From assembly GCF_003144095.1 (NCBI RefSeq), contig NZ_NSKH01000018.1, forward strand, positions 2,599,202 to 2,663,201: a DNA stretch of 64,000 nt, in the 5' to 3' direction. Below the pieces are notes generated by a model. It did no database searches, was not told where the DNA came from, and was given only the letters and a program-made list of their open reading frames with translations. Source of the stretch: Streptomyces sp. ICBB 8177. GTDB taxonomy: Bacteria > Actinomycetota > Actinomycetes > Streptomycetales > Streptomycetaceae. Position 1 is the first letter of the stretch. Each line of letters starts with the position of its first letter. Positions 1 to 64,000 of the stretch are shown piece by piece. Made by a program: the position numbers and the translations under genes.

Positions 1-1
1 G

Positions 2-250
2 GCGCAGGGCGGCGGGATGCCCGGCATGCCCGGCATCCCGGGCATGGCAGGCGGTGGCGCCCGCAAGAAGAAGCAGGTCAAGCAGGCCAAGGGCAAGCAG
101 CGCAGCGGCAACCCGCAAAAGCGCCGCGCCGAGGAGGCCGCCGCGGCGGCCCGCCGCGAGCAGCAGTCCGGCGGCGCCTTCGACCTTCCCGCGGGCAGCG
201 ACGGCCAGAATTTCGAACTGCCCGACGAGTTCAAGAAGTTCATGGGCTGA
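2..250 (+). CDS. ffh: Signal recognition particle protein Ffh, C-terminal tail (partial)
   Basis: Only the last ~82 residues are present and the frame runs in from the left edge. The segment opens with a Gly/Met-rich stretch (repeated MPGMPG-like units), continues with a Lys/Arg-rich linker (residues KKKQVKQAKGK) and ends in an acidic FELPDEFKKFMG. Such a Met/Gly-rich, basic tail follows the RNA- and signal-binding M domain in actinobacterial Ffh, the GTPase subunit of the signal recognition particle. The GTPase domain lies outside the window. Identification rests on this tail and on the neighbours (rpsP-trmD-rplS, which lie close to ffh in Streptomyces). Confidence 0.8.
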   Translation, partial: AQGGGMPGMPGIPGMAGGGARKKKQVKQAKGKQRSGNPQKRRAEEAAAAARREQQSGGAFDLPAGSDGQNFELPDEFKKFMG

Positions 251-317
251 GCCGGCCCGTGACCGACGGCAGCCCGAGAAGAAGCCCCGCCCGCGACGCG
301 ACCCCGACGGGACCTCG

Positions 318-833
318 ATGAGAGTCCACATCCGCCCGCCGCGGCCCTCCGACGTGCCCGCCTACGCCGAGGCCGTGCTGCGCTCCGCCGACCACATCGG
401 CACGTGGAACCCCGTCGAGCCGGACGGCCTGCCGGACCTGCTGCGCCGGCAGGGCCCGGCGATGCGCAGCTTCCTGGTGATCGACGACGAGAGCGGCGGC
501 ATCGTCGGCAAGTGCAACGTCACCAACATCGTGCGCGCCCGGTTCGGCAACGGTGTCCTCGGCTACGACTCCTACCTGCCGTTCGCGGGCACCGGGCGGA
601 TGACCGAGGGGATGCGGCTGGTCGTGGACCGCTGCTTCCAGGACATGCCCGACGGGCTCGGGCTGCACCGGCTGGAGATCAACGTCCAGCCGGGCAACGA
701 CCGGTCCATCGCGCTGGCGAAACGCCTGGGCTTCCGCCACGAGGGCTTCTCCCCGCGCATGCTCTACCTGAAGGGCGCCTGGCGCGACCACGAGCGCTTC
801 GCCCTGACCGCCGAGGAGTGGCCCGGCGCCTGA
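318..833 (+). CDS. GNAT family N-acetyltransferase (RimJ/RimL-like)
   Basis: A 171-residue protein with the fold signature of acetyl-CoA-dependent N-acetyltransferases. Residues ~117-143 carry the RimJ/RimL-type pattern HRLEI-x3-PGNDRSIALAKRLGF followed by HEG, where the acetyl-CoA pyrophosphate loop and helix lie. N-terminal residues VHIRPPRPSDVPAYAEAV match the usual first strand and helix. The ATG at 318 is chosen because the protein then begins directly with the domain; the same frame is open further upstream without domain content. It follows ffh by 67 bp, so it may be cotranscribed. The substrate (ribosomal protein, small molecule or antibiotic) cannot be told from sequence. Confidence 0.8.
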   Translation: MRVHIRPPRPSDVPAYAEAVLRSADHIGTWNPVEPDGLPDLLRRQGPAMRSFLVIDDESGGIVGKCNVTNIVRARFGNGVLGYDSYLPFAGTGRMTEGMRLVVDRCFQDMPDGLGLHRLEINVQPGNDRSIALAKRLGFRHEGFSPRMLYLKGAWRDHERFALTAEEWPGA

Positions 834-927
834 GGCGCGAGGCGGTCGGGGGGAGGCCGTACGGCCCCTGACGCCCCGCGCGGCCCGGGGCCTGCGGGCG
901 TCCCGCGCGACTGTCGGTGTCATTACG

Positions 928-933
928 TATGGT
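928..933 (+). promoter_or_regulatory. Possible -10 box of the ftsH-like gene
   Basis: TATGGT lies 6 bp before the ATG at 940, which would place transcription start on or next to the start codon (a leaderless mRNA, common in Streptomyces). No convincing -35 hexamer is seen at the proper distance, and no Shine-Dalgarno sequence precedes the ATG. Confidence 0.3.
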
Positions 934-939
934 CGAGCC

Positions 940-2871
940 ATGACCAACGCCGTACCGCCCCGCCAGGACCCGGAGCAGCCGTGGCGCTCCGAGGGCGCCC
1001 CGCCGCCCCGGCCGCCCCGGGGTCCGCGGCGCGGCATCGGCGTCTGGGGCGGCATGATCGTCGCCGCGATCGCCGTGTTCCTGATCACGGACCTGCTCCT
1101 GTCCGTCTTCGGCGGCAGCAGTACGCGATCGGTGCCGTACACGGAGTTCAGCAAGGAGCTGTCGGCGGGCAACGTCACCAAGATCTACGCCAAGGGCGAC
1201 GCGATCCAGGGCGAGCTGCGCAAGCCCGCCCGGGTCCCCGGCGGCAGCGGCACCTACCGCGAGTTCAGCACGCTGCGGCCGTCGTTCGCGAACGACCCCG
1301 TCTGGTCCGAGCTGACCAAGCACGACGTCACCGTCACCGCGGAGCCGGTGGTCCAGCAGCGCAGCTTCCTCGCCAACCTGCTGATCTCGCTCGCCCCGAT
1401 GCTGGTGCTGGTCGTCCTGTGGGTGCTGATCGCCCGCAGGATGGGCGGCGCGCTGTCCGGTGGGCTCGGCGGCCTCGGCCGCAAGGCGCCGCCCAAGCCG
1501 GTGGTGCCCGGTGAGGACAGCAGGCGCACCACGTTCGAGGACGTGGCCGGCATCGACGAGGTCGAGGCGGAGCTGAGCGAGGTCGTCGACTTCCTCAAGC
1601 GCCCCGACGCCTACCGCAGGCTCGGCGCCCGCATGCCGCGCGGCGTGCTGCTGTCGGGCCCGCCGGGCACCGGCAAGACGCTGCTGGCCAGGGCGGTGGC
1701 CGGCGAGGCGGACGTGCCGTTCTTCTCCGCCTCGGCGTCGGAGTTCATCGAGATGATCGTCGGCGTCGGCGCGGGCCGGGTGCGCGAGCTGTTCGCCGAG
1801 GCCCGCAAGGACGCGCCGTCGATCATCTTCATCGACGAGATCGACACCATCGGGCGGGCCCGCGGCAGCGGGGGCGGGCTCGGCGGCCACGACGAGCGCG
1901 AGCAGACCCTCAACCAGATCCTCACCGAGATGGACGGGTTCTCCGGCTCCGAGGGCGTCGTCGTGATCGCCGCCACCAACCGCGCCGACGTCCTGGACCC
2001 GGCGCTCACCCGCCCCGGCCGCTTCGACCGCACCGTCTCCGTCAGCCCGCCGGACCGCGGCGGCCGCGAGGCGATCCTGCGCATCCACACCCGCGAGGTG
2101 CCGCTCGCCCCCGACGTCGACCTCGCCCAGGTCGCCCGCACCACCCCCGGCATGACCGGCGCCGAGCTGGCCAACCTCACCAACGAGGCCGCCCTGCTCG
2201 CCGTCAAGCGGGACCGCGACGACGTGGGGCCCGGCGAGCTGTCCGACGCGCTGGAGAAGGTCCAGCTCGGCGCGGAACGCCCGCTGGTGATGCCGGAGGA
2301 GGAGCGCCGCCGCACCGCCTACCACGAGAGCGGCCACGCGCTGCTGGGCATGCTCCAGCCCGGTGCCGACCCGGTCCGCAAGGTCACCATCGTGCCGCGC
2401 GGCCGCGCCCTGGGCGTCACGCTCTCCACACCCGACGCCGACCGCTACGCGTACACCGAGCCGTACCTGCGCGGCCGGGTCATCGGCGCGCTGGGTGGAA
2501 TGGCCGCGGAGCAGACCGTCTTCGGCGTCGTCACCACCGGCGCGGAGAGCGACCTGGAGCAGGTCACGAACATCGTGCGCGGCATGGTCGGCCGGTGGGG
2601 GATGAGCGAGCGCATAGGCCGGCTGACCGCGCTGCCGCAGGACGCGCAGCAGGCGTACGGCCTGTCGGCGGCGCCCGCGACGCTCGACGCGGTCGACGCC
2701 GAGATGCGCCGGATCGTCGACGAGTGCTACGAGGAGGCGCGCCGCCTGCTCACCGCCCACCGGCCCCAACTCGACGCCCTGGCCGCCGCGTTGCTGGAAC
2801 GCGAGACGCTGGAGGAGGGCGAGGCGTACAGCACGGCGGGCATCCCCAGGCTGACGAAGCCGGAGGACTGA
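940..2871 (+). CDS. ftsH: ATP-dependent zinc metalloprotease, FtsH family
   Basis: A 643-residue membrane AAA protease, full length for the family. It has two transmembrane segments (about residues 32-59 and 143-168) bracketing a small extracytoplasmic domain, then an AAA module with Walker A GPPGTGKT (240-247), Walker B IIFIDEID (295-302) and the second-region-of-homology RPGRFD. The peptidase domain has the zinc motif HESGH (462-466) and the third ligand in AESDLEQ (Asp ~538), so it should be active. Family role: degradation of misfolded membrane proteins and short-lived regulators. Actinomycetes usually have another ftsH near tilS-hpt, so this is probably a paralogue. It converges on the methyltransferase gene to its right. 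Confidence 0.92.
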
Positions 2872-2873
2872 CG

Positions 2874-2924
2874 GCCCGCCGGACCGGGCCGCGCCGCCGC
2901 GCCCGCCGGACCGGGCCGCGCCGC
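2874..2924. repeat. 27-bp-period direct repeat between convergent genes
   Basis: Two nearly identical copies of a 24-bp GC-only segment start at 2874 and 2901 (period 27). Each copy contains GGCCC and GGGCC blocks that can pair, so transcripts from either side could fold here. The repeat lies in the 81-bp gap between the 3' ends of ftsH and the methyltransferase gene and may serve as a bidirectional terminator; there is no T-run. Confidence 0.5.
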
Positions 2925-2952
2925 TCCGTACGTCAACGCCCTGCGCACGCCG

Positions 2953-3741
2953 TCACGTTCGGGCGATGACGTACCGAAGGACGTTCTCCATCCGTACCGT
3001 GCCGTCCCCGGCGCGGTACGGGTGAAGGGCCTCCGTCAGCTCCTTCTCCGTCTGCACGCGGTCCGCCGCAGCGATCGCGGCGTCGAACACGCCGGTGGCG
3101 ATCAGGCCGCGCACCGCGCTGTCGAGATCGGCGTAGCCGAACGGGCAGCGCACCCGGCCCCCGCCGTCCGGCCGCAGACCCGCCGCCCGGCACAGCCCCT
3201 CCAGGTCGTCGCGCCCGGCGACCTCGGCCGCCGGACCCAGCACCCCGGCCGTGGCGCAGCGCTCCGGCGGACCCCACCCGGCGACCACCACCGCCGCGCC
3301 CCGCCGGGCCAGCCGCGCCGCCGCCGTCAGCTCCGCGCCCCTTCCGGCGGCCGGGGCGAACGGGTCGAAGGCGGTCACCACGGTGAACGCGGGCGCGGCC
3401 GGATCCGCCGCGGCGCCCGCCCCGCCCTGCGCCAGCCGCACCGCCGGGTGCGCCGGCAGCCGGTCACGCGCCAGCGCGAGCCGCCGCTCGTCGTGGTCCA
3501 CCCCGGTCACCGCAGCGCCCCTGGCCGCCGCCAGCAGCAGCGCGAGCCCCGTGCCGCACCCCAGCGCCAGCAGCCGGGTATGCGTGCCCACGGCCAGCCG
3601 CTCGTACACCGCCTCGTACAGCGGCACCAGCATCCTCTCCTGGATCTCCGCCCAGTCCCTCGCGCGTCCGGCGTCCGCGTCGGCCTGCGCCGCGGGTCCG
3701 CCGACCCAACCGGGCCTGCCGGGTACCAGCGTGGGTGTCAT
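2953..3741 (-). CDS. Class I SAM-dependent methyltransferase
   Basis: A 262-residue protein with the Rossmann-like methyltransferase fold. Motif I is LALGCGTGLAL at residues 58-68, followed by an acidic residue at the end of strand 2 (VDHDE, ~81-85) that would bind the SAM ribose. No helical or membrane extension is present. The N-terminal helix RARDWAEIQERMLVPLYEAVYERL resembles small-molecule methyltransferases of secondary metabolism rather than rRNA enzymes; this is an inference. The gene is divergent from proS, with a 171-bp shared control region. The ATG at 3741 is the first good start. The substrate is unknown. Confidence 0.8.
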   Translation of the reverse strand: MTPTLVPGRPGWVGGPAAQADADAGRARDWAEIQERMLVPLYEAVYERLAVGTHTRLLALGCGTGLALLLAAARGAAVTGVDHDERRLALARDRLPAHPAVRLAQGGAGAAADPAAPAFTVVTAFDPFAPAAGRGAELTAAARLARRGAAVVVAGWGPPERCATAGVLGPAAEVAGRDDLEGLCRAAGLRPDGGGRVRCPFGYADLDSAVRGLIATGVFDAAIAAADRVQTEKELTEALHPYRAGDGTVRMENVLRYVIART

Positions 3742-3874
3742 CGAACCGCCTCACTCCGCTCCGTGCGGGTTGTGTGACCCCCCGCAACCAGACAACCCGG
3801 CAACCGACCGGTAGTCCAGAGTCCGTACGGGTGGGGTTCGGCGAGCCGCCGGTGACCTGGCGGGACCGGACGGA

Positions 3875-3905
3875 TTCACACCCGGTGCCCGGTGCCCCGT
3901 ACGAT
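3875..3905 (+). promoter_or_regulatory. Candidate leaderless promoter of proS
   Basis: TTCACA (3875-3880) and TACGAT (3900-3905) form a recognisable sigma-70-type pair with a 19-bp spacer. The -10 box ends 7 bp before the ATG at 3913, so the mRNA would start at or next to the codon. This agrees with the lack of a Shine-Dalgarno sequence. The spacer is longer than the ideal 17 bp. Confidence 0.4.
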
Positions 3906-3912
3906 CGGCGCC

Positions 3913-5325
3913 ATGGCAAAGGCTCCCGTGCTCACCCCCCAGGCGGACGACTTCCCGCGCTGGTACCAGGACCTGATCAACAAGGCCGAACTGGCCGACA
4001 ACGGCCCGGTACGCGGCACGATGGTGATCCGCCCGTACGGCTACGGCCTGTGGGAGCGCATGCAGCAGGAGATGGACGCGCGCATCAAGGACGCGGGGGC
4101 CGCCAACGCCTACTTCCCGCTGTTCATCCCGCAGTCGTACCTGACCCGCGAGGCCGAGCACGTCGAGGGCTTCGCCCCGGAGCTTGCGGTCGTCACGCAC
4201 GGCGGCGGCAAGGACCTCGAAGAGCCCGTGGTGGTCCGGCCCACCTCCGAGACCATCATCAACGAGTACTTCTCCAAGTGGGTGCAGAGCTACCGCGACC
4301 TGCCCCTGCTGATCAACCAGTGGGCCAACGTGGTCCGTTGGGAGATGCGCCCGCGCGTCTTCCTGCGCACCACCGAGTTCCTCTGGCAGGAGGGCCACAC
4401 CGCGCACGCCACGTACGAGGACGCCCGCGACTACGCGGCCCGCATCCACCGCCACGTCTACGGCGACTTCATGACCAACGTGCTGGCCATCGACGCGGTA
4501 CTCGGCCGCAAGACCGCCAAGGAGCGGTTCGCGGGCGCCATCAACACCCTCACCCTCGAATCGATGATGGGTGACGGCAAGGCCCTCCAGATGGGCACCA
4601 GCCACGAGTTGGGCCAGAACTTCGCCAAGGCCTTCCACACCCAGTACCTGTCCAAGGACGGCGAGCAGGAACTGGTCTGGCAGACCTCCTGGGGCACCTC
4701 GACCCGCATGGTGGGCGGTCTGATCATGTCGCACGGCGACGACAACGGCCTGCGGGTGCCGCCGCGGCTCGCGCCCGTCCAGGTCGTCGTGCTCGCCATC
4801 AAGGGCGACGACGCGGTGCTCGCCGCGGTCCGCGAGACCGGCAACCGGCTCAAGGCCGCCGGGCTGCGGGTCCAGGTCGACGACCGCACCGACACCCCGT
4901 TCGGCCGCCGCGCCGTCGACTGGGAGCTCAAGGGGGTCCCGGTCCGCGTGGAGATCGGCCCGCGCGACCTGGAGAACGGCACCGCGATGCTCGCCCGCCG
5001 CATCCCCGGCGGCAAGGAGCCGGTGGCGGTCGGCGAGTTGGCCGAGCTGCTGCCGAAGGTGCTGGAGGAGGACCAGGCGCTGCTGCTCGCCCAGTCCCGC
5101 GAGCGCCGCGAGTCGCGTACGGCGGACGTGCGCACCATCGCGGAGGCGGCCGAGGCGGCGGCGGCCGGCTGGGCCCGTATCCCGTGGTCCGACCTCGGCC
5201 CCGAGGGCGAGGCCGAGCTGGCGGAACAGGGCGTCACCGTGCGCTGCCTGGTCGCCGAGGACGGGTCGGTGCCGGAGGCGGACGACGCACCCGGTAACGT
5301 CGCGATCGTCGCGCGGGCGTACTGA
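3913..5325 (+). CDS. proS: Prolyl-tRNA synthetase, archaeal/eukaryotic type (ProS type 3)
   Basis: Joins proline to tRNA-Pro. The 470-residue protein is the short form without the bacterial editing insertion. Class II motif 2 is seen at ~142-160 (RWEMRPR, FLRTTEF, EGHTAH) and motif 3 at ~261-284 (GTSTRMVGG, HGDDNGLRVPP). The C-terminal domain ends in Tyr (AIVARAY), as in the Thermus/eukaryotic-like group, but the Cys cluster that binds zinc there is reduced to one Cys. I chose ATG 3913 over an in-frame GTG at 3892 because of the promoter box just before it. Streptomyces normally also carry a long bacterial-type proS downstream of dxr, beyond this window, so this may be a second or replacement enzyme. 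Confidence 0.93.
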   Translation: MAKAPVLTPQADDFPRWYQDLINKAELADNGPVRGTMVIRPYGYGLWERMQQEMDARIKDAGAANAYFPLFIPQSYLTREAEHVEGFAPELAVVTHGGGKDLEEPVVVRPTSETIINEYFSKWVQSYRDLPLLINQWANVVRWEMRPRVFLRTTEFLWQEGHTAHATYEDARDYAARIHRHVYGDFMTNVLAIDAVLGRKTAKERFAGAINTLTLESMMGDGKALQMGTSHELGQNFAKAFHTQYLSKDGEQELVWQTSWGTSTRMVGGLIMSHGDDNGLRVPPRLAPVQVVVLAIKGDDAVLAAVRETGNRLKAAGLRVQVDDRTDTPFGRRAVDWELKGVPVRVEIGPRDLENGTAMLARRIPGGKEPVAVGELAELLPKVLEEDQALLLAQSRERRESRTADVRTIAEAAEAAAAGWARIPWSDLGPEGEAELAEQGVTVRCLVAEDGSVPEADDAPGNVAIVARAY

Positions 5326-5450
5326 GGCGCCAGGGTCGCGCCGGGCGGCCGGGCGGCGCGTCCTCGCGCCCGGGGCGCCGGTGCGTGAGGGAGCGCGGAG
5401 GGGGCGTGCGCGTCCGGCGGTACGCCCCGACTTGTTGACGCTTGCACAGC

Positions 5451-5459
5451 TTGTCCACA
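5451..5459 (+). other. DnaA box (perfect TTGTCCACA)
   Basis: The nonamer TTGTCCACA is the consensus DnaA binding site of Streptomyces. It lies in the 248-bp gap between proS and the zincin-like gene, in a locally AT-richer patch that also holds TTGTTGAC and TTGCACAGC. One of three such boxes in the window. Confidence 0.55.
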
Positions 5460-5573
5460 GACATCCGCACCCGCCCTCAGTCGGATGCATGAGCCCGAAC
5501 TGACGAGTACGTGCAAATTATTTGGGATGCCCTGGAATCGGAACACCAGGGCACCTCCCCTCGTTGTCACGAC

Positions 5574-6164
5574 GTGAGCACGACACCACCTGTCCTCGCC
5601 GCCGAGCTGGCAGCCGCGTGGGCCGACATTCAGCGGCACCACCCCGAACTGCCGGATCTGGCCGCCCCCGAGTCCCTGATCGGAGAGTCCTCGTCCGCCT
5701 GCGGCACCGAACTCTCCTTCGAACGGCTGCTGCACGAGGCCGTGCACGGCATCGCCGCCGCCCGCGGCGTCCGTGACACCTCGCGTGCCGGCCGCTATCA
5801 CAACCGCCGCTTCCTGGCGATCGCCGACGAGCTGGGCCTCGACCACTCCGAGGAACCGCATCCGAGCAGTGGCTTCTCGCTCGTCGTCCTGCGCCCGGAC
5901 ACCAGAAGGAGGTACCGGCCGACCATCGAACGACTTCAGCGCGCGCTCAAGGCGCACGTCGTCGCCACCACCGCCGACACCGCCCGCACCTTCCGCGGAC
6001 CAGCCGCCCGGCACGGCTCGTCCGGTGGAGGGGTGAGGGTCAAGGCGGTCTGCGACTGCGGGCGCAACGTCCGGGTCGTCCCCTCGGTGCTGGAACAGGC
6101 GCCGATCATGTGCGGCAAGTGCGGTCAGCCCTTCCGCATCCCGGAGGTGGTCGGCGCGGCGTGA
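5574..6164 (+). CDS. SprT-like zincin-fold protein with C-terminal zinc ribbon
   Basis: A 196-residue protein with a putative metallopeptidase helix HEAVHG at residues 54-59, the HExxH motif of SprT-like zincins, and a four-Cys zinc ribbon (Cys160, Cys162, Cys180, Cys183) near the C-terminus. The same layout occurs in SprT-type proteins, of which Spartan-like members process DNA-protein crosslinks; a role of that kind here is only inference. The GTG at 5574 is chosen because the protein then starts next to the domain; a second GTG at 5511 is in frame and would add 21 residues. It lies upstream of rpsP but is separated from it by 227 bp holding a separate promoter region. Confidence 0.65.
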   Translation: MSTTPPVLAAELAAAWADIQRHHPELPDLAAPESLIGESSSACGTELSFERLLHEAVHGIAAARGVRDTSRAGRYHNRRFLAIADELGLDHSEEPHPSSGFSLVVLRPDTRRRYRPTIERLQRALKAHVVATTADTARTFRGPAARHGSSGGGVRVKAVCDCGRNVRVVPSVLEQAPIMCGKCGQPFRIPEVVGAA

Positions 6165-6391
6165 ACGCGTGAACGCGAGGCGGTCGGCTCGGCTTGACAG
6201 TCGTATCGGGGGCATGACAGTCGGGTGCGGGGCCGGCCGTCCCGTATGGCAGAATGGTCAGCTGAGCACTCGGCAGCCGTGCAGGACCCCTCTCTCCTTC
6301 GGCTGACGCGTCCGTCGGGCATCCGGCTCCCACAACCCCACGTGGCGGCCAGGCATGCCCAACCACGTCAACACCAGGAGAACCCACTCCC

Positions 6392-6835
6392 GTGGCAGTC
6401 AAGATCAAGCTGAAGCGTCTGGGCAAGATCCGTTCGCCTCACTACCGCATCGTCATCGCCGACTCCCGCACCCGCCGTGACGGCCGGGCCATCGAGGAGA
6501 TCGGTCTGTACCACCCGGTGCAGAACCCGTCGCGCATCGAGGTCGACGCCGAGCGCGTCGCCTACTGGTTGGGCGTCGGCGCGCAGCCGACCGAGCCGGT
6601 GCTCGCCATCCTGAAGAAGACCGGCGACTGGCAGAAGTTCAAGGGCGAGCCCGCCCCGGCGCCGCTGCTGCAGCCGGAGCCGAAGGCCGACAAGCGCGCC
6701 CTGTTCGAGGCCGCCGCCAAGGAGTCCGCCGACGAGCCCAAGGGCGAGGCGATCACCCCCAAGGCGAAGAAGGCCGACAAGAAGGCTGACGACGCTGCCG
6801 AGGCCGCGGCCCCGGCCGAGTCCACCGAGGCCTGA
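6392..6835 (+). CDS. rpsP: 30S ribosomal protein S16
   Basis: The first ~85 residues are a complete S16 ([20 protein letters not shown], then [14 protein letters not shown]). S16 binds 16S rRNA in the body of the small subunit. The remaining ~60 residues form a low-complexity Ala/Lys/Glu tail that is typical of actinobacterial S16 and absent from the E. coli protein. The start is GTG at 6392, preceded by CAGGAGAA at about 6375-6382. Upstream, TGACAGTCG occurs twice 20 bp apart (6195 and 6215) and an extended -10-like TGGCAGAAT lies at 6247-6255, so the leader would be ~130 nt. First gene of the rpsP-KH-rimM-trmD-rplS group. Confidence 0.97.
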
Positions 6836-6837
6836 GC

Positions 6838-7077
6838 ATGCTCGACGAGGCTCTTGAGCACCTCGTGAAGGGCATTGTCGACAACCCCGACGACGTGCAC
6901 GTCGCCGAGCGCACCTTGCGTCGCGGCCGCGTGCTGGAGGTCCGGGTCCACCCGGACGACCTCGGCAAGGTGATCGGCCGCAACGGCCGTACCGCCCGCG
7001 CCCTGCGCACCGTCGTCGGCGCCCTCGGCGGGCGCGGCATCCGCGTCGACCTCGTCGACGTGGACCAGGTCCGCTGA
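6838..7077 (+). CDS. khpA: KH-domain RNA-binding protein (KhpA family)
   Basis: A 79-residue single KH domain. The GxxG RNA-binding loop is GKVIGRNG (residues 43-50), followed by the helix RTARALRTVVGAL. Proteins of this size and position between rpsP and rimM are the KhpA family, which in other Gram-positives works with KhpB on mRNA and affects cell division. Starts only 2 bp after the rpsP stop, so it is translationally linked to it. Confidence 0.88.
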   Translation: MLDEALEHLVKGIVDNPDDVHVAERTLRRGRVLEVRVHPDDLGKVIGRNGRTARALRTVVGALGGRGIRVDLVDVDQVR

Positions 7078-7225
7078 GCAGTACGACCGACCGGCGCGGG
7101 CCGGGAGCGGCTCCGGCCGCCCCCGGCCCGCGTTGGTTTGACCACCGCCGCCGTCCGCTCCGGCGGCCCGGCGGACGGGGGACCGCAGTCCGAAGCGGAA
7201 GCCAGACCGAAAGGCAGCGAGAAAC

Positions 7226-7852
7226 GTGCAGCTGGTAGTCGGCCGGATCGGCCGCGCCCACGGGATCAAGGGCGAAGTCACGGTCGAGGTGCGCACCGAC
7301 GAGCCCGAGCTGCGGCTCGGCCCGGGCGCCGTGCTGGCCACCGACCCGCCCGCGGCCGGACCGTTGACCGTCGAGACCGGCCGGGTGCACAGCGGACGCC
7401 TGCTGCTGCGCTTCGCGGGCGTACCCGACCGCACCGCGGCCGAGGCGCTGCGCAACACCCTGCTGATCGCCGAGGTGGACCCCGAGGAGACCCCCGAGGA
7501 CCCCGAGGAGTTCTACGACCATCAGCTGATCGACCTGGACGTGGTGACGACCGACGGCACCGAGATCGGGCGGATCAGCGAGATCTCCCACCTGCCGTAC
7601 CAGGACCTGCTGATCGTCCGGCGGCCGGACGGCGCCGAGATCATGGTCCCGTTCGTCTCCGACATCGTTCCGGAGATCGACCTGGAGGCCCAGCGCGCGG
7701 TCATCGACCCGCCCCCCGGCCTGATCGACGACTCCGCCGCCGAGATCGCCGCCCCGGGCGAGGCGAAAGGCGACACCGCGAAGAGCGACACCGCGAAGGA
7801 CGACGGCGACGCCGACGACGCGGACGCGACCGCGCCCGGCGACGGCGCCTGA
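7226..7852 (+). CDS. rimM: 16S rRNA processing protein RimM
   Basis: Assists maturation of the 30S head together with S19. The 208-residue protein begins [18 protein letters not shown], the RimM N-terminal barrel (to ~residue 85), followed by a PRC-barrel (about 95-170, with [17 protein letters not shown]). The last ~35 residues are an acidic Ala/Asp/Lys tail not seen in E. coli RimM. GTG start at 7226; the upstream AAGGCAGCGAGAAAC gives only a weak ribosome site. The gap from the KH gene (148 bp) is the longest inside this cluster. Confidence 0.94.
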
Positions 7853-7878
7853 CCGCAGCGGAACGGACCGCCTGACCC

Positions 7879-8688
7879 ATGCGCATCGACGTCGTCACCA
7901 TCTTCCCCGAGTACCTCGAACCGCTGAACGTCTCCCTCGTCGGCAAGGCCAGGGCCCGCGGCACGCTGGACGTACGCGTGCACGACCTGCGCGAGTGGAC
8001 CCACGACCGGCACAACACCGTCGACGACACCCCGTACGGCGGCGGGCCCGGCATGGTCATGAAGCCCGACGTGTGGGGCGAGGCGCTGGACGCGGTCGCC
8101 GCCTCGGGCGAGGGCGCCCCGGCACTCGTGGTGCCCACCCCGAGCGGCCGCCCGTTCACCCAGGAACTCGCCGTGGAACTGGCGGCCAAGCCCTGGCTGG
8201 TCTTCGCGCCCGCACGCTACGAGGGCATCGACCGCCGCGTCATCGACGACTACGCCACGCGCTGGGAGGTCCACGAGGTCTCCATCGGCGACTACGTGCT
8301 GGCCGGCGGCGAGGCCGCGGTGCTGGTGATCACCGAGGCGGTCGCCCGGCTGCTGCCCGGCGTCCTGGGCAACGCCGAGTCCCACCGCGACGACTCCTTC
8401 GCCCCAGGCGCGATGGCCGACCTGCTGGAGGGCCCCGTCTACACCAAGCCGCCGGTCTGGCGGGAGCGCGGCATCCCCGAGGTGCTGCTCAGCGGCCACC
8501 ACGGCAGGATCGCCCGCTGGCGGCGCGACGAGGCGTTCCGCCGCACCGCGGCCCACCGGCCCGACCTGATCGAGCGCTGCGACCCGGCCGCGCTCGACAA
8601 GCACGACCGCGCGCTGCTCGCGGAACTCGGCTGGGAGCCCGGCCCGGACGGGCGATTTGGGCGAGCGCCCGGGGCCGTGGAAGAATAG
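7879..8688 (+). CDS. trmD: tRNA (guanine-N1)-methyltransferase TrmD
   Basis: Makes m1G37 in the anticodon loop of tRNAs and so prevents +1 frameshifting. It has 269 residues, the usual length. The SPOUT-fold signatures are present: YGGGPGMVM (~53-61) near the substrate pocket and the trefoil-knot segment [15 protein letters not shown] (~136-150). ATG start at 7879, 26 bp after rimM, in the same operon. Confidence 0.96.
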
Positions 8689-8819
8689 GCCGCTGCCGTA
8701 CGCCCGCCGAGCGCCCCTGCCACAGGGGGAACGACGCCAGGCCGGCCGGACCGGCATCACCGAACCCGTACCAACGTACCGTCGATGACCTGTGGCATCG
8801 GCGAGGAAAGCAGACGAAC

Positions 8820-9170
8820 ATGTCTCACGTGCTCGACGTAGTCGACGCCGCCTCCAAGCGCGACGACGTCCCGGCCTTCCGCCCGGGCGACACCATCAAC
8901 GTCCACGTCCGCGTCATCGAGGGCAACCGCTCCCGCGTCCAGCAGTTCAAGGGCGTCGTCATCCGCCGCCAGGGCTCCGGCGTCCGTGAGACCTTCACGG
9001 TCCGCAAGGTCAGCTTCAGCGTCGGCGTGGAGCGCACCTTCCCGGTCCACACCCCGATCGTCGAGAAGATCGAGGTCGTGACCCGCGGTGACGTCCGTCG
9101 CGCCAAGCTCTACTACCTGCGTGAGCTGCGCGGCAAGGCCGCCAAGATCAAGGAGAAGCGCGAGAACTGA
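8820..9170 (+). CDS. rplS: 50S ribosomal protein L19
   Basis: A 116-residue L19, found at the subunit interface near the 30S. Characteristic segments are [26 protein letters not shown] and [19 protein letters not shown] at the C-terminus. ATG at 8820 follows GAGGAAAG at 8802-8809. A 131-bp gap separates it from trmD, which leaves room for a separate promoter. Last gene of the translation cluster and 93 bp before the signal peptidase genes. Confidence 0.97.
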
Positions 9171-9222
9171 GTCTCGCCCTTCCGGTCCGCGCCCGGCCCT
9201 CGCCGGCCTGATACGCGGACTC

Positions 9223-9254
9223 GTGCCAGGTGGCACAGGGTGTACGGATAGGCT
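9223..9254 (+). promoter_or_regulatory. Promoter with overlapping palindrome before the signal peptidase operon
   Basis: A -10-like TAGGCT (9249-9254) lies 9 bp before the ATG at 9264. At the expected -35 position sits a perfect palindrome, GTGCCA-gg-TGGCAC (9223-9236), instead of a good TTGACA box. A regulator bound there would compete with or assist polymerase. Confidence 0.42.
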
Positions 9255-9263
9255 CTGCGCCCG

Positions 9264-10142
9264 ATGGACACCGAAGCACGCGACACAGCGGAGCGCGATC
9301 GCCCGCCGGCCGACGAAGGCCGGGCCGGGCGGTCGCGCTCCGCTGTTCGCGCCGTCGGCCGCGGACCCGGCGCCCGGTTCCGGCGGCGGGCCGGCCAGTG
9401 GTGGCGGGGCCTGAGCCTGTGGCAGGAGGTGGCCCTCCTGGCCGTGATCTGCTGCACGGTGCTCGCCCTGGTGAGCGCCTTCCTGGTGCAGCCCTTCCTG
9501 ATCCCCAGCGGCTCCATGGAGAACACCCTGAAGGTCGGCGACCGCGTCCTGGTCGACAAACTGGCGTACCGCTTCGGCCACCAGCCGCAGCGCGGTGACG
9601 TGATCGTCTTCGACGGCGCCGGATCGTTCACCCAGGACGACGCGCCGGGCAACCCCGTCAGCCGGGCCGTGGGCGAGGCCGGCAGCCTGCTGGGGCTGGC
9701 CCAGCCGGACGGCTCGGTCTTCGTCAAGCGGGTCATCGGCGTCGGCGGCGACCGCGTGACCTGCTGCGACAAGCGGGGCCGCCTCATGGTCAACGGCCAC
9801 CCGGTCGACGAGGACTACCTCTACCCCGGGGACGCGCCGTCCAAGGAGCGCTTCGACATCGTCGTGCCGCCCGGAAGGCTCTGGGTGATGGGCGACCACC
9901 GCGCCGACTCCAGCGACTCCCGCGACCACCTCGGCGACCCCGGGGGCGGCACCGTCCCGGTGGACGAGGTGATCGGCCGCGCCGAGTGGATCGCCTGGCC
10001 CCCCAGCAGGGCCCGGTCGCTCGGACGCCCCGCGGCGTTCGATTCCGTACCGCCCGCGCGGCCGGCCACGACCGCGGGGTCCGCCACGTCGCCCGCGAAG
10101 CCGCCCGCCGGACCGCCTGCCGCGGGGGGCGCGCATGGGTAG
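9264..10142 (+). CDS. sipW: Type I signal peptidase (first of four)
   Basis: Cleaves Sec and Tat signal peptides on the outer face of the membrane. It has 292 residues, one N-terminal transmembrane helix (~48-72), nucleophile Ser84 in IPSGSMENTL and general base Lys155 in FVKRVIGVGGD, plus the box GDHRADSSDSR. The C-terminal ~60 residues are Pro/Ala-rich and I see no second membrane segment. ATG start at 9264 lies almost on the predicted mRNA start. The last 8 bp overlap the next gene, so the two are translationally coupled. The sipW name is given by position in the Streptomyces sipW-X-Y-Z cluster. Confidence 0.88.
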   Translation: MDTEARDTAERDRPPADEGRAGRSRSAVRAVGRGPGARFRRRAGQWWRGLSLWQEVALLAVICCTVLALVSAFLVQPFLIPSGSMENTLKVGDRVLVDKLAYRFGHQPQRGDVIVFDGAGSFTQDDAPGNPVSRAVGEAGSLLGLAQPDGSVFVKRVIGVGGDRVTCCDKRGRLMVNGHPVDEDYLYPGDAPSKERFDIVVPPGRLWVMGDHRADSSDSRDHLGDPGGGTVPVDEVIGRAEWIAWPPSRARSLGRPAAFDSVPPARPATTAGSATSPAKPPAGPPAAGGAHG

Positions 10143-11367
10143 CCGCGGCAGACCCCGCTACGGCCAGCACCGCGGCCCCGAGCACGACCCGGGCCCCGGC
10201 GGCGGCGGACGTGCCCGCACGCGCCACGATTCCGTGGACGGGCACGGCACGGAGCACGCGGAGGCGGGCGGATCCGGGCGGCCGGGCGGGTATGCGGGAT
10301 CGAGCGGGTATGGGGGATCGAGCGGGTACTCGGAATCGGGTGGGTACGCGGAGGCGGGCGGATCCGGCGGCCCCGAGGGCGCGCGCCCCAGGCCCGGACG
10401 CGCCGAGCGGCGCCGCACCGTGCGCCGGATCAAGCGGCGGCGGCGCAGGTCCGCCGCGCGCGAGGTGCCCATCCTGATCGGCGTGGCGCTGCTGATCGCG
10501 CTGGTGCTCAAGACCTTCCTGGTGCAGGCCTTCGTGATCCCGTCCGGCTCGATGGAGGACACCATCCGGGTCGGCGACCGCGTGCTGGTCGACAAGCTGA
10601 CCCCGTGGTTCGGCGCCAAGCCGCAACGCGGTGACGTCGTGGTCTTCCAGGACCCGGGCCACTGGCTGGACGGCGAGCCCAAGCCCAAGCCCGCTCCGGA
10701 GGGCGTCCGGCAGATCAAGGACTTCTTCAGCTTCATCGGCCTGCTGCCGTCCTCCGACGAGCAGGACCTGATCAAGCGGGTCATCGCGGTCGGCGGCGAC
10801 ACCGTCAAGTGCTGCGACGTACAGGGCCGCATCACGGTCAACGGGCAGCCGCTCACCGAGCCGTACGTGGCCCCCGGCAACCCGCCGTCGATGATCAAGT
10901 TCGACGTGAAGGTCCCCGCCGGGCGACTGTGGGTGATGGGCGACCATCGCAGCAACTCCGCCGACTCGCGCTATCACATGAACGAGGACGGAGGGGGTAC
11001 GGTCCCCGAGAGCCTCGTGGTGGGCCGTGCGGTGGTGATCGCCTGGCCGGTCTCGCACTGGCGCAGACTCGAGGTTCCGAGCACGTTCTCGTCGGTGCCG
11101 CCTCCCGGTGCGGACGGGGCCGCGGCTCTCGGCAAGGCCAATAATCGGCAAGATTTGATCCAACTCCCGACTCCTGCGGAACTCCCGCTCGTTATGGGAT
11201 TGGTTGGCCTGTCACGTATGCGGGACAGGCTGTGGCGCGGAGTGAGGAGTGGAAGTGGGGGACCTGGTGGTCGGCGCACGGTCCGGACCCGGCGAGCCCG
11301 AAGGGCAGGGCCCATCGGTCGGCGCGGTCGAGGAAGAGGCGGCGGTGGATCTCGGCAAGTCCCCTGA
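10135..11367 (+). CDS. sipX: Type I signal peptidase (second of four), repeat-rich N-terminus
   Basis: The 410-residue protein has a long hydrophilic cytoplasmic N-terminus (~115 residues) with Gly/Ser/Tyr hexapeptide repeats and then a basic cluster (RRIKRRRRRS), one membrane helix (about 117-136), nucleophile Ser139 (IPSGSMEDT) and base Lys214 (LIKRVIAVGGD). A short hydrophobic ELPLVMGLVGL near residue 350 might be a weak C-terminal anchor. The last ~37 residues are Arg/Gly-rich and are encoded in a region that overlaps the next gene by 113 bp, so they may be unimportant. Coupled to the upstream gene by an 8-bp overlap. Confidence 0.86.
   Translation: MGSRGRPRYGQHRGPEHDPGPGGGGRARTRHDSVDGHGTEHAEAGGSGRPGGYAGSSGYGGSSGYSESGGYAEAGGSGGPEGARPRPGRAERRRTVRRIKRRRRRSAAREVPILIGVALLIALVLKTFLVQAFVIPSGSMEDTIRVGDRVLVDKLTPWFGAKPQRGDVVVFQDPGHWLDGEPKPKPAPEGVRQIKDFFSFIGLLPSSDEQDLIKRVIAVGGDTVKCCDVQGRITVNGQPLTEPYVAPGNPPSMIKFDVKVPAGRLWVMGDHRSNSADSRYHMNEDGGGTVPESLVVGRAVVIAWPVSHWRRLEVPSTFSSVPPPGADGAAALGKANNRQDLIQLPTPAELPLVMGLVGLSRMRDRLWRGVRSGSGGPGGRRTVRTRRARRAGPIGRRGRGRGGGGSRQVP
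10261..10367 (+). repeat. 18-bp tandem repeat inside sipX
   Basis: Units of 18 bp (consensus GCGGGTATGCGGGATCGA) start at 10286, 10304, 10322 and 10340 and encode GGYAGS/SGYGGS-type hexapeptides. The 17-bp segment GAGGCGGGCGGATCCGG occurs on both sides (10261 and 10351), exactly five units apart, so the array as a whole keeps the 18-bp period. Such an array can change length by slippage without losing frame. Confidence 0.7.
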
Positions 11368-12268
11368 CGAGGGCGGCGTGCCCGGGCCCGGCGGCCCGGC
11401 GGACGACTCCGGATCCGACGGGCCCCGGCACGGTGGCGGCGGCTCCGGCGATGGCTCCGGCAAAGGCGCGCAGGCCAAGCCGCGCTCCTTCTGGAAGGAG
11501 CTGCCGATCCTGATCGTCATCGCCCTCGTGCTGGCGTTGATCATCAAGACGTTCCTGGTCCAGGCGTTCTCCATCCCGTCGGACTCCATGCAGAACACCC
11601 TCCAGCAGGGTGACCGCGTGCTGGTCGACAAGCTGACCCCGTGGTTCGGCGACAAGCCGTCGCGCGGCGAGGTCGTCGTCTTCCGCGACCCGGGCGGCTG
11701 GCTGGAGGGCACCCCCTCCACCGCCAGCAGCAACCCGGTGATCCGCGGCTTCCAGGACGCGCTGAGCTTCATCGGCCTGATGCCGTCCGCCAATGAGAAG
11801 GACCTGATCAAGCGGGTCATCGCGGTCGGCGGCGACACGGTCGAGTGCAAGGGCACCGGCCCGGTCTACGTCAACGGCAAGCCGCTCGACGAGCCGTACA
11901 TCTACCCGGGCAACACCCCGTGCAGTGACAAGCCGTTCGGCCCGATCAAGATCCAGCCCAACCACATCTGGGTGATGGGCGACCACCGCCAGGACTCGCT
12001 GGACTCGCGCTACCACCAGGATCTGAAGGGCGGTGGCCAGGTGGACGACAAGCAGGTCGTCGGCCGCGCCATCGTGATCGCCTGGCCGATCAACCGCTGG
12101 ACCACCCTGCCGATCCCGTCCACCTTCAACCAGCCCGGCATCAACTCCGCGATGAGCCTCGCGCCCAGCGCCGCCGGGCTCGCGGGCGCGGTGCCGCTGG
12201 TGCTGTGGCGGCGCAAGCGGCTGGTGGTGAAGGCGCGGAAGGCGTCGGAGACGTCGTCGGGGGCGTGA
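11255..12268 (+). CDS. sipY: Type I signal peptidase (third of four)
   Basis: A 337-residue enzyme with an acidic Gly/Asp-rich N-terminus, one membrane helix (~90-110), nucleophile Ser111 (IPSDSMQNTL) and base Lys186 (LIKRVIAVGGD). Unlike its two upstream neighbours it has a clear C-terminal hydrophobic segment (SLAPSAAGLAGAVPLVLW) followed by basic residues, a likely second anchor. GTG 11255 is preferred because GAGGAG (11244-11249) stands 5 bp before it; GTG 11249 is also in frame. The start lies inside sipX, which suggests coupled translation. Confidence 0.86.
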   Translation: MGDLVVGARSGPGEPEGQGPSVGAVEEEAAVDLGKSPDEGGVPGPGGPADDSGSDGPRHGGGGSGDGSGKGAQAKPRSFWKELPILIVIALVLALIIKTFLVQAFSIPSDSMQNTLQQGDRVLVDKLTPWFGDKPSRGEVVVFRDPGGWLEGTPSTASSNPVIRGFQDALSFIGLMPSANEKDLIKRVIAVGGDTVECKGTGPVYVNGKPLDEPYIYPGNTPCSDKPFGPIKIQPNHIWVMGDHRQDSLDSRYHQDLKGGGQVDDKQVVGRAIVIAWPINRWTTLPIPSTFNQPGINSAMSLAPSAAGLAGAVPLVLWRRKRLVVKARKASETSSGA

Positions 12269-12340
12269 GCTGTGAGCTGCGAGCCGCAAGGCTTGAACGA
12301 GGAGCCTGAGCCGTCGCGTGGTGCACGAGGGCAGGTCTGA

Positions 12341-12425
12341 AGCGGCGTCCGGCGTCCGGCGTCTGAGGCGTCCGGCCCTGCGGGTGATCGTGGCGGTCCG
12401 CGGCCGGATCGTGGCGGTCCGCGGC
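12341..12425 (+). repeat. Short direct repeats between sipY and sipZ
   Basis: The 271-bp gap holds two sets of direct repeats: GCGTCCGG-type octamers around 12345-12375, and two perfect copies of GATCGTGGCGGTCCGCGGC at 12386-12404 and 12407-12425 (period 21). No open frame of note covers them. The rest of the gap, up to the sipZ promoter at 12504, shows no other feature I can name. Confidence 0.6.
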
Positions 12426-12503
12426 TGAACGGAATCGTCCGCTTCTGCCGGGTCCGTCGCGATCGCCGCTGATCAAGGCCGCTCAAAAAGGCGGCAACGA
12501 CTG

Positions 12504-12532
12504 CTGACGGTGTCGGTACCGCCGGGTAGGGT
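12504..12532 (+). promoter_or_regulatory. Leaderless promoter of sipZ
   Basis: CTGACG (12504-12509) and TAGGGT (12527-12532) are separated by the ideal 17 bp. Transcription would start at about 12540, which is the A of the ATG. This supports independent expression of the fourth signal peptidase gene. Confidence 0.55.
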
Positions 12533-12539
12533 GCCGCCC

Positions 12540-13289
12540 ATGAGCAGCAGCGCGACTCGCGGTAACAGCGGCCAGGGCCGTCTGGGCAACGTCCTGTCAG
12601 GCGTGGCGGTCGCCCTCGGGTGCGTGCTCTTCCTCGGGGGTTTCGCCTGGGCCGCGGTCGTCTACCGCCCGTACACCGTGCCGACCGACTCCATGCAGCC
12701 CACCGTGAACCCCGGCGACCGGGTGCTGGCCCAGCGGATCGACGGCGACCAGGCCCGCCGCGGCGACGTGGTCGTCTTCGAGGACCCCGCCTGGGGCGAC
12801 GTGCCGATGGTCAAGCGGGTCGTGGGCGTCGGCGGCGACAAGGTGGCCTGCTGCGACAAGCAGGGCCGCCTGACGGTGGACGGCAAGCCGATCGCCGAGC
12901 CCTACCTGGAGAGCCCTGGCAAGCCCGCCTCGCCGGTCGGCTTCAGCGTGACGGTGCCGCGTGGGCAGCTGTTCATGCTCGGGGACAACCGCGCCGTCTC
13001 CGACGACTCCCGCGCCCACCTGGGCACCGACAGCGGATCGGTGCCGACCGGGTCGGTCATGGGCCGGGTCGACGGCACGATATGGCCGCTGGGCCGCCTG
13101 CGCGCCCTGGACCGCCCGTCGGGCTTCGCGGCGCTGCCCGGAGGCATCTCGCAGCGCGGGCCGATCACGCTCATCCTGTACGCGGTGATCGCCGGTGTGG
13201 TCCTGATCTTCGGCGGCGCGGCGTACGGACCGATAGCCCGCCTGCGCGGCAGGCGCCGTGCGGGCGCGCCGGTGGTGGCGGGGGCGTGA
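12540..13289 (+). CDS. sipZ: Type I signal peptidase (fourth of four)
   Basis: The shortest of the four (249 residues): an N-terminal membrane helix (~20-42), nucleophile Ser51 (VPTDSMQPT), base Lys92 (MVKRVVGVGGD), the GDNRAVSDDSR box, and a clear C-terminal helix (TLILYAVIAGVVLIFGGAAYG) followed by a basic end. ATG 12540 is chosen over an upstream in-frame GTG (12510) because the promoter places the mRNA start on it. The stop overlaps the start of the Nudix gene (GTGA), so this gene heads a sipZ-nudix-DUF2469 operon. Confidence 0.9.
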   Translation: MSSSATRGNSGQGRLGNVLSGVAVALGCVLFLGGFAWAAVVYRPYTVPTDSMQPTVNPGDRVLAQRIDGDQARRGDVVVFEDPAWGDVPMVKRVVGVGGDKVACCDKQGRLTVDGKPIAEPYLESPGKPASPVGFSVTVPRGQLFMLGDNRAVSDDSRAHLGTDSGSVPTGSVMGRVDGTIWPLGRLRALDRPSGFAALPGGISQRGPITLILYAVIAGVVLIFGGAAYGPIARLRGRRRAGAPVVAGA

Positions 13290-13894
13290 GCCAGGCTCCT
13301 TCCGGCGCGCGGGCCTCCGGGGGCCCGTCCGGCGGGGCATCGGTCTCCGGGGCGCGGGACTCCGGGGGCGTGCGGCGCCGGGCGGCCCGCGTCGTTCTGC
13401 TCGACCGCGAGGACCGCATCCTCCTGCTGCACGGCTTCGAGCCCGCCGACCCCGCGGTGACCTGGTGGTTCACCCCGGGCGGCGGGGTGGAGGCGGATGA
13501 GAGCCTGGAATCCGCCGCGCTGCGCGAGGTGGCGGAGGAGACTGGAATCACCGCGGTACGGCTCGGTCCCGTACTGTGGCAGCGGTCCTGCGCCTTCGAC
13601 TTCGACGGCCGCCGGTGGGAGCAGGACGAGTGGTACTTCCTGGCCCGGACCGACGCCGTCGAGGTGGACACCGCGGGCCAGACCGACCTGGAACGGCGCA
13701 GCGTACGGGGACTGCGCTGGTGGACCTGCGGGGAACTGCTCGCCACGCGTGAGACGGTGTATCCGACCAGGCTCGCCGGGCTGCTGCGTAGGCTGCTCGA
13801 CGAGGGCCCTCCGAGGTCGCCGCTGGTGCTGGGGACCGAGGTCGACCGACCCGCGACGACCGGCGGCGACGACCGCGGGGGAACGTACGGCTGA
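13286..13894 (+). CDS. Nudix hydrolase
   Basis: A 202-residue protein with a perfect Nudix box at about residues 65-88: Gly, five residues, Glu, seven residues (SLESAAL), then REVAEETGI. Nudix enzymes hydrolyse nucleoside diphosphates linked to another group; the exact substrate cannot be read from the sequence. The first ~33 residues are Gly/Ser-rich linker. The GTG start overlaps the sipZ stop by 4 bp. The position next to signal peptidase genes is conserved in Streptomyces as I recall. Confidence 0.88.
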   Translation: MSQAPSGARASGGPSGGASVSGARDSGGVRRRAARVVLLDREDRILLLHGFEPADPAVTWWFTPGGGVEADESLESAALREVAEETGITAVRLGPVLWQRSCAFDFDGRRWEQDEWYFLARTDAVEVDTAGQTDLERRSVRGLRWWTCGELLATRETVYPTRLAGLLRRLLDEGPPRSPLVLGTEVDRPATTGGDDRGGTYG

Positions 13895-13904
13895 AGGGGA
13901 TGCC

Positions 13905-14231
13905 ATGAGCGCCGAGGACCTCGAGAAGTACGAGACCGAGATGGAGCTGAAGCTCTACCGGGAGTACCGCGATGTCGTCGGCTTGTTCAAATACGTGATC
14001 GAGACCGAGCGGCGCTTCTACCTCACCAACGACTACGAGATGCAGGTGCACTCGGTCCAGGGCGAGGTGTTCTTCGAGGTCTCGATGGCGGACGCCTGGG
14101 TGTGGGACATGTACCGGCCGGCCCGTTTCGTGAAGCAGGTCCGGGTCCTCACCTTCAAGGACGTGAACATCGAGGAGCTCAACAAGAGCGACCTCGACCT
14201 GCCGTCCGACGACTCCGGCTTCAACGGCTAG
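13905..14231 (+). CDS. DUF2469 family protein
   Basis: A small, strongly conserved actinobacterial protein (108 residues) of unknown function, starting MSAEDLEKYETEMELKLYRE and containing YVIETERRFYLTND, EVSMADAWVWDMYRPARFV and a C-terminal acidic tail. It is rich in aromatic and acidic residues and has no signal peptide or membrane helix. ATG at 13905 follows AAGGGGA. It closes the sipZ operon, 10 bp after the Nudix gene. Confidence 0.88.
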   Translation: MSAEDLEKYETEMELKLYREYRDVVGLFKYVIETERRFYLTNDYEMQVHSVQGEVFFEVSMADAWVWDMYRPARFVKQVRVLTFKDVNIEELNKSDLDLPSDDSGFNG

Positions 14232-14288
14232 CAGCCGCCCGGCGGCGTCGGTGGTGAACGGCGAGATTCACCCGCCCGGGTGAGCGAG

Positions 14289-14297
14289 TTGTCCACA
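14289..14297 (+). other. DnaA box (perfect TTGTCCACA)
   Basis: A second consensus DnaA nonamer, in the 148-bp gap before yraN. A degenerate relative (TCGTCCACG) follows at about 14308-14316. Confidence 0.55.
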
Positions 14298-14340
14298 GCC
14301 GTACCGTCGTCCACGGATTCCGACCAAGATCATCCGTGCG

Positions 14341-14372
14341 CCTCCGCGACCGGCACAGTCGGTCGCGGAGGT
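14341..14372 (+). promoter_or_regulatory. Hairpin covering the yraN ribosome binding site
   Basis: CCTCCGCGACCG (14341-14352) and CGGTCGCGGAGG (14360-14371) form a perfect 12-bp stem with a 7-base loop. The 3' arm contains the strong Shine-Dalgarno GGAGGT (14367-14372) of yraN, whose ATG is at 14380. It may act as a translational switch, or as a terminator for the upstream operon. Confidence 0.6.
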
Positions 14373-14379
14373 GTTCCGC

Positions 14380-14736
14380 ATGAACGCAAAGACCGCCCTG
14401 GGCCGCTACGGCGAAGACCTGGCCGCCCGGGAACTGACCGCCACCGGGCTGACCGTCCTGGCCCGCAACTGGCGCTGCCGCGACGGAGAGATCGACATCG
14501 TCGCGGCCGACGGCGACGCGCTGGTCGTCTGCGAGGTCAAGGCGCGCAGATCCGGCTACCAGCACCCCATGGCCGCCGTCACCCCGCGCAAGGCCGCCCG
14601 CCTGCGCCATCTCGCCGAGTGCTGGCTGGCCCGGCACGACAGCATGCCGCCGGGCGGAGTCCGCATCGACCTGGTCGGCGTCCTGCTGCCGGACCGCGGC
14701 GCCGCCCGCGTCGAGCACGTGCGGGGGGTGGCCTGA
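14380..14736 (+). CDS. yraN: YraN family protein (UPF0102, predicted nuclease fold)
   Basis: A 118-residue protein of the UPF0102 family. The PD-(D/E)xK-type elements are visible: [20 protein letters not shown] at the N-terminus, [11 protein letters not shown] and LVVCEVKAR. The fold resembles Holliday-junction resolvases and restriction enzymes; the actual function is unknown. ATG 14380 is chosen over GTG 14371 because GGAGGT ends 7 bp before it. First gene of yraN-comM-dprA. Confidence 0.88.
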
Positions 14737-14737
14737 G

Positions 14738-16336
14738 ATGGGATTCGCCCGCACCTGCTCGGTCGCCCTGATCGGCACCGAGGGCGTGGTCGTCGAGATC
14801 CAGGCCGACCTGGAGCCCGGAGTCGCCGCCTTCACCCTCGTCGGCCTGCCCGACAAGAGCCTGTCCGAGAGCCGCGACCGCGTCCGCGCCGCCGTCGTCA
14901 ACAGCGGGGAGACCTGGCCGCAGAGGAAACTCACCGTGGGCCTGAGCCCGGCGGCCGTCCCGAAGTCCGGAAGCGGTTTCGATCTCGGCATCGCCCTGGC
15001 CACCCTCGGCGCCGCCGAACGCGTGGCACCCGACGCCATCGCCGACCTGATGGTCATCGGCGAACTCGGGCTGGACGGCCGGGTCCGCCCGGTCCGCGGC
15101 ATCCTGCCCGCCGTCCTGGCCGCAGCCGATGCCGGGTACCGCCACGTCGTGGTCCCCGAGCGCACCGCGGCGGAGGCCGCCCTGGTCCCGGGGGTCGCCG
15201 TCCTCGGCATCCGCAGCCTGCGCCAGCTGATCGCCGTGCTCAACGACGAGCCGGTCCCCGACGAGGAACCGCTCGACGACGACCGGCCCGACCCGATGGT
15301 CGCGGGACTGGCCCCGCCCGGCACCCTCGGCCCGGCTCGCGGTGCCGTCCCCGACCTGGCCGACGTCGCGGGCCAGCGCCTCGCCCGCAAGGCCCTGGAG
15401 GTCGCCGCGGCGGGCGGCCACCACCTCCACCTGACCGGTCCGCCCGGCGCGGGCAAGACCATGCTCGCCGAACGCCTCACCGGCCTGCTCCCGCCGCTCA
15501 CCCCGCAGGAGGCGCTGGAGGTCACGGCGGTCCACTCCGTCGCGGGCATCCTCCCGGCGGGCAAGCCGCTGATCAGCACGGCGCCCTACTGCGCCCCGCA
15601 CCACTCCGCGACCATGCCCGCCATCATCGGCGGCGGCACCGGACTGCCCCGCCCCGGAGCGATCTCCCTCGCCCATCGCGGCGTGCTCTTCCTGGACGAG
15701 GCGCCGGAGTTCAGCACCCAGGTGCTCGAAGCCCTGCGCCAGCCCCTGGAGTCGGGCCACGTGGTCGTCGCCAGGGCGGCAGGCGTCATGCGGCTGCCCG
15801 CCCGGTTCCTGCTCGTCCTCGCCTCCAACCCGTGCCCGTGCGGTCGGCACGGCATGATCGGCGGCGTCTGCGAGTGCCCGGCCAGCGCGGTCCGCCGCTA
15901 CCAGTCACGGCTGTCGGGACCGCTGCTGGACCGCGTGGACCTGCGCGTCACCGTGGATCCGGTCAGCCGCTGCGAACTGCTCGACGACGTCGGCGACCAC
16001 GAGACCACGGCCGACGTCGGCGCCCGGGTGCGCGCCGCCCGTGTCCGGGCCGCCGCCCGCTACGAGGGCCTGCCATGGACCACCAACAGCGAGGTCCCCG
16101 GTCACGAGCTGCGCACCCGCTGGCAGACCGCCCGCGGAGCGATACGGGACGTGGAACGCGAGATGGAACGCGGCCGCCTCACCGCCCGGGGGCTCGACCG
16201 GGTGCTGCGGGTCGCCTGGACCGTCGCCGACCTCGCCGGCCACGAACGCCCCGAACTCGACGACGTCGGACAGGCGTTGGAACTGCGCACCGGTGTCTAC
16301 CGAGGCGTCCCGGCGAGCGTGGGGAGCACGACATGA
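14738..16336 (+). CDS. comM: YifB/ComM family Mg-chelatase-like AAA ATPase
   Basis: A 532-residue protein with an N-terminal Lon-like domain (FARTCSVALIGTEGVVVEIQ, GLSPAAVPKSGSGFDLGIAL), a central AAA domain with Walker A GPPGAGKT (234-241) and Walker B GVLFLDEAPEF, a CPCG zinc-binding element, and a C-terminal chelatase-type domain. In Haemophilus and Vibrio the family member ComM is a branch-migration helicase for natural transformation. Starts 2 bp after yraN; its stop overlaps the dprA start (ATGA). Confidence 0.92.
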   Translation: MGFARTCSVALIGTEGVVVEIQADLEPGVAAFTLVGLPDKSLSESRDRVRAAVVNSGETWPQRKLTVGLSPAAVPKSGSGFDLGIALATLGAAERVAPDAIADLMVIGELGLDGRVRPVRGILPAVLAAADAGYRHVVVPERTAAEAALVPGVAVLGIRSLRQLIAVLNDEPVPDEEPLDDDRPDPMVAGLAPPGTLGPARGAVPDLADVAGQRLARKALEVAAAGGHHLHLTGPPGAGKTMLAERLTGLLPPLTPQEALEVTAVHSVAGILPAGKPLISTAPYCAPHHSATMPAIIGGGTGLPRPGAISLAHRGVLFLDEAPEFSTQVLEALRQPLESGHVVVARAAGVMRLPARFLLVLASNPCPCGRHGMIGGVCECPASAVRRYQSRLSGPLLDRVDLRVTVDPVSRCELLDDVGDHETTADVGARVRAARVRAAARYEGLPWTTNSEVPGHELRTRWQTARGAIRDVEREMERGRLTARGLDRVLRVAWTVADLAGHERPELDDVGQALELRTGVYRGVPASVGSTT

Positions 16337-17550
16337 CCTCCCCGACCGCGCCCGCGCACACCGCCACGTCTCCGGAAACCCCTCTGGACGTCGGCGACGA
16401 CGAACGCCGGGCCCGCGCCGCGCTCACCAGGATCGCCGAACCCGGCGACGAGGCGGTCGGCCGCTGGCTGCGCCGGTACGGGCCGGTGGCGACCCTGGCC
16501 ATGCTGACCGGGCAGGACGAACTGCCCGGCGTCTCCGACCGCAGGGCCGCCGGATACCGTGTGCGCCGCGCCCGGGTCCGGCCCGAGGCGGACCTCGGCG
16601 TCATCCGCGAACTCGGTGGCCGGTTCGTCTGCCCCGGTGACGAGGAGTGGCCCACGCAGCTCGACGACCTCGGCGACCAGCGGCCGATCGGCCTGTGGGT
16701 GCGCGGCCGGCCGAGCCTGCGGATGTGGGCGCTGCGCTCCGTCGCGCTCGTCGGGGCCAGGGCCTGCGGTGCCTACGGCAGCCATGTCGCCGCCACCCTC
16801 GCCGCCGACCTCGCCGAGGCGGGCTGGACGGTCGTGTCGGGCGCGGCCTACGGCATCGACGCCGCCGCGCACCGGGGCGCCCTGGCGGCGGGCGGGGCGA
16901 CCGCGGCCGTGCTCGCCTGCGGCGTCGACGTGCCCTATCCGGCCGGCCACGCGGAACTGCTGCGGCGCGTCACCCAGCAGGGGCTGGTCATCGCCGAGTT
17001 GGCCCCGGGCGACCACCCCACCCGGAGCCGCTTCGTGCTGCGCAACCGGGTCATCGCAGCACTCACCCGCGGCACGCTCGTGGTGCAGGCCCAACTGCGC
17101 AGCGGCTCCCTGGTCACCGCCCGCTGGGCGCGCCAACTCGGCAGGGTGGTCATGGGTGTTCCCGGTCCGGTCACCTCGGCTCTCTCCGCAGGCGTGCACG
17201 AACTGTTGCGCGGGGAGGCCCAGTTGGTGACCGACGCGCCCGAGGTGATCGAGCTGGTCGGCGCCATCGGGGAGGACCTCGCACCGCCACGCCACGGACC
17301 CGTGCTGCCGAGGGACCTGCTCGGCCCGGCCGCCGCCGCGGTGCTCGAAGCGCTGCCCGGCCGCCGCCGCACCGCGACGGCCGAACAGATCGCCCGCGAC
17401 GCCGGCATCGGACTCGACGAGACGACCGGCCGCCTGCACGAGCTGCACGCCCTCGGATTCGTCGAACGAGACGGCCCGAACTGGAGACTGACGCCGCCGC
17501 AGCCACGCCGACCGTCGGGTGACGGGGGTGACAACACGCGGATCCGGTGA
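16333..17550 (+). CDS. dprA: DNA processing protein DprA
   Basis: A 405-residue DprA/Smf. The Rossmann-like core has SVALVGARACGAYGS (from ~137), VVSGAAYGIDAAAH (~167-180), VLACGVDVPYP and AGSLVTARWA-like RSGSLVTARWARQLGR, followed by a C-terminal winged helix (about 340-400). DprA loads RecA on single-stranded DNA in transformable bacteria; Streptomyces keep the gene although they are not known as classically competent. ATG at 16333 overlaps the comM stop by 4 bp, so the three genes form a coupled operon. Confidence 0.92.
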   Translation: MTSPTAPAHTATSPETPLDVGDDERRARAALTRIAEPGDEAVGRWLRRYGPVATLAMLTGQDELPGVSDRRAAGYRVRRARVRPEADLGVIRELGGRFVCPGDEEWPTQLDDLGDQRPIGLWVRGRPSLRMWALRSVALVGARACGAYGSHVAATLAADLAEAGWTVVSGAAYGIDAAAHRGALAAGGATAAVLACGVDVPYPAGHAELLRRVTQQGLVIAELAPGDHPTRSRFVLRNRVIAALTRGTLVVQAQLRSGSLVTARWARQLGRVVMGVPGPVTSALSAGVHELLRGEAQLVTDAPEVIELVGAIGEDLAPPRHGPVLPRDLLGPAAAAVLEALPGRRRTATAEQIARDAGIGLDETTGRLHELHALGFVERDGPNWRLTPPQPRRPSGDGGDNTRIR

Positions 17551-17660
17551 CCCGGTCAACACACCATCAGGTGACAGGACGGTTCTTGACCTGGAGCGAT
17601 CCGGTCGCGAGGTTAGGAGGGTGCCCCCACAACGCTTTAATACGCAACAGCCGAGGGCGG

Positions 17661-17685
17661 GGACGGACGGAGCGGCCGTCCGTCC
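17661..17685 (+). terminator. Hairpin downstream of dprA
   Basis: GGACGGACGG (17661-17670) and CCGTCCGTCC (17676-17685) form a perfect 10-bp stem with a 5-base loop, 110 bp after dprA. No T-run follows, as is usual for Streptomyces terminators. The rest of the 277-bp gap to whiG has a TTGACC (17586) and a TACGCT (17762-17767) that may belong to promoters, but neither has a good partner box. Confidence 0.5.
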
Positions 17686-17827
17686 TGCCTGCCACACGGC
17701 GGAACGTATCTGCGGCGGACTCACCCGAACGTCGTAGCGCTGCGCGACCGAGGCGTCACGCTACGCTCGCGCATACCCCAGCCTCACCCCCCACCTACGT
17801 CACGGCAGAACGGCTCAAAGGCGACGC

Positions 17828-18685
17828 ATGCCCCAGCACACCTCCGGGCCTGACCGCGCGACAGCGGCGACCGACGACCACGGAAGTCGCCTGCGCGTAC
17901 GGACCGCCGCCCCCACGGCCCCCAGCGCCCTGGACGAACTGTGGCGCTCCTACAAGGACACCGGCGAAGCGCGGTTGCGCGAGCAGCTCATCCTCCACTA
18001 CTCACCGCTGGTCAAGTACGTCGCGGGGCGCGTCAGCGTCGGGCTGCCGTCCAGCGTCGAGCAGGCCGACTTCGTCTCCTCCGGGGTCTTCGGCCTCATC
18101 GACGCCATCGAGAAGTTCGAACCGGAACGCTCCATCAAGTTCGAGACCTACGCCATCACGCGCATCCGCGGCGCCATGATCGACGAACTGCGGGCGCTGG
18201 ACTGGATCCCCCGCTCGGTCCGTCAGAAGGCCCGCGCCGTCGAACGCGCCTACGCCACCCTCGAAGCCCGGTACCACCGCACCCCCACCGAGCCCGAGGT
18301 CGCCGCCGAGATGGACATCGGTGTCGAGGACCTGCACACCATCTTCGGGCAGCTCTCCCTGGCCAACGTCGTCGCGCTCGAAGAACTCCTGCACGTCAGC
18401 ACCGAGGGCGGCGACCGGCTCAGCCTCATCGACACCCTGGAAGACCGGGCGGCAGACAACCCCGTCGAGATCGCCGAGGACCGCGAACTGCGCCGCCTGC
18501 TCGCCCGCGCCGTCAACACCCTGCCCGAACGCGAGAAGACGGTGGTCACCCTCTACTACTACGAAGGCCTCACCCTCGCCGAGATCGGCCAGGTCCTCGG
18601 TGTGACCGAGAGCCGGGTCAGCCAGATCCACACCAAGTCGGTACTGCAGCTGCGGGCGAAACTCGCGGACGTCGGACGCTGCTGA
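17828..18685 (+). CDS. whiG: RNA polymerase sigma factor WhiG
   Basis: A 285-residue sigma factor of the sigma-28/FliA class. Region 2 contains [30 protein letters not shown]-like sequence (seen from ~residue 60) and the core-binding and -10 helix [29 protein letters not shown]; region 4 ends with [21 protein letters not shown]. In Streptomyces WhiG starts the change from aerial hyphae to spore chains and is held by the anti-sigma factor RsiG. The neighbourhood (dprA before, TetR and M23 genes and rpsB after) is the conserved whiG locus. ATG start at 17828. Confidence 0.95.
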
Positions 18686-18707
18686 CCCCCTGCACAGGCC
18701 AGGTCCG

Positions 18708-18713
18708 TACAGT
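18708..18713 (+). promoter_or_regulatory. Possible -10 box of the TetR gene
   Basis: TACAGT ends 6 bp before the GTG start at 18720, which would make a leaderless mRNA. CTGACC at 18682-18687 is the only -35-like hexamer and the spacer is 20 bp, so support is modest. Confidence 0.3.
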
Positions 18714-18719
18714 GGAGGG

Positions 18720-19310
18720 GTGCCAAGGATTCGAGCGGCCTCCGTGGCCGAGCACCGGACCATGCAGCGCGCCGCCCTGCTGGACGCCGCGCGCACCCTG
18801 CTGACCGAGGGCGGCACGGACGCGCTGACCTTCCCGGCGCTCGCCGAACGCACCGGGCTCGCGCGGTCCTCCGTCTACGAGTACTTCCGCTCCCGCGCCG
18901 CGGTCGTCGAAGAGCTGTGCGCGGTCGACTTCCCCGTCTGGGCCGCCGAGGTGGAGGCCGCGATGGCCGCGGCGAGTACCGCCGCCGCCAAGATCGAGGC
19001 GTACGTGCGCACCCAGCTCGCGCTGGTCGGCGACCGCAGGCACCGCGCCGTTGTCGCCATCTCGGCCGGCGAGCTCGACTCCGGCGCCCGCGAGAAGATC
19101 CGCGCCGCCCACGGCGGGCTGGTCGCCATGGTCGTCGAAGCCCTCGCCGCCCTCGGCCACGCCGAGCCCCGGCTCACCGCGATGCTGCTGCAAGGCGTGG
19201 TCGACGCCGCCGTCCGCCGCATCGAACTCGGCGCCGCCGAGGACCCCGAGCGCATCACCGAGGCCGCCGTCTCCATGGCCCTGCACGGGGTGGACCCGAG
19301 GCGCTCCTGA
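18720..19310 (+). CDS. TetR/AcrR family transcriptional regulator
   Basis: A 196-residue repressor-type protein. Residues ~15-60 form the TetR helix-turn-helix (AALLDAARTLLTEGGTDALTFPALAERTGLARSSVYEYF is seen in that stretch), and the rest is a helical ligand domain without a recognisable ligand signature. GTG start at 18720, 34 bp after whiG. The last 56 bp overlap the 3' end of the convergent M23 peptidase gene. Targets unknown; its conserved place next to whiG makes a developmental role possible but unproven. Confidence 0.88.
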   Translation: MPRIRAASVAEHRTMQRAALLDAARTLLTEGGTDALTFPALAERTGLARSSVYEYFRSRAAVVEELCAVDFPVWAAEVEAAMAAASTAAAKIEAYVRTQLALVGDRRHRAVVAISAGELDSGAREKIRAAHGGLVAMVVEALAALGHAEPRLTAMLLQGVVDAAVRRIELGAAEDPERITEAAVSMALHGVDPRRS

Positions 19311-20082
19311 ACCGCGCGCCCGCCCACGCCAGCACGGCGAGAACCGCCGCGGCCGTCCCCACGGTCCAGCCGCCCGCACCTCCCGCCCACGCCGCCGGCT
19401 CACGTGAGGCCTGCGCGGCGACCGGCGCAGCGGCCGGCGGCGGGACGCCGTGGACGGGCAGCAGGCGGGACGGTCCCAGGCGGCGCAGGGCGGGCGGGAT
19501 CAAGGAGAGCGGGTCGAGGTACTGATCGCCCCGCAGCAGTCCCCAGTGCAGACACCCGGACGGGCAGTGGAACGGCCCGGGGCCCAGCGTGCCGATGCTC
19601 TGACCCGCGCTGACGCGATCACCGGGTCGGACGGCCGGGCGCACCGGTTCGTAGGTGGCGCGCAGCGGGGGCTCGCCCGAGCCGGACAGCTGGACGGTGA
19701 CCACGCCCTGGCCCGCGACCACCCCGGCGAACGTCACCGCACCGGAGGTGGCGGACCGTACGGTGGCGCCGGGCGGGGCGCCCAGGTCGACGCCGCGGTG
19801 GCCCGGGGCCCACGGCGCGGGCGGAGGGTCGAACCCGCGCAGCACGGGAGGCGGCTCGCGCTCCCCGTGCGGCCCGGTGACCGGCCAGGCGCGCGCCCCG
19901 TCGTCCCCGTGCGCCGTGTCCGCCACCGCGCGCCCCGGCGCGTAGACGTGGACGTACAGGAGGAGCACGCCCAGCATCAGCAGGACGCCCCGTGAGGGTG
20001 CCCGTCGTCGCGGGGGAGTCCGCCCCGGGGGAGTGTTCCTCGGGGGCCGTGCCCCGCCGTCCACTGCTCGTCGCTGCCACAT
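19255..20082 (-). CDS. M23 (LytM-like) peptidase domain membrane protein
   Basis: A 275-residue protein with an N-terminal membrane helix or signal anchor (about 32-52), a LytM/M23 domain with GHRGVDLG (His95, Asp99) and CLHWGLLRGDQYLDPLSLI, and a C-terminal hydrophobic segment (TVGTAAAVLAVLAWAGARF) with a basic end. In active M23 enzymes the second metal site is HxH; here it reads Cys177-Leu-His179, so peptidoglycan cleavage is uncertain and the domain may only bind or regulate. ATG 20082 is preferred; a GTG at 20109 is in frame. Divergent from rpsB; converges on and overlaps the TetR gene. Confidence 0.8.
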   Translation of the reverse strand: MWQRRAVDGGARPPRNTPPGRTPPRRRAPSRGVLLMLGVLLLYVHVYAPGRAVADTAHGDDGARAWPVTGPHGEREPPPVLRGFDPPPAPWAPGHRGVDLGAPPGATVRSATSGAVTFAGVVAGQGVVTVQLSGSGEPPLRATYEPVRPAVRPGDRVSAGQSIGTLGPGPFHCPSGCLHWGLLRGDQYLDPLSLIPPALRRLGPSRLLPVHGVPPPAAAPVAAQASREPAAWAGGAGGWTVGTAAAVLAVLAWAGARFRSASGPPRAGPWRRRPR

Positions 20083-20500
20083 GCGCCCACCGTCCCGCAG
20101 CGCCGGCACCCCAGATGATCATGGTCCCTTTCTGTGGACCCCCGGTCATTTGTGGACAACTCGCTCACCCGCACGCGCACCCTCCCTGTCCGGGAGGCCG
20201 CTCCCGCCAGGGGGCGAAACCCGTGTCGCCCGGCGCCTTCGAGGTCCCGTACACTTTCCCTGGCGACCCGGGCCACCGGGTCGACTTCGCACGCCCCGCC
20301 TCCGCCGTACCGCCGCCCTTCCCGGGAGGCGAGTTCGGAGGCCGCGTCCCTCGGTCCTCGGAAGACCCGCGTGAGCAGCGCCCGGCGCAGCCCGCGCGCG
20401 CTGAGCCCAAGCGCAGCGCCTTCCGCGGCACGGCGCGCCGGGGCGTCAGGCGCGGCCGCCGCCCGGCGTCCGCGGAACCGAGTATCCAAGGAGTACGGCC
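20083..20500. other. 418-bp intergenic region between the M23 gene and rpsB
   Basis: No gene is seen here. It holds a reverse DnaA box (20151-20159), a -10-like TACACT at 20250-20255 without a clear -35, a hairpin just after the expected start (CGACCCGG 20264-20271 with CCGGGTCG 20276-20283), and a ~240-nt GC-rich leader before rpsB. Ribosomal protein S2 regulates its own leader in several bacterial groups, so this leader may be regulatory, but I recognise no defined motif. Confidence 0.5.
20151..20159 (-). other. DnaA box (perfect, reverse strand)
   Basis: TGTGGACAA on the plus strand is the complement of the consensus TTGTCCACA. It sits in the divergent region between the M23 peptidase gene and rpsB. 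A half match (TGTGGACCC) occurs 20 bp earlier at 20133. Confidence 0.55.
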
Positions 20501-21385
20501 ATGGCCGTCGTCACGATGCGGGAGCTGCTGGAGAGCGGCGTCCACTTCGGCCACCAGACCCGCCGCTGGAACCCGAAGATGAAGCGCTTCATCTTCACCG
20601 AGCGCAACGGCATCTACATCATCGACCTGCTCCAGTCGCTGTCGTACATCGACCGCGCCTACGAGTTCGTCAAGGAGACCGTCGCCCACGGCGGTTCCGT
20701 CCTCTTCGTCGGCACCAAGAAGCAGGCCCAGGAGGCCATCGCCGAGCAGGCGACCCGGGTCGGCATGCCGTACGTCAACCAGCGTTGGCTGGGCGGCATG
20801 CTCACCAACTTCTCGACCGTCTACAAGCGCCTGCAGCGCCTGAAGGAGCTCGAGGAGATCGACTTCACGGACGTGGCCGCCTCCGGCCTCACCAAGAAGG
20901 AACTCCTGGTCCTCGAGCGCGAGAAGAACAAGCTCGAGAAGACCCTCGGCGGTATCCGCGACATGCAGAAGGTGCCCAGCGCCGTCTGGATCGTGGACAC
21001 CAAGAAGGAGCACATCGCCGTCGGCGAGGCGCGCAAGCTGCGCATCCCGGTCGTCGCGATCCTCGACACCAACTGCGACCCCGACGAGGTCGACTACAAG
21101 ATCCCGGGCAACGACGACGCGATCCGCTCCGTCACCCTGCTCACCCGGGTCATCGCCGACGCCGCCGCCGAGGGCCTGATCGCCCGCTCCGGTGCCGCCA
21201 CCGGTGACGCCAAGGCCGCCCCGGCCGAGCCGCTGGCCGAGTGGGAGCGCGACCTGCTCGAGGGCGAGAAGGCCAAGTCCGAGGAGGCCGCCACCGAGGC
21301 TCCGGCCGCCGCCGAGACCCCGGCCGCCACAGAGGCCCCGGCCGCGGAGGCCCCCGAGGCCACCGAGGCGGGCGAGAACGCCTGA
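20501..21385 (+). CDS. rpsB: 30S ribosomal protein S2
   Basis: A 294-residue S2, starting [20 protein letters not shown] and containing [29 protein letters not shown] and the rRNA-contact region [17 protein letters not shown]. The final ~60 residues are an Ala/Glu/Pro-rich tail found in actinobacteria. AAGGAG (20488-20493) precedes the ATG at 20501. First gene of rpsB-tsf-pyrH-frr-cdsA. Confidence 0.97.
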
Positions 21386-21490
21386 GTCGCCGCGCCGTGC
21401 GGCCCCCTAGGGCCGCCGCGCGAGCGCGCCCGTCAGGGCCGCGGCCGGCCGCCAGGGCCGCACCCGGCTCACCAGGGCTGAACACGACGG

Positions 21491-21519
21491 GGGGCGGGCT
21501 CCACAAGAGCCCGGCCCCC
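21491..21519 (+). terminator. Attenuator-like hairpin between rpsB and tsf
   Basis: GGGGCGGGCTC (21491-21501) pairs with GAGCCCGGCCCC (21507-21518), one base bulged, with a short loop. It lies 49 bp before tsf and has no T-run. An attenuator at this place, setting the S2 to EF-Ts ratio, has been described for Streptomyces as I recall. Confidence 0.5.
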
Positions 21520-21567
21520 GCCGTACACCGGTAGACCCCGACTTTTCGAGAAGAGATTCCAGGGACC

Positions 21568-22404
21568 ATGGCGAACTTCACCGCCGCCGACGTCAAGAAG
21601 CTCCGCGAGCTGACCGGCGCCGGCATGATGGACTGCAAGAAGGCGCTGGACGAGGCCGAGGGCAACGTCGACAAGGCCGTCGAGATCCTCCGCGTCAAGG
21701 GCCAGAAGGGCGTCGCCAAGCGCGAGGGCCGCAACGCCTCCAACGGTGCCGTCGTCTCCCTCATCGCGGACGGCAACACCTCCGGCGTCCTGGTCGAGCT
21801 GAACTGCGAGACCGACTTCGTCGCCAAGGGCGAGAAGTTCGTCGCCGTCGCCGAGGCCATCGCCAAGCACGTCGCCGCCGTCAAGCCGGCCGACCTCGAC
21901 GCCCTGCTCGCCTCCGAGATCGAGGCCGGCAAGACCGTCCAGGCGTACGTCGACGAGGCCAACGCCACCCTCGGCGAGAAGATCGTGCTGAGCCGCTTCG
22001 CGCAGTTCGCCGACGGCTACGTCTCCTCCTACCTGCACCGCACCAGCCCGGACCTGCCCCCGCAGGTCGGCGTGCTGGTCGCGCTCGACAAGGAGGACGC
22101 CCAGGTCGCCAAGGACGTGGCGCAGCACATCGCCGCGTTCGCGCCGAAGTTCCTCACCCGCGACGAGATCCCGGCCGAGACGGTGGAGAACGAGCGCCGC
22201 GTCGCCGAGGCCACCGCTCGCGAGGAGGGCAAGCCCGAGGCCGCCCTGCCGAAGATCGTCGAGGGCCGCGTCACCGGCTTCTTCAAGGAGAACGTCCTGC
22301 TGGACCAGGCGTTCGCCAAGGACAACAAGAAGACCGTCGCCAAGGTGCTGGAAGAGGCGGGCGTCACGCTGAAGAGCTTCGCGCGCTTCCGCGTCGGCGT
22401 CTGA
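21568..22404 (+). CDS. tsf: Translation elongation factor Ts
   Basis: The guanine-nucleotide exchange factor of EF-Tu. The 278-residue protein starts [27 protein letters not shown] (UBA-like domain plus the conserved TGAGMMDCK), followed by the core [16 protein letters not shown]-like segment (here [20 protein letters not shown]) and two EF-Ts subdomains. ATG at 21568 with CCAGGGA before it. Confidence 0.97.
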
Positions 22405-22482
22405 GCCCGGCAGCGAATGACCGACGACCCGGCTAGGGTCGTACGCGGTCGGCCGCTCGCCGACCGGCCGCAGTTGTGACGA

Positions 22483-22533
22483 GGAGGCCATTGCCGTAGA
22501 GGGAACCGTCGAGTACCCCCGGCAATGGCCTCC
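22483..22533 (+). terminator. Strong hairpin between tsf and pyrH
   Basis: A perfect 14-bp inverted repeat, GGAGGCCATTGCCG (22483-22496) and CGGCAATGGCCTCC (22520-22533), encloses a 23-base loop that starts with TAGAGGGAACC. It starts 78 bp after tsf and ends 25 bp before the pyrH ATG. It may end the rpsB-tsf transcript or act as an attenuator for pyrH; no T-run follows. Confidence 0.6.
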
Positions 22534-22558
22534 TTCGTACGTGCACGAGGAGAGACCC

Positions 22559-23344
22559 ATGGATCAGGACGCCCGCCCCGACGAGACGACCGCGGATGCG
22601 CACCGCAAGGGCGGCGACGGCGGCGCACCGCGCCGGTTCCTGCTCAAGCTGTCCGGCGAGGCGTTCGGCGGCGGCAGCCTCGGCGTCGACCCCGACGTCG
22701 TGCACAAGATCGCTCGGGAGATCGCGGCGGTGGTGCGCGGCGGCACCCAGATCGCCATCGTGATCGGCGGCGGCAACTTCTTCCGTGGGGCCGAACTCCA
22801 GCAGCGCGGCATGGACCGCGCCCGCTCCGACTACATGGGCATGCTCGGCATCGTCATGAACTGCCTCGCGCTCCAGGACTTCCTGGAGAAGGAGGGCATC
22901 GACACCCGGGTGCAGACCGCCATCACCATGGGCCAGGTCGCCGAGCCCTACATCCCGCTGCGCGCCGTGCGGCACCTGGAGAAGGGCCGCGTCGTGATCT
23001 TCGGCGCGGGCATGGGCATGCCGTACTTCTCCACCGACACCACCGCCGCGCAGCGGGCCCTGGAGATCCACGCCGAGATGATCCTCATGGGCAAGAACGG
23101 CGTGGACGGGGTCTACGACTCCGACCCCAAGCTCAACCCCGACGCGGTCAAGTTCGACGCCCTGGAGTACGACGAGGTGCTCGCCCGGGACCTGAAGGTC
23201 GCGGACGCCACCGCGATCACCCTGTGCCGTGACAACAGCCTGCCGATCCTCGTCTTCGAACTGCTCGCCGAGGGCAACATCGCCCGCGCCGTGAAGGGTG
23301 AGAAGATCGGCACGCTGGTGAGCGACCACGGCACCCGGGACTGA
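22559..23344 (+). CDS. pyrH: UMP kinase (uridylate kinase)
   Basis: Phosphorylates UMP to UDP in pyrimidine nucleotide synthesis. The 261-residue protein belongs to the amino-acid-kinase fold family: [12 protein letters not shown] (phosphate loop), [30 protein letters not shown] and the C-terminal [11 protein letters not shown] ~23-residue hydrophilic N-terminal extension precedes the fold. ATG 22559 is chosen because GAGGAGAG ends ~5 bp before it; a GTG at 22541 is also in frame. Confidence 0.96.
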
Positions 23345-23518
23345 GCACGACCGCCCCTCGCGGACACGGCCGCCCCCCGCGGGCGTGACCGCCCCGGCAC
23401 GGCGAACAGCCCGTTCCGGGGATGGACAACCCGCCGTCGGTCCGACACCGTGCGGTGAACAGGCAGCGACGGCGAGATTCCCGAAGCGCACGACGAAGAC
23501 CCAGAAGACCAGGAGCAG

Positions 23519-24079
23519 ATGGTGATCGAAGAGACCCTCCTCGAAGCCGAGGAGAAGATGGAGAAGGCCGTCGTGGTCGCCAAGGAGGACTTCGCCGCGA
23601 TCCGCACCGGCCGTGCGCACCCGGCGATGTTCAACAAGATCGTGGCCGAGTACTACGGCACCATGACGCCGATCAACCAGATGGCGTCGTTCTCGGTGCC
23701 GGAGCCGCGGATGGCCGTGGTGACCCCGTTCGACAAGACCGCGCTGCGGGCCATCGAGACCGCGATCCGCGACTCCGACCTGGGCGTCAACCCGTCCAAC
23801 GACGGCAGCATCATCCGGGTGGTGTTCCCCGAGCTGACCGAGGAGCGCCGCAAGCAGTTCATCAAGGTCGCCAAGGGCAAGGCGGAGGACGCCAGGGTCT
23901 CCATCCGCAGCGTGCGCCGCAAGGCCAAGGAGACGCTGGACAAGCTCGTCAAGGACGGCGAGGCCGGCGAGGACGAGGTGCGCCGCGCGGAGAAGGACCT
24001 GCAGGACACCACCGACAAGTACGTGGCTCAGGTCGACGAGCTGCTCAAGCACAAGGAAGCCGAGCTGCTCGAGGTCTGA
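23519..24079 (+). CDS. frr: Ribosome recycling factor
   Basis: Splits post-termination ribosomes with EF-G. The 186-residue protein shows the typical pattern [53 protein letters not shown] and [16 protein letters not shown], and the long three-helix bundle. ATG at 23519 follows AGGAGC. Its stop shares bases with the cdsA start (TGATG). Confidence 0.97.
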
Positions 24080-25137
24080 TGAACGACTCTTCACGGGGGG
24101 CGCCGCCGGGCGCCGGCTGGCAGGGAGCCCCCGAGCGGACGGCTGCCGCTTTCGAGGGCGCGCCGGTCCCGGCGGGTCCCTCGTACGACGGCGGTCCCGC
24201 GGCGCAGACTCGACCCATGCCACCAGTACCGGACGAGAGCCCAGGCCAGGACGCCGGCCGCGGTGAGACCGGCGAGGGGTCCGGACGGGGCCACCGCTCC
24301 GCCCGCAAGGACGGCGCCCGCAAGAGCGCGGGGCGCGACCTCGGCGCGGCCATAGGGGTCGGCGTCGGCCTGGGCGCGGTCATCGTCGCGGCGCTGTTCG
24401 TCGTCAAGGCGGTCTTCGTCGGCGTCGTGGTGGTCGCCGTCGTGGTCGGCCTGTGGGAGCTGACCAGCCGCCTGACCGAGCGCAAGGGCATCCACGCGCC
24501 GCTGGTCCCGCTGGCGGCGGGTGGCGCGGCCATGGTGATCGCGGGCTACCTGAGGGCTGCCGAGGGCGCCTGGATCGCGATGGCGCTCACGGTGCTGGCG
24601 GTGCTGGTCTGGCGGATGGCAAGGCCGCCGGAGGACTACCTCAAGGACGTCACCGCGGCCGTCTTCGCCGCGTTCTACGTGCCGTTCCTCGCGACGTTCG
24701 TGGTGATGATGCTCGCCGCGCACGACGGGCCGTGGCGGGTCTTCGTCTTCCTGCTGCTGACGGTGGTCAGCGACACCGGCGCGTACGCGGTCGGCTGGCG
24801 CTTCGGCAGGCAGAAGCTGGCGCCGCGCATCAGTCCCGGCAAGACCCGCGCGGGACTGGTCGGCGCGGCCGCCTTCGCGATGGTGGCGGGTGCGCTGTCG
24901 ATGCGGTACCTGATCGACGGCGGGCAGTGGTGGCAGGGCCTGCTGCTGGGCCTCGCGGTGGCCGCCAGTGCCACGCTGGGCGACCTGGGCGAGTCGATGA
25001 TCAAGCGGGACCTCGGCATCAAGGACATGGGCACGCTGCTGCCCGGCCACGGCGGCATCATGGACCGCCTGGACTCCCTGCTGCCCACGGCCCCGGTGGT
25101 CTGGCTGCTGCTGGTGATCTTCGTCGGGGGAAGCTGA
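24079..25137 (+). CDS. cdsA: Phosphatidate cytidylyltransferase
   Basis: Makes CDP-diacylglycerol, the precursor of phosphatidylglycerol, cardiolipin, phosphatidylinositol and phosphatidylethanolamine. The 352-residue protein has a ~90-residue hydrophilic, Gly/Pro-rich N-terminus, then seven or eight membrane segments, and near the C-terminus the CDP-alcohol-synthase signature GESMIKRDLGIKDMGTLLPG followed by HGGIMDRLDS. ATG 24079 overlaps the frr stop by 1 bp, so the two are coupled. Confidence 0.93.
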   Translation: MNDSSRGAPPGAGWQGAPERTAAAFEGAPVPAGPSYDGGPAAQTRPMPPVPDESPGQDAGRGETGEGSGRGHRSARKDGARKSAGRDLGAAIGVGVGLGAVIVAALFVVKAVFVGVVVVAVVVGLWELTSRLTERKGIHAPLVPLAAGGAAMVIAGYLRAAEGAWIAMALTVLAVLVWRMARPPEDYLKDVTAAVFAAFYVPFLATFVVMMLAAHDGPWRVFVFLLLTVVSDTGAYAVGWRFGRQKLAPRISPGKTRAGLVGAAAFAMVAGALSMRYLIDGGQWWQGLLLGLAVAASATLGDLGESMIKRDLGIKDMGTLLPGHGGIMDRLDSLLPTAPVVWLLLVIFVGGS

Positions 25138-25173
25138 CCCGGACCGTTACCCTGGAAGGGCTGGCCGCCGACA

Positions 25174-25200
25174 GGTGCCCCGCCCTTGCGGGGGTGGTCC
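25174..25200 (+). repeat. Orphan type I-E CRISPR-repeat-like palindrome
   Basis: The 27-bp segment from 25174 contains CCCCGC-cctt-GCGGGG followed by GTGGTCC. This is the layout of actinobacterial type I-E CRISPR repeats (TCCCCGC-loop-GCGGGG-GTGGTCC). It stands alone in the 153-bp gap between cdsA and rlmN. It could equally be the cdsA terminator hairpin. Confidence 0.4.
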
Positions 25201-25290
25201 GGTGAGGTCTCCGGGCGCCGGCATGACCCGTCCCTGGTCCCCGCGCCCGCGGGGCTCGCAGTCACCGTGCCCTTGAGGAGTCCGCGTTTC

Positions 25291-26400
25291 ATGGCGCCCG
25301 CCCCCGGAGAACTGACCTTCGCCGTACCCCGCGGTGCCAAGAAGCCCCCGCGGCACCTCGCCGACCTCACGCCCGCCGAGCGTCGCGAGGCCGTCGCCGC
25401 GCTCGGCGAGAAGCCGTTCCGCGCCAAGCAGCTGTCGCAGCACTACTTCGCGCGCTACGCGGACGACCCGGCGGCCTGGACCGACATCCCGGCCGCCGCC
25501 CGCGAGAAGCTCGCCTCAGACCTGCTGCCCGAGCTGATGAGCGTCGTGCGCAACGTCTCCTGCGACCACGACACCACCCGCAAGACGCTGTGGCGGCTGT
25601 TCGACGGGACGCTGGTCGAGTCGGTGCTGATGCGCTACCCGGACCGGGTCACGATGTGCATCAGCTCGCAGGCCGGCTGCGGCATGAACTGCCCGTTCTG
25701 CGCGACCGGCCAGGCCGGCCTCACCCGCAACCTGTCCACCGCGGAGATCGTCCACCAGATCGTCGCCGGGATGCGCTCGCTGCGCGACGGTGAGATCCCC
25801 GGCGGCCCGGCCCGGCTGAGCAACATCGTCTTCATGGGCATGGGCGAGCCGCTGGCCAACTACAACCGGGTGCTCGGCGCGATCCGCCGCCTCACCGACC
25901 CCGAGCCGGACGGCCTCGGCCTGTCGCAGCGCGGCATCACGGTCTCCACGGTCGGGCTGGTTCCGGCGATGCTGCGGTTCGCCGACGAGGGGCTCAAGTG
26001 CCGGCTGGCGGTCTCGCTGCACGCGCCGGACGATGAGCTGCGCGACACCCTGGTGCCGGTCAACACCCGCTGGAAGGTCCGCGAGGTGCTGGACGCCGCC
26101 TGGCACTACGCCGAGGTCTCCGGCCGCCGGATCTCCGTCGAGTACGCGCTGATCAAGGACATCAACGACCAGGCGTGGCGGGCCGACCTGCTGGGACGGC
26201 TGCTCAAGGGCCACCGCGTGCACGTCAACCTGATCCCGCTCAACCCCACGCCCGGCTCCAAGTGGACCGCGTCGCGGCCGGAGGACGAGAAGGCGTTCGT
26301 GCGCGCGCTGGAGGCGCATGGCGTCCCGGTGACGGTGCGCGACACCCGCGGCCAGGAGATCGACGGCGCCTGCGGCCAGCTCGCGGCGGCGGAGCGCTGA
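25291..26400 (+). CDS. rlmN: Dual-specificity 23S rRNA/tRNA C2-adenine methyltransferase RlmN
   Basis: Radical-SAM enzyme that methylates A2503 of 23S rRNA and A37 of some tRNAs. It has 369 residues, the CxxxCxxC cluster Cys130/134/137 (CGMNCPFC), and both catalytic cysteines: Cys123 in [10 protein letters not shown] and Cys361 in [16 protein letters not shown]-type [12 protein letters not shown] and the C-terminal VTVRDTRG are also present. ATG 25291 is preferred because GAGGAG (25275-25280) lies 10 bp before it; the frame is open further upstream. Confidence 0.95.
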
Positions 26401-26487
26401 CGGAACGGGTTCCGGCAGGCACGCCGGTCATCACGGCTGCTATATCGTAGGACTGTACGAACACATTGCTCGTACGACCATTCCGAC

Positions 26488-26584
26488 AGGGGAGCGCGTA
26501 CGCGCTGAGAGTGCGGTGCCGCCGGAGGACGGCGGCGGGCCGCAGACCCTCGAACCTGATCCGGGTCATGCCGGCGTAGGGAGT
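26488..26584 (+). ncRNA. TPP riboswitch (THI element)
   Basis: All conserved blocks are present in order: GGGGAGC (26489-26495), CGCTGAGAGTGCGG (from 26502), a variable GC-rich stem around 26520-26540, GACCCTCGAACCTGATCCGG (from 26545) and ATGCCGGCGTAGGGAG (to 26583). Thiamine pyrophosphate binding would close P1, whose 3' strand contains GGGAG, the only Shine-Dalgarno candidate before the ATG at 26593. Regulation is therefore probably at translation of the ECF transporter. Confidence 0.95.
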
Positions 26585-26592
26585 CATCGCAC

Positions 26593-27192
26593 ATGAGCAC
26601 TGCCAACGCGCCCACGAACGCGGCCGGCAACCGCTGGCGGACGGTGGACATCGTCGTGGCCGCCGTCATCGGCGCCGCCTTCGGCGTCATCTTCTGGGCC
26701 TGGAACTCGCTGTGGGACGGCGTCGCGAGCGCCATCCCGCTGCCCGGCCGCGCCGTCATCTACGGTGTCTGGCTGATCCCCGCCGTCCTCGGACCGCTGG
26801 TGATCCGCAAGCCCGGCGCGGGCATCTTCTGCGAGGTCGTCGCCGCCTCCGTCGCCACCCTCTTCGGCTCGCCGTGGGGCCTGGTCACCCTGCTGTACGG
26901 GGTCGCCCAGGGCATGGCGGGCGAGTTCGGCTTCGCCTTCACCGCCTACCGGGTCTGGCGCTGGCCGACCGCGCTGGTCGGCGGCGCGCTCGCCGGGGTC
27001 GCCGCCTCGCTGCTGGACAACGCGCTGTACTACGCGTCCAACTCCACCGGCTGGCAGATCGCGTACGCGGCCATCGTCGTAGCCAGCTCCGCCGTCATCG
27101 CCGGGCTCGGTAGCCTCGCGCTGACCAGGTCGCTGGCGCAGACCGGCGCGCTCGACCCCTTCCCGTCCGGCCGCGAACGCGCCGCGGTCTGA
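26593..27192 (+). CDS. ykoE: ECF transporter substrate-binding component, YkoE family
   Basis: A 199-residue membrane protein with five or six hydrophobic segments. [20 protein letters not shown] at the N-terminus, [20 protein letters not shown] and [17 protein letters not shown] match the YkoE family of S components, predicted to capture thiamine or hydroxymethylpyrimidine. The TPP riboswitch directly upstream supports this. ATG at 26593 lies 9 bp after GGGAG. First gene of a three-gene operon. Confidence 0.92.
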
Positions 27193-27208
27193 CCGGCCCG
27201 GGCGCCGC

Positions 27209-28612
27209 ATGAGCACCGTCCGCCTGCGCGGCTTCGGCCACCGGCACGCCGGACGCCGCCGCTGGGCGGTGCGTGGCGTCGACCTCGACATCGGCCACGG
27301 CGAACGCGTCGCGCTGCTCGGCCCGTCCGGCGCGGGCAAGTCCACGCTGCTGGCCGCGCTCGCCGGGTTGCTGCCACCGGAGTCGGGCGAGCGCGAGGGC
27401 GTCATCGAGGTCGACGGCCGCGACCCGCGCGAGGCCCGCGACCACGTCGGCGTCGTCTTCCAGGACCCCCAGTCGCAGCTGGTGATGGAACGCGCCGGTG
27501 ACGACGTCGCGTTCGGCCTGGAGAACCGCGGCACGCCGCCCGGGCGCATCCCCGGGCTGGTCGACGCCGCACTGCGCCGCGTCGGCTTCCCGTACGGGCC
27601 CGGCCGGGCCACCAGCGCGCTGTCCGGCGGCGAACAGCAGCGGCTCGCCATCGCGGGCGCCCTGGTCACCGGCCCCGGGCTGCTGTTGCTCGACGAGCCG
27701 ACCGCCAACCTCGACCCGGTGGGCGCCGCGCTGGTACGCCAGGTGCTCGCGGGCATCGAGGAGACCACGCAGATCGTCGTGGAGCACCGCGTCGCCGAGC
27801 TGACCGGCATGCTGGACCGCGTCGTGGTCCTCGAACCCGGCGGCGGCATCCGCGCGGACGGCCCGCCGGAGCGGATCTTCGCACGGTACGGACGGGAGCT
27901 CGCGGAAGACGGCGTGTGGGTGCCGGGACTGCCGCCGGCCGCCCACCCCGCGCGCACGAACCCCGGTGAGGAACTGCTGCGCGCCGAGGCGCTGACGTAC
28001 GCCCCGGTCCTCGACGGCCTTCAGGTGAGCGTGCGCGCCGCCGAGGCGCTGGCCGTGGTCGGGCCCAACGGCGCGGGCAAGTCCACCCTGGCCCTGCTGC
28101 TCGGCGGGCTGCTGGCCCCCGGCGGCGGACGCGTCGCCGCCACGCCCGCGCTGGCCGGCGCGGACGCGGGCAGGCCGCCGCACAAGTGGCGGGCGCGGAC
28201 GCTTGCGCGCCGGATCGGCTCGGTCTTCCAGAACCCCGAGCACCAGTTCGTCACCCCGAAGGTGCGCGACGAACTCACCCTCGGCGCGGCCGACCCCGCC
28301 CGGGCCGACGAACTCCTGACGCGGCTGCGGCTGGACGCGCTCGCCGAGGCCAACCCGCACACCCTGTCCGGAGGCGAGCGGCGCAGGCTGTCGGTGGCCA
28401 CCGCGCTCGCGGCGGCACCCCGGCTGCTGGTGCTGGACGAGCCGACCTTCGGCCAGGACCGCCGCACCTGGAGTGAACTCGTGGGCCTGCTGGCGTCGTT
28501 GCGCGACGACGGGCACGGGATCGTCGCCGTCACCCACGACACCGACTTCCGGGCCGCGCTGGGCGCCCGCGAACTGCGGCTCGCCGCTCGGGAGTCGGCG
28601 GTGCCCGCATGA
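27209..28612 (+). CDS. ykoD: ECF transporter duplicated ATPase, YkoD family
   Basis: Two ABC ATPase domains fused in 467 residues, the energising component of the thiamine/HMP ECF transporter. Walker A motifs are GPSGAGKS (38-45) and GPNGAGKS (285-292); signature motifs are [15 protein letters not shown] and [15 protein letters not shown]; Walker B motifs are [12 protein letters not shown] and [12 protein letters not shown]. Both sites look intact. Starts 16 bp after ykoE; the stop overlaps the next start (ATGA). Confidence 0.93.
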
Positions 28613-29373
28613 GCTTCAGCCGTACCGCGCCGATCGCCGACCCGGCCGCGCCGCTGGCCCGCCGCAACCCGGTCGCCAAACTGGTGGCCGCGGCCGTCCT
28701 CGCGCTCGCCCTGGTCGTGAGCCTGGACCCGGTAGGACCGGCCGTGGCGCTCACCGCCGAACTGGCCGCCGTCCCGCTCTTCGGCATCCGCTACCGCGCG
28801 CTCGCGCGGCGCACCTGGCCGATGGCGGTGAGCGTGCTGGGCGCGGTCGTCACCCTGCTGCTGTTCGCCGCCGACCGCCAGCACATCGTCACCTCGGCGC
28901 TCGCCCTGGTGCTGCGGCTGTACGCGGTGGCGCTGCCCGGTGTCATCGTCTTCGCCACCACCGACCCCACCGACCTCGCGGACGCCCTCGTGCAGAACGC
29001 CCGTGTCTCGCCGCGCTTCGCCATCGGCACGCTGGCCGCCTGGCGCCTGGTGCCGCTGCTGGGCCAGGAGTGGCGGCTGATCGGCCTCGCGCGAAGGGCC
29101 CGGGGGATCGACGCGGGCCGCGATCCGCTGGCCCGGCTGCGGCTGCTGGCGTCGGCGTCGTTCACGCTGCTGGTCGGCGCGATCCGGCGCGGTACGCGGC
29201 TGGCGACGGCGATGGACGCGCGCGGCTTCGACTCCGGCATCCCGCGCACCTCGGCGCGCACGCAGCGGTTCGCGGGCGCGGACGCGGCGCTGATCGCGGC
29301 GGCGGCCGGGATCGCGGCGGCGGCGCTGACGGTGAGCGTGCTGACGGGGGCGTTCAGCCCGCTGTTCTCCTGA
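28609..29373 (+). CDS. ykoC: ECF transporter transmembrane T component, YkoC family
   Basis: A 254-residue membrane protein with about five membrane segments and the coupling-helix motifs typical of Ecf[15 protein letters not shown] and [15 protein letters not shown] (the ARG-type motifs that sit on the ATPases). It completes the S-A-T set with the two upstream genes and overlaps ykoD by 4 bp. Controlled by the upstream TPP riboswitch. Confidence 0.92.
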
Positions 29374-29402
29374 GGCGCCCCGCTCGAAGGCGTCGCGCCG
29401 CC

Positions 29403-30605
29403 TCAGCGCAGCCGCAGCAGCCCGTCCAGCAGCCACCCCACGGGCGCCGCCGTCAGCGCGGCCACCCCGACCACCACGAGCGCGCGCACGGCGGCCACCT
29501 TGACCAGCAGCGACCGCGAGGCGCCGAGCCCGGACAGGGTCCGCCGCGTCCCGGAGCCGCTCGTGCGGGCCTGCGCCGCCGACGCCACCGCCGCGCACCC
29601 GGCCGACCCCAGCACGACGGCCGCCCCCAGCAGCGTGAACGCTCCGGGACGGTGGCCCGCGTGCAGCCGGAACGCGGCCAGGGACAGCGCGAGGGCGGAC
29701 GCGGGCCAGGCCACCGCGGCGGCCACCCGGCGCGCGTCGGTGCGCAGCGCGCGGCCCGCCAGCAGGCGCACCGGTCCCGGCCGCCAGGACGCGAGCACGC
29801 GTCCGGCCAGCGCCACCAGCCAGGGCGCGCACGCCACGACACCGGCGCAGGCCAGCGCCCAGCCGGCCAGGACCGCGGGCGCCGTGTCGCGCAAGCCTCC
29901 CGGCAGCGGCACCGACGCCTTCGCGTGGCGGCCCCACCAGGCGCACGCCAGGCCCGCGGCGGCCGGTACCAGACCCCACGGCAGCGGACGTGTCCGCGCC
30001 GGCGGCCGCGGCACCGTCAAGCAGGCCGCCGCCGCCACCAGCGGCACGACCAGCAGCAGCGTCACCACGCCGGCGACCGGCAGCGCCGCCGCACCGGCCA
30101 GCGTGTGACGCAGCCGCAGGAACGTGCCCAACGCCACCACGCTGCCCAGCAGACAGCTCCACATCACCTGCGCGGCGAGCACCCGCGGCAGCCGGGAGGG
30201 GCCCACGCCGATCGCGGCGAGGGCGTCGGCGGCCGGGGATCCGGCGCGGCCCCGCGCCGAGACGACCGCGAGCCAAGCCGTGGCGACCAGCGGCGGCGCA
30301 CACCACGCCAGCCGATCGGCCCCGGCGGCCAGATGGTGCGGATGCCGCAGCGCCTGACCCAGCGAGGCCAGCAGAAGGAACGTCACGCCTGCCGCGGCCG
30401 TGGCCAGGACGCAGCGCATCAGCGCCCCGGCGACCCCGCCGCGCAGCGCCAGCCGCAACGCCACGCCGCTGGGCAGCAGCCCGCCGGGCACCGCGGTGGC
30501 GGGATCCGTTCCGGGACCGGTTCTCTCGCCGCTCTCCCCGGGCTCGGACGCGCCGGGCTCCTCCGGCTCCGCCTCGGGCGCGTGAGCCCGCGACTCCTTC
30601 AGCAC
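29403..30605 (-). CDS. Membrane protein, probable ABC transporter permease
   Basis: A 400-residue protein with about eight to ten hydrophobic segments after a ~50-residue Pro/Glu/Ser-rich, acidic N-terminus. It has no strong family motif I can name; the layout (paired segments, long intervening loops and the ATPase partner just upstream) suggests an FtsX/MacB-like permease. The GTG at 30605 overlaps the 3' end of the ATPase gene by 7 bp, which indicates coupled translation and a joint transporter. Substrate unknown. Confidence 0.7.
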   Translation of the reverse strand: MLKESRAHAPEAEPEEPGASEPGESGERTGPGTDPATAVPGGLLPSGVALRLALRGGVAGALMRCVLATAAAGVTFLLLASLGQALRHPHHLAAGADRLAWCAPPLVATAWLAVVSARGRAGSPAADALAAIGVGPSRLPRVLAAQVMWSCLLGSVVALGTFLRLRHTLAGAAALPVAGVVTLLLVVPLVAAAACLTVPRPPARTRPLPWGLVPAAAGLACAWWGRHAKASVPLPGGLRDTAPAVLAGWALACAGVVACAPWLVALAGRVLASWRPGPVRLLAGRALRTDARRVAAAVAWPASALALSLAAFRLHAGHRPGAFTLLGAAVVLGSAGCAAVASAAQARTSGSGTRRTLSGLGASRSLLVKVAAVRALVVVGVAALTAAPVGWLLDGLLRLR

Positions 30606-31294
30606 AGCGCACCCTCCGGCGCCGTGCGCTGCCCGTCGACCAGCGCGACCGTGCGGTCGGCGAACTCCGCGACGCCGGTGTCGTGCGTCGCCAGCACCAT
30701 CGTGATGCCGTGCGAACGGGCCGCCGTGGTGAGCGTCCGCAACACCTGCGCGCGCTCGGCGCGGTGCAGCGCCGCGGTCGGCTCGTCGGCGAAGACCACC
30801 TCGGGGACGGTGACCAGCGCCCGCGCGATCGCGATCCGCTGGCGCTGGGCCTGGGTCAGCCCGGCCGGGCGCCTGCGCGCGCACTCGCCGACGTCCAGCC
30901 GCTCCAGCCACTCCTGGGCGGCCCGCCGGGCGTCCCGGTGCGAGGCGCCGGTCAACAGCAGCGGCAGCGCGGCGTTCTCACGGGCCGTCAGTTCGGGAAG
31001 GAGCCGGGGGCTCGGGTCGATCCAGCCGAAGCGCTCCCGGCGCAGCCGCTCGCGGGCGGCCCGGCCCAGGGTGTGGACGGGCGCGCTGTTGAACCACACC
31101 TCGCCCTCGTCCGGCACCAACTGCCCGGACAGGCAGCGCAGCAGCGTGGTCTTGCCCGAGCCGCGCGGCCCGGTCACGGCGAGGATCTCCCCGCCGCGGA
31201 CGCCGAGCGAGACGCCGAGCAGCGCGGGCGAGCCCTCGTGCGCGTGGCGCAGCGAGCGCCCCCACAACACGTCGTTGTCCGGCGGCGCCTGCAT
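30599..31294 (-). CDS. ABC transporter ATP-binding protein
   Basis: A 231-residue nucleotide-binding domain of the LolD/MacB type. Walker A is GPRGSGKT (42-49), Walker B VVFADEPTAAL and the switch His lies in LATHDTG. The signature motif reads LTQAQRQRIAIARAL instead of LSGGQ, an unusual change in a loop that contacts ATP across the dimer. ATG 31294 is chosen because GGAGGTGG precedes it; the frame is open further upstream across a terminator. Forms a unit with the overlapping permease gene. Confidence 0.86.
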   Translation of the reverse strand: MQAPPDNDVLWGRSLRHAHEGSPALLGVSLGVRGGEILAVTGPRGSGKTTLLRCLSGQLVPDEGEVWFNSAPVHTLGRAARERLRRERFGWIDPSPRLLPELTARENAALPLLLTGASHRDARRAAQEWLERLDVGECARRRPAGLTQAQRQRIAIARALVTVPEVVFADEPTAALHRAERAQVLRTLTTAARSHGITMVLATHDTGVAEFADRTVALVDGQRTAPEGALC

Positions 31295-31331
31295 GCCGAC
31301 CACCTCCGCTGCGTCGAATCGCACAAAACGA

Positions 31332-31368
31332 AATCCCCCTCGCCTCGTTGAACGAGGCGAGGGGGATT
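31332..31368 (-). terminator. Rho-independent terminator of the aminotransferase gene
   Basis: AATCCCCCTCGCCTCGTT (31332-31349) and its exact complement (31351-31368) are separated by one base; in practice a 16-bp stem with a 5-base loop. On the minus strand the stem is followed by TTTCGTTTTG, a proper T-rich tract, so it ends transcription coming from the aminotransferase gene at 32822-31461. Confidence 0.85.
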
Positions 31369-31460
31369 CTGTCACGCGACGGGACACCGGTGGATCACGA
31401 CCGGTCACTCCGCGCCGGGAGTGTCCGGATCACCACCCGGATCACCGACGCGGGACCGGA

Positions 31461-32822
31461 TCACAGCTTGGTCCAGGCCTCCGTGAGCACCCCGCGGACG
31501 ATCTGCTCGATCTCGTCGAAGGTCGACTGGTCGGAGATCAGCGGCGGGGAGAGCTGGATGACCGGGTCGCCGCGGTCGTCCGCCCGGCAGTACAGGCCGT
31601 TCTCGAAGAGCTTCTTGGAGACGAAGCCGTACAGCAGGCGCTCGCACTCCTCGTCGGAGAAGGTCTCCTTGGTGGCCTTGTCCTTCACCAGCTCGATGCC
31701 GTAGAAGAAGCCGTTGCCGCGCACGTCGCCGACGATCGGCAGGTCGTGCAGCTTGCTCAGCGTGCCGAGGAACGCCGACTCGTTGTCCAGCACGTGCTTG
31801 TTGAGGCCCTCGCGCTCGAACAGGTCGAGGTTGGCCAGCGCCACCGCGGCGGAGACCGGGTGGCCGCCGAAGGTGTAGCCGTGCAGGAAGGTGTTGTCCT
31901 GCTTGTAGAACGGCTCGGCGATCCGGTCGGAGACGATGGCGGCGCCGATCGGCGAGTAACCGGACGTCATGCCCTTGGCGCAGGTGATGATGTCGGGCAC
32001 GTAGCCGAACTTGTCGCACGCGAACATCGTGCCGAGGCGGCCGAAGGCGCAGATGACCTCGTCGGAGACGAGCAGCACGTCGTACTCGTCGCAGATCTCG
32101 CGGACCCGCTGGAAATAGCCGGGAGGCGGCGGGAAGCAGCCGCCGGCGTTCTGCACCGGCTCCAGGAAGACGGCGGCGACCGTCTCCGGGCCCTCGAAGA
32201 GGATCTGCTGCTCGATCTGGTCGGCTGCCCAGCGGCCGAACGCCTCCGGGTCGTCGCCGTGGATCGGCGCCCGGTAGATGTTGGTGTTGGGCACCTTGTG
32301 CGCGCCGGGGACCAGCGGCTCGAACGGGGCCTTGAGCGCGGGCAGACCGGTGATGGACAGCGCGCCCTGCGGGGTGCCGTGGTAGGCGACGGCGCGGGAG
32401 ATCACCTTGTACTTGGTGTGGTTGCCCTTGAGCTTGTGGTACTGCTTGGCCAGCTTCCACGCGGTCTCGACGGCCTCGCCGCCGCCGGTGGTGAAGAAGA
32501 CCTTGTTGAGGTCGCCCGGCGCGTACTCGGCCAGCCGCTCGGCCAGTTCGACGGCCTTGGGGTGGGCGTACGACCAGATGGGGAAGAAGGCCAGCTCCGC
32601 CGCCTGCTTGGCGGCGACCTCGGCCAACTCCTGGCGTCCGTGTCCGGCCTGGACCACGAACAGGCCGGCGAGGCCGTCGAGGTACTTCCTGCCGTTGCTG
32701 TCGTAGATGTAGGTGCCCTCACCGCGCACGATGGTCGGCACAGGGGCGTTCTCGTACGACGACATGCGGGTGAAGTGCATCCACAGGTGGTCGTACGCGC
32801 TCTTCGAGAGGTCCGCGCTCAT
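31461..32822 (-). CDS. Class III (omega) aminotransferase, probable putrescine/diamine aminotransferase
   Basis: A 453-residue PLP enzyme. The Schiff-base lysine is Lys283 in ITCAKGMTSGYSP; the PLP aspartate is in LLVSDEVICAFGRLG, and FFTTGGGEAVETAWKLAKQYH marks the cofactor phosphate site. It resembles the SpuC/omega-amino acid:pyruvate group that transfers the amino group of putrescine or similar amines to pyruvate, giving 4-aminobutanal. This role is supported by the neighbouring aldehyde dehydrogenase and pot genes. The start lies 2 bp after the Lrp-type regulator gene, in one operon. Other primary amines are possible substrates. Confidence 0.85.
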   Translation of the reverse strand: MSADLSKSAYDHLWMHFTRMSSYENAPVPTIVRGEGTYIYDSNGRKYLDGLAGLFVVQAGHGRQELAEVAAKQAAELAFFPIWSYAHPKAVELAERLAEYAPGDLNKVFFTTGGGEAVETAWKLAKQYHKLKGNHTKYKVISRAVAYHGTPQGALSITGLPALKAPFEPLVPGAHKVPNTNIYRAPIHGDDPEAFGRWAADQIEQQILFEGPETVAAVFLEPVQNAGGCFPPPPGYFQRVREICDEYDVLLVSDEVICAFGRLGTMFACDKFGYVPDIITCAKGMTSGYSPIGAAIVSDRIAEPFYKQDNTFLHGYTFGGHPVSAAVALANLDLFEREGLNKHVLDNESAFLGTLSKLHDLPIVGDVRGNGFFYGIELVKDKATKETFSDEECERLLYGFVSKKLFENGLYCRADDRGDPVIQLSPPLISDQSTFDEIEQIVRGVLTEAWTKL

Positions 32823-32824
32823 GG

Positions 32825-33331
32825 CTATCTGGTTCCCCAGGTGTAGGTCTGCTTCCGGAGCTTGAGGTAGACGAAGCTCTCGGTGGACCGCACGCCGGGC
32901 AGCGTGCGGATCCGCTTGTTGATCATCTCCAGGAGGTGGTCGTCGTCCTCGCAGACGATCTCGATCAGCAGATCGAAGGAGCCCGCGGTGACGACGACGT
33001 ACTCCACCTCGCCCATCTCGGCCAGCGCGTCCGAAACGGGCTCGATGTCACCTTCGACGGTAATGCCCACCATCGCCTGCCGCCGGAAGCCCACCGTCAG
33101 CGGGTCCGTTACGGCGACGATCTGCATCACGCCGTGGTCGAGCAGCTTCTGGACGCGCTGCCGGACGGCTGCCTCCGACAGGCCGACCGCCTTGCCGATG
33201 GCGGCGTAAGGACGGCGGCCGTCCTCCTGCAGCTGCTCGATGATCGCCTTGGAGACGGAGTCGATCACCGGTGTGCCGCCGCTGCGGTCTTTCGGTTCGG
33301 GTGTACGAGTGGCCACGGGGCCACTCTGCAC
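32825..33331 (-). CDS. Lrp/AsnC family transcriptional regulator
   Basis: A 168-residue regulator with an N-terminal helix-turn-helix (RRPYAAIGKAVGLSEAAVRQRVQKLLDHGV) and a C-terminal RAM ligand-binding domain (GEVEYVVVTAGSFDLLIEI). Family members respond to amino acids. It is divergent from the aldehyde dehydrogenase gene at 33534 and cotranscribed with the aminotransferase, so it probably senses an amine or amino acid of this pathway. GTG 33331 follows AAGGTGA; a GTG at 33316 is the alternative start. Confidence 0.9.
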   Translation of the reverse strand: MQSGPVATRTPEPKDRSGGTPVIDSVSKAIIEQLQEDGRRPYAAIGKAVGLSEAAVRQRVQKLLDHGVMQIVAVTDPLTVGFRRQAMVGITVEGDIEPVSDALAEMGEVEYVVVTAGSFDLLIEIVCEDDDHLLEMINKRIRTLPGVRSTESFVYLKLRKQTYTWGTR

Positions 33332-33396
33332 GAGGACTCGTCACCTTGGCAAGCCCTTCGCGATGAAATCCGTCGTAAAGCGATCGTGAAAGTACC

Positions 33397-33436
33397 GATT
33401 CCATTGTTTGGCGGTGTCGGGTATGTCGAATACGGT
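33397..33436 (+). promoter_or_regulatory. Promoter and candidate operator of the first aldehyde dehydrogenase gene
   Basis: TTGGCG (33408-33413) and TACGGT (33431-33436) are 17 bp apart. Touching the -35 box is GATTCCATTGTTTGG (33397-33411), which recurs in variant form in the other divergent aldehyde dehydrogenase region near 42.97 kb. The 202-bp gap serves both the Lrp gene (minus) and the dehydrogenase gene (plus). Confidence 0.5.
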
Positions 33437-33533
33437 GGTCCAGCGACTAGGGTGGGGAGTGTCTCGCGCACCGGACACCGGACGGCCGGTACCGCATTCC
33501 AGGACACCTCAGGACACAGGACAGGAGAAGGCA

Positions 33534-34970
33534 GTGAGCGAGCTCCGTACTCTGCGCAACTACATCGACGGAGAGTTCCGCGACGCCGCCGACGGGCGCA
33601 CCACCGACGTCGTCAACCCCGCCACCGGCGAGGCGTACGCCACGGCCCCGCTGTCCGCAGCCGCCGACGTGGACGCCGCCATGGCGGCCGCCGCCGCGGC
33701 CTTCCCGGCCTGGCGCGACACCACCCCGGCCGAGCGGCAGAAGGCGCTGCTGAAGATCGCCGACGCGATCGAGGAGCGCGCCGAGGAACTGATCGCCGCC
33801 GAGAGCGAGAACACCGGCAAGCCGATCGGCCTGACGCGGACCGAGGAGATCCCGCCGATGGTCGACCAGATCCGCTTCTTCGCGGGCGCGGCCCGGCTGT
33901 TGGAGGGCAAGTCCGGCGGCGAGTACATGGAGGGCCTGACCTCCTTCGTGCGCCGTGAGCCGGTGGGCGTGTGCGCGCAGGTCGCGCCGTGGAACTACCC
34001 GATGATGATGGCGGTGTGGAAGTTCGCCCCGGCCCTCGCCGCGGGCAACACCGTCGTGCTCAAGCCGTCCGACACCACGCCCGCGTCCACCGTGCTGCTC
34101 GCGGAGATCATCGGCAACGTGGTGCCCAAGGGCGTCTTCAACGTCGTGTGCGGCGACCGCGACACCGGCCGCCTGATGGTCGAGCACCCCACCCCGGCGA
34201 TGGCCTCCATCACCGGCTCGGTGCGGGCCGGCATGCAGGTCGCCGAGACCGCGTCGAAGGACCTCAAGCGGGTCCACCTGGAACTGGGCGGCAAGGCCCC
34301 GGTCGTGGTCTTCGAGGACGTCGACATCCCCAAGGCCGTCGAGGACATCTCGGTCGCGGGCTTCTTCAACGCCGGCCAGGACTGCACGGCGGCCACCCGG
34401 GTGCTGGTGCACGAGTCGATCCACGACGAGTTCGTCGCCGCCCTCACCAAGGCGGCGGCCGACACCAAGACCGGGCAGCCGGACGACGAGGACGTGCTGT
34501 ACGGGCCGCTCAACAACGCCAACCAGCTCAAGCAGGTCACCGGCTTCATCGAGCGGCTGCCGTCGCACGCCAAGCTGCAGACCGGCGGCCACCGGGTGGG
34601 CGAGAAGGGCTACTTCTTCGCGCCCACCGTCGTGTCGGGCCTGAAGCAGGACGACGAGATCATCCAGAACGAGGTCTTCGGCCCGGTCATCACCGTGCAG
34701 TCCTTCTCCGACGAGGACCAGGCCGTCGAGTGGGCCAACGGCGTCGACTACGCGCTGGCGTCCTCGGTGTGGACCAAGAACCACGGCCGCGCCATGCGGA
34801 TGTCGAAGAAGCTCGACTTCGGCTGCGTGTGGATCAACACCCACATCCCGCTGGTCGCCGAGATGCCGCACGGTGGCTTCAAGAAGTCCGGCTACGGCAA
34901 GGACCTGTCGGCCTACGGCTTCGAGGACTACACCCGCGTCAAGCACGTCATGACGTCGCTCGACGCGTGA
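33534..34970 (+). CDS. Aldehyde dehydrogenase, probable gamma-aminobutyraldehyde dehydrogenase
   Basis: A 478-residue NAD(P)-dependent aldehyde dehydrogenase with catalytic Cys284 (FFNAGQDCTAATR), general-base Glu in VHLELGGKAP, and the C-terminal HIPLVAEMPHGGFKKSGYGKD found in 4-aminobutanal/betaine aldehyde-type enzymes such as E. coli PatD. It would oxidise 4-aminobutanal to GABA. GTG 33534 is chosen over longer in-frame starts because AGGAGA (33523-33528) lies 5 bp before it and the protein then begins with the domain. Divergent from the Lrp-aminotransferase operon. Confidence 0.9.
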   Translation: MSELRTLRNYIDGEFRDAADGRTTDVVNPATGEAYATAPLSAAADVDAAMAAAAAAFPAWRDTTPAERQKALLKIADAIEERAEELIAAESENTGKPIGLTRTEEIPPMVDQIRFFAGAARLLEGKSGGEYMEGLTSFVRREPVGVCAQVAPWNYPMMMAVWKFAPALAAGNTVVLKPSDTTPASTVLLAEIIGNVVPKGVFNVVCGDRDTGRLMVEHPTPAMASITGSVRAGMQVAETASKDLKRVHLELGGKAPVVVFEDVDIPKAVEDISVAGFFNAGQDCTAATRVLVHESIHDEFVAALTKAAADTKTGQPDDEDVLYGPLNNANQLKQVTGFIERLPSHAKLQTGGHRVGEKGYFFAPTVVSGLKQDDEIIQNEVFGPVITVQSFSDEDQAVEWANGVDYALASSVWTKNHGRAMRMSKKLDFGCVWINTHIPLVAEMPHGGFKKSGYGKDLSAYGFEDYTRVKHVMTSLDA

Positions 34971-34981
34971 GGTGACACCCA

Positions 34982-35016
34982 CCCGGGCCCCGGACGCGCC
35001 GCGTCCGGGGCCCGGG
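34982..35016 (+). terminator. Terminator hairpin of the first aldehyde dehydrogenase gene
   Basis: CCCGGGCCCCGGACGC (34982-34997) and GCGTCCGGGGCCCGGG (35001-35016) form a perfect 16-bp stem around GCC. It starts 11 bp after the stop codon. TAGGGT follows at 35019-35024 and may be the -10 box of the next gene (ATG 35033). Confidence 0.75.
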
Positions 35017-35032
35017 CGTAGGGTGCGCGGAC

Positions 35033-35512
35033 ATGGGGGGAAGCGAGGCGCTGCGGCGCCGCATCCGGATCTGGCTGGCCGTCTTCGTGGTGTGCCTGGT
35101 GCTCAGCGGCGCCACGGCCTTCCCGCTGGTGCACGAGGTGCGCTGGCTGGACGGAATGCACCTGCCGCTGGTCGCGCACTGGATCCACATCTGCCGGGTC
35201 GGCCTGGTCGCCACCGACGCGCGCTATCCGTTCGTGCTGTACGGCACGGACTGGCTGGCCTTCGCGCACCTGGTCATCGCGGTCGCCTTCTACGGGCCCT
35301 ACCGCGACCCGGTGCGCAACATCTGGGTGATCGAGTTCGGCGTGATCGCCTGCGCCGGCATCATCCCGCTCGCCCTCATCTGCGGCCCGATCCGTGGCAT
35401 CCCATTCGGCTGGAGCCTGATCGACATGTCGTTCGGCGTCTTCGGCATCGTCCCGCTGCTGGTGGTCCGCCGCATGATCAAACAACTCGAACGCTTCGAA
35501 CTGGCGGCGTGA
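35033..35512 (+). CDS. Small membrane protein of unknown function
   Basis: A 159-residue protein with four hydrophobic segments (about 10-30, 62-84, 98-119 and 128-147) and short polar loops with conserved-looking Arg, His and Trp residues (RWLDGMHLPLVAHWIHICRVG). I do not recognise the family beyond actinobacterial conserved membrane protein. ATG 35033 probably begins a leaderless mRNA, since TAGGGT ends 8 bp before it. It converges on the deaminase gene. Confidence 0.75.
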   Translation: MGGSEALRRRIRIWLAVFVVCLVLSGATAFPLVHEVRWLDGMHLPLVAHWIHICRVGLVATDARYPFVLYGTDWLAFAHLVIAVAFYGPYRDPVRNIWVIEFGVIACAGIIPLALICGPIRGIPFGWSLIDMSFGVFGIVPLLVVRRMIKQLERFELAA

Positions 35513-35564
35513 GGCGCCCTGCCGGCCCCGGCCCGCGAACACCGTTGCGCGCCGGGCCGGGCGC

Positions 35565-36614
35565 TCAGCCGGACCAGGCTGCCGTGTACGCGTCGATCTC
35601 CTCGCGCAGGGCGGTCTTCGCCTCCGCGGTCTGGAAGGAGGCCTCGACCGCGTTCTTCGCCAGGGACGCCACGCCCGAGGCGTCGAGGCCCAGCAGGCGG
35701 GCGGCGACCGCGTACTCCGTGTTGAGGTCGGTGCCGAACATCGGCGGGTCGTCGCTGTTGACGGTCACCAGGACGCCCGCGTCGACCATCTGACGGATCG
35801 GGTGCTCCTCCAGCGAGGCCACCGCGCGGGTCGCCACGTTCGAGGTCGGGCAGACCTCCAGCGGGATCCGGTGCTCCGCGAGGTGGGCCAGCAGACGCGG
35901 GTCGCGCACCGAGCTGGTGCCGTGGCCGACGCGCTCGGCGCCCAGGTCGCGCAGCGCGTCCCAGACCGACTCCGGGCCCGTCGTCTCGCCCGAGTGCGGC
36001 ACGCTGCGCAGGCCGAGGGCGCGGGCGCGGTCGAAGTACGGCTTGAACTGCGGGCGCGGCACACCGATCTCCGGGCCGCCCAGGCCGAAGGAGACCAGGC
36101 CCTCCGGGGCGTGGCGCTCCACCAGTTCCGTGGTGACCTCGGCCGACTCCAGGCCCGCCTCGCCGGGGATGTCGAAGCACCAGCGCAGCACCGTGCCGAA
36201 CTCGGCCTCCGCGGCCTTGCGCGCGTCCTCGATCGCCTCCATGAACGCCGGCGCCGGGATGCCGCGCCGCACCGAGCTGTACGGGGTGATGGTCAGCTCG
36301 GCGTAGCGCACCTGCTGCCGGGCCATGTCGCGGGCGATCTCGAAGGTCAGCAGCCGCACGTCCTCCGCGTCCCTGATCAGGTCGACCACCGACAGGTAGA
36401 CCTGGATGAAGTGCGCGAAGTCGCGGAAGGTGAAGTACTCGCGCAGCGCGTCCGGGTCGTTCGGCACCGCGGAGTCCGGGTGGCGGGCGGCCAGTTCGGC
36501 GACGATGCGCGCGGAAGCCGATCCCACGTGGTGCACGTGCAGCTCCGCCTTGGGCAGTCCGGCGATGAACCCACCCAGGTCCGGGCCGCCGTTCCGGGCG
36601 GTGCTGTCGGTCAT
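35565..36614 (-). CDS. Adenosine-deaminase-family protein, probable 6-aminodeoxyfutalosine deaminase
   Basis: A 349-residue TIM-barrel metal-dependent deaminase. Metal ligands are seen in ELHVHHVGS (His26, His28) and later in VPHSGET, GHGTS and NSDDPPMFG. True adenosine deaminases usually read HxHLDG; here it is HVHHVGS. A Streptomyces avermitilis protein of this family (Sav2595) was shown to deaminate 6-aminodeoxyfutalosine in the futalosine pathway of menaquinone synthesis, and I think this is its counterpart. Most annotation pipelines call it adenosine deaminase. ATG start at 36614. Confidence 0.8.
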   Translation of the reverse strand: MTDSTARNGGPDLGGFIAGLPKAELHVHHVGSASARIVAELAARHPDSAVPNDPDALREYFTFRDFAHFIQVYLSVVDLIRDAEDVRLLTFEIARDMARQQVRYAELTITPYSSVRRGIPAPAFMEAIEDARKAAEAEFGTVLRWCFDIPGEAGLESAEVTTELVERHAPEGLVSFGLGGPEIGVPRPQFKPYFDRARALGLRSVPHSGETTGPESVWDALRDLGAERVGHGTSSVRDPRLLAHLAEHRIPLEVCPTSNVATRAVASLEEHPIRQMVDAGVLVTVNSDDPPMFGTDLNTEYAVAARLLGLDASGVASLAKNAVEASFQTAEAKTALREEIDAYTAAWSG

Positions 36615-36743
36615 GCGGGGCCTCCTGCGCTCGTGTCGTCCGGATCATCGTAGACGCACGGCCGAAGACCCTGTTGGCCATAGCATTGCCGGACCTACCG
36701 GACGTACCCCGGTGAGCCGGCGAGGAGTCGACGGGAGGCATTG

Positions 36744-37532
36744 ATGCGCGACGCCTCGCACACCCCTGCTTCCGGCGCCCACGGGGCAGCCGCCGAAGCC
36801 TCCCGGTACGCCGCCTGGCTGCGGCCCGCGCCGCGCGACGGGGCCGGGGTGGCCGCGCTGGTGCTGGGCGCCGGGGCGACGCTCGCCGCGGTCACACTGC
36901 ACGGAGTGGTCCTCGGCCTGCCGCTGGGGATACCGGCGATCGTCGCGGGTGTGGTCGGCCGACGGCGGGCGCGGCGCGGCGAGGCGGGCAACGGCCGTCA
37001 GGCGCTGGCGGGCGCCGCCCTGGGGGCGACGGCCGTCGCGCTGTCCCTGGTGGTGATCGCGACCGCCGACACCTCGGCCGGGGACCGGTGGTTCGGCGGC
37101 GCACAGGTGCCGCTGACCTCGGCGCGCGGTACGTACGACCGGCCGCTGGGGCCCGGCGGCACGGCGGCGTTCGGCGACGGGACACGGGTGGCGGTGAGCG
37201 CGCCGCGGCGGTTCACGCCGCCCGCGGGCGCTGACGGCTGGACCCCGGGCGACGCCGCGTACCGCTTCACGGTGACGGTGCGCGCGACCGGCAGCGCGGA
37301 CCTGGACCTGGGCGACTACACCTACTTCGCCACCGCGGGCGACGGTTCGACGGACCTGGAGCTGATCTCCACCGACACCGGTGAGCTGGCCGGGGACTTC
37401 CCCGGGACGCTGCGGGCGGGACGGTCGGCGACCGTGGTGTTCGCCTTCGACGTGCCGAGGGGCGTGGCGGGTCTGGACTTCGACTTCGAGCCCACCGGCG
37501 AACACGACGACGCCTACTGGCGGTTGGCCTGA
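36744..37532 (+). CDS. DUF4190-containing membrane-anchored protein with C-terminal beta domain
   Basis: A 262-residue protein with two membrane segments (about 32-72 and 88-108) separated by a basic loop RRRARRGEAGNGRQALAG, the DUF4190 layout. The outer part (about 115-262) is beta-rich and resembles DUF4352/telomere-repeat-factor-like Ig domains (APRRFTPPAG, YRFTVTVRATG, TVVFAFDVPRG). Function unknown; probably exposed at the cell surface. ATG 36744 with GGGAGG 5 bp before it. Confidence 0.78.
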   Translation: MRDASHTPASGAHGAAAEASRYAAWLRPAPRDGAGVAALVLGAGATLAAVTLHGVVLGLPLGIPAIVAGVVGRRRARRGEAGNGRQALAGAALGATAVALSLVVIATADTSAGDRWFGGAQVPLTSARGTYDRPLGPGGTAAFGDGTRVAVSAPRRFTPPAGADGWTPGDAAYRFTVTVRATGSADLDLGDYTYFATAGDGSTDLELISTDTGELAGDFPGTLRAGRSATVVFAFDVPRGVAGLDFDFEPTGEHDDAYWRLA

Positions 37533-37558
37533 CGGCGGCGGTACGGGGTGAGACGTAC

Positions 37559-37592
37559 GGCGGGTCCGGGACGCCTTCGCCCCGGACCCGCC
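37559..37592. terminator. Bidirectional terminator hairpin
   Basis: GGCGGGTCCGGG (37559-37570) and CCCGGACCCGCC (37581-37592) form a perfect 12-bp stem with a 10-base loop between the convergent DUF4190 gene and the S53 peptidase gene. Confidence 0.65.
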
Positions 37593-37632
37593 TCTGTGCG
37601 TGTGGTTCAACGTGCCGTTACGTCAGCCCTGT

Positions 37633-39936
37633 TCAGCTGGTCTGGAGCGACGTGTCGTCGATCAGGAAGCTGGTCGCGAGGCTGGAGTCCTCCTTGCCGG
37701 TGAACTTGATCGTCACCGACTGGCCCGCGTAGGAGGACAGGTCGACGGACTTCTGGACGTAGCCGCTGGTCGCGTCGGCGTTGGAGTAGGTCGCCACGGT
37801 GGTGCCGTTGGCGGTGACCGTCAGCTTGTCGTACGCCGTCTTGCCCGTCTCCTGGGTGGAGATGTACTGCCACCAGCTCAGCGTGGCCTTGCAGCCCGAG
37901 GGGACGGTGACGGTCTGGGAGAGGGTGTCGGTGTGGGTGGTGCCGTAGCCGTCCAGCCACGCCTTCCAGTTGCCCGAGTGCGCCGGGGCGTTGCTGCTGT
38001 CGTCGATCACGCCGGAGGACGCGGTCCACGGAGCGGCCGAGCCGGTCTCGAAGCCGGGGTTGCCGAGCAGCTGGGAGCCGGTGCAGCCGCCACCGGAGGT
38101 GGTGACGGTCCAGCCGAAGGTGGCCGAGCCGGAGGCGCCGGTGGTGTCGGTGGCGGTGACCGTCACGTTGGAGGTGCCCGCGGCGGTCGGGGTGCCGGAG
38201 ATGACACCGGTGGAGGAGTTGATGGACAGGCCCGCGGGCAGGCCGGTGGCGCTGTAGGTGAGGGTCTGGCCGCTGGCCGAATCGCTCGCGTTGATCTGGA
38301 GCGAGACCGCGGTGCCCACCGCGGTGGACTGGCTGCCCGGGTTGGTGACCGTCACCGTGTTGCCGGTGGCGGCGGTGACCGTCCAGGTGAAGGTGGTCGT
38401 GCCCGAGGCGCCGGTGGAGTCCTTGACGGTGACCGTCACGTTGGACGAGCCGGTGGTGGTCGGGGTGCCGGTGATCAGGCCGCTGGAGGAGTTGATGGAC
38501 AGGCCCGCCGGCAGGCCGGTGGCGCTGTAGGTGAGGGTCTGGCCGCCGGCCGAGTCGCTCGCGTTGATCTGGAGCGAGACCGCGGTGCCCGAGCGCGTCG
38601 ACTGGTTGCCCGGGTTGGTGACCGTCACGGTGTTGCCGGTGCTGGTGCCGCTGGTGAAGGCGGCGGTGCCGTTCGGCGTGCCCAGGCCGGTCGGGCCGTC
38701 GTAGCCGGTGCCCGCGGTGCACAGGTAGCTGGGCGAGCAGGAGCCGTTGGAGCCCGAGGTCACGTCGTTGAGCGACGAGGTGTGGCTGTAGGGGTACGAC
38801 GCCGGGGTGGTCCCGGACGCCGGGGTGCCGGCGAGCGCGTAGACCGAGGCGATGATCGGCGAGGAGGCGCTGGTGCCGCCGTACTCGTTCCAGCCGCCGT
38901 TGCCGTTGTAGGAGTCGTAGACCGCCACACCGGTGGCCGGGTCGGCGACCGCGGAGACGTCCGCGATGGTCCGCTTCGAGCAGCCGGTGTCCTTCTGCCA
39001 GGACGGCTTCGGGTCGTAGGCGGAGCAGCCGGAGCCGGTGCCCTCGGACGAGGAGGTGCTCCACACCGACTCGGACCAGCCACGGGAGTTGGACGCGGTC
39101 TTCAGCGACGTGCCGCCGACCGAGGTGACGTACTGCGAGGCGGCCGGGTACTCGGCGCCGTAGCCGCTGTCACCGGCCGAGGCGGTCACCGCGACACCGG
39201 GGTGGTCGTAGTACTGGGTGTCCTCGGAGGTCTGCGAGGAGTCCTCGGAGCCGCCGTAGGAGTTGGAGACGTACTTGGCGCCCATGCTGACCGCGGTGTT
39301 GACCGCGGTGCCCAGGTCGGAGTCGCTCGGCTGGTCGGCCTCGACCAGCAGGATGTGGCAGTTGGGGCAGATCGCGGAGACCATGTCGAAGTCCAGCGAC
39401 TCCTCGCCCGTCCAGTCGTCCGAGGACGGCGCGGGGGAGGGCAGGGGGCTGGTCTGGCCGTTCTCGTTGACCTTGGTGAAGCAGCCGCTGCCACAGGCCG
39501 GCAGGCCGAACTGGCTGCGGTAGGTGGCCAGGTCGCTCGCGGCGTTGGGGTCGTCGTAGGCGTCGACGATGGCGACCGTCTGGCCCGAGCCGCCGGACGC
39601 CGCGGCCGAGGCGAGGTTGTAGGCGGACTGCAGCTGGCTCGGGCCGTAACCGGCCGGCGAGGCGTTGGGCGAGATGCCCATGTGGTGCATGACGTCGGTG
39701 CGCTTCTCCGCGAAGCACGACATGTATCCGGGCTTCTGCTGCTGGTCGCAGGCGTCCTTGACCTTCACCGTGCTGGTGCTGGTGCCCGCGGTGGTGGTCT
39801 GGTGGGCGGCCGCGGCGGCCGGGCCCGCGGCGATCAGCCCGCCGGTCACCAGGGCCCCGGCGGACAGGAGTGCGGTGGCGGCGGTTCTCGCCCAGCGCAC
39901 GTCCGGTCTGCCGGAGTGTCTTTTCTTCGAGCGCAT
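37633..39936 (-). CDS. Secreted S53 (sedolisin) family serine peptidase with two Ig-like repeats
   Basis: A 767-residue exported protein. A Sec signal peptide ends near residue 44 (AAGPAAAAA). The peptidase domain (about 95-440) has the acid-active triad Glu178/Asp182 (TGEESLDFDM), the oxyanion Asp256 (SAGDSGYG) and nucleophile Ser356 (GGTSASSP), plus a calcium-site-like LNDVTSGSNG. Two nearly identical 91-residue putative Ig domains follow (LPAGLSINSS), then a carbohydrate-binding-like jelly-roll (NPGFETGSAAPWTA). The usual ~150-residue activation propeptide is missing; only ~50 residues lie between signal peptide and catalytic domain. ATG 39936 follows GGAGGG. Confidence 0.92.
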   Translation of the reverse strand: MRSKKRHSGRPDVRWARTAATALLSAGALVTGGLIAAGPAAAAAHQTTTAGTSTSTVKVKDACDQQQKPGYMSCFAEKRTDVMHHMGISPNASPAGYGPSQLQSAYNLASAAASGGSGQTVAIVDAYDDPNAASDLATYRSQFGLPACGSGCFTKVNENGQTSPLPSPAPSSDDWTGEESLDFDMVSAICPNCHILLVEADQPSDSDLGTAVNTAVSMGAKYVSNSYGGSEDSSQTSEDTQYYDHPGVAVTASAGDSGYGAEYPAASQYVTSVGGTSLKTASNSRGWSESVWSTSSSEGTGSGCSAYDPKPSWQKDTGCSKRTIADVSAVADPATGVAVYDSYNGNGGWNEYGGTSASSPIIASVYALAGTPASGTTPASYPYSHTSSLNDVTSGSNGSCSPSYLCTAGTGYDGPTGLGTPNGTAAFTSGTSTGNTVTVTNPGNQSTRSGTAVSLQINASDSAGGQTLTYSATGLPAGLSINSSSGLITGTPTTTGSSNVTVTVKDSTGASGTTTFTWTVTAATGNTVTVTNPGSQSTAVGTAVSLQINASDSASGQTLTYSATGLPAGLSINSSTGVISGTPTAAGTSNVTVTATDTTGASGSATFGWTVTTSGGGCTGSQLLGNPGFETGSAAPWTASSGVIDDSSNAPAHSGNWKAWLDGYGTTHTDTLSQTVTVPSGCKATLSWWQYISTQETGKTAYDKLTVTANGTTVATYSNADATSGYVQKSVDLSSYAGQSVTIKFTGKEDSSLATSFLIDDTSLQTS
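38092..38637 (-). repeat. 273-bp direct repeat encoding two Ig-like domains
   Basis: Two copies of a 273-bp unit (38092-38364 and 38365-38637, boundaries approximate) lie head to tail in the S53 gene. Many runs are identical, for example those encoding SLQINASDSA and TLTYSATGLPAGLSINSS. The exact 91-codon period keeps the reading frame, so copy number could change by recombination. Confidence 0.8.
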
Positions 39937-40291
39937 GAAGTGCCCTCCAGTGGGGGATGCGCAGGCAGGGTGGTCTGCGCATGACAAGTCGGCCCCGTGG
40001 GGCCGGATGGAGAGTGCGGGTGCCGAGTGCTTCGTGCGGTACGGGTGGAGCGGAAAGGTGCTTGCGTTACGGACGGTGCTGTGCGGTGTGGCGCGCACGG
40101 GGTGCGCCACGGTGGTGCCGGCCGTGCCCTGTCGTTCGGGGTGCGCTGATCTGTCACGGATCCCGTATGTGCCACCCCGGACAGTGGTGGCTACTGGCGA
40201 TGAAAGTAGCGAAGACGCCATGATGTGACAACCAGGAAGCTGTAAATCCTTCTCGCCATCTTCATTGCCTGGCCGTATACGGTGTGCTGCC
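39937..40291. other. 355-bp divergent intergenic region between the S53 and TrmB genes
   Basis: No gene is seen. It contains the minus-strand promoter at 40203-40231 and, on the plus strand, a -10-like TATACG (40276-40281) just before the TrmB ATG. The S53 leader would be ~260 nt. The AT-richer part lies at 40195-40270. Confidence 0.5.
40203..40231 (-). promoter_or_regulatory. Promoter of the S53 peptidase gene
   Basis: Reading the minus strand, TTGTCA (40231-40226) and TACTTT (40208-40203) are separated by exactly 17 bp. This is one of the best sigma-70-type (HrdB-like) promoters in the window. The expected transcript start is near 40196. Confidence 0.55.
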
Positions 40292-41122
40292 ATGGAACCG
40301 GAGGAGCAGTCCGTCGGTCAGCTCGTCGCGCTCGGGCTGGCCCGGTACGAAGCGCGGGTGTACCTCGCGCTGATCAGGCGCGAGTCGTACACGGCCGCCG
40401 AGGCGGCGCGTGAGGCCGACGTCCCGCGCCAGCGCATCTACGACGTACTGGACGCCCTCGTGCGGCGCAGGCTGGCGGTGGCCCACCCGGGCCGGGTCGC
40501 CACGTTCTCCGCCATCGACCCCGAACTGGCGCTGACCCGGCTGATGTCGGACCAGCGCGAGGCGCTGGACCGGATGGAGCGGGTCTCCAGCGGACTGGTG
40601 GCCGCGTTGCTGCCGGTCTGGTCGGAGGGCCGCTCGCAGTCCGACCCGCTGGACTACATCGAGGTGCTGCGGGATCCGAAGGCGATCTCGGAACGCTTCG
40701 TCGACATCCAGGAGCAGGCCAGCCGCGAGCTGCTGAGCTTCAACAAGCCGCCGTTCGTGACCTCGACCGACAACCCGGCCGGGATGAAGGTGGTCAGACG
40801 ACTGAGCCGGGCCGGGGGAGTGGTCCAGGCGATCTACACCTACGACGTGCTGGACGACCCGGGCATGACCGAGAACGTCGAGCAGTTCGGGCTGGCCGGG
40901 GAGGAGGCCCGCTTCTCCCGCGAACTGCCGCTGAAGCTGGTGATCGCGGACGCCTCGCTGGTGCTGTGCGACATGCCCGACCCGGTGGCGGGAACGGGCG
41001 CCACGACCGCGCTGTTCATCGAGCACCCGGCGCTGGCGGGCTGCCTGCGGCTGGCGTTCCAGACCGTCTGGGCGGGCAGTTCCACCATGGAGGCGGTGCG
41101 CGGCCTGCGCGAGACGCTCTAG
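40292..41122 (+). CDS. TrmB family transcriptional regulator
   Basis: A 276-residue protein with an N-terminal winged helix of the TrmB/MarR kind (LVALGLARYEARVYLALIRRESYTAAEAAREADVPRQRIYDVLDAL) and a C-terminal effector domain of phospholipase-D-like fold (LDYIEVLRDPKAISERFVDIQEQASRELL). TrmB proteins often bind sugars or related metabolites. It is divergent from the secreted S53 peptidase gene and may regulate it; this is inference. ATG 40292 follows the TATACG box closely, so the mRNA may be nearly leaderless. Confidence 0.85.
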   Translation: MEPEEQSVGQLVALGLARYEARVYLALIRRESYTAAEAAREADVPRQRIYDVLDALVRRRLAVAHPGRVATFSAIDPELALTRLMSDQREALDRMERVSSGLVAALLPVWSEGRSQSDPLDYIEVLRDPKAISERFVDIQEQASRELLSFNKPPFVTSTDNPAGMKVVRRLSRAGGVVQAIYTYDVLDDPGMTENVEQFGLAGEEARFSRELPLKLVIADASLVLCDMPDPVAGTGATTALFIEHPALAGCLRLAFQTVWAGSSTMEAVRGLRETL

Positions 41123-41170
41123 GCGACCGGCTCCGTGCGGCGTGGCCGCCAGGCCGCCACCGCACGTTTG

Positions 41171-42799
41171 TCAGCCGCGGACCGCCTGCAACGCCAGCAG
41201 CGCCACGTGCAGCGACAGGCACGACTCGACCTGGTCCAGGTCGGTGCCGAGGATGCGCTCCACGCGGTGCAGCCGGTCGTAGAACGACGGCCGGGACATG
41301 TGGGCGGCGTCCGCCGCGGCCGACTTGTTGCGGCCCGAGGTCAGGTAGACGCTCAGGATGCGCACCAGGTCGGTGCCGTTCTCCGCGTCGTAGGCCAGCA
41401 GCGGCCCGAGTTCGCGTTCCACGTACGTCTGGAGCCGGGCGTCGTCGCGCAGCAGGTGCAGCAGGCCGCGCAGGCGCACGTCCGGCAGCCGGTAGTACGT
41501 GCCCGCCTTGCGCTCCCGGGCGTGCGAGGCGGCGTCCGCGACCTGGGCCGCCTCCAGCAGGGTGCGGCGCGCGTCGCGCAGCGAGCCCACCGAAGAGCCC
41601 GCCGCCATCAAGAACGCGGACTGCTCGCCGGCCGGTTCGGCCAGCCGGTCCAGCGCCGCCGCGAAGCCCTCCAGCGCGGCGTGCTCGTCGTCGCCCGGAC
41701 CCAGCGAGACCAGCAGGCCGACGCCGCCGTCGTCCAGCGCTCCGATCAGCGCGGTCAGCGCCCGCTCACGGGCGGCGGCGGCGGCCGTCTCGGCGAAGTC
41801 CCGTAGCCGCGCCTGCGCCTCCAGCGCCGCCGACCCGGGGCCGCCGCGCAGCCGCAGCATCACCCCGACCAGCCGCCGCCCCTCCAGCTGCACGCCCAGC
41901 GCCCGGGCGCGCAGCGCGACCTCGGAGACGGTCAGCGCGTGGGTGAGGATGCCCGACAGCAGGGTGCGGTGGGTCTGGCGCTCCAGCGACTCGCGGTCGC
42001 GTTCCAGCAGCCGGTTGAGCGCGAGGGTCGCCGCGCCGCGTTCCACCAGCACCGTCCAGTGGCTGGACGGCTCACGGCCCGGGGTGCCCGCAACGACCAG
42101 CCGCCCCCAGTCCTGGCCGCGCGCGCCGACCGTGGTGACCAGCCAGCCGGAGCGGCCGTCGTGGCCGGTGCGGGCGGCCACCCGCACCCCGCGCGAGCGC
42201 CGCTCCCAGCCGTCCAGCAGCCCCTTCGGGTCCTGCCCCGCCGCGTCGAAGGCGAGGACCTGGTGCGAGAGGTTCTCCAGCACCACCGGCGCCCCGGCCA
42301 GCCGCGCGACCTCGCGGACCACCTCCTCCGGCTCCGCGCCCTCCACGGACAGCTCGTTGAAGATCTGGTGCACCGACTCCGACGCCCGCAGCTCGGCCAG
42401 CTGGGCGTTGACGACGTGCTCGTGGACCGCGCCGGTGACGGCGACGAACCGCACCTCGGTGCGCAGCTCCACCAGCGGCAGCCCGCGCCGCTCGGCCGCC
42501 TTGACCAGCGGCCTGGGCAGCTCGTCGGCGTAGCGGCGGCCCAGCTCGACCACGAGCCCGGCGGCGCCCACGTCGGCCAGGTCGTCGATGTAGCGGGCGA
42601 GCGACTCCTTGTCGGCGGGCAGCATCACGCCGGTGGACAGCACCAGCTCGCCGCCGTGCAGCATCCCGGCGATGTCGGCCAGCTCGCTGATGTGCACCCA
42701 GCGCACCGGGTGGCCCAGCCCCGCGGCGCCCGCGACGACCCTCGGGTTGCCGTGGCGCACCACGTCCAGTTCCAGGACCTGCTCGACGGTGGGGAACAC
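41171..42799 (-). CDS. PucR family transcriptional regulator
   Basis: A 542-residue regulator. The N-terminal PucR ligand domain (1-~125, TVEQVLELDVVRHGNPRVVAG and WVHISELADIAGMLHGGEL) is followed by a GGDEF-like central part and the C-terminal PucR helix-turn-helix (SAAADAAHMSRPSFYDRLHRVERILG). The founding member activates purine catabolism in Bacillus; here the divergent aldehyde dehydrogenase-potDABC operon suggests polyamine or GABA control. GTG 42799 is chosen because GGAGG lies 9 bp before it. Confidence 0.88.
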   Translation of the reverse strand: MFPTVEQVLELDVVRHGNPRVVAGAAGLGHPVRWVHISELADIAGMLHGGELVLSTGVMLPADKESLARYIDDLADVGAAGLVVELGRRYADELPRPLVKAAERRGLPLVELRTEVRFVAVTGAVHEHVVNAQLAELRASESVHQIFNELSVEGAEPEEVVREVARLAGAPVVLENLSHQVLAFDAAGQDPKGLLDGWERRSRGVRVAARTGHDGRSGWLVTTVGARGQDWGRLVVAGTPGREPSSHWTVLVERGAATLALNRLLERDRESLERQTHRTLLSGILTHALTVSEVALRARALGVQLEGRRLVGVMLRLRGGPGSAALEAQARLRDFAETAAAAARERALTALIGALDDGGVGLLVSLGPGDDEHAALEGFAAALDRLAEPAGEQSAFLMAAGSSVGSLRDARRTLLEAAQVADAASHARERKAGTYYRLPDVRLRGLLHLLRDDARLQTYVERELGPLLAYDAENGTDLVRILSVYLTSGRNKSAAADAAHMSRPSFYDRLHRVERILGTDLDQVESCLSLHVALLALQAVRG

Positions 42800-42934
42800 G
42801 GGCTCAGGCCTCCGCAGGGATCCGGAAGGGTTGTCACAGTGTAAAGCGCGGTAGGGCGCCGGAGTCAGGGTGCCGGTTGCCGCGATCATGGGCGCTGCGG
42901 CATCGTCCCAAGAAGCCAGAAAGTGTCGAGAACA

Positions 42935-43001
42935 GATTCCGTCGCGTAACCAAAAGGCAACAACGGAATCCCTTGTTGGGTCGATTCCATTCTGCCAGGA
43001 T
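42935..43001 (+). promoter_or_regulatory. Promoter and inverted repeat of the pot operon
   Basis: TTGTTG (42973-42978) and CAGGAT (42996-43001) are 17 bp apart. An inverted repeat GATTCCGT (42935-42942) / ACGGAATC (42963-42970) lies upstream and a third half-site GATTCCAT (42983-42990) lies in the promoter spacer. The stretch is unusually AT-rich for this genome. It is a likely operator for the divergent PucR protein. Confidence 0.5.
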
Positions 43002-43085
43002 CGGCCACCAACCCGGCGAAACGCTACACCTGAGGCCCTCGGCCCCCGGTGGGCGCCCGGGGAGCACATGAGGAGAAACGCCATC

Positions 43086-44624
43086 GTGATGCAGCACAGC
43101 CGAGCAGCCGCGCTCGAAGTGGCGGAACGGCTCGCCGAGGGATCGCAGTACATCGCGGGAAGCCTCAGGCCCGGCTCTTCGGGGCGCCGCCACAGTGTCG
43201 TCGACCCCGCCACCGGCGAGGCCGTCCACCCCTACGACCTCGCCTCGGCCGACGACGTGGACGCCGCCGTGGACGCCGCCCGCGAGGCGCTGCCCGGCTG
43301 GGCCGGAGCCACCCCCGGTGAGCGCTCCGACGCCCTGCACCGCTTCGCCGCCGCCCTCGGCGAGGCGGCCGACGACCTCGCGCTCGCCGAATCGCTCCAG
43401 TGCGGCAAGCCGATGAAGCTCTCCACCGGCTTCGACGTGCCCGGCACCGTCGACAACACCGCGTTCTTCGCCGGCGCCGCCCGCCACCTGCAGGGCCAGG
43501 CGGCGGGGGAGTACTCCGGCGACCACACCTCGTACGTGCGGCGCGAGCCGGTCGGCGTGGTCGGCTCCATCGCGCCGTGGAACTACCCCCTGCAGATGGC
43601 CGCCTGGAAGGTGCTGCCCGCCATCGCCGCGGGCAACACCATCGTGCTCAAGCCCGCCGAGCTGACCCCGCTGACCTCCCTGATGTTCGCGCGGGCCGCG
43701 ACCGCGGCGGGCATCCCCGACGGCGTGGTCAACGTCGTCACCGGCACCGGCCGCGAGGCGGGCGAACACCTCGTCGCGCACCCCGGCGTCGCCATGACCT
43801 CCTTCACCGGCTCGACCGCGGTCGGCAAGCGGGTCGCCGAGGTCGCCACCGCCACCGTCAAGCGGCTCCACCTCGAACTCGGCGGCAAGGCGCCCTTCGT
43901 GGTCTTCGACGACGCGGACCTGGAGGCCGCCGCGCACGGCGCCGTCGCCGGGGCGCTGATCAACACCGGCCAGGACTGCACCGCCGCGACCCGCGCCTAC
44001 GTCCAGCGGCCGCTGTACGACGCGTTCGTCGCCGCCGTCGCCGAACTCTTCGAGGGCGTGGTGGTCGGCGACCCGTTCGATCCCGCCACCGACATCGGCC
44101 CGCTGATCTCCCACACCCAGCGCGACCGCGTCGCCGGCTTCGTGGAGCGCGCCCGCTCCTACGCCACCGTCGTCACCGGTGGCGAGACCCCGGGCGGCGA
44201 CCTCGCCAAGGGCGCGTACTACCGCCCCACCCTGATCACCGGCGCCCCGCAGGACAGCGAGGTCGTCCAGGGCGAGATCTTCGGCCCGGTCCTGGTCGTG
44301 CTGCCCTTCGACGGCGACGACGAGGGCCTGGCGCTCGCCAACGACACGCCCTACGGCCTGGCCGCCTCCGCCTGGACCCGGGACGTCTTCCGGGCCGGCC
44401 GCGCCACCCGCGAGATCGCCGCGGGCTGCGTGTGGGTCAACGACCACATCCCGATCATCAGCGAGATGCCGCACGGCGGATACAAGGCCAGCGGCTACGG
44501 CAAGGACATGTCGGCGTACTCCTTCGAGGAGTACACGCAGGTCAAGCACGTCATGTACGACAACACGGCGGTGGCGCGCAAGGACTGGCACCGCACGATC
44601 TTCGGAAGCCAGGTGACGCCGTGA
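43086..44624 (+). CDS. Aldehyde dehydrogenase heading the potDABC operon
   Basis: A 512-residue NAD(P)-dependent aldehyde dehydrogenase with catalytic Cys298 (INTGQDCTAATR), LHLELGGKAPFVVFDDADLE and HIPIISEMPHGGYKASGYGKD, close in type to the enzyme at 33534 (4-aminobutanal/betaine aldehyde group). Linked with polyamine import genes, it probably oxidises an aminoaldehyde formed from putrescine or spermidine. GTG 43086 is preferred because GAGGAG (43070-43075) is upstream; ATG 43068 and ATG 43089 are alternatives. Its stop overlaps the potD start (GTGA). Confidence 0.88.
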   Translation: MMQHSRAAALEVAERLAEGSQYIAGSLRPGSSGRRHSVVDPATGEAVHPYDLASADDVDAAVDAAREALPGWAGATPGERSDALHRFAAALGEAADDLALAESLQCGKPMKLSTGFDVPGTVDNTAFFAGAARHLQGQAAGEYSGDHTSYVRREPVGVVGSIAPWNYPLQMAAWKVLPAIAAGNTIVLKPAELTPLTSLMFARAATAAGIPDGVVNVVTGTGREAGEHLVAHPGVAMTSFTGSTAVGKRVAEVATATVKRLHLELGGKAPFVVFDDADLEAAAHGAVAGALINTGQDCTAATRAYVQRPLYDAFVAAVAELFEGVVVGDPFDPATDIGPLISHTQRDRVAGFVERARSYATVVTGGETPGGDLAKGAYYRPTLITGAPQDSEVVQGEIFGPVLVVLPFDGDDEGLALANDTPYGLAASAWTRDVFRAGRATREIAAGCVWVNDHIPIISEMPHGGYKASGYGKDMSAYSFEEYTQVKHVMYDNTAVARKDWHRTIFGSQVTP

Positions 44625-45865
44625 CCGGTCCCGACCCCCTCGACCTCGCGCGGTTCACCAACCGCACCCGGCTGCGCTCGACCGCCTCCCGCGTCAGCCG
44701 CCGCGCCCTGCTGCGCGGCGCCGGCGCGGGCGGCCTCGCGGTCGCCGGGGCGAGCGCGCTGTCGGCCTGCGGCGTGCAGGGCCACGTGGTGCCGCCCGGC
44801 GCCCAGGAGACCGGCCAGCCCGGGCACGACTACTCGGACACCGAGAAGAAGGTCGTCTTCGCCAACTGGCCCGCGTACATCGACGTCGACCCCAAGGACC
44901 CCAACAAGCGGCCCACCCTGGAACGCTTCGAGAAGGAGACCGGCATCCAGGTGCAGTACCTGGAGGTCATCAACGACAACAACGACTGGTACACCAAGGT
45001 GGACCCGTCGCTGGTCAAGGGCGTCGACACCGGCTACGACATCATGGTCGTCAGCGACTACATGGTGGCCAAGTACCGCGCCTACGACTACATCCAGGAA
45101 CTGAACCTGGCCAACGTCCCCAACCACGCCCACATGCTGCCCTCGGTGCTGCACGACCCCACCGACGCCGGCCGCCGCTACACCGTCCCGTGGGCGTACG
45201 GGTACACCACCATCGCGTACAACAAGAAGCTGGTGAAGCAGCCGATCACCTCGATCGCGGAGATCTTCACCCGGCCCGACCTGCACGGCAAGGTCTCGCT
45301 GTTCAGCGAGATGGAGGACACGGTCGCCCTCGCGCTGCTCGCCCTCGGCCACGACCCGCAGCAGTTCACCGACGCGCAGTTCAACAAGTCGCTGGAGTAC
45401 GTGCGCAGGGCCAAGGCCGCAGGACAGATCCGGGCCTTCACCGGCAACGACTACCTCAGCGACTTCCAGCAGGGCAACACCGCCGTGACGATGGCGTACT
45501 CCGGCGACGTCGCCCAGCTCGGCAAGCCCGACCTGGTCACCGTCGACCTGCCGAGGGAAGGCCTGCTGTCCTGGTCGGACAACTGCGTCATCCCCAACTT
45601 CGCCCGGCACAAGACCAACGCCGAGAAGCTGCTCAACTACTACCTGCGCCCCGACGTCGCCGCCGCGCTCGACGACTACATCGACTACATCCCGTCCGTC
45701 GACGGCGCCGACACCGCCCTGCGCGCCCTGGACCCGCAGGCGGCGGCCTCCCCGCTGATCGTCCCGACCAAGCGGATGGAAGCGAAGGCCCGCGGCTTCA
45801 TGGCCCTGACCGTCGACCAGCTCAACGACTACACCGGCCGCTTCCAGCAGGTCACCGGCCAGTAG
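44621..45865 (+). CDS. potD: Spermidine/putrescine ABC transporter substrate-binding lipoprotein
   Basis: A 414-residue PotD-like protein. The signal region contains a twin-arginine motif (SRRALL, 26-31) and a lipobox ending at Cys50 (ALSAC), so it is probably a Tat-exported lipoprotein, as many Streptomyces binding proteins are. The mature part has VFANWPAYIDVD, NDNNDWYTKVDPSLVKGVDTGYDIMVVSDYM and VPWAYGYTTIAYN, typical of periplasmic polyamine-binding proteins. GTG start overlaps the aldehyde dehydrogenase stop by 4 bp. Confidence 0.92.
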   Translation: MTGPDPLDLARFTNRTRLRSTASRVSRRALLRGAGAGGLAVAGASALSACGVQGHVVPPGAQETGQPGHDYSDTEKKVVFANWPAYIDVDPKDPNKRPTLERFEKETGIQVQYLEVINDNNDWYTKVDPSLVKGVDTGYDIMVVSDYMVAKYRAYDYIQELNLANVPNHAHMLPSVLHDPTDAGRRYTVPWAYGYTTIAYNKKLVKQPITSIAEIFTRPDLHGKVSLFSEMEDTVALALLALGHDPQQFTDAQFNKSLEYVRRAKAAGQIRAFTGNDYLSDFQQGNTAVTMAYSGDVAQLGKPDLVTVDLPREGLLSWSDNCVIPNFARHKTNAEKLLNYYLRPDVAAALDDYIDYIPSVDGADTALRALDPQAAASPLIVPTKRMEAKARGFMALTVDQLNDYTGRFQQVTGQ

Positions 45866-45907
45866 AACCGGTGCGCACCACCGCCCAAGGATGAGAGAAG
45901 AGTCCCG

Positions 45908-47062
45908 ATGAGCTCCAACGATGTGCTCGGCCGCACCGAGGGCGGAGACCTCCGTCTGGCCGGACTGACCAAGCGCTACGGTTCGTTCACCGCCGTGGAC
46001 GATCTCGACCTGACCGTGCCGCAGGGCTCGTTCTTCGCCCTGCTCGGCGCCTCCGGCTGCGGCAAGACCACCACCTTGCGGATGGTCTCGGGCCTGGAGG
46101 AGCCCACCGTCGGCCGCATCCTCCTCGGCGACCAGGACGTCACCGACCGCAAGCCGTACCGCCGCCCGGTCAACACCGTCTTCCAGAACTACGCGCTCTT
46201 CCCGCACCTCGACATCTACGAGAACGTCGCCTTCGGCCTGCGCAGGCGCGGCATCAAGGACGTCAGGAAGCCCGTCACCGACATGCTCGACCTGGTCGAA
46301 CTCGGCCACCTCGCCAAGCGCAAGCCCGGCCAGCTCTCCGGCGGCCAGCAGCAGCGCATCGCCCTCGCCCGCGCCCTGATCAACCAGCCGCAGGTGCTGC
46401 TGCTCGACGAACCGCTCGGCGCCCTCGACCTCAAACTGCGCCGCCAGATGCAGATCGAGCTCAAGCGCATCCAGCTGGAGGTCGGCCTCACCTTCGTGCA
46501 CGTCACCCACGACCAGGAGGAGGCCATGACCATGGCCGACACCATCGCGGTGATGAACGCCGGCCGCATCGAGCAGATGGGCTCGCCCGCCGAGCTGTAC
46601 GAGAACCCGCGCACCACCTTCGTCGCCAACTTCCTCGGCCAGTCCAACCTGCTGCCCGGCACCGTCGAAGGCGTCGACGCAGACGTGGTCACCGTCACCG
46701 CGCACGGCCAGCGCCTGACCCTGGACGCCGCGCGATGTCCGGTGCGCTCCGGCGCCGTGATCCTCGGCGTGCGCCCCGAGAAGGTCCACCTCGCCCGCAC
46801 CGGCGCCGAGATACCCGCCGGCCACAACCGGCTGACCGGCGGCACCGTCGTCGACACCTCGTTCATCGGCGTCTCCACGCAGTACCTGGTCACCCTCGCC
46901 ACCGGCGAGGAGGTCTCGGTCTTCGAGCAGAACACCGGCCGGGAGATCCAGCGCCCCGGCACCGAGGTCGTCGTGCACTGGGACCCCAGCCAGGGCTTCG
47001 GCCTCGAAGGCGGCCAGGACATCGAGGCCGGCGCGGCCGACATCGAGGAGGACGCGGCATGA
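45908..47062 (+). CDS. potA: Spermidine/putrescine ABC transporter ATPase
   Basis: A 384-residue ATPase with Walker A GASGCGKT (47-54), signature LSGGQQQRIALARAL, Walker B VLLLDEPLGALD, switch His in HVTHDQEEA and a C-terminal TOBE domain that may bind a regulatory ligand. It powers polyamine import through PotB and PotC. ATG at 45908, 42 bp after potD; the stop overlaps potB (ATGA). Confidence 0.94.
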   Translation: MSSNDVLGRTEGGDLRLAGLTKRYGSFTAVDDLDLTVPQGSFFALLGASGCGKTTTLRMVSGLEEPTVGRILLGDQDVTDRKPYRRPVNTVFQNYALFPHLDIYENVAFGLRRRGIKDVRKPVTDMLDLVELGHLAKRKPGQLSGGQQQRIALARALINQPQVLLLDEPLGALDLKLRRQMQIELKRIQLEVGLTFVHVTHDQEEAMTMADTIAVMNAGRIEQMGSPAELYENPRTTFVANFLGQSNLLPGTVEGVDADVVTVTAHGQRLTLDAARCPVRSGAVILGVRPEKVHLARTGAEIPAGHNRLTGGTVVDTSFIGVSTQYLVTLATGEEVSVFEQNTGREIQRPGTEVVVHWDPSQGFGLEGGQDIEAGAADIEEDAA

Positions 47063-47991
47063 CGGCCGTCGTTCCGAGCCCGGAACTCACCGAACCCGTC
47101 GAACCGCCGCCCTCGGCCCGCAAGCCCAGGCGCAACTGGACGCCCTGGGTCCTGCTGGCACCCGGACTGCTGTGGCTCGTCGTCTTCTTCCTCGTGCCGA
47201 TCTTCACCTCGGTCTCCGCCTCCGTGCAGACCGGCGACTACGACGACGGCTTCAAGCTCACCTGGCACTGGGCCAACTACGGGAAGGCCCTCACCGACTA
47301 CGGCGTCCAGTACCTGCACTCCGGCATCTACTCGGTGCTGTGCACGGTCTTCTGCCTCGCCCTGGGCTACCCCGTCGCCTACTTCATCGCCTTCAAGGGC
47401 GGCAAGTACAAGAGCCTGCTGATGGCCCTGGTGATCGTGCCGTCCTTCACCAGCTTCCTGATCCGCACCATCGCCTGGAAGACGATCCTCGCCGACAACG
47501 GCCCCGTCGTGCAGTTCCTCAACGACGCGCACGTCCTGAAGCTGACCAGCGCGCTGGGCTGGACCGTCGGCAACCACGTGCTGGCCAGCCCCGCCGCCGT
47601 GGTCTGCGGCATGGTCTACAACTTCCTGCCCTTCACCATCCTGCCGCTGTACACCTCGCTGGAGAAGATCGACCCCAGGTTGCACGAGGCCGGACAGGAC
47701 CTGTACTGCAACGCGTTCACCACCTGGCGCCGCGTCACCCTGCCGCTGTCCATGCCCGGCGTCATCGGCGGCACCCTGCTGACCTTCATCCCCGCCATCG
47801 GCGACTACATCAACGCCCAACTGCTCGGCAACCCCAACACCGGTGTCGTCGGCCAGAAGATCGAGGACCTGTTCCTCCGCAACACCCAGGGCTATCCGGT
47901 CGGCTCCGCCATCTCCGTCGTGATGATGGTCGGCACGCTGGTCCTGGTCATGAGCTACATCCGCAAGGCCGGGACGGAGGACCTGATCTGA
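47059..47991 (+). CDS. potB: Spermidine/putrescine ABC transporter permease PotB
   Basis: A 310-residue permease with six membrane segments, the first at about 30-52 (WVLLAPGLLWLVVFFLVPIF). The EAA coupling loop is seen as HEAGQDLYCNAFTTWRRVTLPLSMPGVIGG. The long FxVPIFxSVSASVQ stretch and the position after potA identify the PotB half. The start overlaps potA by 4 bp and the stop overlaps potC by 1 bp. Confidence 0.93.
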   Translation: MTAVVPSPELTEPVEPPPSARKPRRNWTPWVLLAPGLLWLVVFFLVPIFTSVSASVQTGDYDDGFKLTWHWANYGKALTDYGVQYLHSGIYSVLCTVFCLALGYPVAYFIAFKGGKYKSLLMALVIVPSFTSFLIRTIAWKTILADNGPVVQFLNDAHVLKLTSALGWTVGNHVLASPAAVVCGMVYNFLPFTILPLYTSLEKIDPRLHEAGQDLYCNAFTTWRRVTLPLSMPGVIGGTLLTFIPAIGDYINAQLLGNPNTGVVGQKIEDLFLRNTQGYPVGSAISVVMMVGTLVLVMSYIRKAGTEDLI

Positions 47992-48860
47992 TGACCACTG
48001 TGACCGCCCCGCCCGCCGCGCCCACCACCGCGGCCCGGCCACCGAAGGCGCGCCGCCGCTCCCCGCTCGCCTGGGCCAGGGAACACCTGCTGCTCGCCGC
48101 CACCGTGCTGATCTTCGTCTTCATGCTGCTGCCGAACGTCATCATCTTCTGGATGTCGTTCAACCAGCCGCAGGGCAAGTTCGACTACGTCTGGCACCGC
48201 TTCTCGCTCGCCGCCTGGCGGAACCCGTGCGCCAACGGCGAGATGTGCCACAGCATCGGCCTGTCGCTGCGCATCGGCGTGGTCGCCACCATCGTCGCCA
48301 CCGTGCTCGGCACGATGATCGCGTTCGCCATGGTGCGCTACCGCTTCAAGGCCCGCTCCGGCATCAACGCCCTGCTCTTCCTGCCGATGGCCGCCCCCGA
48401 GGTGGTCATGGGCGCCACCCTCGCCGCGCTGTTCTTCAACACCATCGGCCCCGGCGGACTCGGCTTTTGGACCATCACCATCGCGCACGTGATGTTCTGT
48501 GTCTCCTACGTCGTCGTCACCGTCAAGTCGCGACTGGCCGGCATGGACCCGACCCTGGAACGCGCCGCGCAGGACCTGTACGCCACCCCCGCCCAGACCT
48601 TCCGCCACGTCACGCTGCCGCTGGTCGCCCCGGGCATCGCCGCCGCCGCGCTGCTGGCCTTCGCCCTGTCCATCGACGACTACATCGTCACCGTCTTCAC
48701 CGCGGGCAACCTGGAGACCTTCCCCATGTACATCTGGGGCTCGGTCCAGCGTGCCTACCCCGCGCAGATCGACGTCATCGGTTCACTGATGCTCATCGTG
48801 ACGATGGCGATCATCGCGCTGTCGCAGGTGCTGGGACGGGCGAGGAGCGCACGCCGATAA
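47991..48860 (+). CDS. potC: Spermidine/putrescine ABC transporter permease PotC
   Basis: A 289-residue permease, six membrane segments, with the EAA loop ERAAQDLYATPAQTFRHVTLPLVAPGIAAA. It pairs with PotB to form the membrane channel. ATG 47991 overlaps the potB stop (TGATG). Last gene of the coupled aldehyde dehydrogenase-potD-A-B-C operon; the next gene starts 61 bp later behind a palindrome. Confidence 0.93.
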   Translation: MTTVTAPPAAPTTAARPPKARRRSPLAWAREHLLLAATVLIFVFMLLPNVIIFWMSFNQPQGKFDYVWHRFSLAAWRNPCANGEMCHSIGLSLRIGVVATIVATVLGTMIAFAMVRYRFKARSGINALLFLPMAAPEVVMGATLAALFFNTIGPGGLGFWTITIAHVMFCVSYVVVTVKSRLAGMDPTLERAAQDLYATPAQTFRHVTLPLVAPGIAAAALLAFALSIDDYIVTVFTAGNLETFPMYIWGSVQRAYPAQIDVIGSLMLIVTMAIIALSQVLGRARSARR

Positions 48861-48891
48861 GACCCCACCATCCGCCGACACACCCGCACTT

Positions 48892-48904
48892 GTGAACTGT
48901 TCAC
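48892..48904 (+). promoter_or_regulatory. Perfect operator-like palindrome GTGAAC-T-GTTCAC
   Basis: A 13-bp palindrome with perfect 6-bp arms stands 17 bp before the ATG of the FAD oxidoreductase gene, in the short gap after potC. Its symmetry and size fit a dimeric regulator site. No clear promoter boxes surround it. Confidence 0.5.
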
Positions 48905-48921
48905 GAAAGCAGTGATAAGAG

Positions 48922-50370
48922 ATGGACCCAGCCCGCCCGTCGCCCTCCGCCACCCTCAGAGGACGTCGCTGCGCGCCGCGGCACTATCAAGCGCTCGCCG
49001 ACGTGCAGCCGACGCCCTACTGGCTGGACGACCCCGGCAGGCCCGAGGCCAGGCCCGCGCTGGTCGGGGACGAGCACTGCGACCTGCTCGTCGTCGGCGG
49101 CGGCTACTCGGGCCTGTGGACCGCCCTGATCGCCAAGGAGCGCGACCCCTCGCGGGACGTCGTGCTCATCGAGGGCGAGCGGATCGGCTGGGCCGCCACC
49201 GGGCGCAACGGCGGCTTCTGCGCCGCGTCCATCACCCACGGCCTCGGCAACGGACTGGAACGCTGGCCCGGCGAGATCACCGAACTGGAGCGCCTCGGCA
49301 ACCGCAACCTCGACGAGATCGAGGCCGCCGTCGCCCGCTACGGCATCGACTGCGACTTCGAGCGCACCGGCGAGATCGACGTCGCCACCGAGCCGTACCA
49401 GGTCGACGACCTGCACGCGCTCGCCGAGGAGGCCGCAGGCCACGGCATCCACCTCGACCTGCTGGACCGCGACGCGATGCGCGCCGAGGTCGACTCGCCG
49501 ACCTTCCTCGGCGGCCTGTGGGACCGCGAGGGCGTCGCCATGCTCCACCCGGCCAAGCTCGCCTGGGGCCTCGCCGACGCCTGCGCCCGCCTCGGCGTGC
49601 GCATCCACGAGCACACCCGCGCCACAGAACTGGCCCGCAACGGCGCCGGCATGGCGGTGCGCACCGGCTACGGACGGGTCTTCGCCCGCCAGGTCGTCCT
49701 CGGCTCCGGCGTGTTCCCCTCGCTGGTCAAGCGGGTCCGGCCGTTCGTCGTACCGGTCTACGACTACGCGCTGGTGACCGAACCGCTCAGCGCCGAGCGG
49801 ATGGCGTCCATCGGCTGGAAGAACCGGCAGGGCCTGGGCGACAGCGCCAACCAGTTCCACTACTTCCGGCTCACCGCCGACAACCGCATCCTGTGGGGCG
49901 GATACGACGCGATCTACCCGTACGGCGGCCGGGTCGCCGCCGAGTACGACCAGCGGCCGGAGACCTTCGCCAAGCTCGCGGGGCAGTTCTTCGAATGCTT
50001 CCCGCAGCTCGAAGGCGTCCGCTTCACGCACGCGTGGGGCGGCGCGATCGACACCTGCTCGCGGTTCTCCGCCTTCTACGGCACCGCGCACGGCGGCCGG
50101 GTCGGCTACGCGGCCGGGTTCACCGGGCTCGGCGTGGGCGCCACCCGCTTCGGCGCCGACGTCGTGCTCGACCTGCTGGCGGGGGAGCGCACCGAGCGCA
50201 CCGAACTGGAGATGGTCCGCAGCAAGCCGCTGCCGTTCCCGCCGGAGCCGATCGCCTGGGCGGGCATCGAACTGACCCGCAGGTCCCTGGCGCGCGCCGA
50301 CCGCAACGCCGGCCGCCGCAACCTGTGGCTGAAGACCCTGGACCGGCTGGGCCTGGGCTTCGACAGCTGA
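48922..50370 (+). CDS. FAD-dependent amine oxidoreductase, gamma-glutamylputrescine oxidase-like
   Basis: A 482-residue DAO-family flavoprotein. The ADP-binding motif is LLVVGGGYSGLW (about 55-66) with GEEIGWAATGRNGGF-like GERIGWAATGRNGGFCAAS, and the C-terminal FAD contact GYAAGFTGLGVGATRFGA. It is similar in layout to PuuB, which oxidises gamma-glutamylputrescine, and to other primary/secondary amine oxidases. Its place directly after the pot operon supports a polyamine-derived substrate. ATG at 48922; only GATAAGAG precedes it, a weak ribosome site. Confidence 0.86.
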   Translation: MDPARPSPSATLRGRRCAPRHYQALADVQPTPYWLDDPGRPEARPALVGDEHCDLLVVGGGYSGLWTALIAKERDPSRDVVLIEGERIGWAATGRNGGFCAASITHGLGNGLERWPGEITELERLGNRNLDEIEAAVARYGIDCDFERTGEIDVATEPYQVDDLHALAEEAAGHGIHLDLLDRDAMRAEVDSPTFLGGLWDREGVAMLHPAKLAWGLADACARLGVRIHEHTRATELARNGAGMAVRTGYGRVFARQVVLGSGVFPSLVKRVRPFVVPVYDYALVTEPLSAERMASIGWKNRQGLGDSANQFHYFRLTADNRILWGGYDAIYPYGGRVAAEYDQRPETFAKLAGQFFECFPQLEGVRFTHAWGGAIDTCSRFSAFYGTAHGGRVGYAAGFTGLGVGATRFGADVVLDLLAGERTERTELEMVRSKPLPFPPEPIAWAGIELTRRSLARADRNAGRRNLWLKTLDRLGLGFDS

Positions 50371-50455
50371 ACCGTACGACTCGTGGGACCTGGCCGACCG
50401 CACGACAGGACTGACCGCGTGACCTGGTCGCGCGGCCCACGACATCGGACCGCCC

Positions 50456-50502
50456 GCGGGGTGGTGCGCCGGGAGCGAAGGCCCCCGGTCGCACCACCCC
50501 GC
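50456..50502 (+). terminator. Terminator hairpin of the oxidase gene
   Basis: GCGGGGTGGTGCG (50456-50468) pairs with CGCACCACCCCGC (50490-50502) in a perfect 13-bp stem, extended inward by CCGGG/CCCGG with one bulge. It lies 85 bp after the FAD oxidoreductase gene. The rest of the 267-bp gap shows nothing else I can name. Confidence 0.7.
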
Positions 50503-50637
50503 GTTCGCGCTGTGACCCCGTTCACCGGACCTCCGCACGATTCCCCCGCGAAACGGCGTAATACCCCGTCGGCCGCCCGCTCTCCCCCGTGACCGCGACA
50601 CGACCGGCCCGCCCGGGCCGGGAAACGGAGGGACCAG

Positions 50638-51138
50638 ATGAGCGGGACCGGTGCGAGGTCCGCGGTGGAGTGGCTGGCGTCGGTGGCGCCCGATCCGGAG
50701 GCCTGCCGCTGGGAGTGGGAGCGCAATCCGCTGGGCGTCACGCTGCTGCCCGCGGGCAAACGCTGGGACGTGCTGATCCTCGCCGGACGGCTGGGGTATC
50801 CGGCGCTGGACGTGCTGAGCCGGTTCATGGGCCGCCCGGGCCCCGTGCTCGCCGACTTCGGCGACACCCGCACCGGGTTCTTCGTCCCGCCGGGCACCGC
50901 CACCCGCTGGATCGGCACCGGGGTGCGCGGCGCGGGGGCGGGCACCTGGATCGTCGTGCCCTACCCGGGGCGGGCCGCCGGCGGGGTGCGGTGGCTGGTG
51001 CCACCGGACGGCTCCGGCGTGCTGACCGACCCGGCGCTGCTGGAACTCGCGCTGCACGAGGCCGCCGCCGCGCTGGCGGGCGACGGGGCCGCACCCCACG
51101 AGCCTCACCCGCGCGACGGTGGCGTTGACGACCTGTAA
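50638..51138 (+). CDS. Conserved hypothetical protein, possible primase/polymerase N-terminal-like domain
   Basis: A 166-residue soluble protein with no signal peptide or membrane segment. The pattern SAVEWLASVAPDPEACRWEWERNPLGVTLLPAGKRWDVL, then FGDTRTGFFVPPGTATRW, recalls small Streptomyces proteins annotated as related to the N-terminal domain of bifunctional DNA primase/polymerases, but catalytic acidic residues are not evident and I would not assign an activity. ATG 50638 follows GGAGGGACCAG. It is flanked by metabolic genes with which it shares no obvious role. Confidence 0.65.
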   Translation: MSGTGARSAVEWLASVAPDPEACRWEWERNPLGVTLLPAGKRWDVLILAGRLGYPALDVLSRFMGRPGPVLADFGDTRTGFFVPPGTATRWIGTGVRGAGAGTWIVVPYPGRAAGGVRWLVPPDGSGVLTDPALLELALHEAAAALAGDGAAPHEPHPRDGGVDDL

Positions 51139-51230
51139 GGCGAACAGCCGTGACGCCGACACCCTGGTCCTTGTAGCGGCCGGTGCCGTCTCGCGAGACT
51201 GGGAACGAGGCTCTGAGAGGAAGGTCTGCC

Positions 51231-52736
51231 GTGACCGCTAAGCACATCACGCACTGGATCGCCGGGCAGGAATGGTCCGGGACCGCCGAACGGCGGGGCG
51301 ACGTGTACGACCCGGCGACCGGTCGGGTGTCGGGGCACGTGGACTTCGCCTCGATCGCCGAGGTCGACCAGGCGGTCGGCGCGGCCGTCGAGGCGTTCGC
51401 CGGGTGGCGCGACGCGTCGGTGGCCAAGCGCACCCAGGTGCTGTTCGCCTTCCGCGAGCTGCTCAACGCGCACCGCGACGAGCTGGCCGCGATCATCGTC
51501 TCGGAACACGGCAAGGTGCACTCCGACGCGCTCGGCGAGATCGCCCGCGGCCTGGAGGTCGTCGAGTACGCCTGCGGCATCCCGCAGCTGATCAAGGGCG
51601 GCTTCACCGAGCAGGCGTCCACCGGCATCGACGTCTACTCCATCCGCCAGCCGCTCGGCCCGGTCGCCATCATCTCGCCGTTCAACTTCCCCGCGATGGT
51701 GCCGATGTGGTTCTTCCCCATCGCCGTCGCGGCCGGCAACACCGTGATCGTCAAGCCGTCCGAGAAGGACCCGTCGGCCGCCAACTTCCTGGCCGGGCTG
51801 TGGAAGCGGGCGGGCCTGCCCGACGGCGTCTTCAACGTCGTGCACGGCGACAAGGTGGCCGTCGACCGCCTCCTGGAGCACCCGGACGTCAAGTCCGTCT
51901 CCTTCGTCGGCTCCACCCCGATCGCCCGCTACGTCTACGAGACCGGCACCCGCTACGGCAAGCGCGTCCAGGCCCTCGGCGGTGCCAAGAACCACATGCT
52001 GGTGCTGCCCGACGCCGACCTCGACCTCGCCGCCGACGCGGCCGTCAACGCGGGCTTCGGCGCCGCGGGCGAGCGCTGCATGGCGGTGTCCGTCCTGGTC
52101 GCCGTGGACCCGGTGGGCGACGAACTGGTCGCGAAGATCAAGGAGCGCATGGCCACCCTCAAGGTCGGCCCCGGGTGCGCCCCCGACTCCGAGATGGGCC
52201 CGCTGGTCACCGGGGCCCACCGCGACAAGGTCACCGCCTACCTCGACGCCGGCGTCGCCGACGGCGCCACCCTCGCCGTCGACGGCCGCGAGCACGCCAT
52301 CGCGGGCGAGGACAGCGCCGACGGCTTCTGGCTCGGCCCGACCCTCTTCGACGACGTCAAGCCCGGCATGTCGGTCTACAACGACGAGATCTTCGGCCCC
52401 GTCCTGTCCGTCGTCCGGGTGGGCTCGTACGACGAGGGCCTGGAGCTGATCAACGCCAACCCCTACGGCAACGGCACCGCGCTGTTCACCAACGACGGCG
52501 GCGCCGCCCGGCGCTTCCAGCGCGAGGTGGAGGTCGGCATGGTCGGCATCAACGTGCCGATCCCGGTGCCGGTCGCGTACTACAGCTTCGGCGGCTGGAA
52601 GGCGTCCCTGTTCGGCGACACCCACGCCTACGGCGAGGACGGGGTCCGCTTCTTCACCCGCGGCAAGGCCGTCACCCAGCGCTGGCTCGACCCGTCGCAC
52701 GGAGGGCTGAATTTGGGATTCCCCACGAACGACTGA
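51231..52736 (+). CDS. mmsA: Methylmalonate-semialdehyde dehydrogenase (CoA-acylating)
   Basis: Oxidises methylmalonate or malonate semialdehyde to propionyl-CoA or acetyl-CoA in valine, pyrimidine and beta-alanine catabolism. The 501-residue protein has the family's catalytic Cys283 in AAGERCMAVSV, GGAKNHMLVLPDADLD, SPFNFPAMVPMWFFP, and lacks the usual general-base ELGGK Glu (here ALGGAK), which is the hallmark of CoA-acylating members. GTG 51231 is chosen because GAGGAAGG precedes it at good distance; a GTG at 51183 is in frame. No other genes of valine catabolism are adjacent. Confidence 0.93.
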   Translation: MTAKHITHWIAGQEWSGTAERRGDVYDPATGRVSGHVDFASIAEVDQAVGAAVEAFAGWRDASVAKRTQVLFAFRELLNAHRDELAAIIVSEHGKVHSDALGEIARGLEVVEYACGIPQLIKGGFTEQASTGIDVYSIRQPLGPVAIISPFNFPAMVPMWFFPIAVAAGNTVIVKPSEKDPSAANFLAGLWKRAGLPDGVFNVVHGDKVAVDRLLEHPDVKSVSFVGSTPIARYVYETGTRYGKRVQALGGAKNHMLVLPDADLDLAADAAVNAGFGAAGERCMAVSVLVAVDPVGDELVAKIKERMATLKVGPGCAPDSEMGPLVTGAHRDKVTAYLDAGVADGATLAVDGREHAIAGEDSADGFWLGPTLFDDVKPGMSVYNDEIFGPVLSVVRVGSYDEGLELINANPYGNGTALFTNDGGAARRFQREVEVGMVGINVPIPVPVAYYSFGGWKASLFGDTHAYGEDGVRFFTRGKAVTQRWLDPSHGGLNLGFPTND

Positions 52737-52769
52737 GTCCTGCGGCCCGTGGCGGGGGGGCCACAGGCC

Positions 52770-52856
52770 AGGAAGCCCCGCGGGCGCGGGGAACAGCTCG
52801 ATCCGTCGCACGGCGGCACCAAGCTGGGCGGACCACCCCCACCTCGTGGGGACTCG
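52770..52856 (-). CRISPR. Possible two-repeat type I-E CRISPR relic without cas genes
   Basis: On the minus strand two CRISPR-repeat-like palindromes lie 59 bp apart: TCCCCACGAGGTGGGG followed by GTGGTCC (52854-52830) and TCCCCGCGCCCGCGGGG followed by CTTCC (52793-52771). Both match the scheme TCCCCGC-loop-GCGGGG-GTGGTCC of actinobacterial type I-E repeats, and 33 bp lie between them, a normal I-E spacer length. The spacer (52797-52829) resembles the 3' end of mmsA. The whole unit fits in the 120-bp gap between convergent genes. Two degenerate repeats are weak evidence; terminator hairpins are the main alternative. Confidence 0.35.
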
Positions 52857-53714
52857 TCAACGACGTGCACAACGATGGCGGAGGGCGGAGATCACGACCG
52901 CGGTCGTGGACACCAACGCCCCCGCCAGGCACCAGCTCGCGGTGACGTCCAGCGGCCAGTGGTAGCCGCGCCACACCAGGCCGGCGCCCACGGCGACGTT
53001 CAACGGCACGGCGGACGCCCACAGCGCCCGCCGTGCCGTCACGCGTTCCGCCGCGGGCGCCAGCGCCAGCGCGGCCAGCCCGTAGGCCGCCGCCGCGGTC
53101 ATGGCGTGCCCGGAAGGGAAGTAGCCGGAGTGCGCGACGAGTCGAGCGGTACCCGGCGCGGGCCGGGCCACGAGTGCCTTGAGAAGCACGACGATCGGCG
53201 CCGCGCAGGCCATCGCCACCGCGTACACCACCGCCTCGCGCCACCGCCCCAGCCGCCACGCCGCCCAGCCGAGCGCCGAGGCGAGCACCGGCAGCGCCAC
53301 CGGCAGATCGCCGAGGTCGGCCAGGAGCTGCGCCACCGGGCGCACCGACCGCTCGGCCGCGGCCTCGCGCAGCACACTCGCGTCCACCGCCCGGTCCCAC
53401 CCGTACAGCGGTCCGTGCGCGGCGACCTGCCAGGCGATCAGCGCGAAGAGGGCCAGGCAGAGCAACGGCGTCCGCGCGAGGGTGAGGAAAGAGTTCGGCC
53501 GCCCTGGAACAGGGGGGAGCGTTCCAGGGCGGCCAGGGCGATCGCCGGGCCGCGCGCCCCGGGGGGTTTGGGGCGGGCGGCCTGCCGATCGGCGAGGATC
53601 GCCGGAGTGCGAGCCACCGGCGTTGTCGTGCGCGAGGGCACTGCTGCGTCGGCGATGGGGAGTCGCCGACAAGGTGTCGTCCGCGGTGACCCGCGAGCGG
53701 GGTGGTTCCTTCAT
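52857..53714 (-). CDS. PAP2 superfamily phosphatase
   Basis: A 285-residue membrane phosphatase. The three phosphatase motifs are present: KALVARPAP (motif 1), YFPSGHAMT (motif 2) and WRGYHWPLDV (motif 3, with catalytic His). Five or six membrane helices fill residues ~78-275. It probably removes phosphate from a lipid such as phosphatidate or undecaprenyl diphosphate. The first ~70 residues are hydrophilic and Pro/Arg-rich, so the true start may lie downstream of ATG 53714. Confidence 0.85.
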   Translation of the reverse strand: MKEPPRSRVTADDTLSATPHRRRSSALAHDNAGGSHSGDPRRSAGRPPQTPRGARPGDRPGRPGTLPPVPGRPNSFLTLARTPLLCLALFALIAWQVAAHGPLYGWDRAVDASVLREAAAERSVRPVAQLLADLGDLPVALPVLASALGWAAWRLGRWREAVVYAVAMACAAPIVVLLKALVARPAPGTARLVAHSGYFPSGHAMTAAAAYGLAALALAPAAERVTARRALWASAVPLNVAVGAGLVWRGYHWPLDVTASWCLAGALVSTTAVVISALRHRCARR

Positions 53715-53847
53715 CCGCGACGACAGTACGTCACGTCGCCGACCCCCGCAGGAGCTGCCACCCGACCCTCATCAGGCCCGCACACGTTCTTCACGTGAAG
53801 CGTCAACTCCCTTTCGGCTACCGTCTGTTACCGCAACGGCGGGCGGG

Positions 53848-55209
53848 TCAGAGCCCGGCGAAGGCGCTCTCGATGATGTCGAGCCCCTCGGCCAGCAGGT
53901 CCTCGCCGATCACCAGCGGCGGCAGGAAACGCAGCACGTTGCCGTAGGTGCCGCAGGTGAGGACCACCAGTCCCTCGGCGTGGCAGGCCTTGGCCACCGC
54001 GGCGGTGGTCTCCGGGTCCGGGGTCTTGTCGCCATCCCGGGTACCGGACTTCACCAGCTCCACGGCGATCATCGCACCGCGCCCGCGCACGTCCCCGATC
54101 ACGTCGTACTTCTCGGCCAGCGCGGTCAGCCGGGCCTTCATGATCTCCTCGATGCGCCGGGCCTTCGCGTTCAGGTCCAGCTCGCGCATGGTCTCGATGG
54201 AGCCGAGGGCGGCGGCGCAGGCCACCGGGTTGCCGCCGTAGGTGCCGCCCAGGCCGCCCGCGTGCGCGGCGTCCATGATCTCGGCGCGGCCGGTGACCGC
54301 GGCCAGCGGCAGACCGCCCGCGATGCCCTTGGCGGTGGTGATCAGGTCCGGGACGATGCCCTCGTCCTCGCAGGCGAACCACTGGCCGGTGCGGCAGAAG
54401 CCGGTCTGGATCTCGTCCGCGACGAACACGATGCCGTTGTCCTTCGCGAACCGCGCGATGCGCGGCAGGAAGCCCTTGGCGGGCTCGATGAAGCCGCCCT
54501 CACCGGCGATCGGCTCGATGATGATGGCGGCCACGTTCTCCGCGCCGACCTGCTTGGAGATCTGGTCGATCGCCTCGGCCGCGGCCTGCTCGGCGCAGTC
54601 CTCGGCACCGGTCAGCCAGCGGAACGGGTAGGCCAGCGGCACCCGGTAGACCTCGGGGGCGAACGGGCCGAAGCCGTGCTTGTACGGCATGTTCTTGGCG
54701 GTCAGCGCCATGGTGAGGTTGGTGCGGCCGTGGTAGCCGTGCTCGAAGACGACGACGGCCTGGCGCTTGGTGTAGGCGCGGGCGATCTTCACCGCGTTCT
54801 CCACCGCCTCGGCGCCGGAGTTGAACAGCGCGGACTTCTTGGCGTGGTCGCCCGGGGTCAGCTCGGCGAGCTCCTCGGCCACCCGTACGTAGCCCTCGTA
54901 GGGCGTCACCATGAAACAGGTGTGGGTGAAGGCGGCGAGCTGCTCGGTGGCCCTGGCCACGACGGCCTCGGCGCTGTTGCCGACGCTGGTGACCGCGATG
55001 CCGGAACCGAAGTCGATGAGCGAGTTGCCGTCGACGTCCTCCAGGACGCCGCCGCCTGCGCGGGTGACGAAGACCGGCAGGGTCGTGCCGACGCCGTTGG
55101 CGACGGTCGCCGTCTTACGGGCGAGCAGCTCCTGCGACTTCGGGCCGGGGATGGCGGTGACGAGACGACGCTCCTGCGGAAGGGCGGGGCCGCCGGACAG
55201 TTCGGTCAT
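53848..55209 (-). CDS. gabT: 4-aminobutyrate aminotransferase
   Basis: Transfers the amino group of GABA to 2-oxoglutarate, giving succinate semialdehyde. The 453-residue class III PLP enzyme has Lys294 in TTAKGIAGGLPLAAVTG, the Asp motif FVADEIQTGFCRTG and GAEAVENAVKIARAYT. ATG 55209 is chosen because AAGGAG lies 7 bp before it; the frame is open upstream through a stretch of heptamer repeats. Divergent from the VirD4-like ATPase gene. It completes the inferred putrescine to GABA to succinate route of this region. Confidence 0.93.
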   Translation of the reverse strand: MTELSGGPALPQERRLVTAIPGPKSQELLARKTATVANGVGTTLPVFVTRAGGGVLEDVDGNSLIDFGSGIAVTSVGNSAEAVVARATEQLAAFTHTCFMVTPYEGYVRVAEELAELTPGDHAKKSALFNSGAEAVENAVKIARAYTKRQAVVVFEHGYHGRTNLTMALTAKNMPYKHGFGPFAPEVYRVPLAYPFRWLTGAEDCAEQAAAEAIDQISKQVGAENVAAIIIEPIAGEGGFIEPAKGFLPRIARFAKDNGIVFVADEIQTGFCRTGQWFACEDEGIVPDLITTAKGIAGGLPLAAVTGRAEIMDAAHAGGLGGTYGGNPVACAAALGSIETMRELDLNAKARRIEEIMKARLTALAEKYDVIGDVRGRGAMIAVELVKSGTRDGDKTPDPETTAAVAKACHAEGLVVLTCGTYGNVLRFLPPLVIGEDLLAEGLDIIESAFAGL

Positions 55210-55222
55210 GGGGCTACTCCTT

Positions 55223-55250
55223 GCGATCATCTCTGCGATCACGGCGATCA
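55223..55250 (-). repeat. Three direct GCGATCA repeats in the gabT leader
   Basis: GCGATCA (plus-strand reading) occurs at 55223-55229, 55235-55241 and 55244-55250, spaced 12 and 9 bp, just upstream of the gabT Shine-Dalgarno. This is a candidate binding site for a regulator such as a PucR protein encoded nearby. Confidence 0.5.
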
Positions 55251-55462
55251 CGGTCTTTTCTCGCAGGCTAAGCCCGCCGGGCGGGGCCGCGCATACTCCG
55301 TTCGGGAGTGGTGGGGGTCGGCACTTCTACGCGGCGGACAGTGGTGGGTGGGGTGGGGCGCGGCTGCCGGTGGGTGCGTGATCATCGTCGGGCGGGCGCG
55401 GCTCGACTACATTGTGTGCCGTCGCGGTGGCTAACGGGCGAGCGGGCGAGGGGCAACGAGCG

Positions 55463-57589
55463 ATGGACGTCGAGGGGTCGCACGGGCGGGGCGGCACGGG
55501 CCCGGCGGTGCCGTCGGCACCACCGGGGCCTCCGGCACAGCGGGGGGTGGGGGTGCCGCCGCCGATGCCCCAACACACGCCGGTGGCGGCCCTTGAGACG
55601 TGGCTGCGGACGCCGCGCCACCCTTCGGGTCCCGGCATCTACGCGTACGGCCACGTGCCGCGTCCGCCCGAGGAGCCCGGGCGCATAGGGGACCGGAAGC
55701 TGATCGGAGGGGCGATCCTCGCCCTGCTGTGCGGGATGCTGGTCTGGTCGCTGTGCAACGACAGCTATCTCACGTTCTGGTTCTGGCCCTACCTGTGGCT
55801 CACCCCCAAGGCGTGGCGGGTCGCCCACCCGGGGGACCGGCTCGTGGCGTTCAACGTGACCTCGCGCATGTACTACGCGCTCTGCGCCGCCCTCCTGATC
55901 GTCGTCTGCGGTCACTTCGGCCGCTGGCGGGAAGTGTTGCGGCGGTACGTGGGGCCGCTGGTGCGGAAGGTGAGCACCGACGAGCCCTCCCCGCAGGAGG
56001 AGGCGGCCACCGCCGCGAGTGATCCCGTGGACTGGCCCGACGTGCGGGACGCCGGATATCGGGAAGTCGCCGAGCGGCTGGCCGCTGAAGCCCGGGGGGG
56101 GCGGATGAACGACGTGGACTTCGTGCGGCTGCACCGGGCCTGGCGGTTCGCGCTCGCCGAGCCGCGGCGGATGGAGGCCTACGCGGACGCCGTTCTGCGG
56201 CAGGGTGCCGCCGCCTGGACGCATCCGTCCGGCGCCCGGGACCTGCCCGGTCGCTCCGCCCGCCACGACCTGTACACCGCCCAGGTCCGCATCGGCGCCG
56301 CCGCCGACTCCGACCGCAATCCGTACCTCTACCGCGGCGCGGGCATGGCTCTGGACCCCGCGCTGCTGGGCACCTCGCTGCTGGCCGTGGGCCCGCCGGG
56401 GTCGGGCAAGACGCGGCACATCGTGCGGCCGGTCGTGGAGTCGCTGTGCCTTCAGGCGCTGGCCGGTACGGCGGCCGTCGTCGCGGTGGGCTCCGCGGGG
56501 GCCGACCTGGGCCCGGCGGAGGCGTTCGACGTGGTGATCGCGCCGGGCGACCCGTCCTGCGGCTACGACCTGGACCTGTACGGCGGCGCCACCGACGCAG
56601 ACGAGGCCGCGGCGCTGCTGGCCGCGGCGCTGCTGGACGGTTTCGAGGGCCCCGACGCCGACCCGCGCCGGGCGGCCACCGCGCTGAGCCAGGTGCTCGG
56701 GCCCTATCGGGCGGCCCACGGGCGGTTCCCCTCGGTGACCGAGCTGCGGGAGCTGCTGGAGGGCGGCGCCGCAGCGATCGCCGCGCTGCGCGAGGCGCTG
56801 GACGCCGCGGGCGAGCACGGCTGGGTGCGCGAACTGGCCGCGCGCGAGCGGCAGTCGGGCCGTCGCGGCGACGTGGGCGAGCTGCTCGCCGACCGGATCG
56901 CGCTGCTGGACCGGCCGGCGTTCGCCGGGTTCTTCGACGTGACGGGACGCAGCAAGCCGTTCGCCCTCAACTCGCTGGAGCACCCCCTGCGGGTCCGGAT
57001 CGACCTGCCGGAACGCGGTCACGCCGAGGCGTCGCGGATGCTGGCCCGGCTGCTGCTGGCGCAGTTCACCGCGGCGGCCACGGCGCGCCGGGACCGTTCG
57101 CTGTTCGCCTGCCTGGTGCTGGACGACGCGACGCACACCGTCACCGCCGACGCCGTACGGGCCCTGCAACGGCTGCGGTCGGCGCACGCGGGGGCGGTGC
57201 TGTCGCTGCGGTCGCTGGACGACGTGCCGGAGGCGCTGCGCAGCGCGCTGCTGGGCGCGGCCGGGTGCCGGATCGCGCTGTCGGGCGTGACGACGTGGGA
57301 CGGCAGGCGGTTCGCGGAGGCGTGGGGGACCACCTGGGTGGAGGAGTCCGACGTGACGCGGACCCCGGACTTCTCCGGTGGCTTCCTCAAGCGCACGGTG
57401 CGCGGCATCCGCCGGGTCTTCACCGGGGAGGCGGTGACCACCGAGTCGGTGACGGTGCGGCGGGTCGAGCGGGAGCGCTGGTCCGCCTCCGACCTGGCCA
57501 ACGCCGTCCCCCGGGGTCACGCGGTCGCCTCACTGACCACGGTTGCCGGTGACAGCAGCCCCCCGGTGCTGATCGACCTCACCGCCTGA
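55463..57589 (+). CDS. Membrane ATPase, VirD4/TraG-like ATP-binding protein
   Basis: A 708-residue protein with a Pro/Gly-rich N-terminus, two membrane segments (about 77-97 and 133-151) and a large cytoplasmic ATPase part with Walker A GPPGSGKT (310-317) and a Walker B-like LFACLVLDDAT. The order of membrane segments then P-loop resembles TraG/VirD4 coupling ATPases, and Streptomyces carry such conserved single genes outside plasmids. No other conjugation or secretion genes lie nearby. ATG 55463 follows GAGGGG by 9 bp; a TACATT box at 55408-55413 may be its -10 element. Confidence 0.78.
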   Translation: MDVEGSHGRGGTGPAVPSAPPGPPAQRGVGVPPPMPQHTPVAALETWLRTPRHPSGPGIYAYGHVPRPPEEPGRIGDRKLIGGAILALLCGMLVWSLCNDSYLTFWFWPYLWLTPKAWRVAHPGDRLVAFNVTSRMYYALCAALLIVVCGHFGRWREVLRRYVGPLVRKVSTDEPSPQEEAATAASDPVDWPDVRDAGYREVAERLAAEARGGRMNDVDFVRLHRAWRFALAEPRRMEAYADAVLRQGAAAWTHPSGARDLPGRSARHDLYTAQVRIGAAADSDRNPYLYRGAGMALDPALLGTSLLAVGPPGSGKTRHIVRPVVESLCLQALAGTAAVVAVGSAGADLGPAEAFDVVIAPGDPSCGYDLDLYGGATDADEAAALLAAALLDGFEGPDADPRRAATALSQVLGPYRAAHGRFPSVTELRELLEGGAAAIAALREALDAAGEHGWVRELAARERQSGRRGDVGELLADRIALLDRPAFAGFFDVTGRSKPFALNSLEHPLRVRIDLPERGHAEASRMLARLLLAQFTAAATARRDRSLFACLVLDDATHTVTADAVRALQRLRSAHAGAVLSLRSLDDVPEALRSALLGAAGCRIALSGVTTWDGRRFAEAWGTTWVEESDVTRTPDFSGGFLKRTVRGIRRVFTGEAVTTESVTVRRVERERWSASDLANAVPRGHAVASLTTVAGDSSPPVLIDLTA

Positions 57590-57659
57590 CCGCGGTACGC
57601 CCGTACGTACGCCCTGAACTGCGGCGTGGCGGCGTGGGTGAGGCAGAATCGGAAGCGCT

Positions 57660-59219
57660 ATGCCACCCACCCTCGCGTTCCTCGTACGCACCCCCGCGCT
57701 CAAGCTCACCGTCCTGGCCGGAGGCGACCGGCTGGACGCGCCCGTGCGCTGGGTGCACACCAGCGAGCTGGACGACCCCGCGCCCTACCTGGAGGGCGGC
57801 GAGCTGCTGCTGACGACCGGGCTGAAGCTCGGCGACGAGCCCGCCGCGCTGCGCGGCTACGTCCACCGGCTGGCCGACGCCGGGGTGGTCGGGCTGGGCT
57901 TCGGGGTGGGCCTGGGCCACGACACCGTGCCGGAGCCGCTGGTGTCGGCCGCCGAGGAGCGCGGCCTGCCGCTGCTGCGGGTGCCGCGCCCGACGCCGTT
58001 CATCGCGATCAGCAAGGCCGTGTCCGCCGCCATCGCCGCCGACCAGTACAAGGCGGTCACCACCTCGCTGGAGGCGCAGCGCGAGCTGACCCGTGCCGCG
58101 CTCGCCCCGGACGGCACGGCGGCGCTGCTGGCCCGGCTCGCCGCGCACCTGGACGGCTGGGCGGCGCTGTACGACGCCTCCGGCGCGGTGGTCGCCGCGG
58201 CGCCGGAGTGGGCCGGGCGGCGGGCCGCGCGGCTGTCCGGCGAGACCGAGCGGCTGCGGGACCGCCCCGCGCCCGCCAGCGCCGCCGTCGCCGGGCCCGG
58301 CGGGGACGACGACCGGGTGGAGATCCAGTCGCTGGGCACCGGCCGCAGGCCGCGCGGTTTCCTGGCGGTGGGCACCGGCGAGCGCCTGGAGACCTCGGCG
58401 CGTTACGTGGTGCACGCGGCGGTGGCGCTGCTGACGCTCTCCCTGGAGCAGTCGCGCACCCTCCAGGAGGCCGAACACCGCTTCGGTGCCGCGCTGTTGC
58501 GGATGCTGCTTGCCGGTGAGACCGGGCACGCCCGGGACGTCGCCGGGAGCCGGTACGGCACGCTGCTGGAGCGTCCGGTGCGGTTGCTGGTCGCCGAGCC
58601 CGCCCGGGGGGCCGACGAGGGCGCCGACCCCGCCCTCGCCGCGCTCGCCGACCGTGCGGAGGCCGCCGCGCTGCGGGCCGCCGAGCCGCTGCTGGCGGTG
58701 ACCGAGCACGGCCGCCTGACCGTGCTGGCCGCCGACGGGGGCGCGGTGCTGCGTGAGTGCGTCGCCGGTCTCGACGGCGCAGAGGGGCCGGCCGCGGGGC
58801 TGTCCGCCGCCGCGACGGCCGACGACGTGCCACGGGCCGCCGCGCAGGCGGAACGCGCGCTCGCGGTGGCCATGAGGCGCGGGCGGACGCTGGTCGAACA
58901 CGACGAGGTGGGCAGCGGTTCCGTGCTGCCGCTGCTGGGCGACGACGCGGTGCGGGCGTTCGCCGACGGGCTGCTGCGGCCCTTGCGCCAGCACGACGCG
59001 ACCGCGCGCGGCGACCTCGTCGCGTCGTTGCGGGCCTGGCTGTCGCGGCACGGGCAGTGGGACGCCGCCGCCGCCGACCTGGGCGTCCACCGGCACACCC
59101 TGCGGTACCGGATGCGGCGGGTGGAGGAGATCCTCGGCCGGTCGCTGGACGACCCGGACGTGCGGATGGAGCTGTGGCTGGCGCTGAAGGCCACCGACCA
59201 GGGGCCTGCCGTTTTGTAG
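57660..59219 (+). CDS. PucR family transcriptional regulator
   Basis: A 519-residue PucR-type protein, paralogous to the one at 42799. The N-terminal ligand domain (PPTLAFLVRTPALKLTVLAG, WVHTSELDDPAPYLEGGELLL) is followed by a long linker and the C-terminal helix-turn-helix AAADLGVHRHTLRYRMRRVEEILGRSL. It lies upstream of an aldehyde dehydrogenase gene and near gabT, so it probably controls GABA or polyamine use. ATG 57660 may begin a nearly leaderless mRNA, since CAGAAT is at 57644-57649. Confidence 0.88.
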   Translation: MPPTLAFLVRTPALKLTVLAGGDRLDAPVRWVHTSELDDPAPYLEGGELLLTTGLKLGDEPAALRGYVHRLADAGVVGLGFGVGLGHDTVPEPLVSAAEERGLPLLRVPRPTPFIAISKAVSAAIAADQYKAVTTSLEAQRELTRAALAPDGTAALLARLAAHLDGWAALYDASGAVVAAAPEWAGRRAARLSGETERLRDRPAPASAAVAGPGGDDDRVEIQSLGTGRRPRGFLAVGTGERLETSARYVVHAAVALLTLSLEQSRTLQEAEHRFGAALLRMLLAGETGHARDVAGSRYGTLLERPVRLLVAEPARGADEGADPALAALADRAEAAALRAAEPLLAVTEHGRLTVLAADGGAVLRECVAGLDGAEGPAAGLSAAATADDVPRAAAQAERALAVAMRRGRTLVEHDEVGSGSVLPLLGDDAVRAFADGLLRPLRQHDATARGDLVASLRAWLSRHGQWDAAAADLGVHRHTLRYRMRRVEEILGRSLDDPDVRMELWLALKATDQGPAVL

Positions 59220-59321
59220 CGTGCGCCGGACCGGTCCGTACAGGGTGGACAAACACGAACGGCTCACCGCCCGCCTACCGTGGAGGCACTGACCGAGCAG
59301 CACGAAAGGCGGGGATCCGCT

Positions 59322-60779
59322 GTGACCTCCACGCGCGAAGCGGTACACGCGTTCTGGATCGCCGGACGGCAGGCGACCGGCGACAGCACCTTCGACGTCA
59401 CCCATCCGTGGGACGGCACCGTCGTCGGCACCGTCAGCGTCCCCACCGACGACCAGGTGGAGCAGGCGGTCGCCGCCGCCCACGCCGCCGTGGGCCCGTT
59501 CTCCGCCACCCCGGCGCACGTGCGCACCGCCGCGCTCGACCACGTCGCCAAGCGGCTCGCCGAGCGCGCCGAGGAGGTGGCCCGGCTGATCACCGCCGAG
59601 AACGGCAAGCCGATCAAGTGGGCGCGCGGCGAGGTCGGCCGCGCGGTCTCGGTCTTCCGCTGGGCCGCGGAGGAGGCCCGCCGCTTCAACAGCGGTGACG
59701 CGCAGCGCCTGGACACCGACGCCGGCGGCACCGGCCGCCTCGCGCTCACCCGCCGCTTCCCCAAGGGCGCGGTCCTGGGCATCGCGCCGTTCAACTTCCC
59801 GCTCAACCTCGTCGCGCACAAGGTCGCCCCGGCGATCGCGGTCGGCGCGCCGATCATCCTCAAGCCCGCGCCCGCCACCCCGCTGTCCGCGCTGCTGCTC
59901 GGCGAGATCCTGGCCGAGACCGAGCTGCCCGAGGGCTCCTGGAGCGTGCTGCCGGTCGCCAACGACCGCATGCCCGCGCTCGTTCAGGACGAGCGGCTGC
60001 CGGTCATCTCGTTCACCGGTTCCGACACCGTCGGCTTCGCCATCCAGCAGTCCGTGCCGCACAAGCACGTCACCCTGGAGCTCGGCGGCAACGCGGCGGC
60101 CGTCGTGCTCGCCGACTACGCGAGCGACGCGGACCTGGAGTGGGCCGCCACCCGCATCGCCACCTTCGCCAACTACCAGGCGGGCCAGTCGTGCATCTCG
60201 GTGCAGCGGGTCATCGCCGACGCGGCCGTCTACGACCGGCTGGTGGAGAAGGTCGTCGCCAAGGTCGGCGCGCAGGTCACCGGCGACCCGTCCGACGACG
60301 CCACCGACGTCGGCCCGCTGGTCAGCGAGGACGCCGCCAAGCGGGTGGAGTCCTGGGTCGACGACGCGGTGGCCAAGGGCGCCACGCTGGTGACCGGCGG
60401 CAAGCGCGAGGGCGCGAGCTACGCCCCGACCGTCCTGGCCGACCTGCCCGCCGACGCGATCCTCGCCACGGCCGAGGTCTTCGGCCCGGTGCTCAGCCTG
60501 CACAAGGTGGACGGCACCGACGCGGCGTTCGCGGCCGTCAACGACTCCAAGTTCGGCCTCCAGGCGGGGGTGTTCACGCACGACGTCCAGACCGCCTTCC
60601 GGGCGCACCGGGAACTGGAGGTCGGCGGCGTGATCATCGGCGACGCGCCCTCCTACCGCGCCGACCAGATGCCGTACGGCGGCGTGAAGGCGTCGGGCAC
60701 CGGGCGCGAGGGCGTCGCCTACGCGATGGCCGACTACACCTACGAGCGCGTCCTCGTCCTGACCGGCCTGGACCTGTAG
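59322..60779 (+). CDS. NAD(P)-dependent aldehyde dehydrogenase
   Basis: A 485-residue aldehyde dehydrogenase with catalytic Cys291 (NYQAGQSCISVQR), VTLELGGNAAAVV (general-base Glu) and PYGGVKASGTGREG near the C-terminus. The type resembles succinate-semialdehyde, lactaldehyde or phosphonoacetaldehyde dehydrogenases; with gabT and a PucR gene close by, succinate semialdehyde is a sensible candidate, but sequence alone does not decide. GTG 59322 is preferred over a GTG at 59280 because the domain starts directly after it. Confidence 0.88.
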   Translation: MTSTREAVHAFWIAGRQATGDSTFDVTHPWDGTVVGTVSVPTDDQVEQAVAAAHAAVGPFSATPAHVRTAALDHVAKRLAERAEEVARLITAENGKPIKWARGEVGRAVSVFRWAAEEARRFNSGDAQRLDTDAGGTGRLALTRRFPKGAVLGIAPFNFPLNLVAHKVAPAIAVGAPIILKPAPATPLSALLLGEILAETELPEGSWSVLPVANDRMPALVQDERLPVISFTGSDTVGFAIQQSVPHKHVTLELGGNAAAVVLADYASDADLEWAATRIATFANYQAGQSCISVQRVIADAAVYDRLVEKVVAKVGAQVTGDPSDDATDVGPLVSEDAAKRVESWVDDAVAKGATLVTGGKREGASYAPTVLADLPADAILATAEVFGPVLSLHKVDGTDAAFAAVNDSKFGLQAGVFTHDVQTAFRAHRELEVGGVIIGDAPSYRADQMPYGGVKASGTGREGVAYAMADYTYERVLVLTGLDL

Positions 60780-60815
60780 CGGTCGACGGCGGCGGGTTTG
60801 TGAGCCACCCTCACA

Positions 60816-60850
60816 GGAGGAGGGCGCTCTGTGCGGGAGCGCCCTCCTCC
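60816..60850 (+). terminator. Terminator hairpin of the aldehyde dehydrogenase gene
   Basis: GGAGGAGGGCGCTC (60816-60829) and GAGCGCCCTCCTCC (60837-60850) form a perfect 14-bp stem with a 7-base loop, 37 bp after the stop. The remaining gap to 61033 holds no further gene. Confidence 0.75.
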
Positions 60851-61032
60851 GCCATGTCCGCGGTGCGCGCCGCGTCCGGTCCCCTCGCGCGGGGTCTGGT
60901 AGGGATGCCGTTATTCGGGTACATACGGTCGAGTAGCACCGATCGGTAGTGCGGCCGGACGAACCGGTTTCCGGCCCGCGTGCCGCCGGTCGCGTCCCGT
61001 ACGCCCACGACGCCGCGGCGAGGTGAGCCCTC

Positions 61033-62961
61033 ATGTCCGCTCCAACCGCACGCAAGGTCTCCGAGCGCGAGGCACGGCAGGTCGCCGAGGAGGCCAGGGA
61101 ACAGGACTGGCGCAAGCCCAGCTTCGCCAAGGAGCTGTTCCTCGGCCGCTTCCGGCTCGACCTGATCCACCCTCACCCCACCGGCGCCGCCGAGGACGTC
61201 CGGCGCGGCGAGGCGTTCCTGGCCAAGCTGCGCGACTTCCTGGTCGAGGAGGTCGACGGGGCCCGCATCGAACGCGAGGCGCGCATCCCCGACGAGGTGG
61301 TCGCGGGCCTGAAGCGGATCGGCGCGCTCGGCATGAAGATCGACACCAGGTACGGCGGGCTCGGCCTCACCCAGGTGTACTACAACAAGGCACTGGCGCT
61401 GGCCGGTTCGGCGAGCCCGGCGATCGGGGCGCTGCTGTCGGCGCACCAGTCGATCGGCGTACCGCAGCCGCTGAAGATGTTCGGCACCCAGGAGCAGAAG
61501 GACGCCTTCCTGCCGCGCTGTGCCACCACCGCCATCTCCGCGTTCCTGCTCACCGAGCCCGACGTGGGCTCCGACCCGGCCCGGCTGGCCACCACCGCGG
61601 TACGTGACGGCGACAGTTACGTGCTGGACGGCGTGAAGCTGTGGACGACCAACGGGGTCGTCGCCGACCTGCTGGTCGTCATGGCGCGGGTGCCGAAGTC
61701 GGAAGGGGCCAAGGGCGGCATCACGGCGTTCGTCGTCGAGGCGGACAGCCCCGGCATCACGGTCGAGAACCGCAACGCCTTCATGGGCCTGCGCGGCATC
61801 GAGAACGGCGTCACCCGCTTCCACCAGGTGCGCGTTCCGGCCGCCAACCGCGTCGGGCCCGAGGGCGCGGGCCTGAAGATCGCGCTGACCACGCTCAACA
61901 CGGGGCGCCTGTCGCTGCCCGCGATGTGCGCCGGTGCGGGCAAGTGGTGCCTGAAGATCGCCCGCGAGTGGTCGGCGGCCCGCGAGCAGTGGGGCCGTCC
62001 GATCGCCCGGCACGAGGCGGTCGGCTCCAAGATCGCGTTCATCGCGGCCACCACCTTCGCGCTGGAGGCGGTCCTGGACCTGTCCAGCCAGATGGCCGAC
62101 GAGGACCGCAACGACATCCGCATCGAGGCCGCCCTCGCCAAGCTCTACGGCAGCGAGATGGCCTGGAAGATGGCCGACGAACTGGTGCAGATCCGGGGCG
62201 GACGCGGCTTCGAGACCGCCGACTCGCTGGCGGCGCGCGGCGAGAAGCCGGTGCCCACCGAGCAGATGCTGCGCGACCTGCGCATCAACCGCATCTTCGA
62301 GGGCTCCACCGAGATCATGCACCTGCTGATCGCCCGCGAGGCCGTCGACGCCCACCTGTCGGTCGCGGGCGACCTCATCGACCCCGACAAGTCGCTCGGC
62401 GACAAGGCGCGGGCCGGAGCGAAGGCCGGCGGCTTCTACGCCCGCTGGCTGCCGAAGCTGGTCGCGGGCCCCGGCCAGGTCCCCACCTCGTACAGCGAGT
62501 TCGGGCCGCTCGCCACCCACCTGCGGTACGTCGAGCGCGGCGCGCGGCGGCTGGCGCGCTCCACGTTCTACGCGATGTCGCGCTGGCAGGGCCGGATGGA
62601 GACCAAGCAGGGCTTCCTCGGCCGGATCGTGGACATCGGCGCGGAGCTGTTCGCGATGAGCGCGGCATGCGTGCGGGCGCAGATGCTGGCGGGCGCGGGC
62701 ACCGGGGGAGCGGACGGCGTGGCCGCCCGGCAACTCGCGGACACCTTCTGCCGCCAGGCGAGGATCCGCGTCGAGGAACTGTTCGACCGGCTGTGGACCA
62801 ACACCGACACCGAGGACGGCGCGCTGGTCGAGGCGGTGATGGCGGGCCGGATGCGCTGGCTGGAGGAGGGCATCGTGGACCCGTCCGGCGAAGGGCCGTG
62901 GATCGCGGACGCCACGCCCGGCCCGGCCACCAAGCCCGACGTCCACCGCACGATCCGCTGA
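61033..62961 (+). CDS. Acyl-CoA dehydrogenase
   Basis: A 642-residue flavoenzyme of the long (VLCAD-like) acyl-CoA dehydrogenase class, first step of fatty acid beta-oxidation. The N-terminal helical domain, the FAD-binding motifs [19 protein letters not shown] and WTTNG, the ISRA-like [11 protein letters not shown] and the catalytic-Glu region [19 protein letters not shown] are present, followed by a ~200-residue helical C-terminal domain. ATG 61033 follows GAGGTGAG (61019-61026). Likely monocistronic. Confidence 0.92.
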
Positions 62962-63021
62962 GCCGCCGCGCCCGATCCGCCGGACCGGCGGCGCCCGCGC
63001 GCTCCCCGGCGTCGCGGGCGC

Positions 63022-63052
63022 TGTCAAAGCGGCGCCGGGATGCGGCCACAAT
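63022..63052 (+). promoter_or_regulatory. Candidate leaderless promoter of dxr
   Basis: TGTCAA (63022-63027) and CACAAT (63047-63052) are 19 bp apart; the -10 box ends 6 bp before the ATG at 63059. No Shine-Dalgarno is present, in keeping with a leaderless transcript. Confidence 0.42.
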
Positions 63053-63058
63053 GGGTCC

Positions 63059-64000
63059 ATGACCGACAGCCCGACACCCCTCGCCGATCCGCACCTGCTC
63101 TACGAGCCGCCGGGCGCCGGCGGCGACGGACCCCGCGACATCGTGATCCTCGGCTCGACCGGCTCCATCGGCACCCAGGCCATCGACGTGGTGCTGCGCA
63201 ACCCCGACCGCTTCCGGGTGGTGGCGCTGTCGGCCGCGGGCGGGCGCGTCGCGCTGCTCGCCGAGCAGGCGCACCGGCTGGGGGTGCGGGCGGTGGGCGT
63301 CGCCGACGCCGCCGCGGTGCCCGCGCTGAAGGAGGCGCTCGGCGCGCTGTACGGGCGGGGCCGGGCGCTGCCGGAGATCCTGGCGGGCCCGGACGCGGCC
63401 ACCGAGCTGGCCGGCCTGGAGTGCCACAGCGTGCTCAACGGCATCACCGGCTCCATCGGCCTCGCGCCGACCCTCGCCGCCCTGACCGCGGGCCGGGTGC
63501 TGGTGCTGGCCAACAAGGAGTCGCTGATCGTCGGCGGGCCGCTGGTCAAGGCGGTCGCCAAGCCCGGCCAGATCGTGCCCGTCGACTCCGAGCACTCCGC
63601 GCTCTTCCAGGCGCTGTCCGGCGGTGCCCGGCGCGAGGTGCGCAAGCTGCTGGTCACCGCCTCCGGCGGCCCGTTCCGCGGCCGTACCCGCGCCGACCTG
63701 GCCGGCGTCACGGTGGCCGACGCGCTGGCCCACCCCACCTGGGACATGGGCCCGGTCGTCACCATCAACTCGGCGACGCTGGTCAACAAGGGCCTGGAGG
63801 TCATCGAGGCCCACCTGCTGTTCGACATCCCCTTCGACCGCATCGAGGTCGTCGTCCATCCGCAGTCCCACATCCACTCGATGGTGGAGTTCACCGACGG
63901 CTCCACGCTGGCCCAGGCGAGCCCGCCGGACATGCGGATGCCCATCGCGCTGGGCCTCGGCTGGCCGCGCCGGGTGCCGGACGCCGCGCCCGCGTTCGAC
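63059..64000 (+). CDS. dxr: 1-deoxy-D-xylulose 5-phosphate reductoisomerase (5' part)
   Basis: Second enzyme of the MEP route to isoprenoids: NADPH-dependent conversion of DXP to MEP. The 314 residues present run off the right edge. After a ~26-residue extension come the NADPH motif [11 protein letters not shown] (about 30-40), [15 protein letters not shown], the metal-binding [12 protein letters not shown] and SGGPFRG, and [13 protein letters not shown] with [15 protein letters not shown] 63059 is chosen because of the promoter before it. ispG and others would follow in Streptomyces. Confidence 0.95.

Follow-up and report, generated by a model that had tools for sequence, protein, structure and literature searches.

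Ectopic CRISPR repeats lying far from cas genes are little studied, and the space between an mmsA-type aldehyde dehydrogenase gene and a convergent PAP2-family phosphatase gene raises the question of what such a repeat pair is, where its spacer came from and whether it could act on the gene beside it. The pair lies in the 64,000-nucleotide stretch of DNA analysed here (the window), for which a sequence-only reading had offered two explanations, i.e., a relic array with a spacer derived from an mmsA-like gene, or a fragment of mmsA trapped between REP-like palindromes. The locus was compared with the rest of the host genome (G000, 6.33 Mb), with a sister species (G001) and other relatives, and with 395 genomes of the family Streptomycetaceae.

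A solitary type I-E unit between mmsA and the PAP2 gene

The palindromes on the minus strand that had been described as type I-E-like are repeats of that type (Table 1). They form a solitary repeat-spacer-repeat with exact type I-E spacing (29 + 32 nt), the repeat-to-repeat distance equals exactly one period of the host's own arrays, and repeat 2 has the same 17-nt core (CCCCGCGGGCGCGGGGA) as the array repeats. The spacer, previously given as 33 bp (52797-52829), is present with a length of 32 nt, as base 52829 is the PAM-derived final base of repeat 1. Repeat 1 is degenerate: its stem departs from the array stem CCCCGC/GCGGGG by one paired change (A-T for G-C) and its handle GTGGTCCG departs from the array handle ATGGTCCC in the first and last base. 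The last base of repeat 1 is G in both ectopic units of the window, as an AAG PAM would leave, and C in 35 of the 37 resident array repeats; in the type I-E system of Streptomyces avermitilis the G of the PAM ends up as the last base of the repeat (PMC4762764).

Table 1 Features of the two units in the window, their neighbouring genes and the single repeat on another contig (sequences in the reading direction of the strand given, unless marked otherwise)
Feature	Position	Strand	Details
rlmN-side repeat 1	25173..25201	+	Stem CCCCGC-CCTT-GCGGGG, handle GTGGTCCG; full repeat AGGTGCCCCGCCCTTGCGGGGGTGGTCCG
rlmN-side predicted guide	25194..25254	+	~61 nt
rlmN-side spacer	25202..25233	+	GTGAGGTCTCCGGGCGCCGGCATGACCCGTCC; antisense to relatives' rlmN start (27/32, AAG PAM)
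rlmN-side repeat 2	25234..25262	+	CTGGTCCCCGCGCCCGCGGGG then CTCGCAGT, handle lost; full repeat CTGGTCCCCGCGCCCGCGGGGCTCGCAGT
Matching segment at own rlmN start	25285..25316	-	PAM AAG kept, seed mismatch at position 3
rlmN, 23S rRNA methyltransferase	25291..26400	+	369 aa
mmsA-type aldehyde dehydrogenase	51183..52736	+	ORF start given, homology from near 51234; Pfam Aldedh 8e-138
Protospacer-like segment in own mmsA	52686..52717	-	PAM position 52718-52720 = AAT
mmsA-side repeat 2	52768..52796	-	CTGTTCCCCGCGCCCGCGGGG (52776-52796, stem as in array repeats), then CTTCCTGG where the handle is expected; full repeat CTGTTCCCCGCGCCCGCGGGGCTTCCTGG; plus-strand letters CCAGGAAGCCCCGCGGGCGCGGGGAACAG
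mmsA-side predicted guide	52776..52836	-	~61 nt
mmsA-side spacer	52797..52828	-	CCCAGCTTGGTGCCGCCGTGCGACGGATCGAG; 32 nt, antisense to mmsA 3' end
mmsA-side repeat 1 (upstream in minus-strand reading)	52829..52856	-	6-bp stem CCCCAC/GTGGGG, then 8-nt 5' handle GTGGTCCG; full repeat ACGAGTCCCCACGAGGTGGGGGTGGTCCG; plus-strand letters CGGACCACCCCCACCTCGTGGGGACTCG
PAP2-family phosphatase	52857..53714	-	Convergent with mmsA
Single repeat at the mqnL-mqnP junction	L084 about 5440-5560; G000:C22:571536	-	Near-intact type I-E repeat, another contig

Two genuine type I-E arrays (16 and 21 repeats, 61-bp period) are present on the unit's own contig, and cas3, cse1, cse2, cas7e, cas5e, cas6e, and cas1 were identified between them with Pfam. 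This operon and its arrays lie ~1.5 Mb from the mmsA-side unit, so that the earlier statement that no cas genes are present is correct for the window and wrong for the genome. When the cas1 reading frame (L081:4313-5263, minus strand) was compared with the Pfam Cas1 model, only ~100 of 316 residues were covered.

The repeat motif is rare in the host. Searching the 6.3 Mb with the pattern CCCCN{6,9}GGGGNTGGTCC returned the 37 array repeats and three solitary places, as compared with one match for the reversed control pattern. The solitary places are the mmsA-side unit, position 25178 of the window (before rlmN), and a site before mqnP on another contig. The sequence-only reading would have fallen back on a terminator region if relatives carried unrelated hairpins here or if the genome held no similar repeats elsewhere, and neither situation was found. 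The unit differs from an adaptive CRISPR array in having two divergent repeats and no leader, as no array-leader-like sequence was found upstream of it. Between the conserved part of mmsA and that of the PAP2 gene lie ~177 bp in the host vs. ~20 bp in the sister species. About one period from repeat 1, the sequence TCCACGACCGCGGTCGTGATCTCC (52888-52915, minus strand) may be a third, further decayed repeat, and it falls in a C-terminal tail of the PAP2 protein that is absent from the sister species.

Ordinary hairpins or terminators, combined with a chance or duplicated mmsA fragment, would fit an intergenic site between convergent genes in a genome where GC-rich palindromes are common, but we regard this explanation as very improbable, given the specificity of the motif, the exact period, the array-identical core, a homology limited to the spacer, the AAG PAM found in relatives, and the recurrence of such units. 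A REP-like or terminator origin was rejected on the rarity of the motif, which, unlike dispersed REP-like repeats of Streptomyces, occurs at three solitary places only, and on the lack of any T-tailed terminator found at the units. A frequent family of dispersed intergenic palindromes (GCGCAGTTCCCCGCGCCCC ... GGGGCGCGGGGAACTGCGCGA; L193, L194, L195) does exist in the host and shows a partial likeness to type I-E repeats; these GGGGCGCGGGGAACTGCGCGA-type repeats form a family distinct from the palindromes of the mmsA-side unit. As, in addition, the core of the latter is that of the array repeat and the homology covers exactly the spacer, an mmsA fragment caught between REP-like palindromes finds no support. 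A plain duplication of the mmsA end was also dismissed, as the homology ends at the spacer borders and the mmsA of relatives fits better than the host's own. The same applies to a homing guide of a CRISPR-transposon, since its geometry would place the insertion within mmsA itself and an unsystematic look at the surroundings showed no transposon genes.

Origin of the mmsA-type spacer and the host's own allele

As described before, the spacer matches the 3' end of the host's mmsA at 24 of 33 positions, with 18 of the first 20 identical, both segments encode LDPSHGG, and the similarity does not continue into either repeat; with base 52829 left out, the count is 24/32. By itself, a 24/33 match in the 64-kb window is within chance, as real array spacers reach 20-25/32 there. 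The mmsA genes of several relatives match better, in frame and over the spacer only, with up to 28/32 (29/33), while the 37 array spacers used as a control reached a maximum of 24/32 in 362 kb of the relatives' DNA (both strands counted). The match is beyond chance because this value in relatives comes together with the array-identical core, the rare motif and the exact period. The spacer is therefore of mmsA type, with an AAG PAM at the protospacer in relatives, although its exact source sequence was not found.

In 12 of 27 relatives, but not in the host, the mmsA target has an AAG PAM together with a perfect seed. Type I-E Cascade ignores protospacer positions 6, 12, 18, 24, and 30. When these were masked, mmsA targets with at most three mismatches were counted in 53 of the 395 family genomes, the best of them having one mismatch.

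The PAM at the corresponding site on the minus strand is AAT in the host, as against AAG in the sister species and in many relatives, and the host's mmsA has in addition a seed mismatch at position 5. The mmsA genes of host and sister species differ at 36 nucleotides over 500 codons. Five of these differences, all synonymous, fall within the 12 codons of the protospacer, which makes it the densest window of the gene, unequalled elsewhere (0.86 expected, Poisson P about 0.002). Rare codons (GGA, AAT, TTG, GGA) are found in the host's protospacer, with the caveat that a relative without the unit (G007) likewise has four rare codons at this segment. With 24/32 identities, an AAT PAM and a mismatched seed, the host's chromosome offers this spacer a similar site that falls short of a canonical interference target; as far as can be judged from sequence, synonymous changes in PAM and seed protect the own mmsA.

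Units beside rlmN and in other Streptomycetaceae

The second unit of the window lies before rlmN. The reverse complement of its spacer (GGACGGGTCATGCCGGCGCCCGGAGACCTCAC) agrees with the beginning of rlmN in relatives (up to 27/32, AAG PAM), and 10 of 19 relatives, though not the host, have a target that combines this PAM with a perfect seed. The start of the host's rlmN has been reshaped (MAPAPGEL vs. MPAPGEL), its first codons are among the parts of the gene most changed relative to the sister species, and a promoter-like TCTGCGACACTGG that is conserved upstream of relatives' rlmN is missing. An exact search of GTDB genomes for the rlmN spacer plus handle gave just two chance coding matches.

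The 395 Streptomycetaceae genomes were searched for copies of repeat 1 bearing the handle of the two units, and the solitary cases were taken. For each, the 33 nt following repeat 1 were compared with the flanks, using all other spacers as the null. Gene identities were obtained with Pfam, thrS and recN being named from sequence together with matches to class-II synthetase or SMC_N. In six further solitary units, the spacer encodes, in frame, part of a housekeeping gene next to the unit: cobN in G090 (NVDTREHELA in the spacer vs. NVDSREHDIV in the own gene) and in G279 (KSNPWALRGM vs. KSNPWALRGI), a class II DAHP synthase gene in G109 (KLKTLLQIGA vs. KLKTLLQMGA), hisS in G117 (GTYDLTPPSS vs. 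GTYDLLPPDS), thrS in G208, and recN in G390. Four of the six reach 25-26/33 to the neighbour (p 0.004-0.008 against all other spacers) and a fifth reaches 25/33 to a gene at 1.3 kb. The cobN unit of G090, the second genome with cas genes, has 22/33 to its own gene and was recognised by the in-frame peptide and by a match to the cobN of G279 (25/32, AAG PAM); seven of the 14 codons of its protospacer are rare and the PAM is AAA. In both cobN cases the unit sits at one common site downstream of the gene, with alignable flanks and repeats, and the two spacers differ, each matching another part of cobN. Most other single repeat-like matches in the family had no neighbour match, and two (L210 and L224) were left out of the count, since they look like low-complexity chance. 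A lone type I-E repeat was also seen in G023 (L112; G023:C44:17168), directly after an apparent T-arm of a tRNA gene (GTCGCAGGTTCGA).

Across the eight units, the 6-bp stem of repeat 2 is kept throughout, seven times as CCCCGC/GCGGGG and once as ACCCGC/GCGGGT (a paired change), and the 8 nt following this stem resemble the handle at about the level of chance (23 of 64 positions). The handle of repeat 1 was part of the search pattern and repeat 2 lay outside it, so the retention of the repeat 2 stem is not a selection bias. All eight spacers have the codon phase expected of AAG PAMs in GC-rich genes. None of the own targets combines an AAG PAM with an intact seed: the PAM is other than AAG in six of the eight, the seed is intact in four, and for several of the other units the seed of the own gene is retained, the main difference lying in the PAM. 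Mismatches to the own gene favour the positions ignored by Cascade (23/35 vs. 14/35 at other wobble positions, P 0.03), and clusters of rare codons at the own target were found in two cases only. The targets are at the gene start for rlmN, recN, and hisS, near the 3' end for mmsA and thrS, and late in the gene for cobN. Cas7e is absent from five of the seven unit-bearing genomes, which means that most units cannot act now. Such guide-neighbour pairs in related species suggest that the arrangement is recurrent and so far undescribed, and not a hairpin that arose by chance; the literature searched contained no account of lone guides tied to a protected gene beside them.

A candidate guide linked to a protected allele, and its alternatives

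We tentatively read the mmsA-side unit as a one-guide crRNA-like gene directed against unprotected alleles of its neighbour and linked to the protected own allele. The spacer would derive from an mmsA-type gene, from a site with an AAG PAM, and the solitary unit would encode, on the minus strand, a single guide of ~61 nt (8-nt handle GUGGUCCG, 32-nt spacer, 21-nt stem) that could be processed at both ends and loaded into the resident Cascade. This guide would recognise mmsA alleles with an AAG PAM and the seed and spare the own mmsA ~50 bp away, and together with Cascade and Cas3 the module could attack incoming, competing or sister DNA bearing an unprotected allele, resulting in a natural cleave-and-rescue or in a recombination barrier. 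Guide and resistant allele are treated as one module because the own copy is protected, PAM and seed are intact in many relatives and the linkage is tight; being linked in this way would keep the guide and its target gene side by side. The architecture of the unit, the origin of its spacer, the protection of the own allele and the recurrence beside rlmN and six other housekeeping loci are read directly from sequence, whereas transcription, processing by Cas6e, loading into the resident Cascade, cleavage of non-self alleles, and a selective role are steps that we infer. Our confidence is held somewhat below even, because Cas7e is missing from five of the seven genomes, no promoter was recognised (no sigma-70-like one was found near either the mmsA-side or the rlmN-side unit) and the handle is two bases off that of the resident arrays, so that its fit to the resident Cascade is putative.

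Synthetic, engineered Cleave-and-Rescue elements pair a guide against a gene with a linked, recoded resistant copy and carry the nuclease within the element, whereas the units described here have cas genes elsewhere in the genome and a native gene as the resistant copy. The wider claim that Streptomycetaceae carry natural cleave-and-rescue or homing modules, made of a lone type I-E guide and a silently recoded, linked housekeeping allele, seems unlikely to us. If true, the guide-allele pair would resist replacement by unprotected alleles or spread at their expense, in hyphae that recombine or contain several chromosomes, wherever these have Cascade-Cas3. Lone guides with protected alleles would allow one to test the shaping of core genes by CRISPR self-targeting and silent escape, as well as guide-based, allele-level incompatibility in bacteria, and a rule for genome-wide searches is gained, i.e., a lone repeat-spacer-repeat whose spacer is in frame with the neighbour.

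In anatomy, the mmsA-side unit resembles the CreA guides of CreTA modules, a likeness that stops short of shown identity. CreA guides are lone repeat-spacer-repeats outside arrays with the target close by, and their repeats degenerate unequally: the 8-nt 5' handle survives in repeat 1, whereas in repeat 2 it is the 3' handle that survives (PMC8501985, PMC9458426). The corresponding pattern (repeat 1 handle and repeat 2 stem kept) is found in all eight units, the handle having been pre-selected. CreA represses the promoter of an RNA toxin through short seed complementarity (PMC8501985, PMC9458426), whereas the units here match housekeeping coding sequence over ~32 nt and their own target lacks the PAM or the seed. 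Instead of a nearby promoter with a functional PAM, the mmsA-side target is a gene's 3' end with an AAT PAM; that of rlmN overlaps the start codon and has an AAG PAM with a seed mismatch. In Pelobacter carbinolicus, a type I-E spacer in a normal array perfectly matches the own hisS (PMC2923632; review PMC6990116). It is likewise aimed at a housekeeping gene, which is also the target of the G117 unit, but here the guide lies outside any array, next to the gene, whose own copy has been altered. The active type I-E system of S. avermitilis shares the repeat type, the AAG PAM and the PAM G as last repeat base, yet its spacers are in leader-proximal arrays, and the chromosome-derived ones reported for it had no AAG PAM (PMC4762764). 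The Racr units of phages are also solitary CRISPR repeats outside arrays, but they are phage-borne anti-CRISPR RNAs with no linked matching host gene (PMC10651486).

A CreA-like or scaRNA-like cis regulator, in which the guide, through partial complementarity, brings Cascade to its own neighbour gene without cleavage and lowers its expression, would agree with the CreA-like architecture (PMC8501985, PMC9458426). Mismatches at positions that Cascade ignores, together with the seeds kept in four units, mean that recognition of the own gene could have been maintained, and the rlmN, recN, and hisS targets lie at gene starts. We consider it quite unlikely nonetheless, given the six own PAMs other than AAG, the position of the mmsA, thrS, and cobN targets, and an own mmsA in which both PAM and seed are altered, the opposite of keeping recognition.

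The units could instead be fossils of CRISPR self-targeting, in which the mmsA spacer entered, the own gene escaped synonymously and the unit is decaying without function. The position beside the target would then be a product either of the origin (repair or recombination at the cut) or of survivorship. We regard this reading as possible but rather doubtful. The degenerate repeats, the missing Cas7e and the lack of PAM or seed in every own target speak for a fossil, but the decay is not random (exact or paired-change repeat 2 stems next to 8 randomised nucleotides) and the common cobN site holds different spacers, each against cobN. The earlier suggestion of a relic array thus stands in so far as this is a CRISPR unit with an mmsA-type spacer; its relic status is uncertain, because the repeats degenerate in the CreA manner.

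The mqnL-mqnP junction also speaks for a fossil. One near-intact type I-E repeat lies there between imperfect ~20-bp copies of the gene junction, and it is kept in the sister species, which lacks Cas7e (L094; G001:C19:60919), with flanks that differ by about a quarter. An origin by ectopic Cas1-Cas2 spacer integration with duplication of the site was rejected: the duplicates are separated by 74 bp instead of 61 and the insert holds the repeat, so that the junction is not a simple integration event. In G002 (L124), an insertion at the same junction carries another repeat of type I-E-like kind, and the sequence after this repeat begins precisely at the point where the gene reads AAG|GAATACGG.
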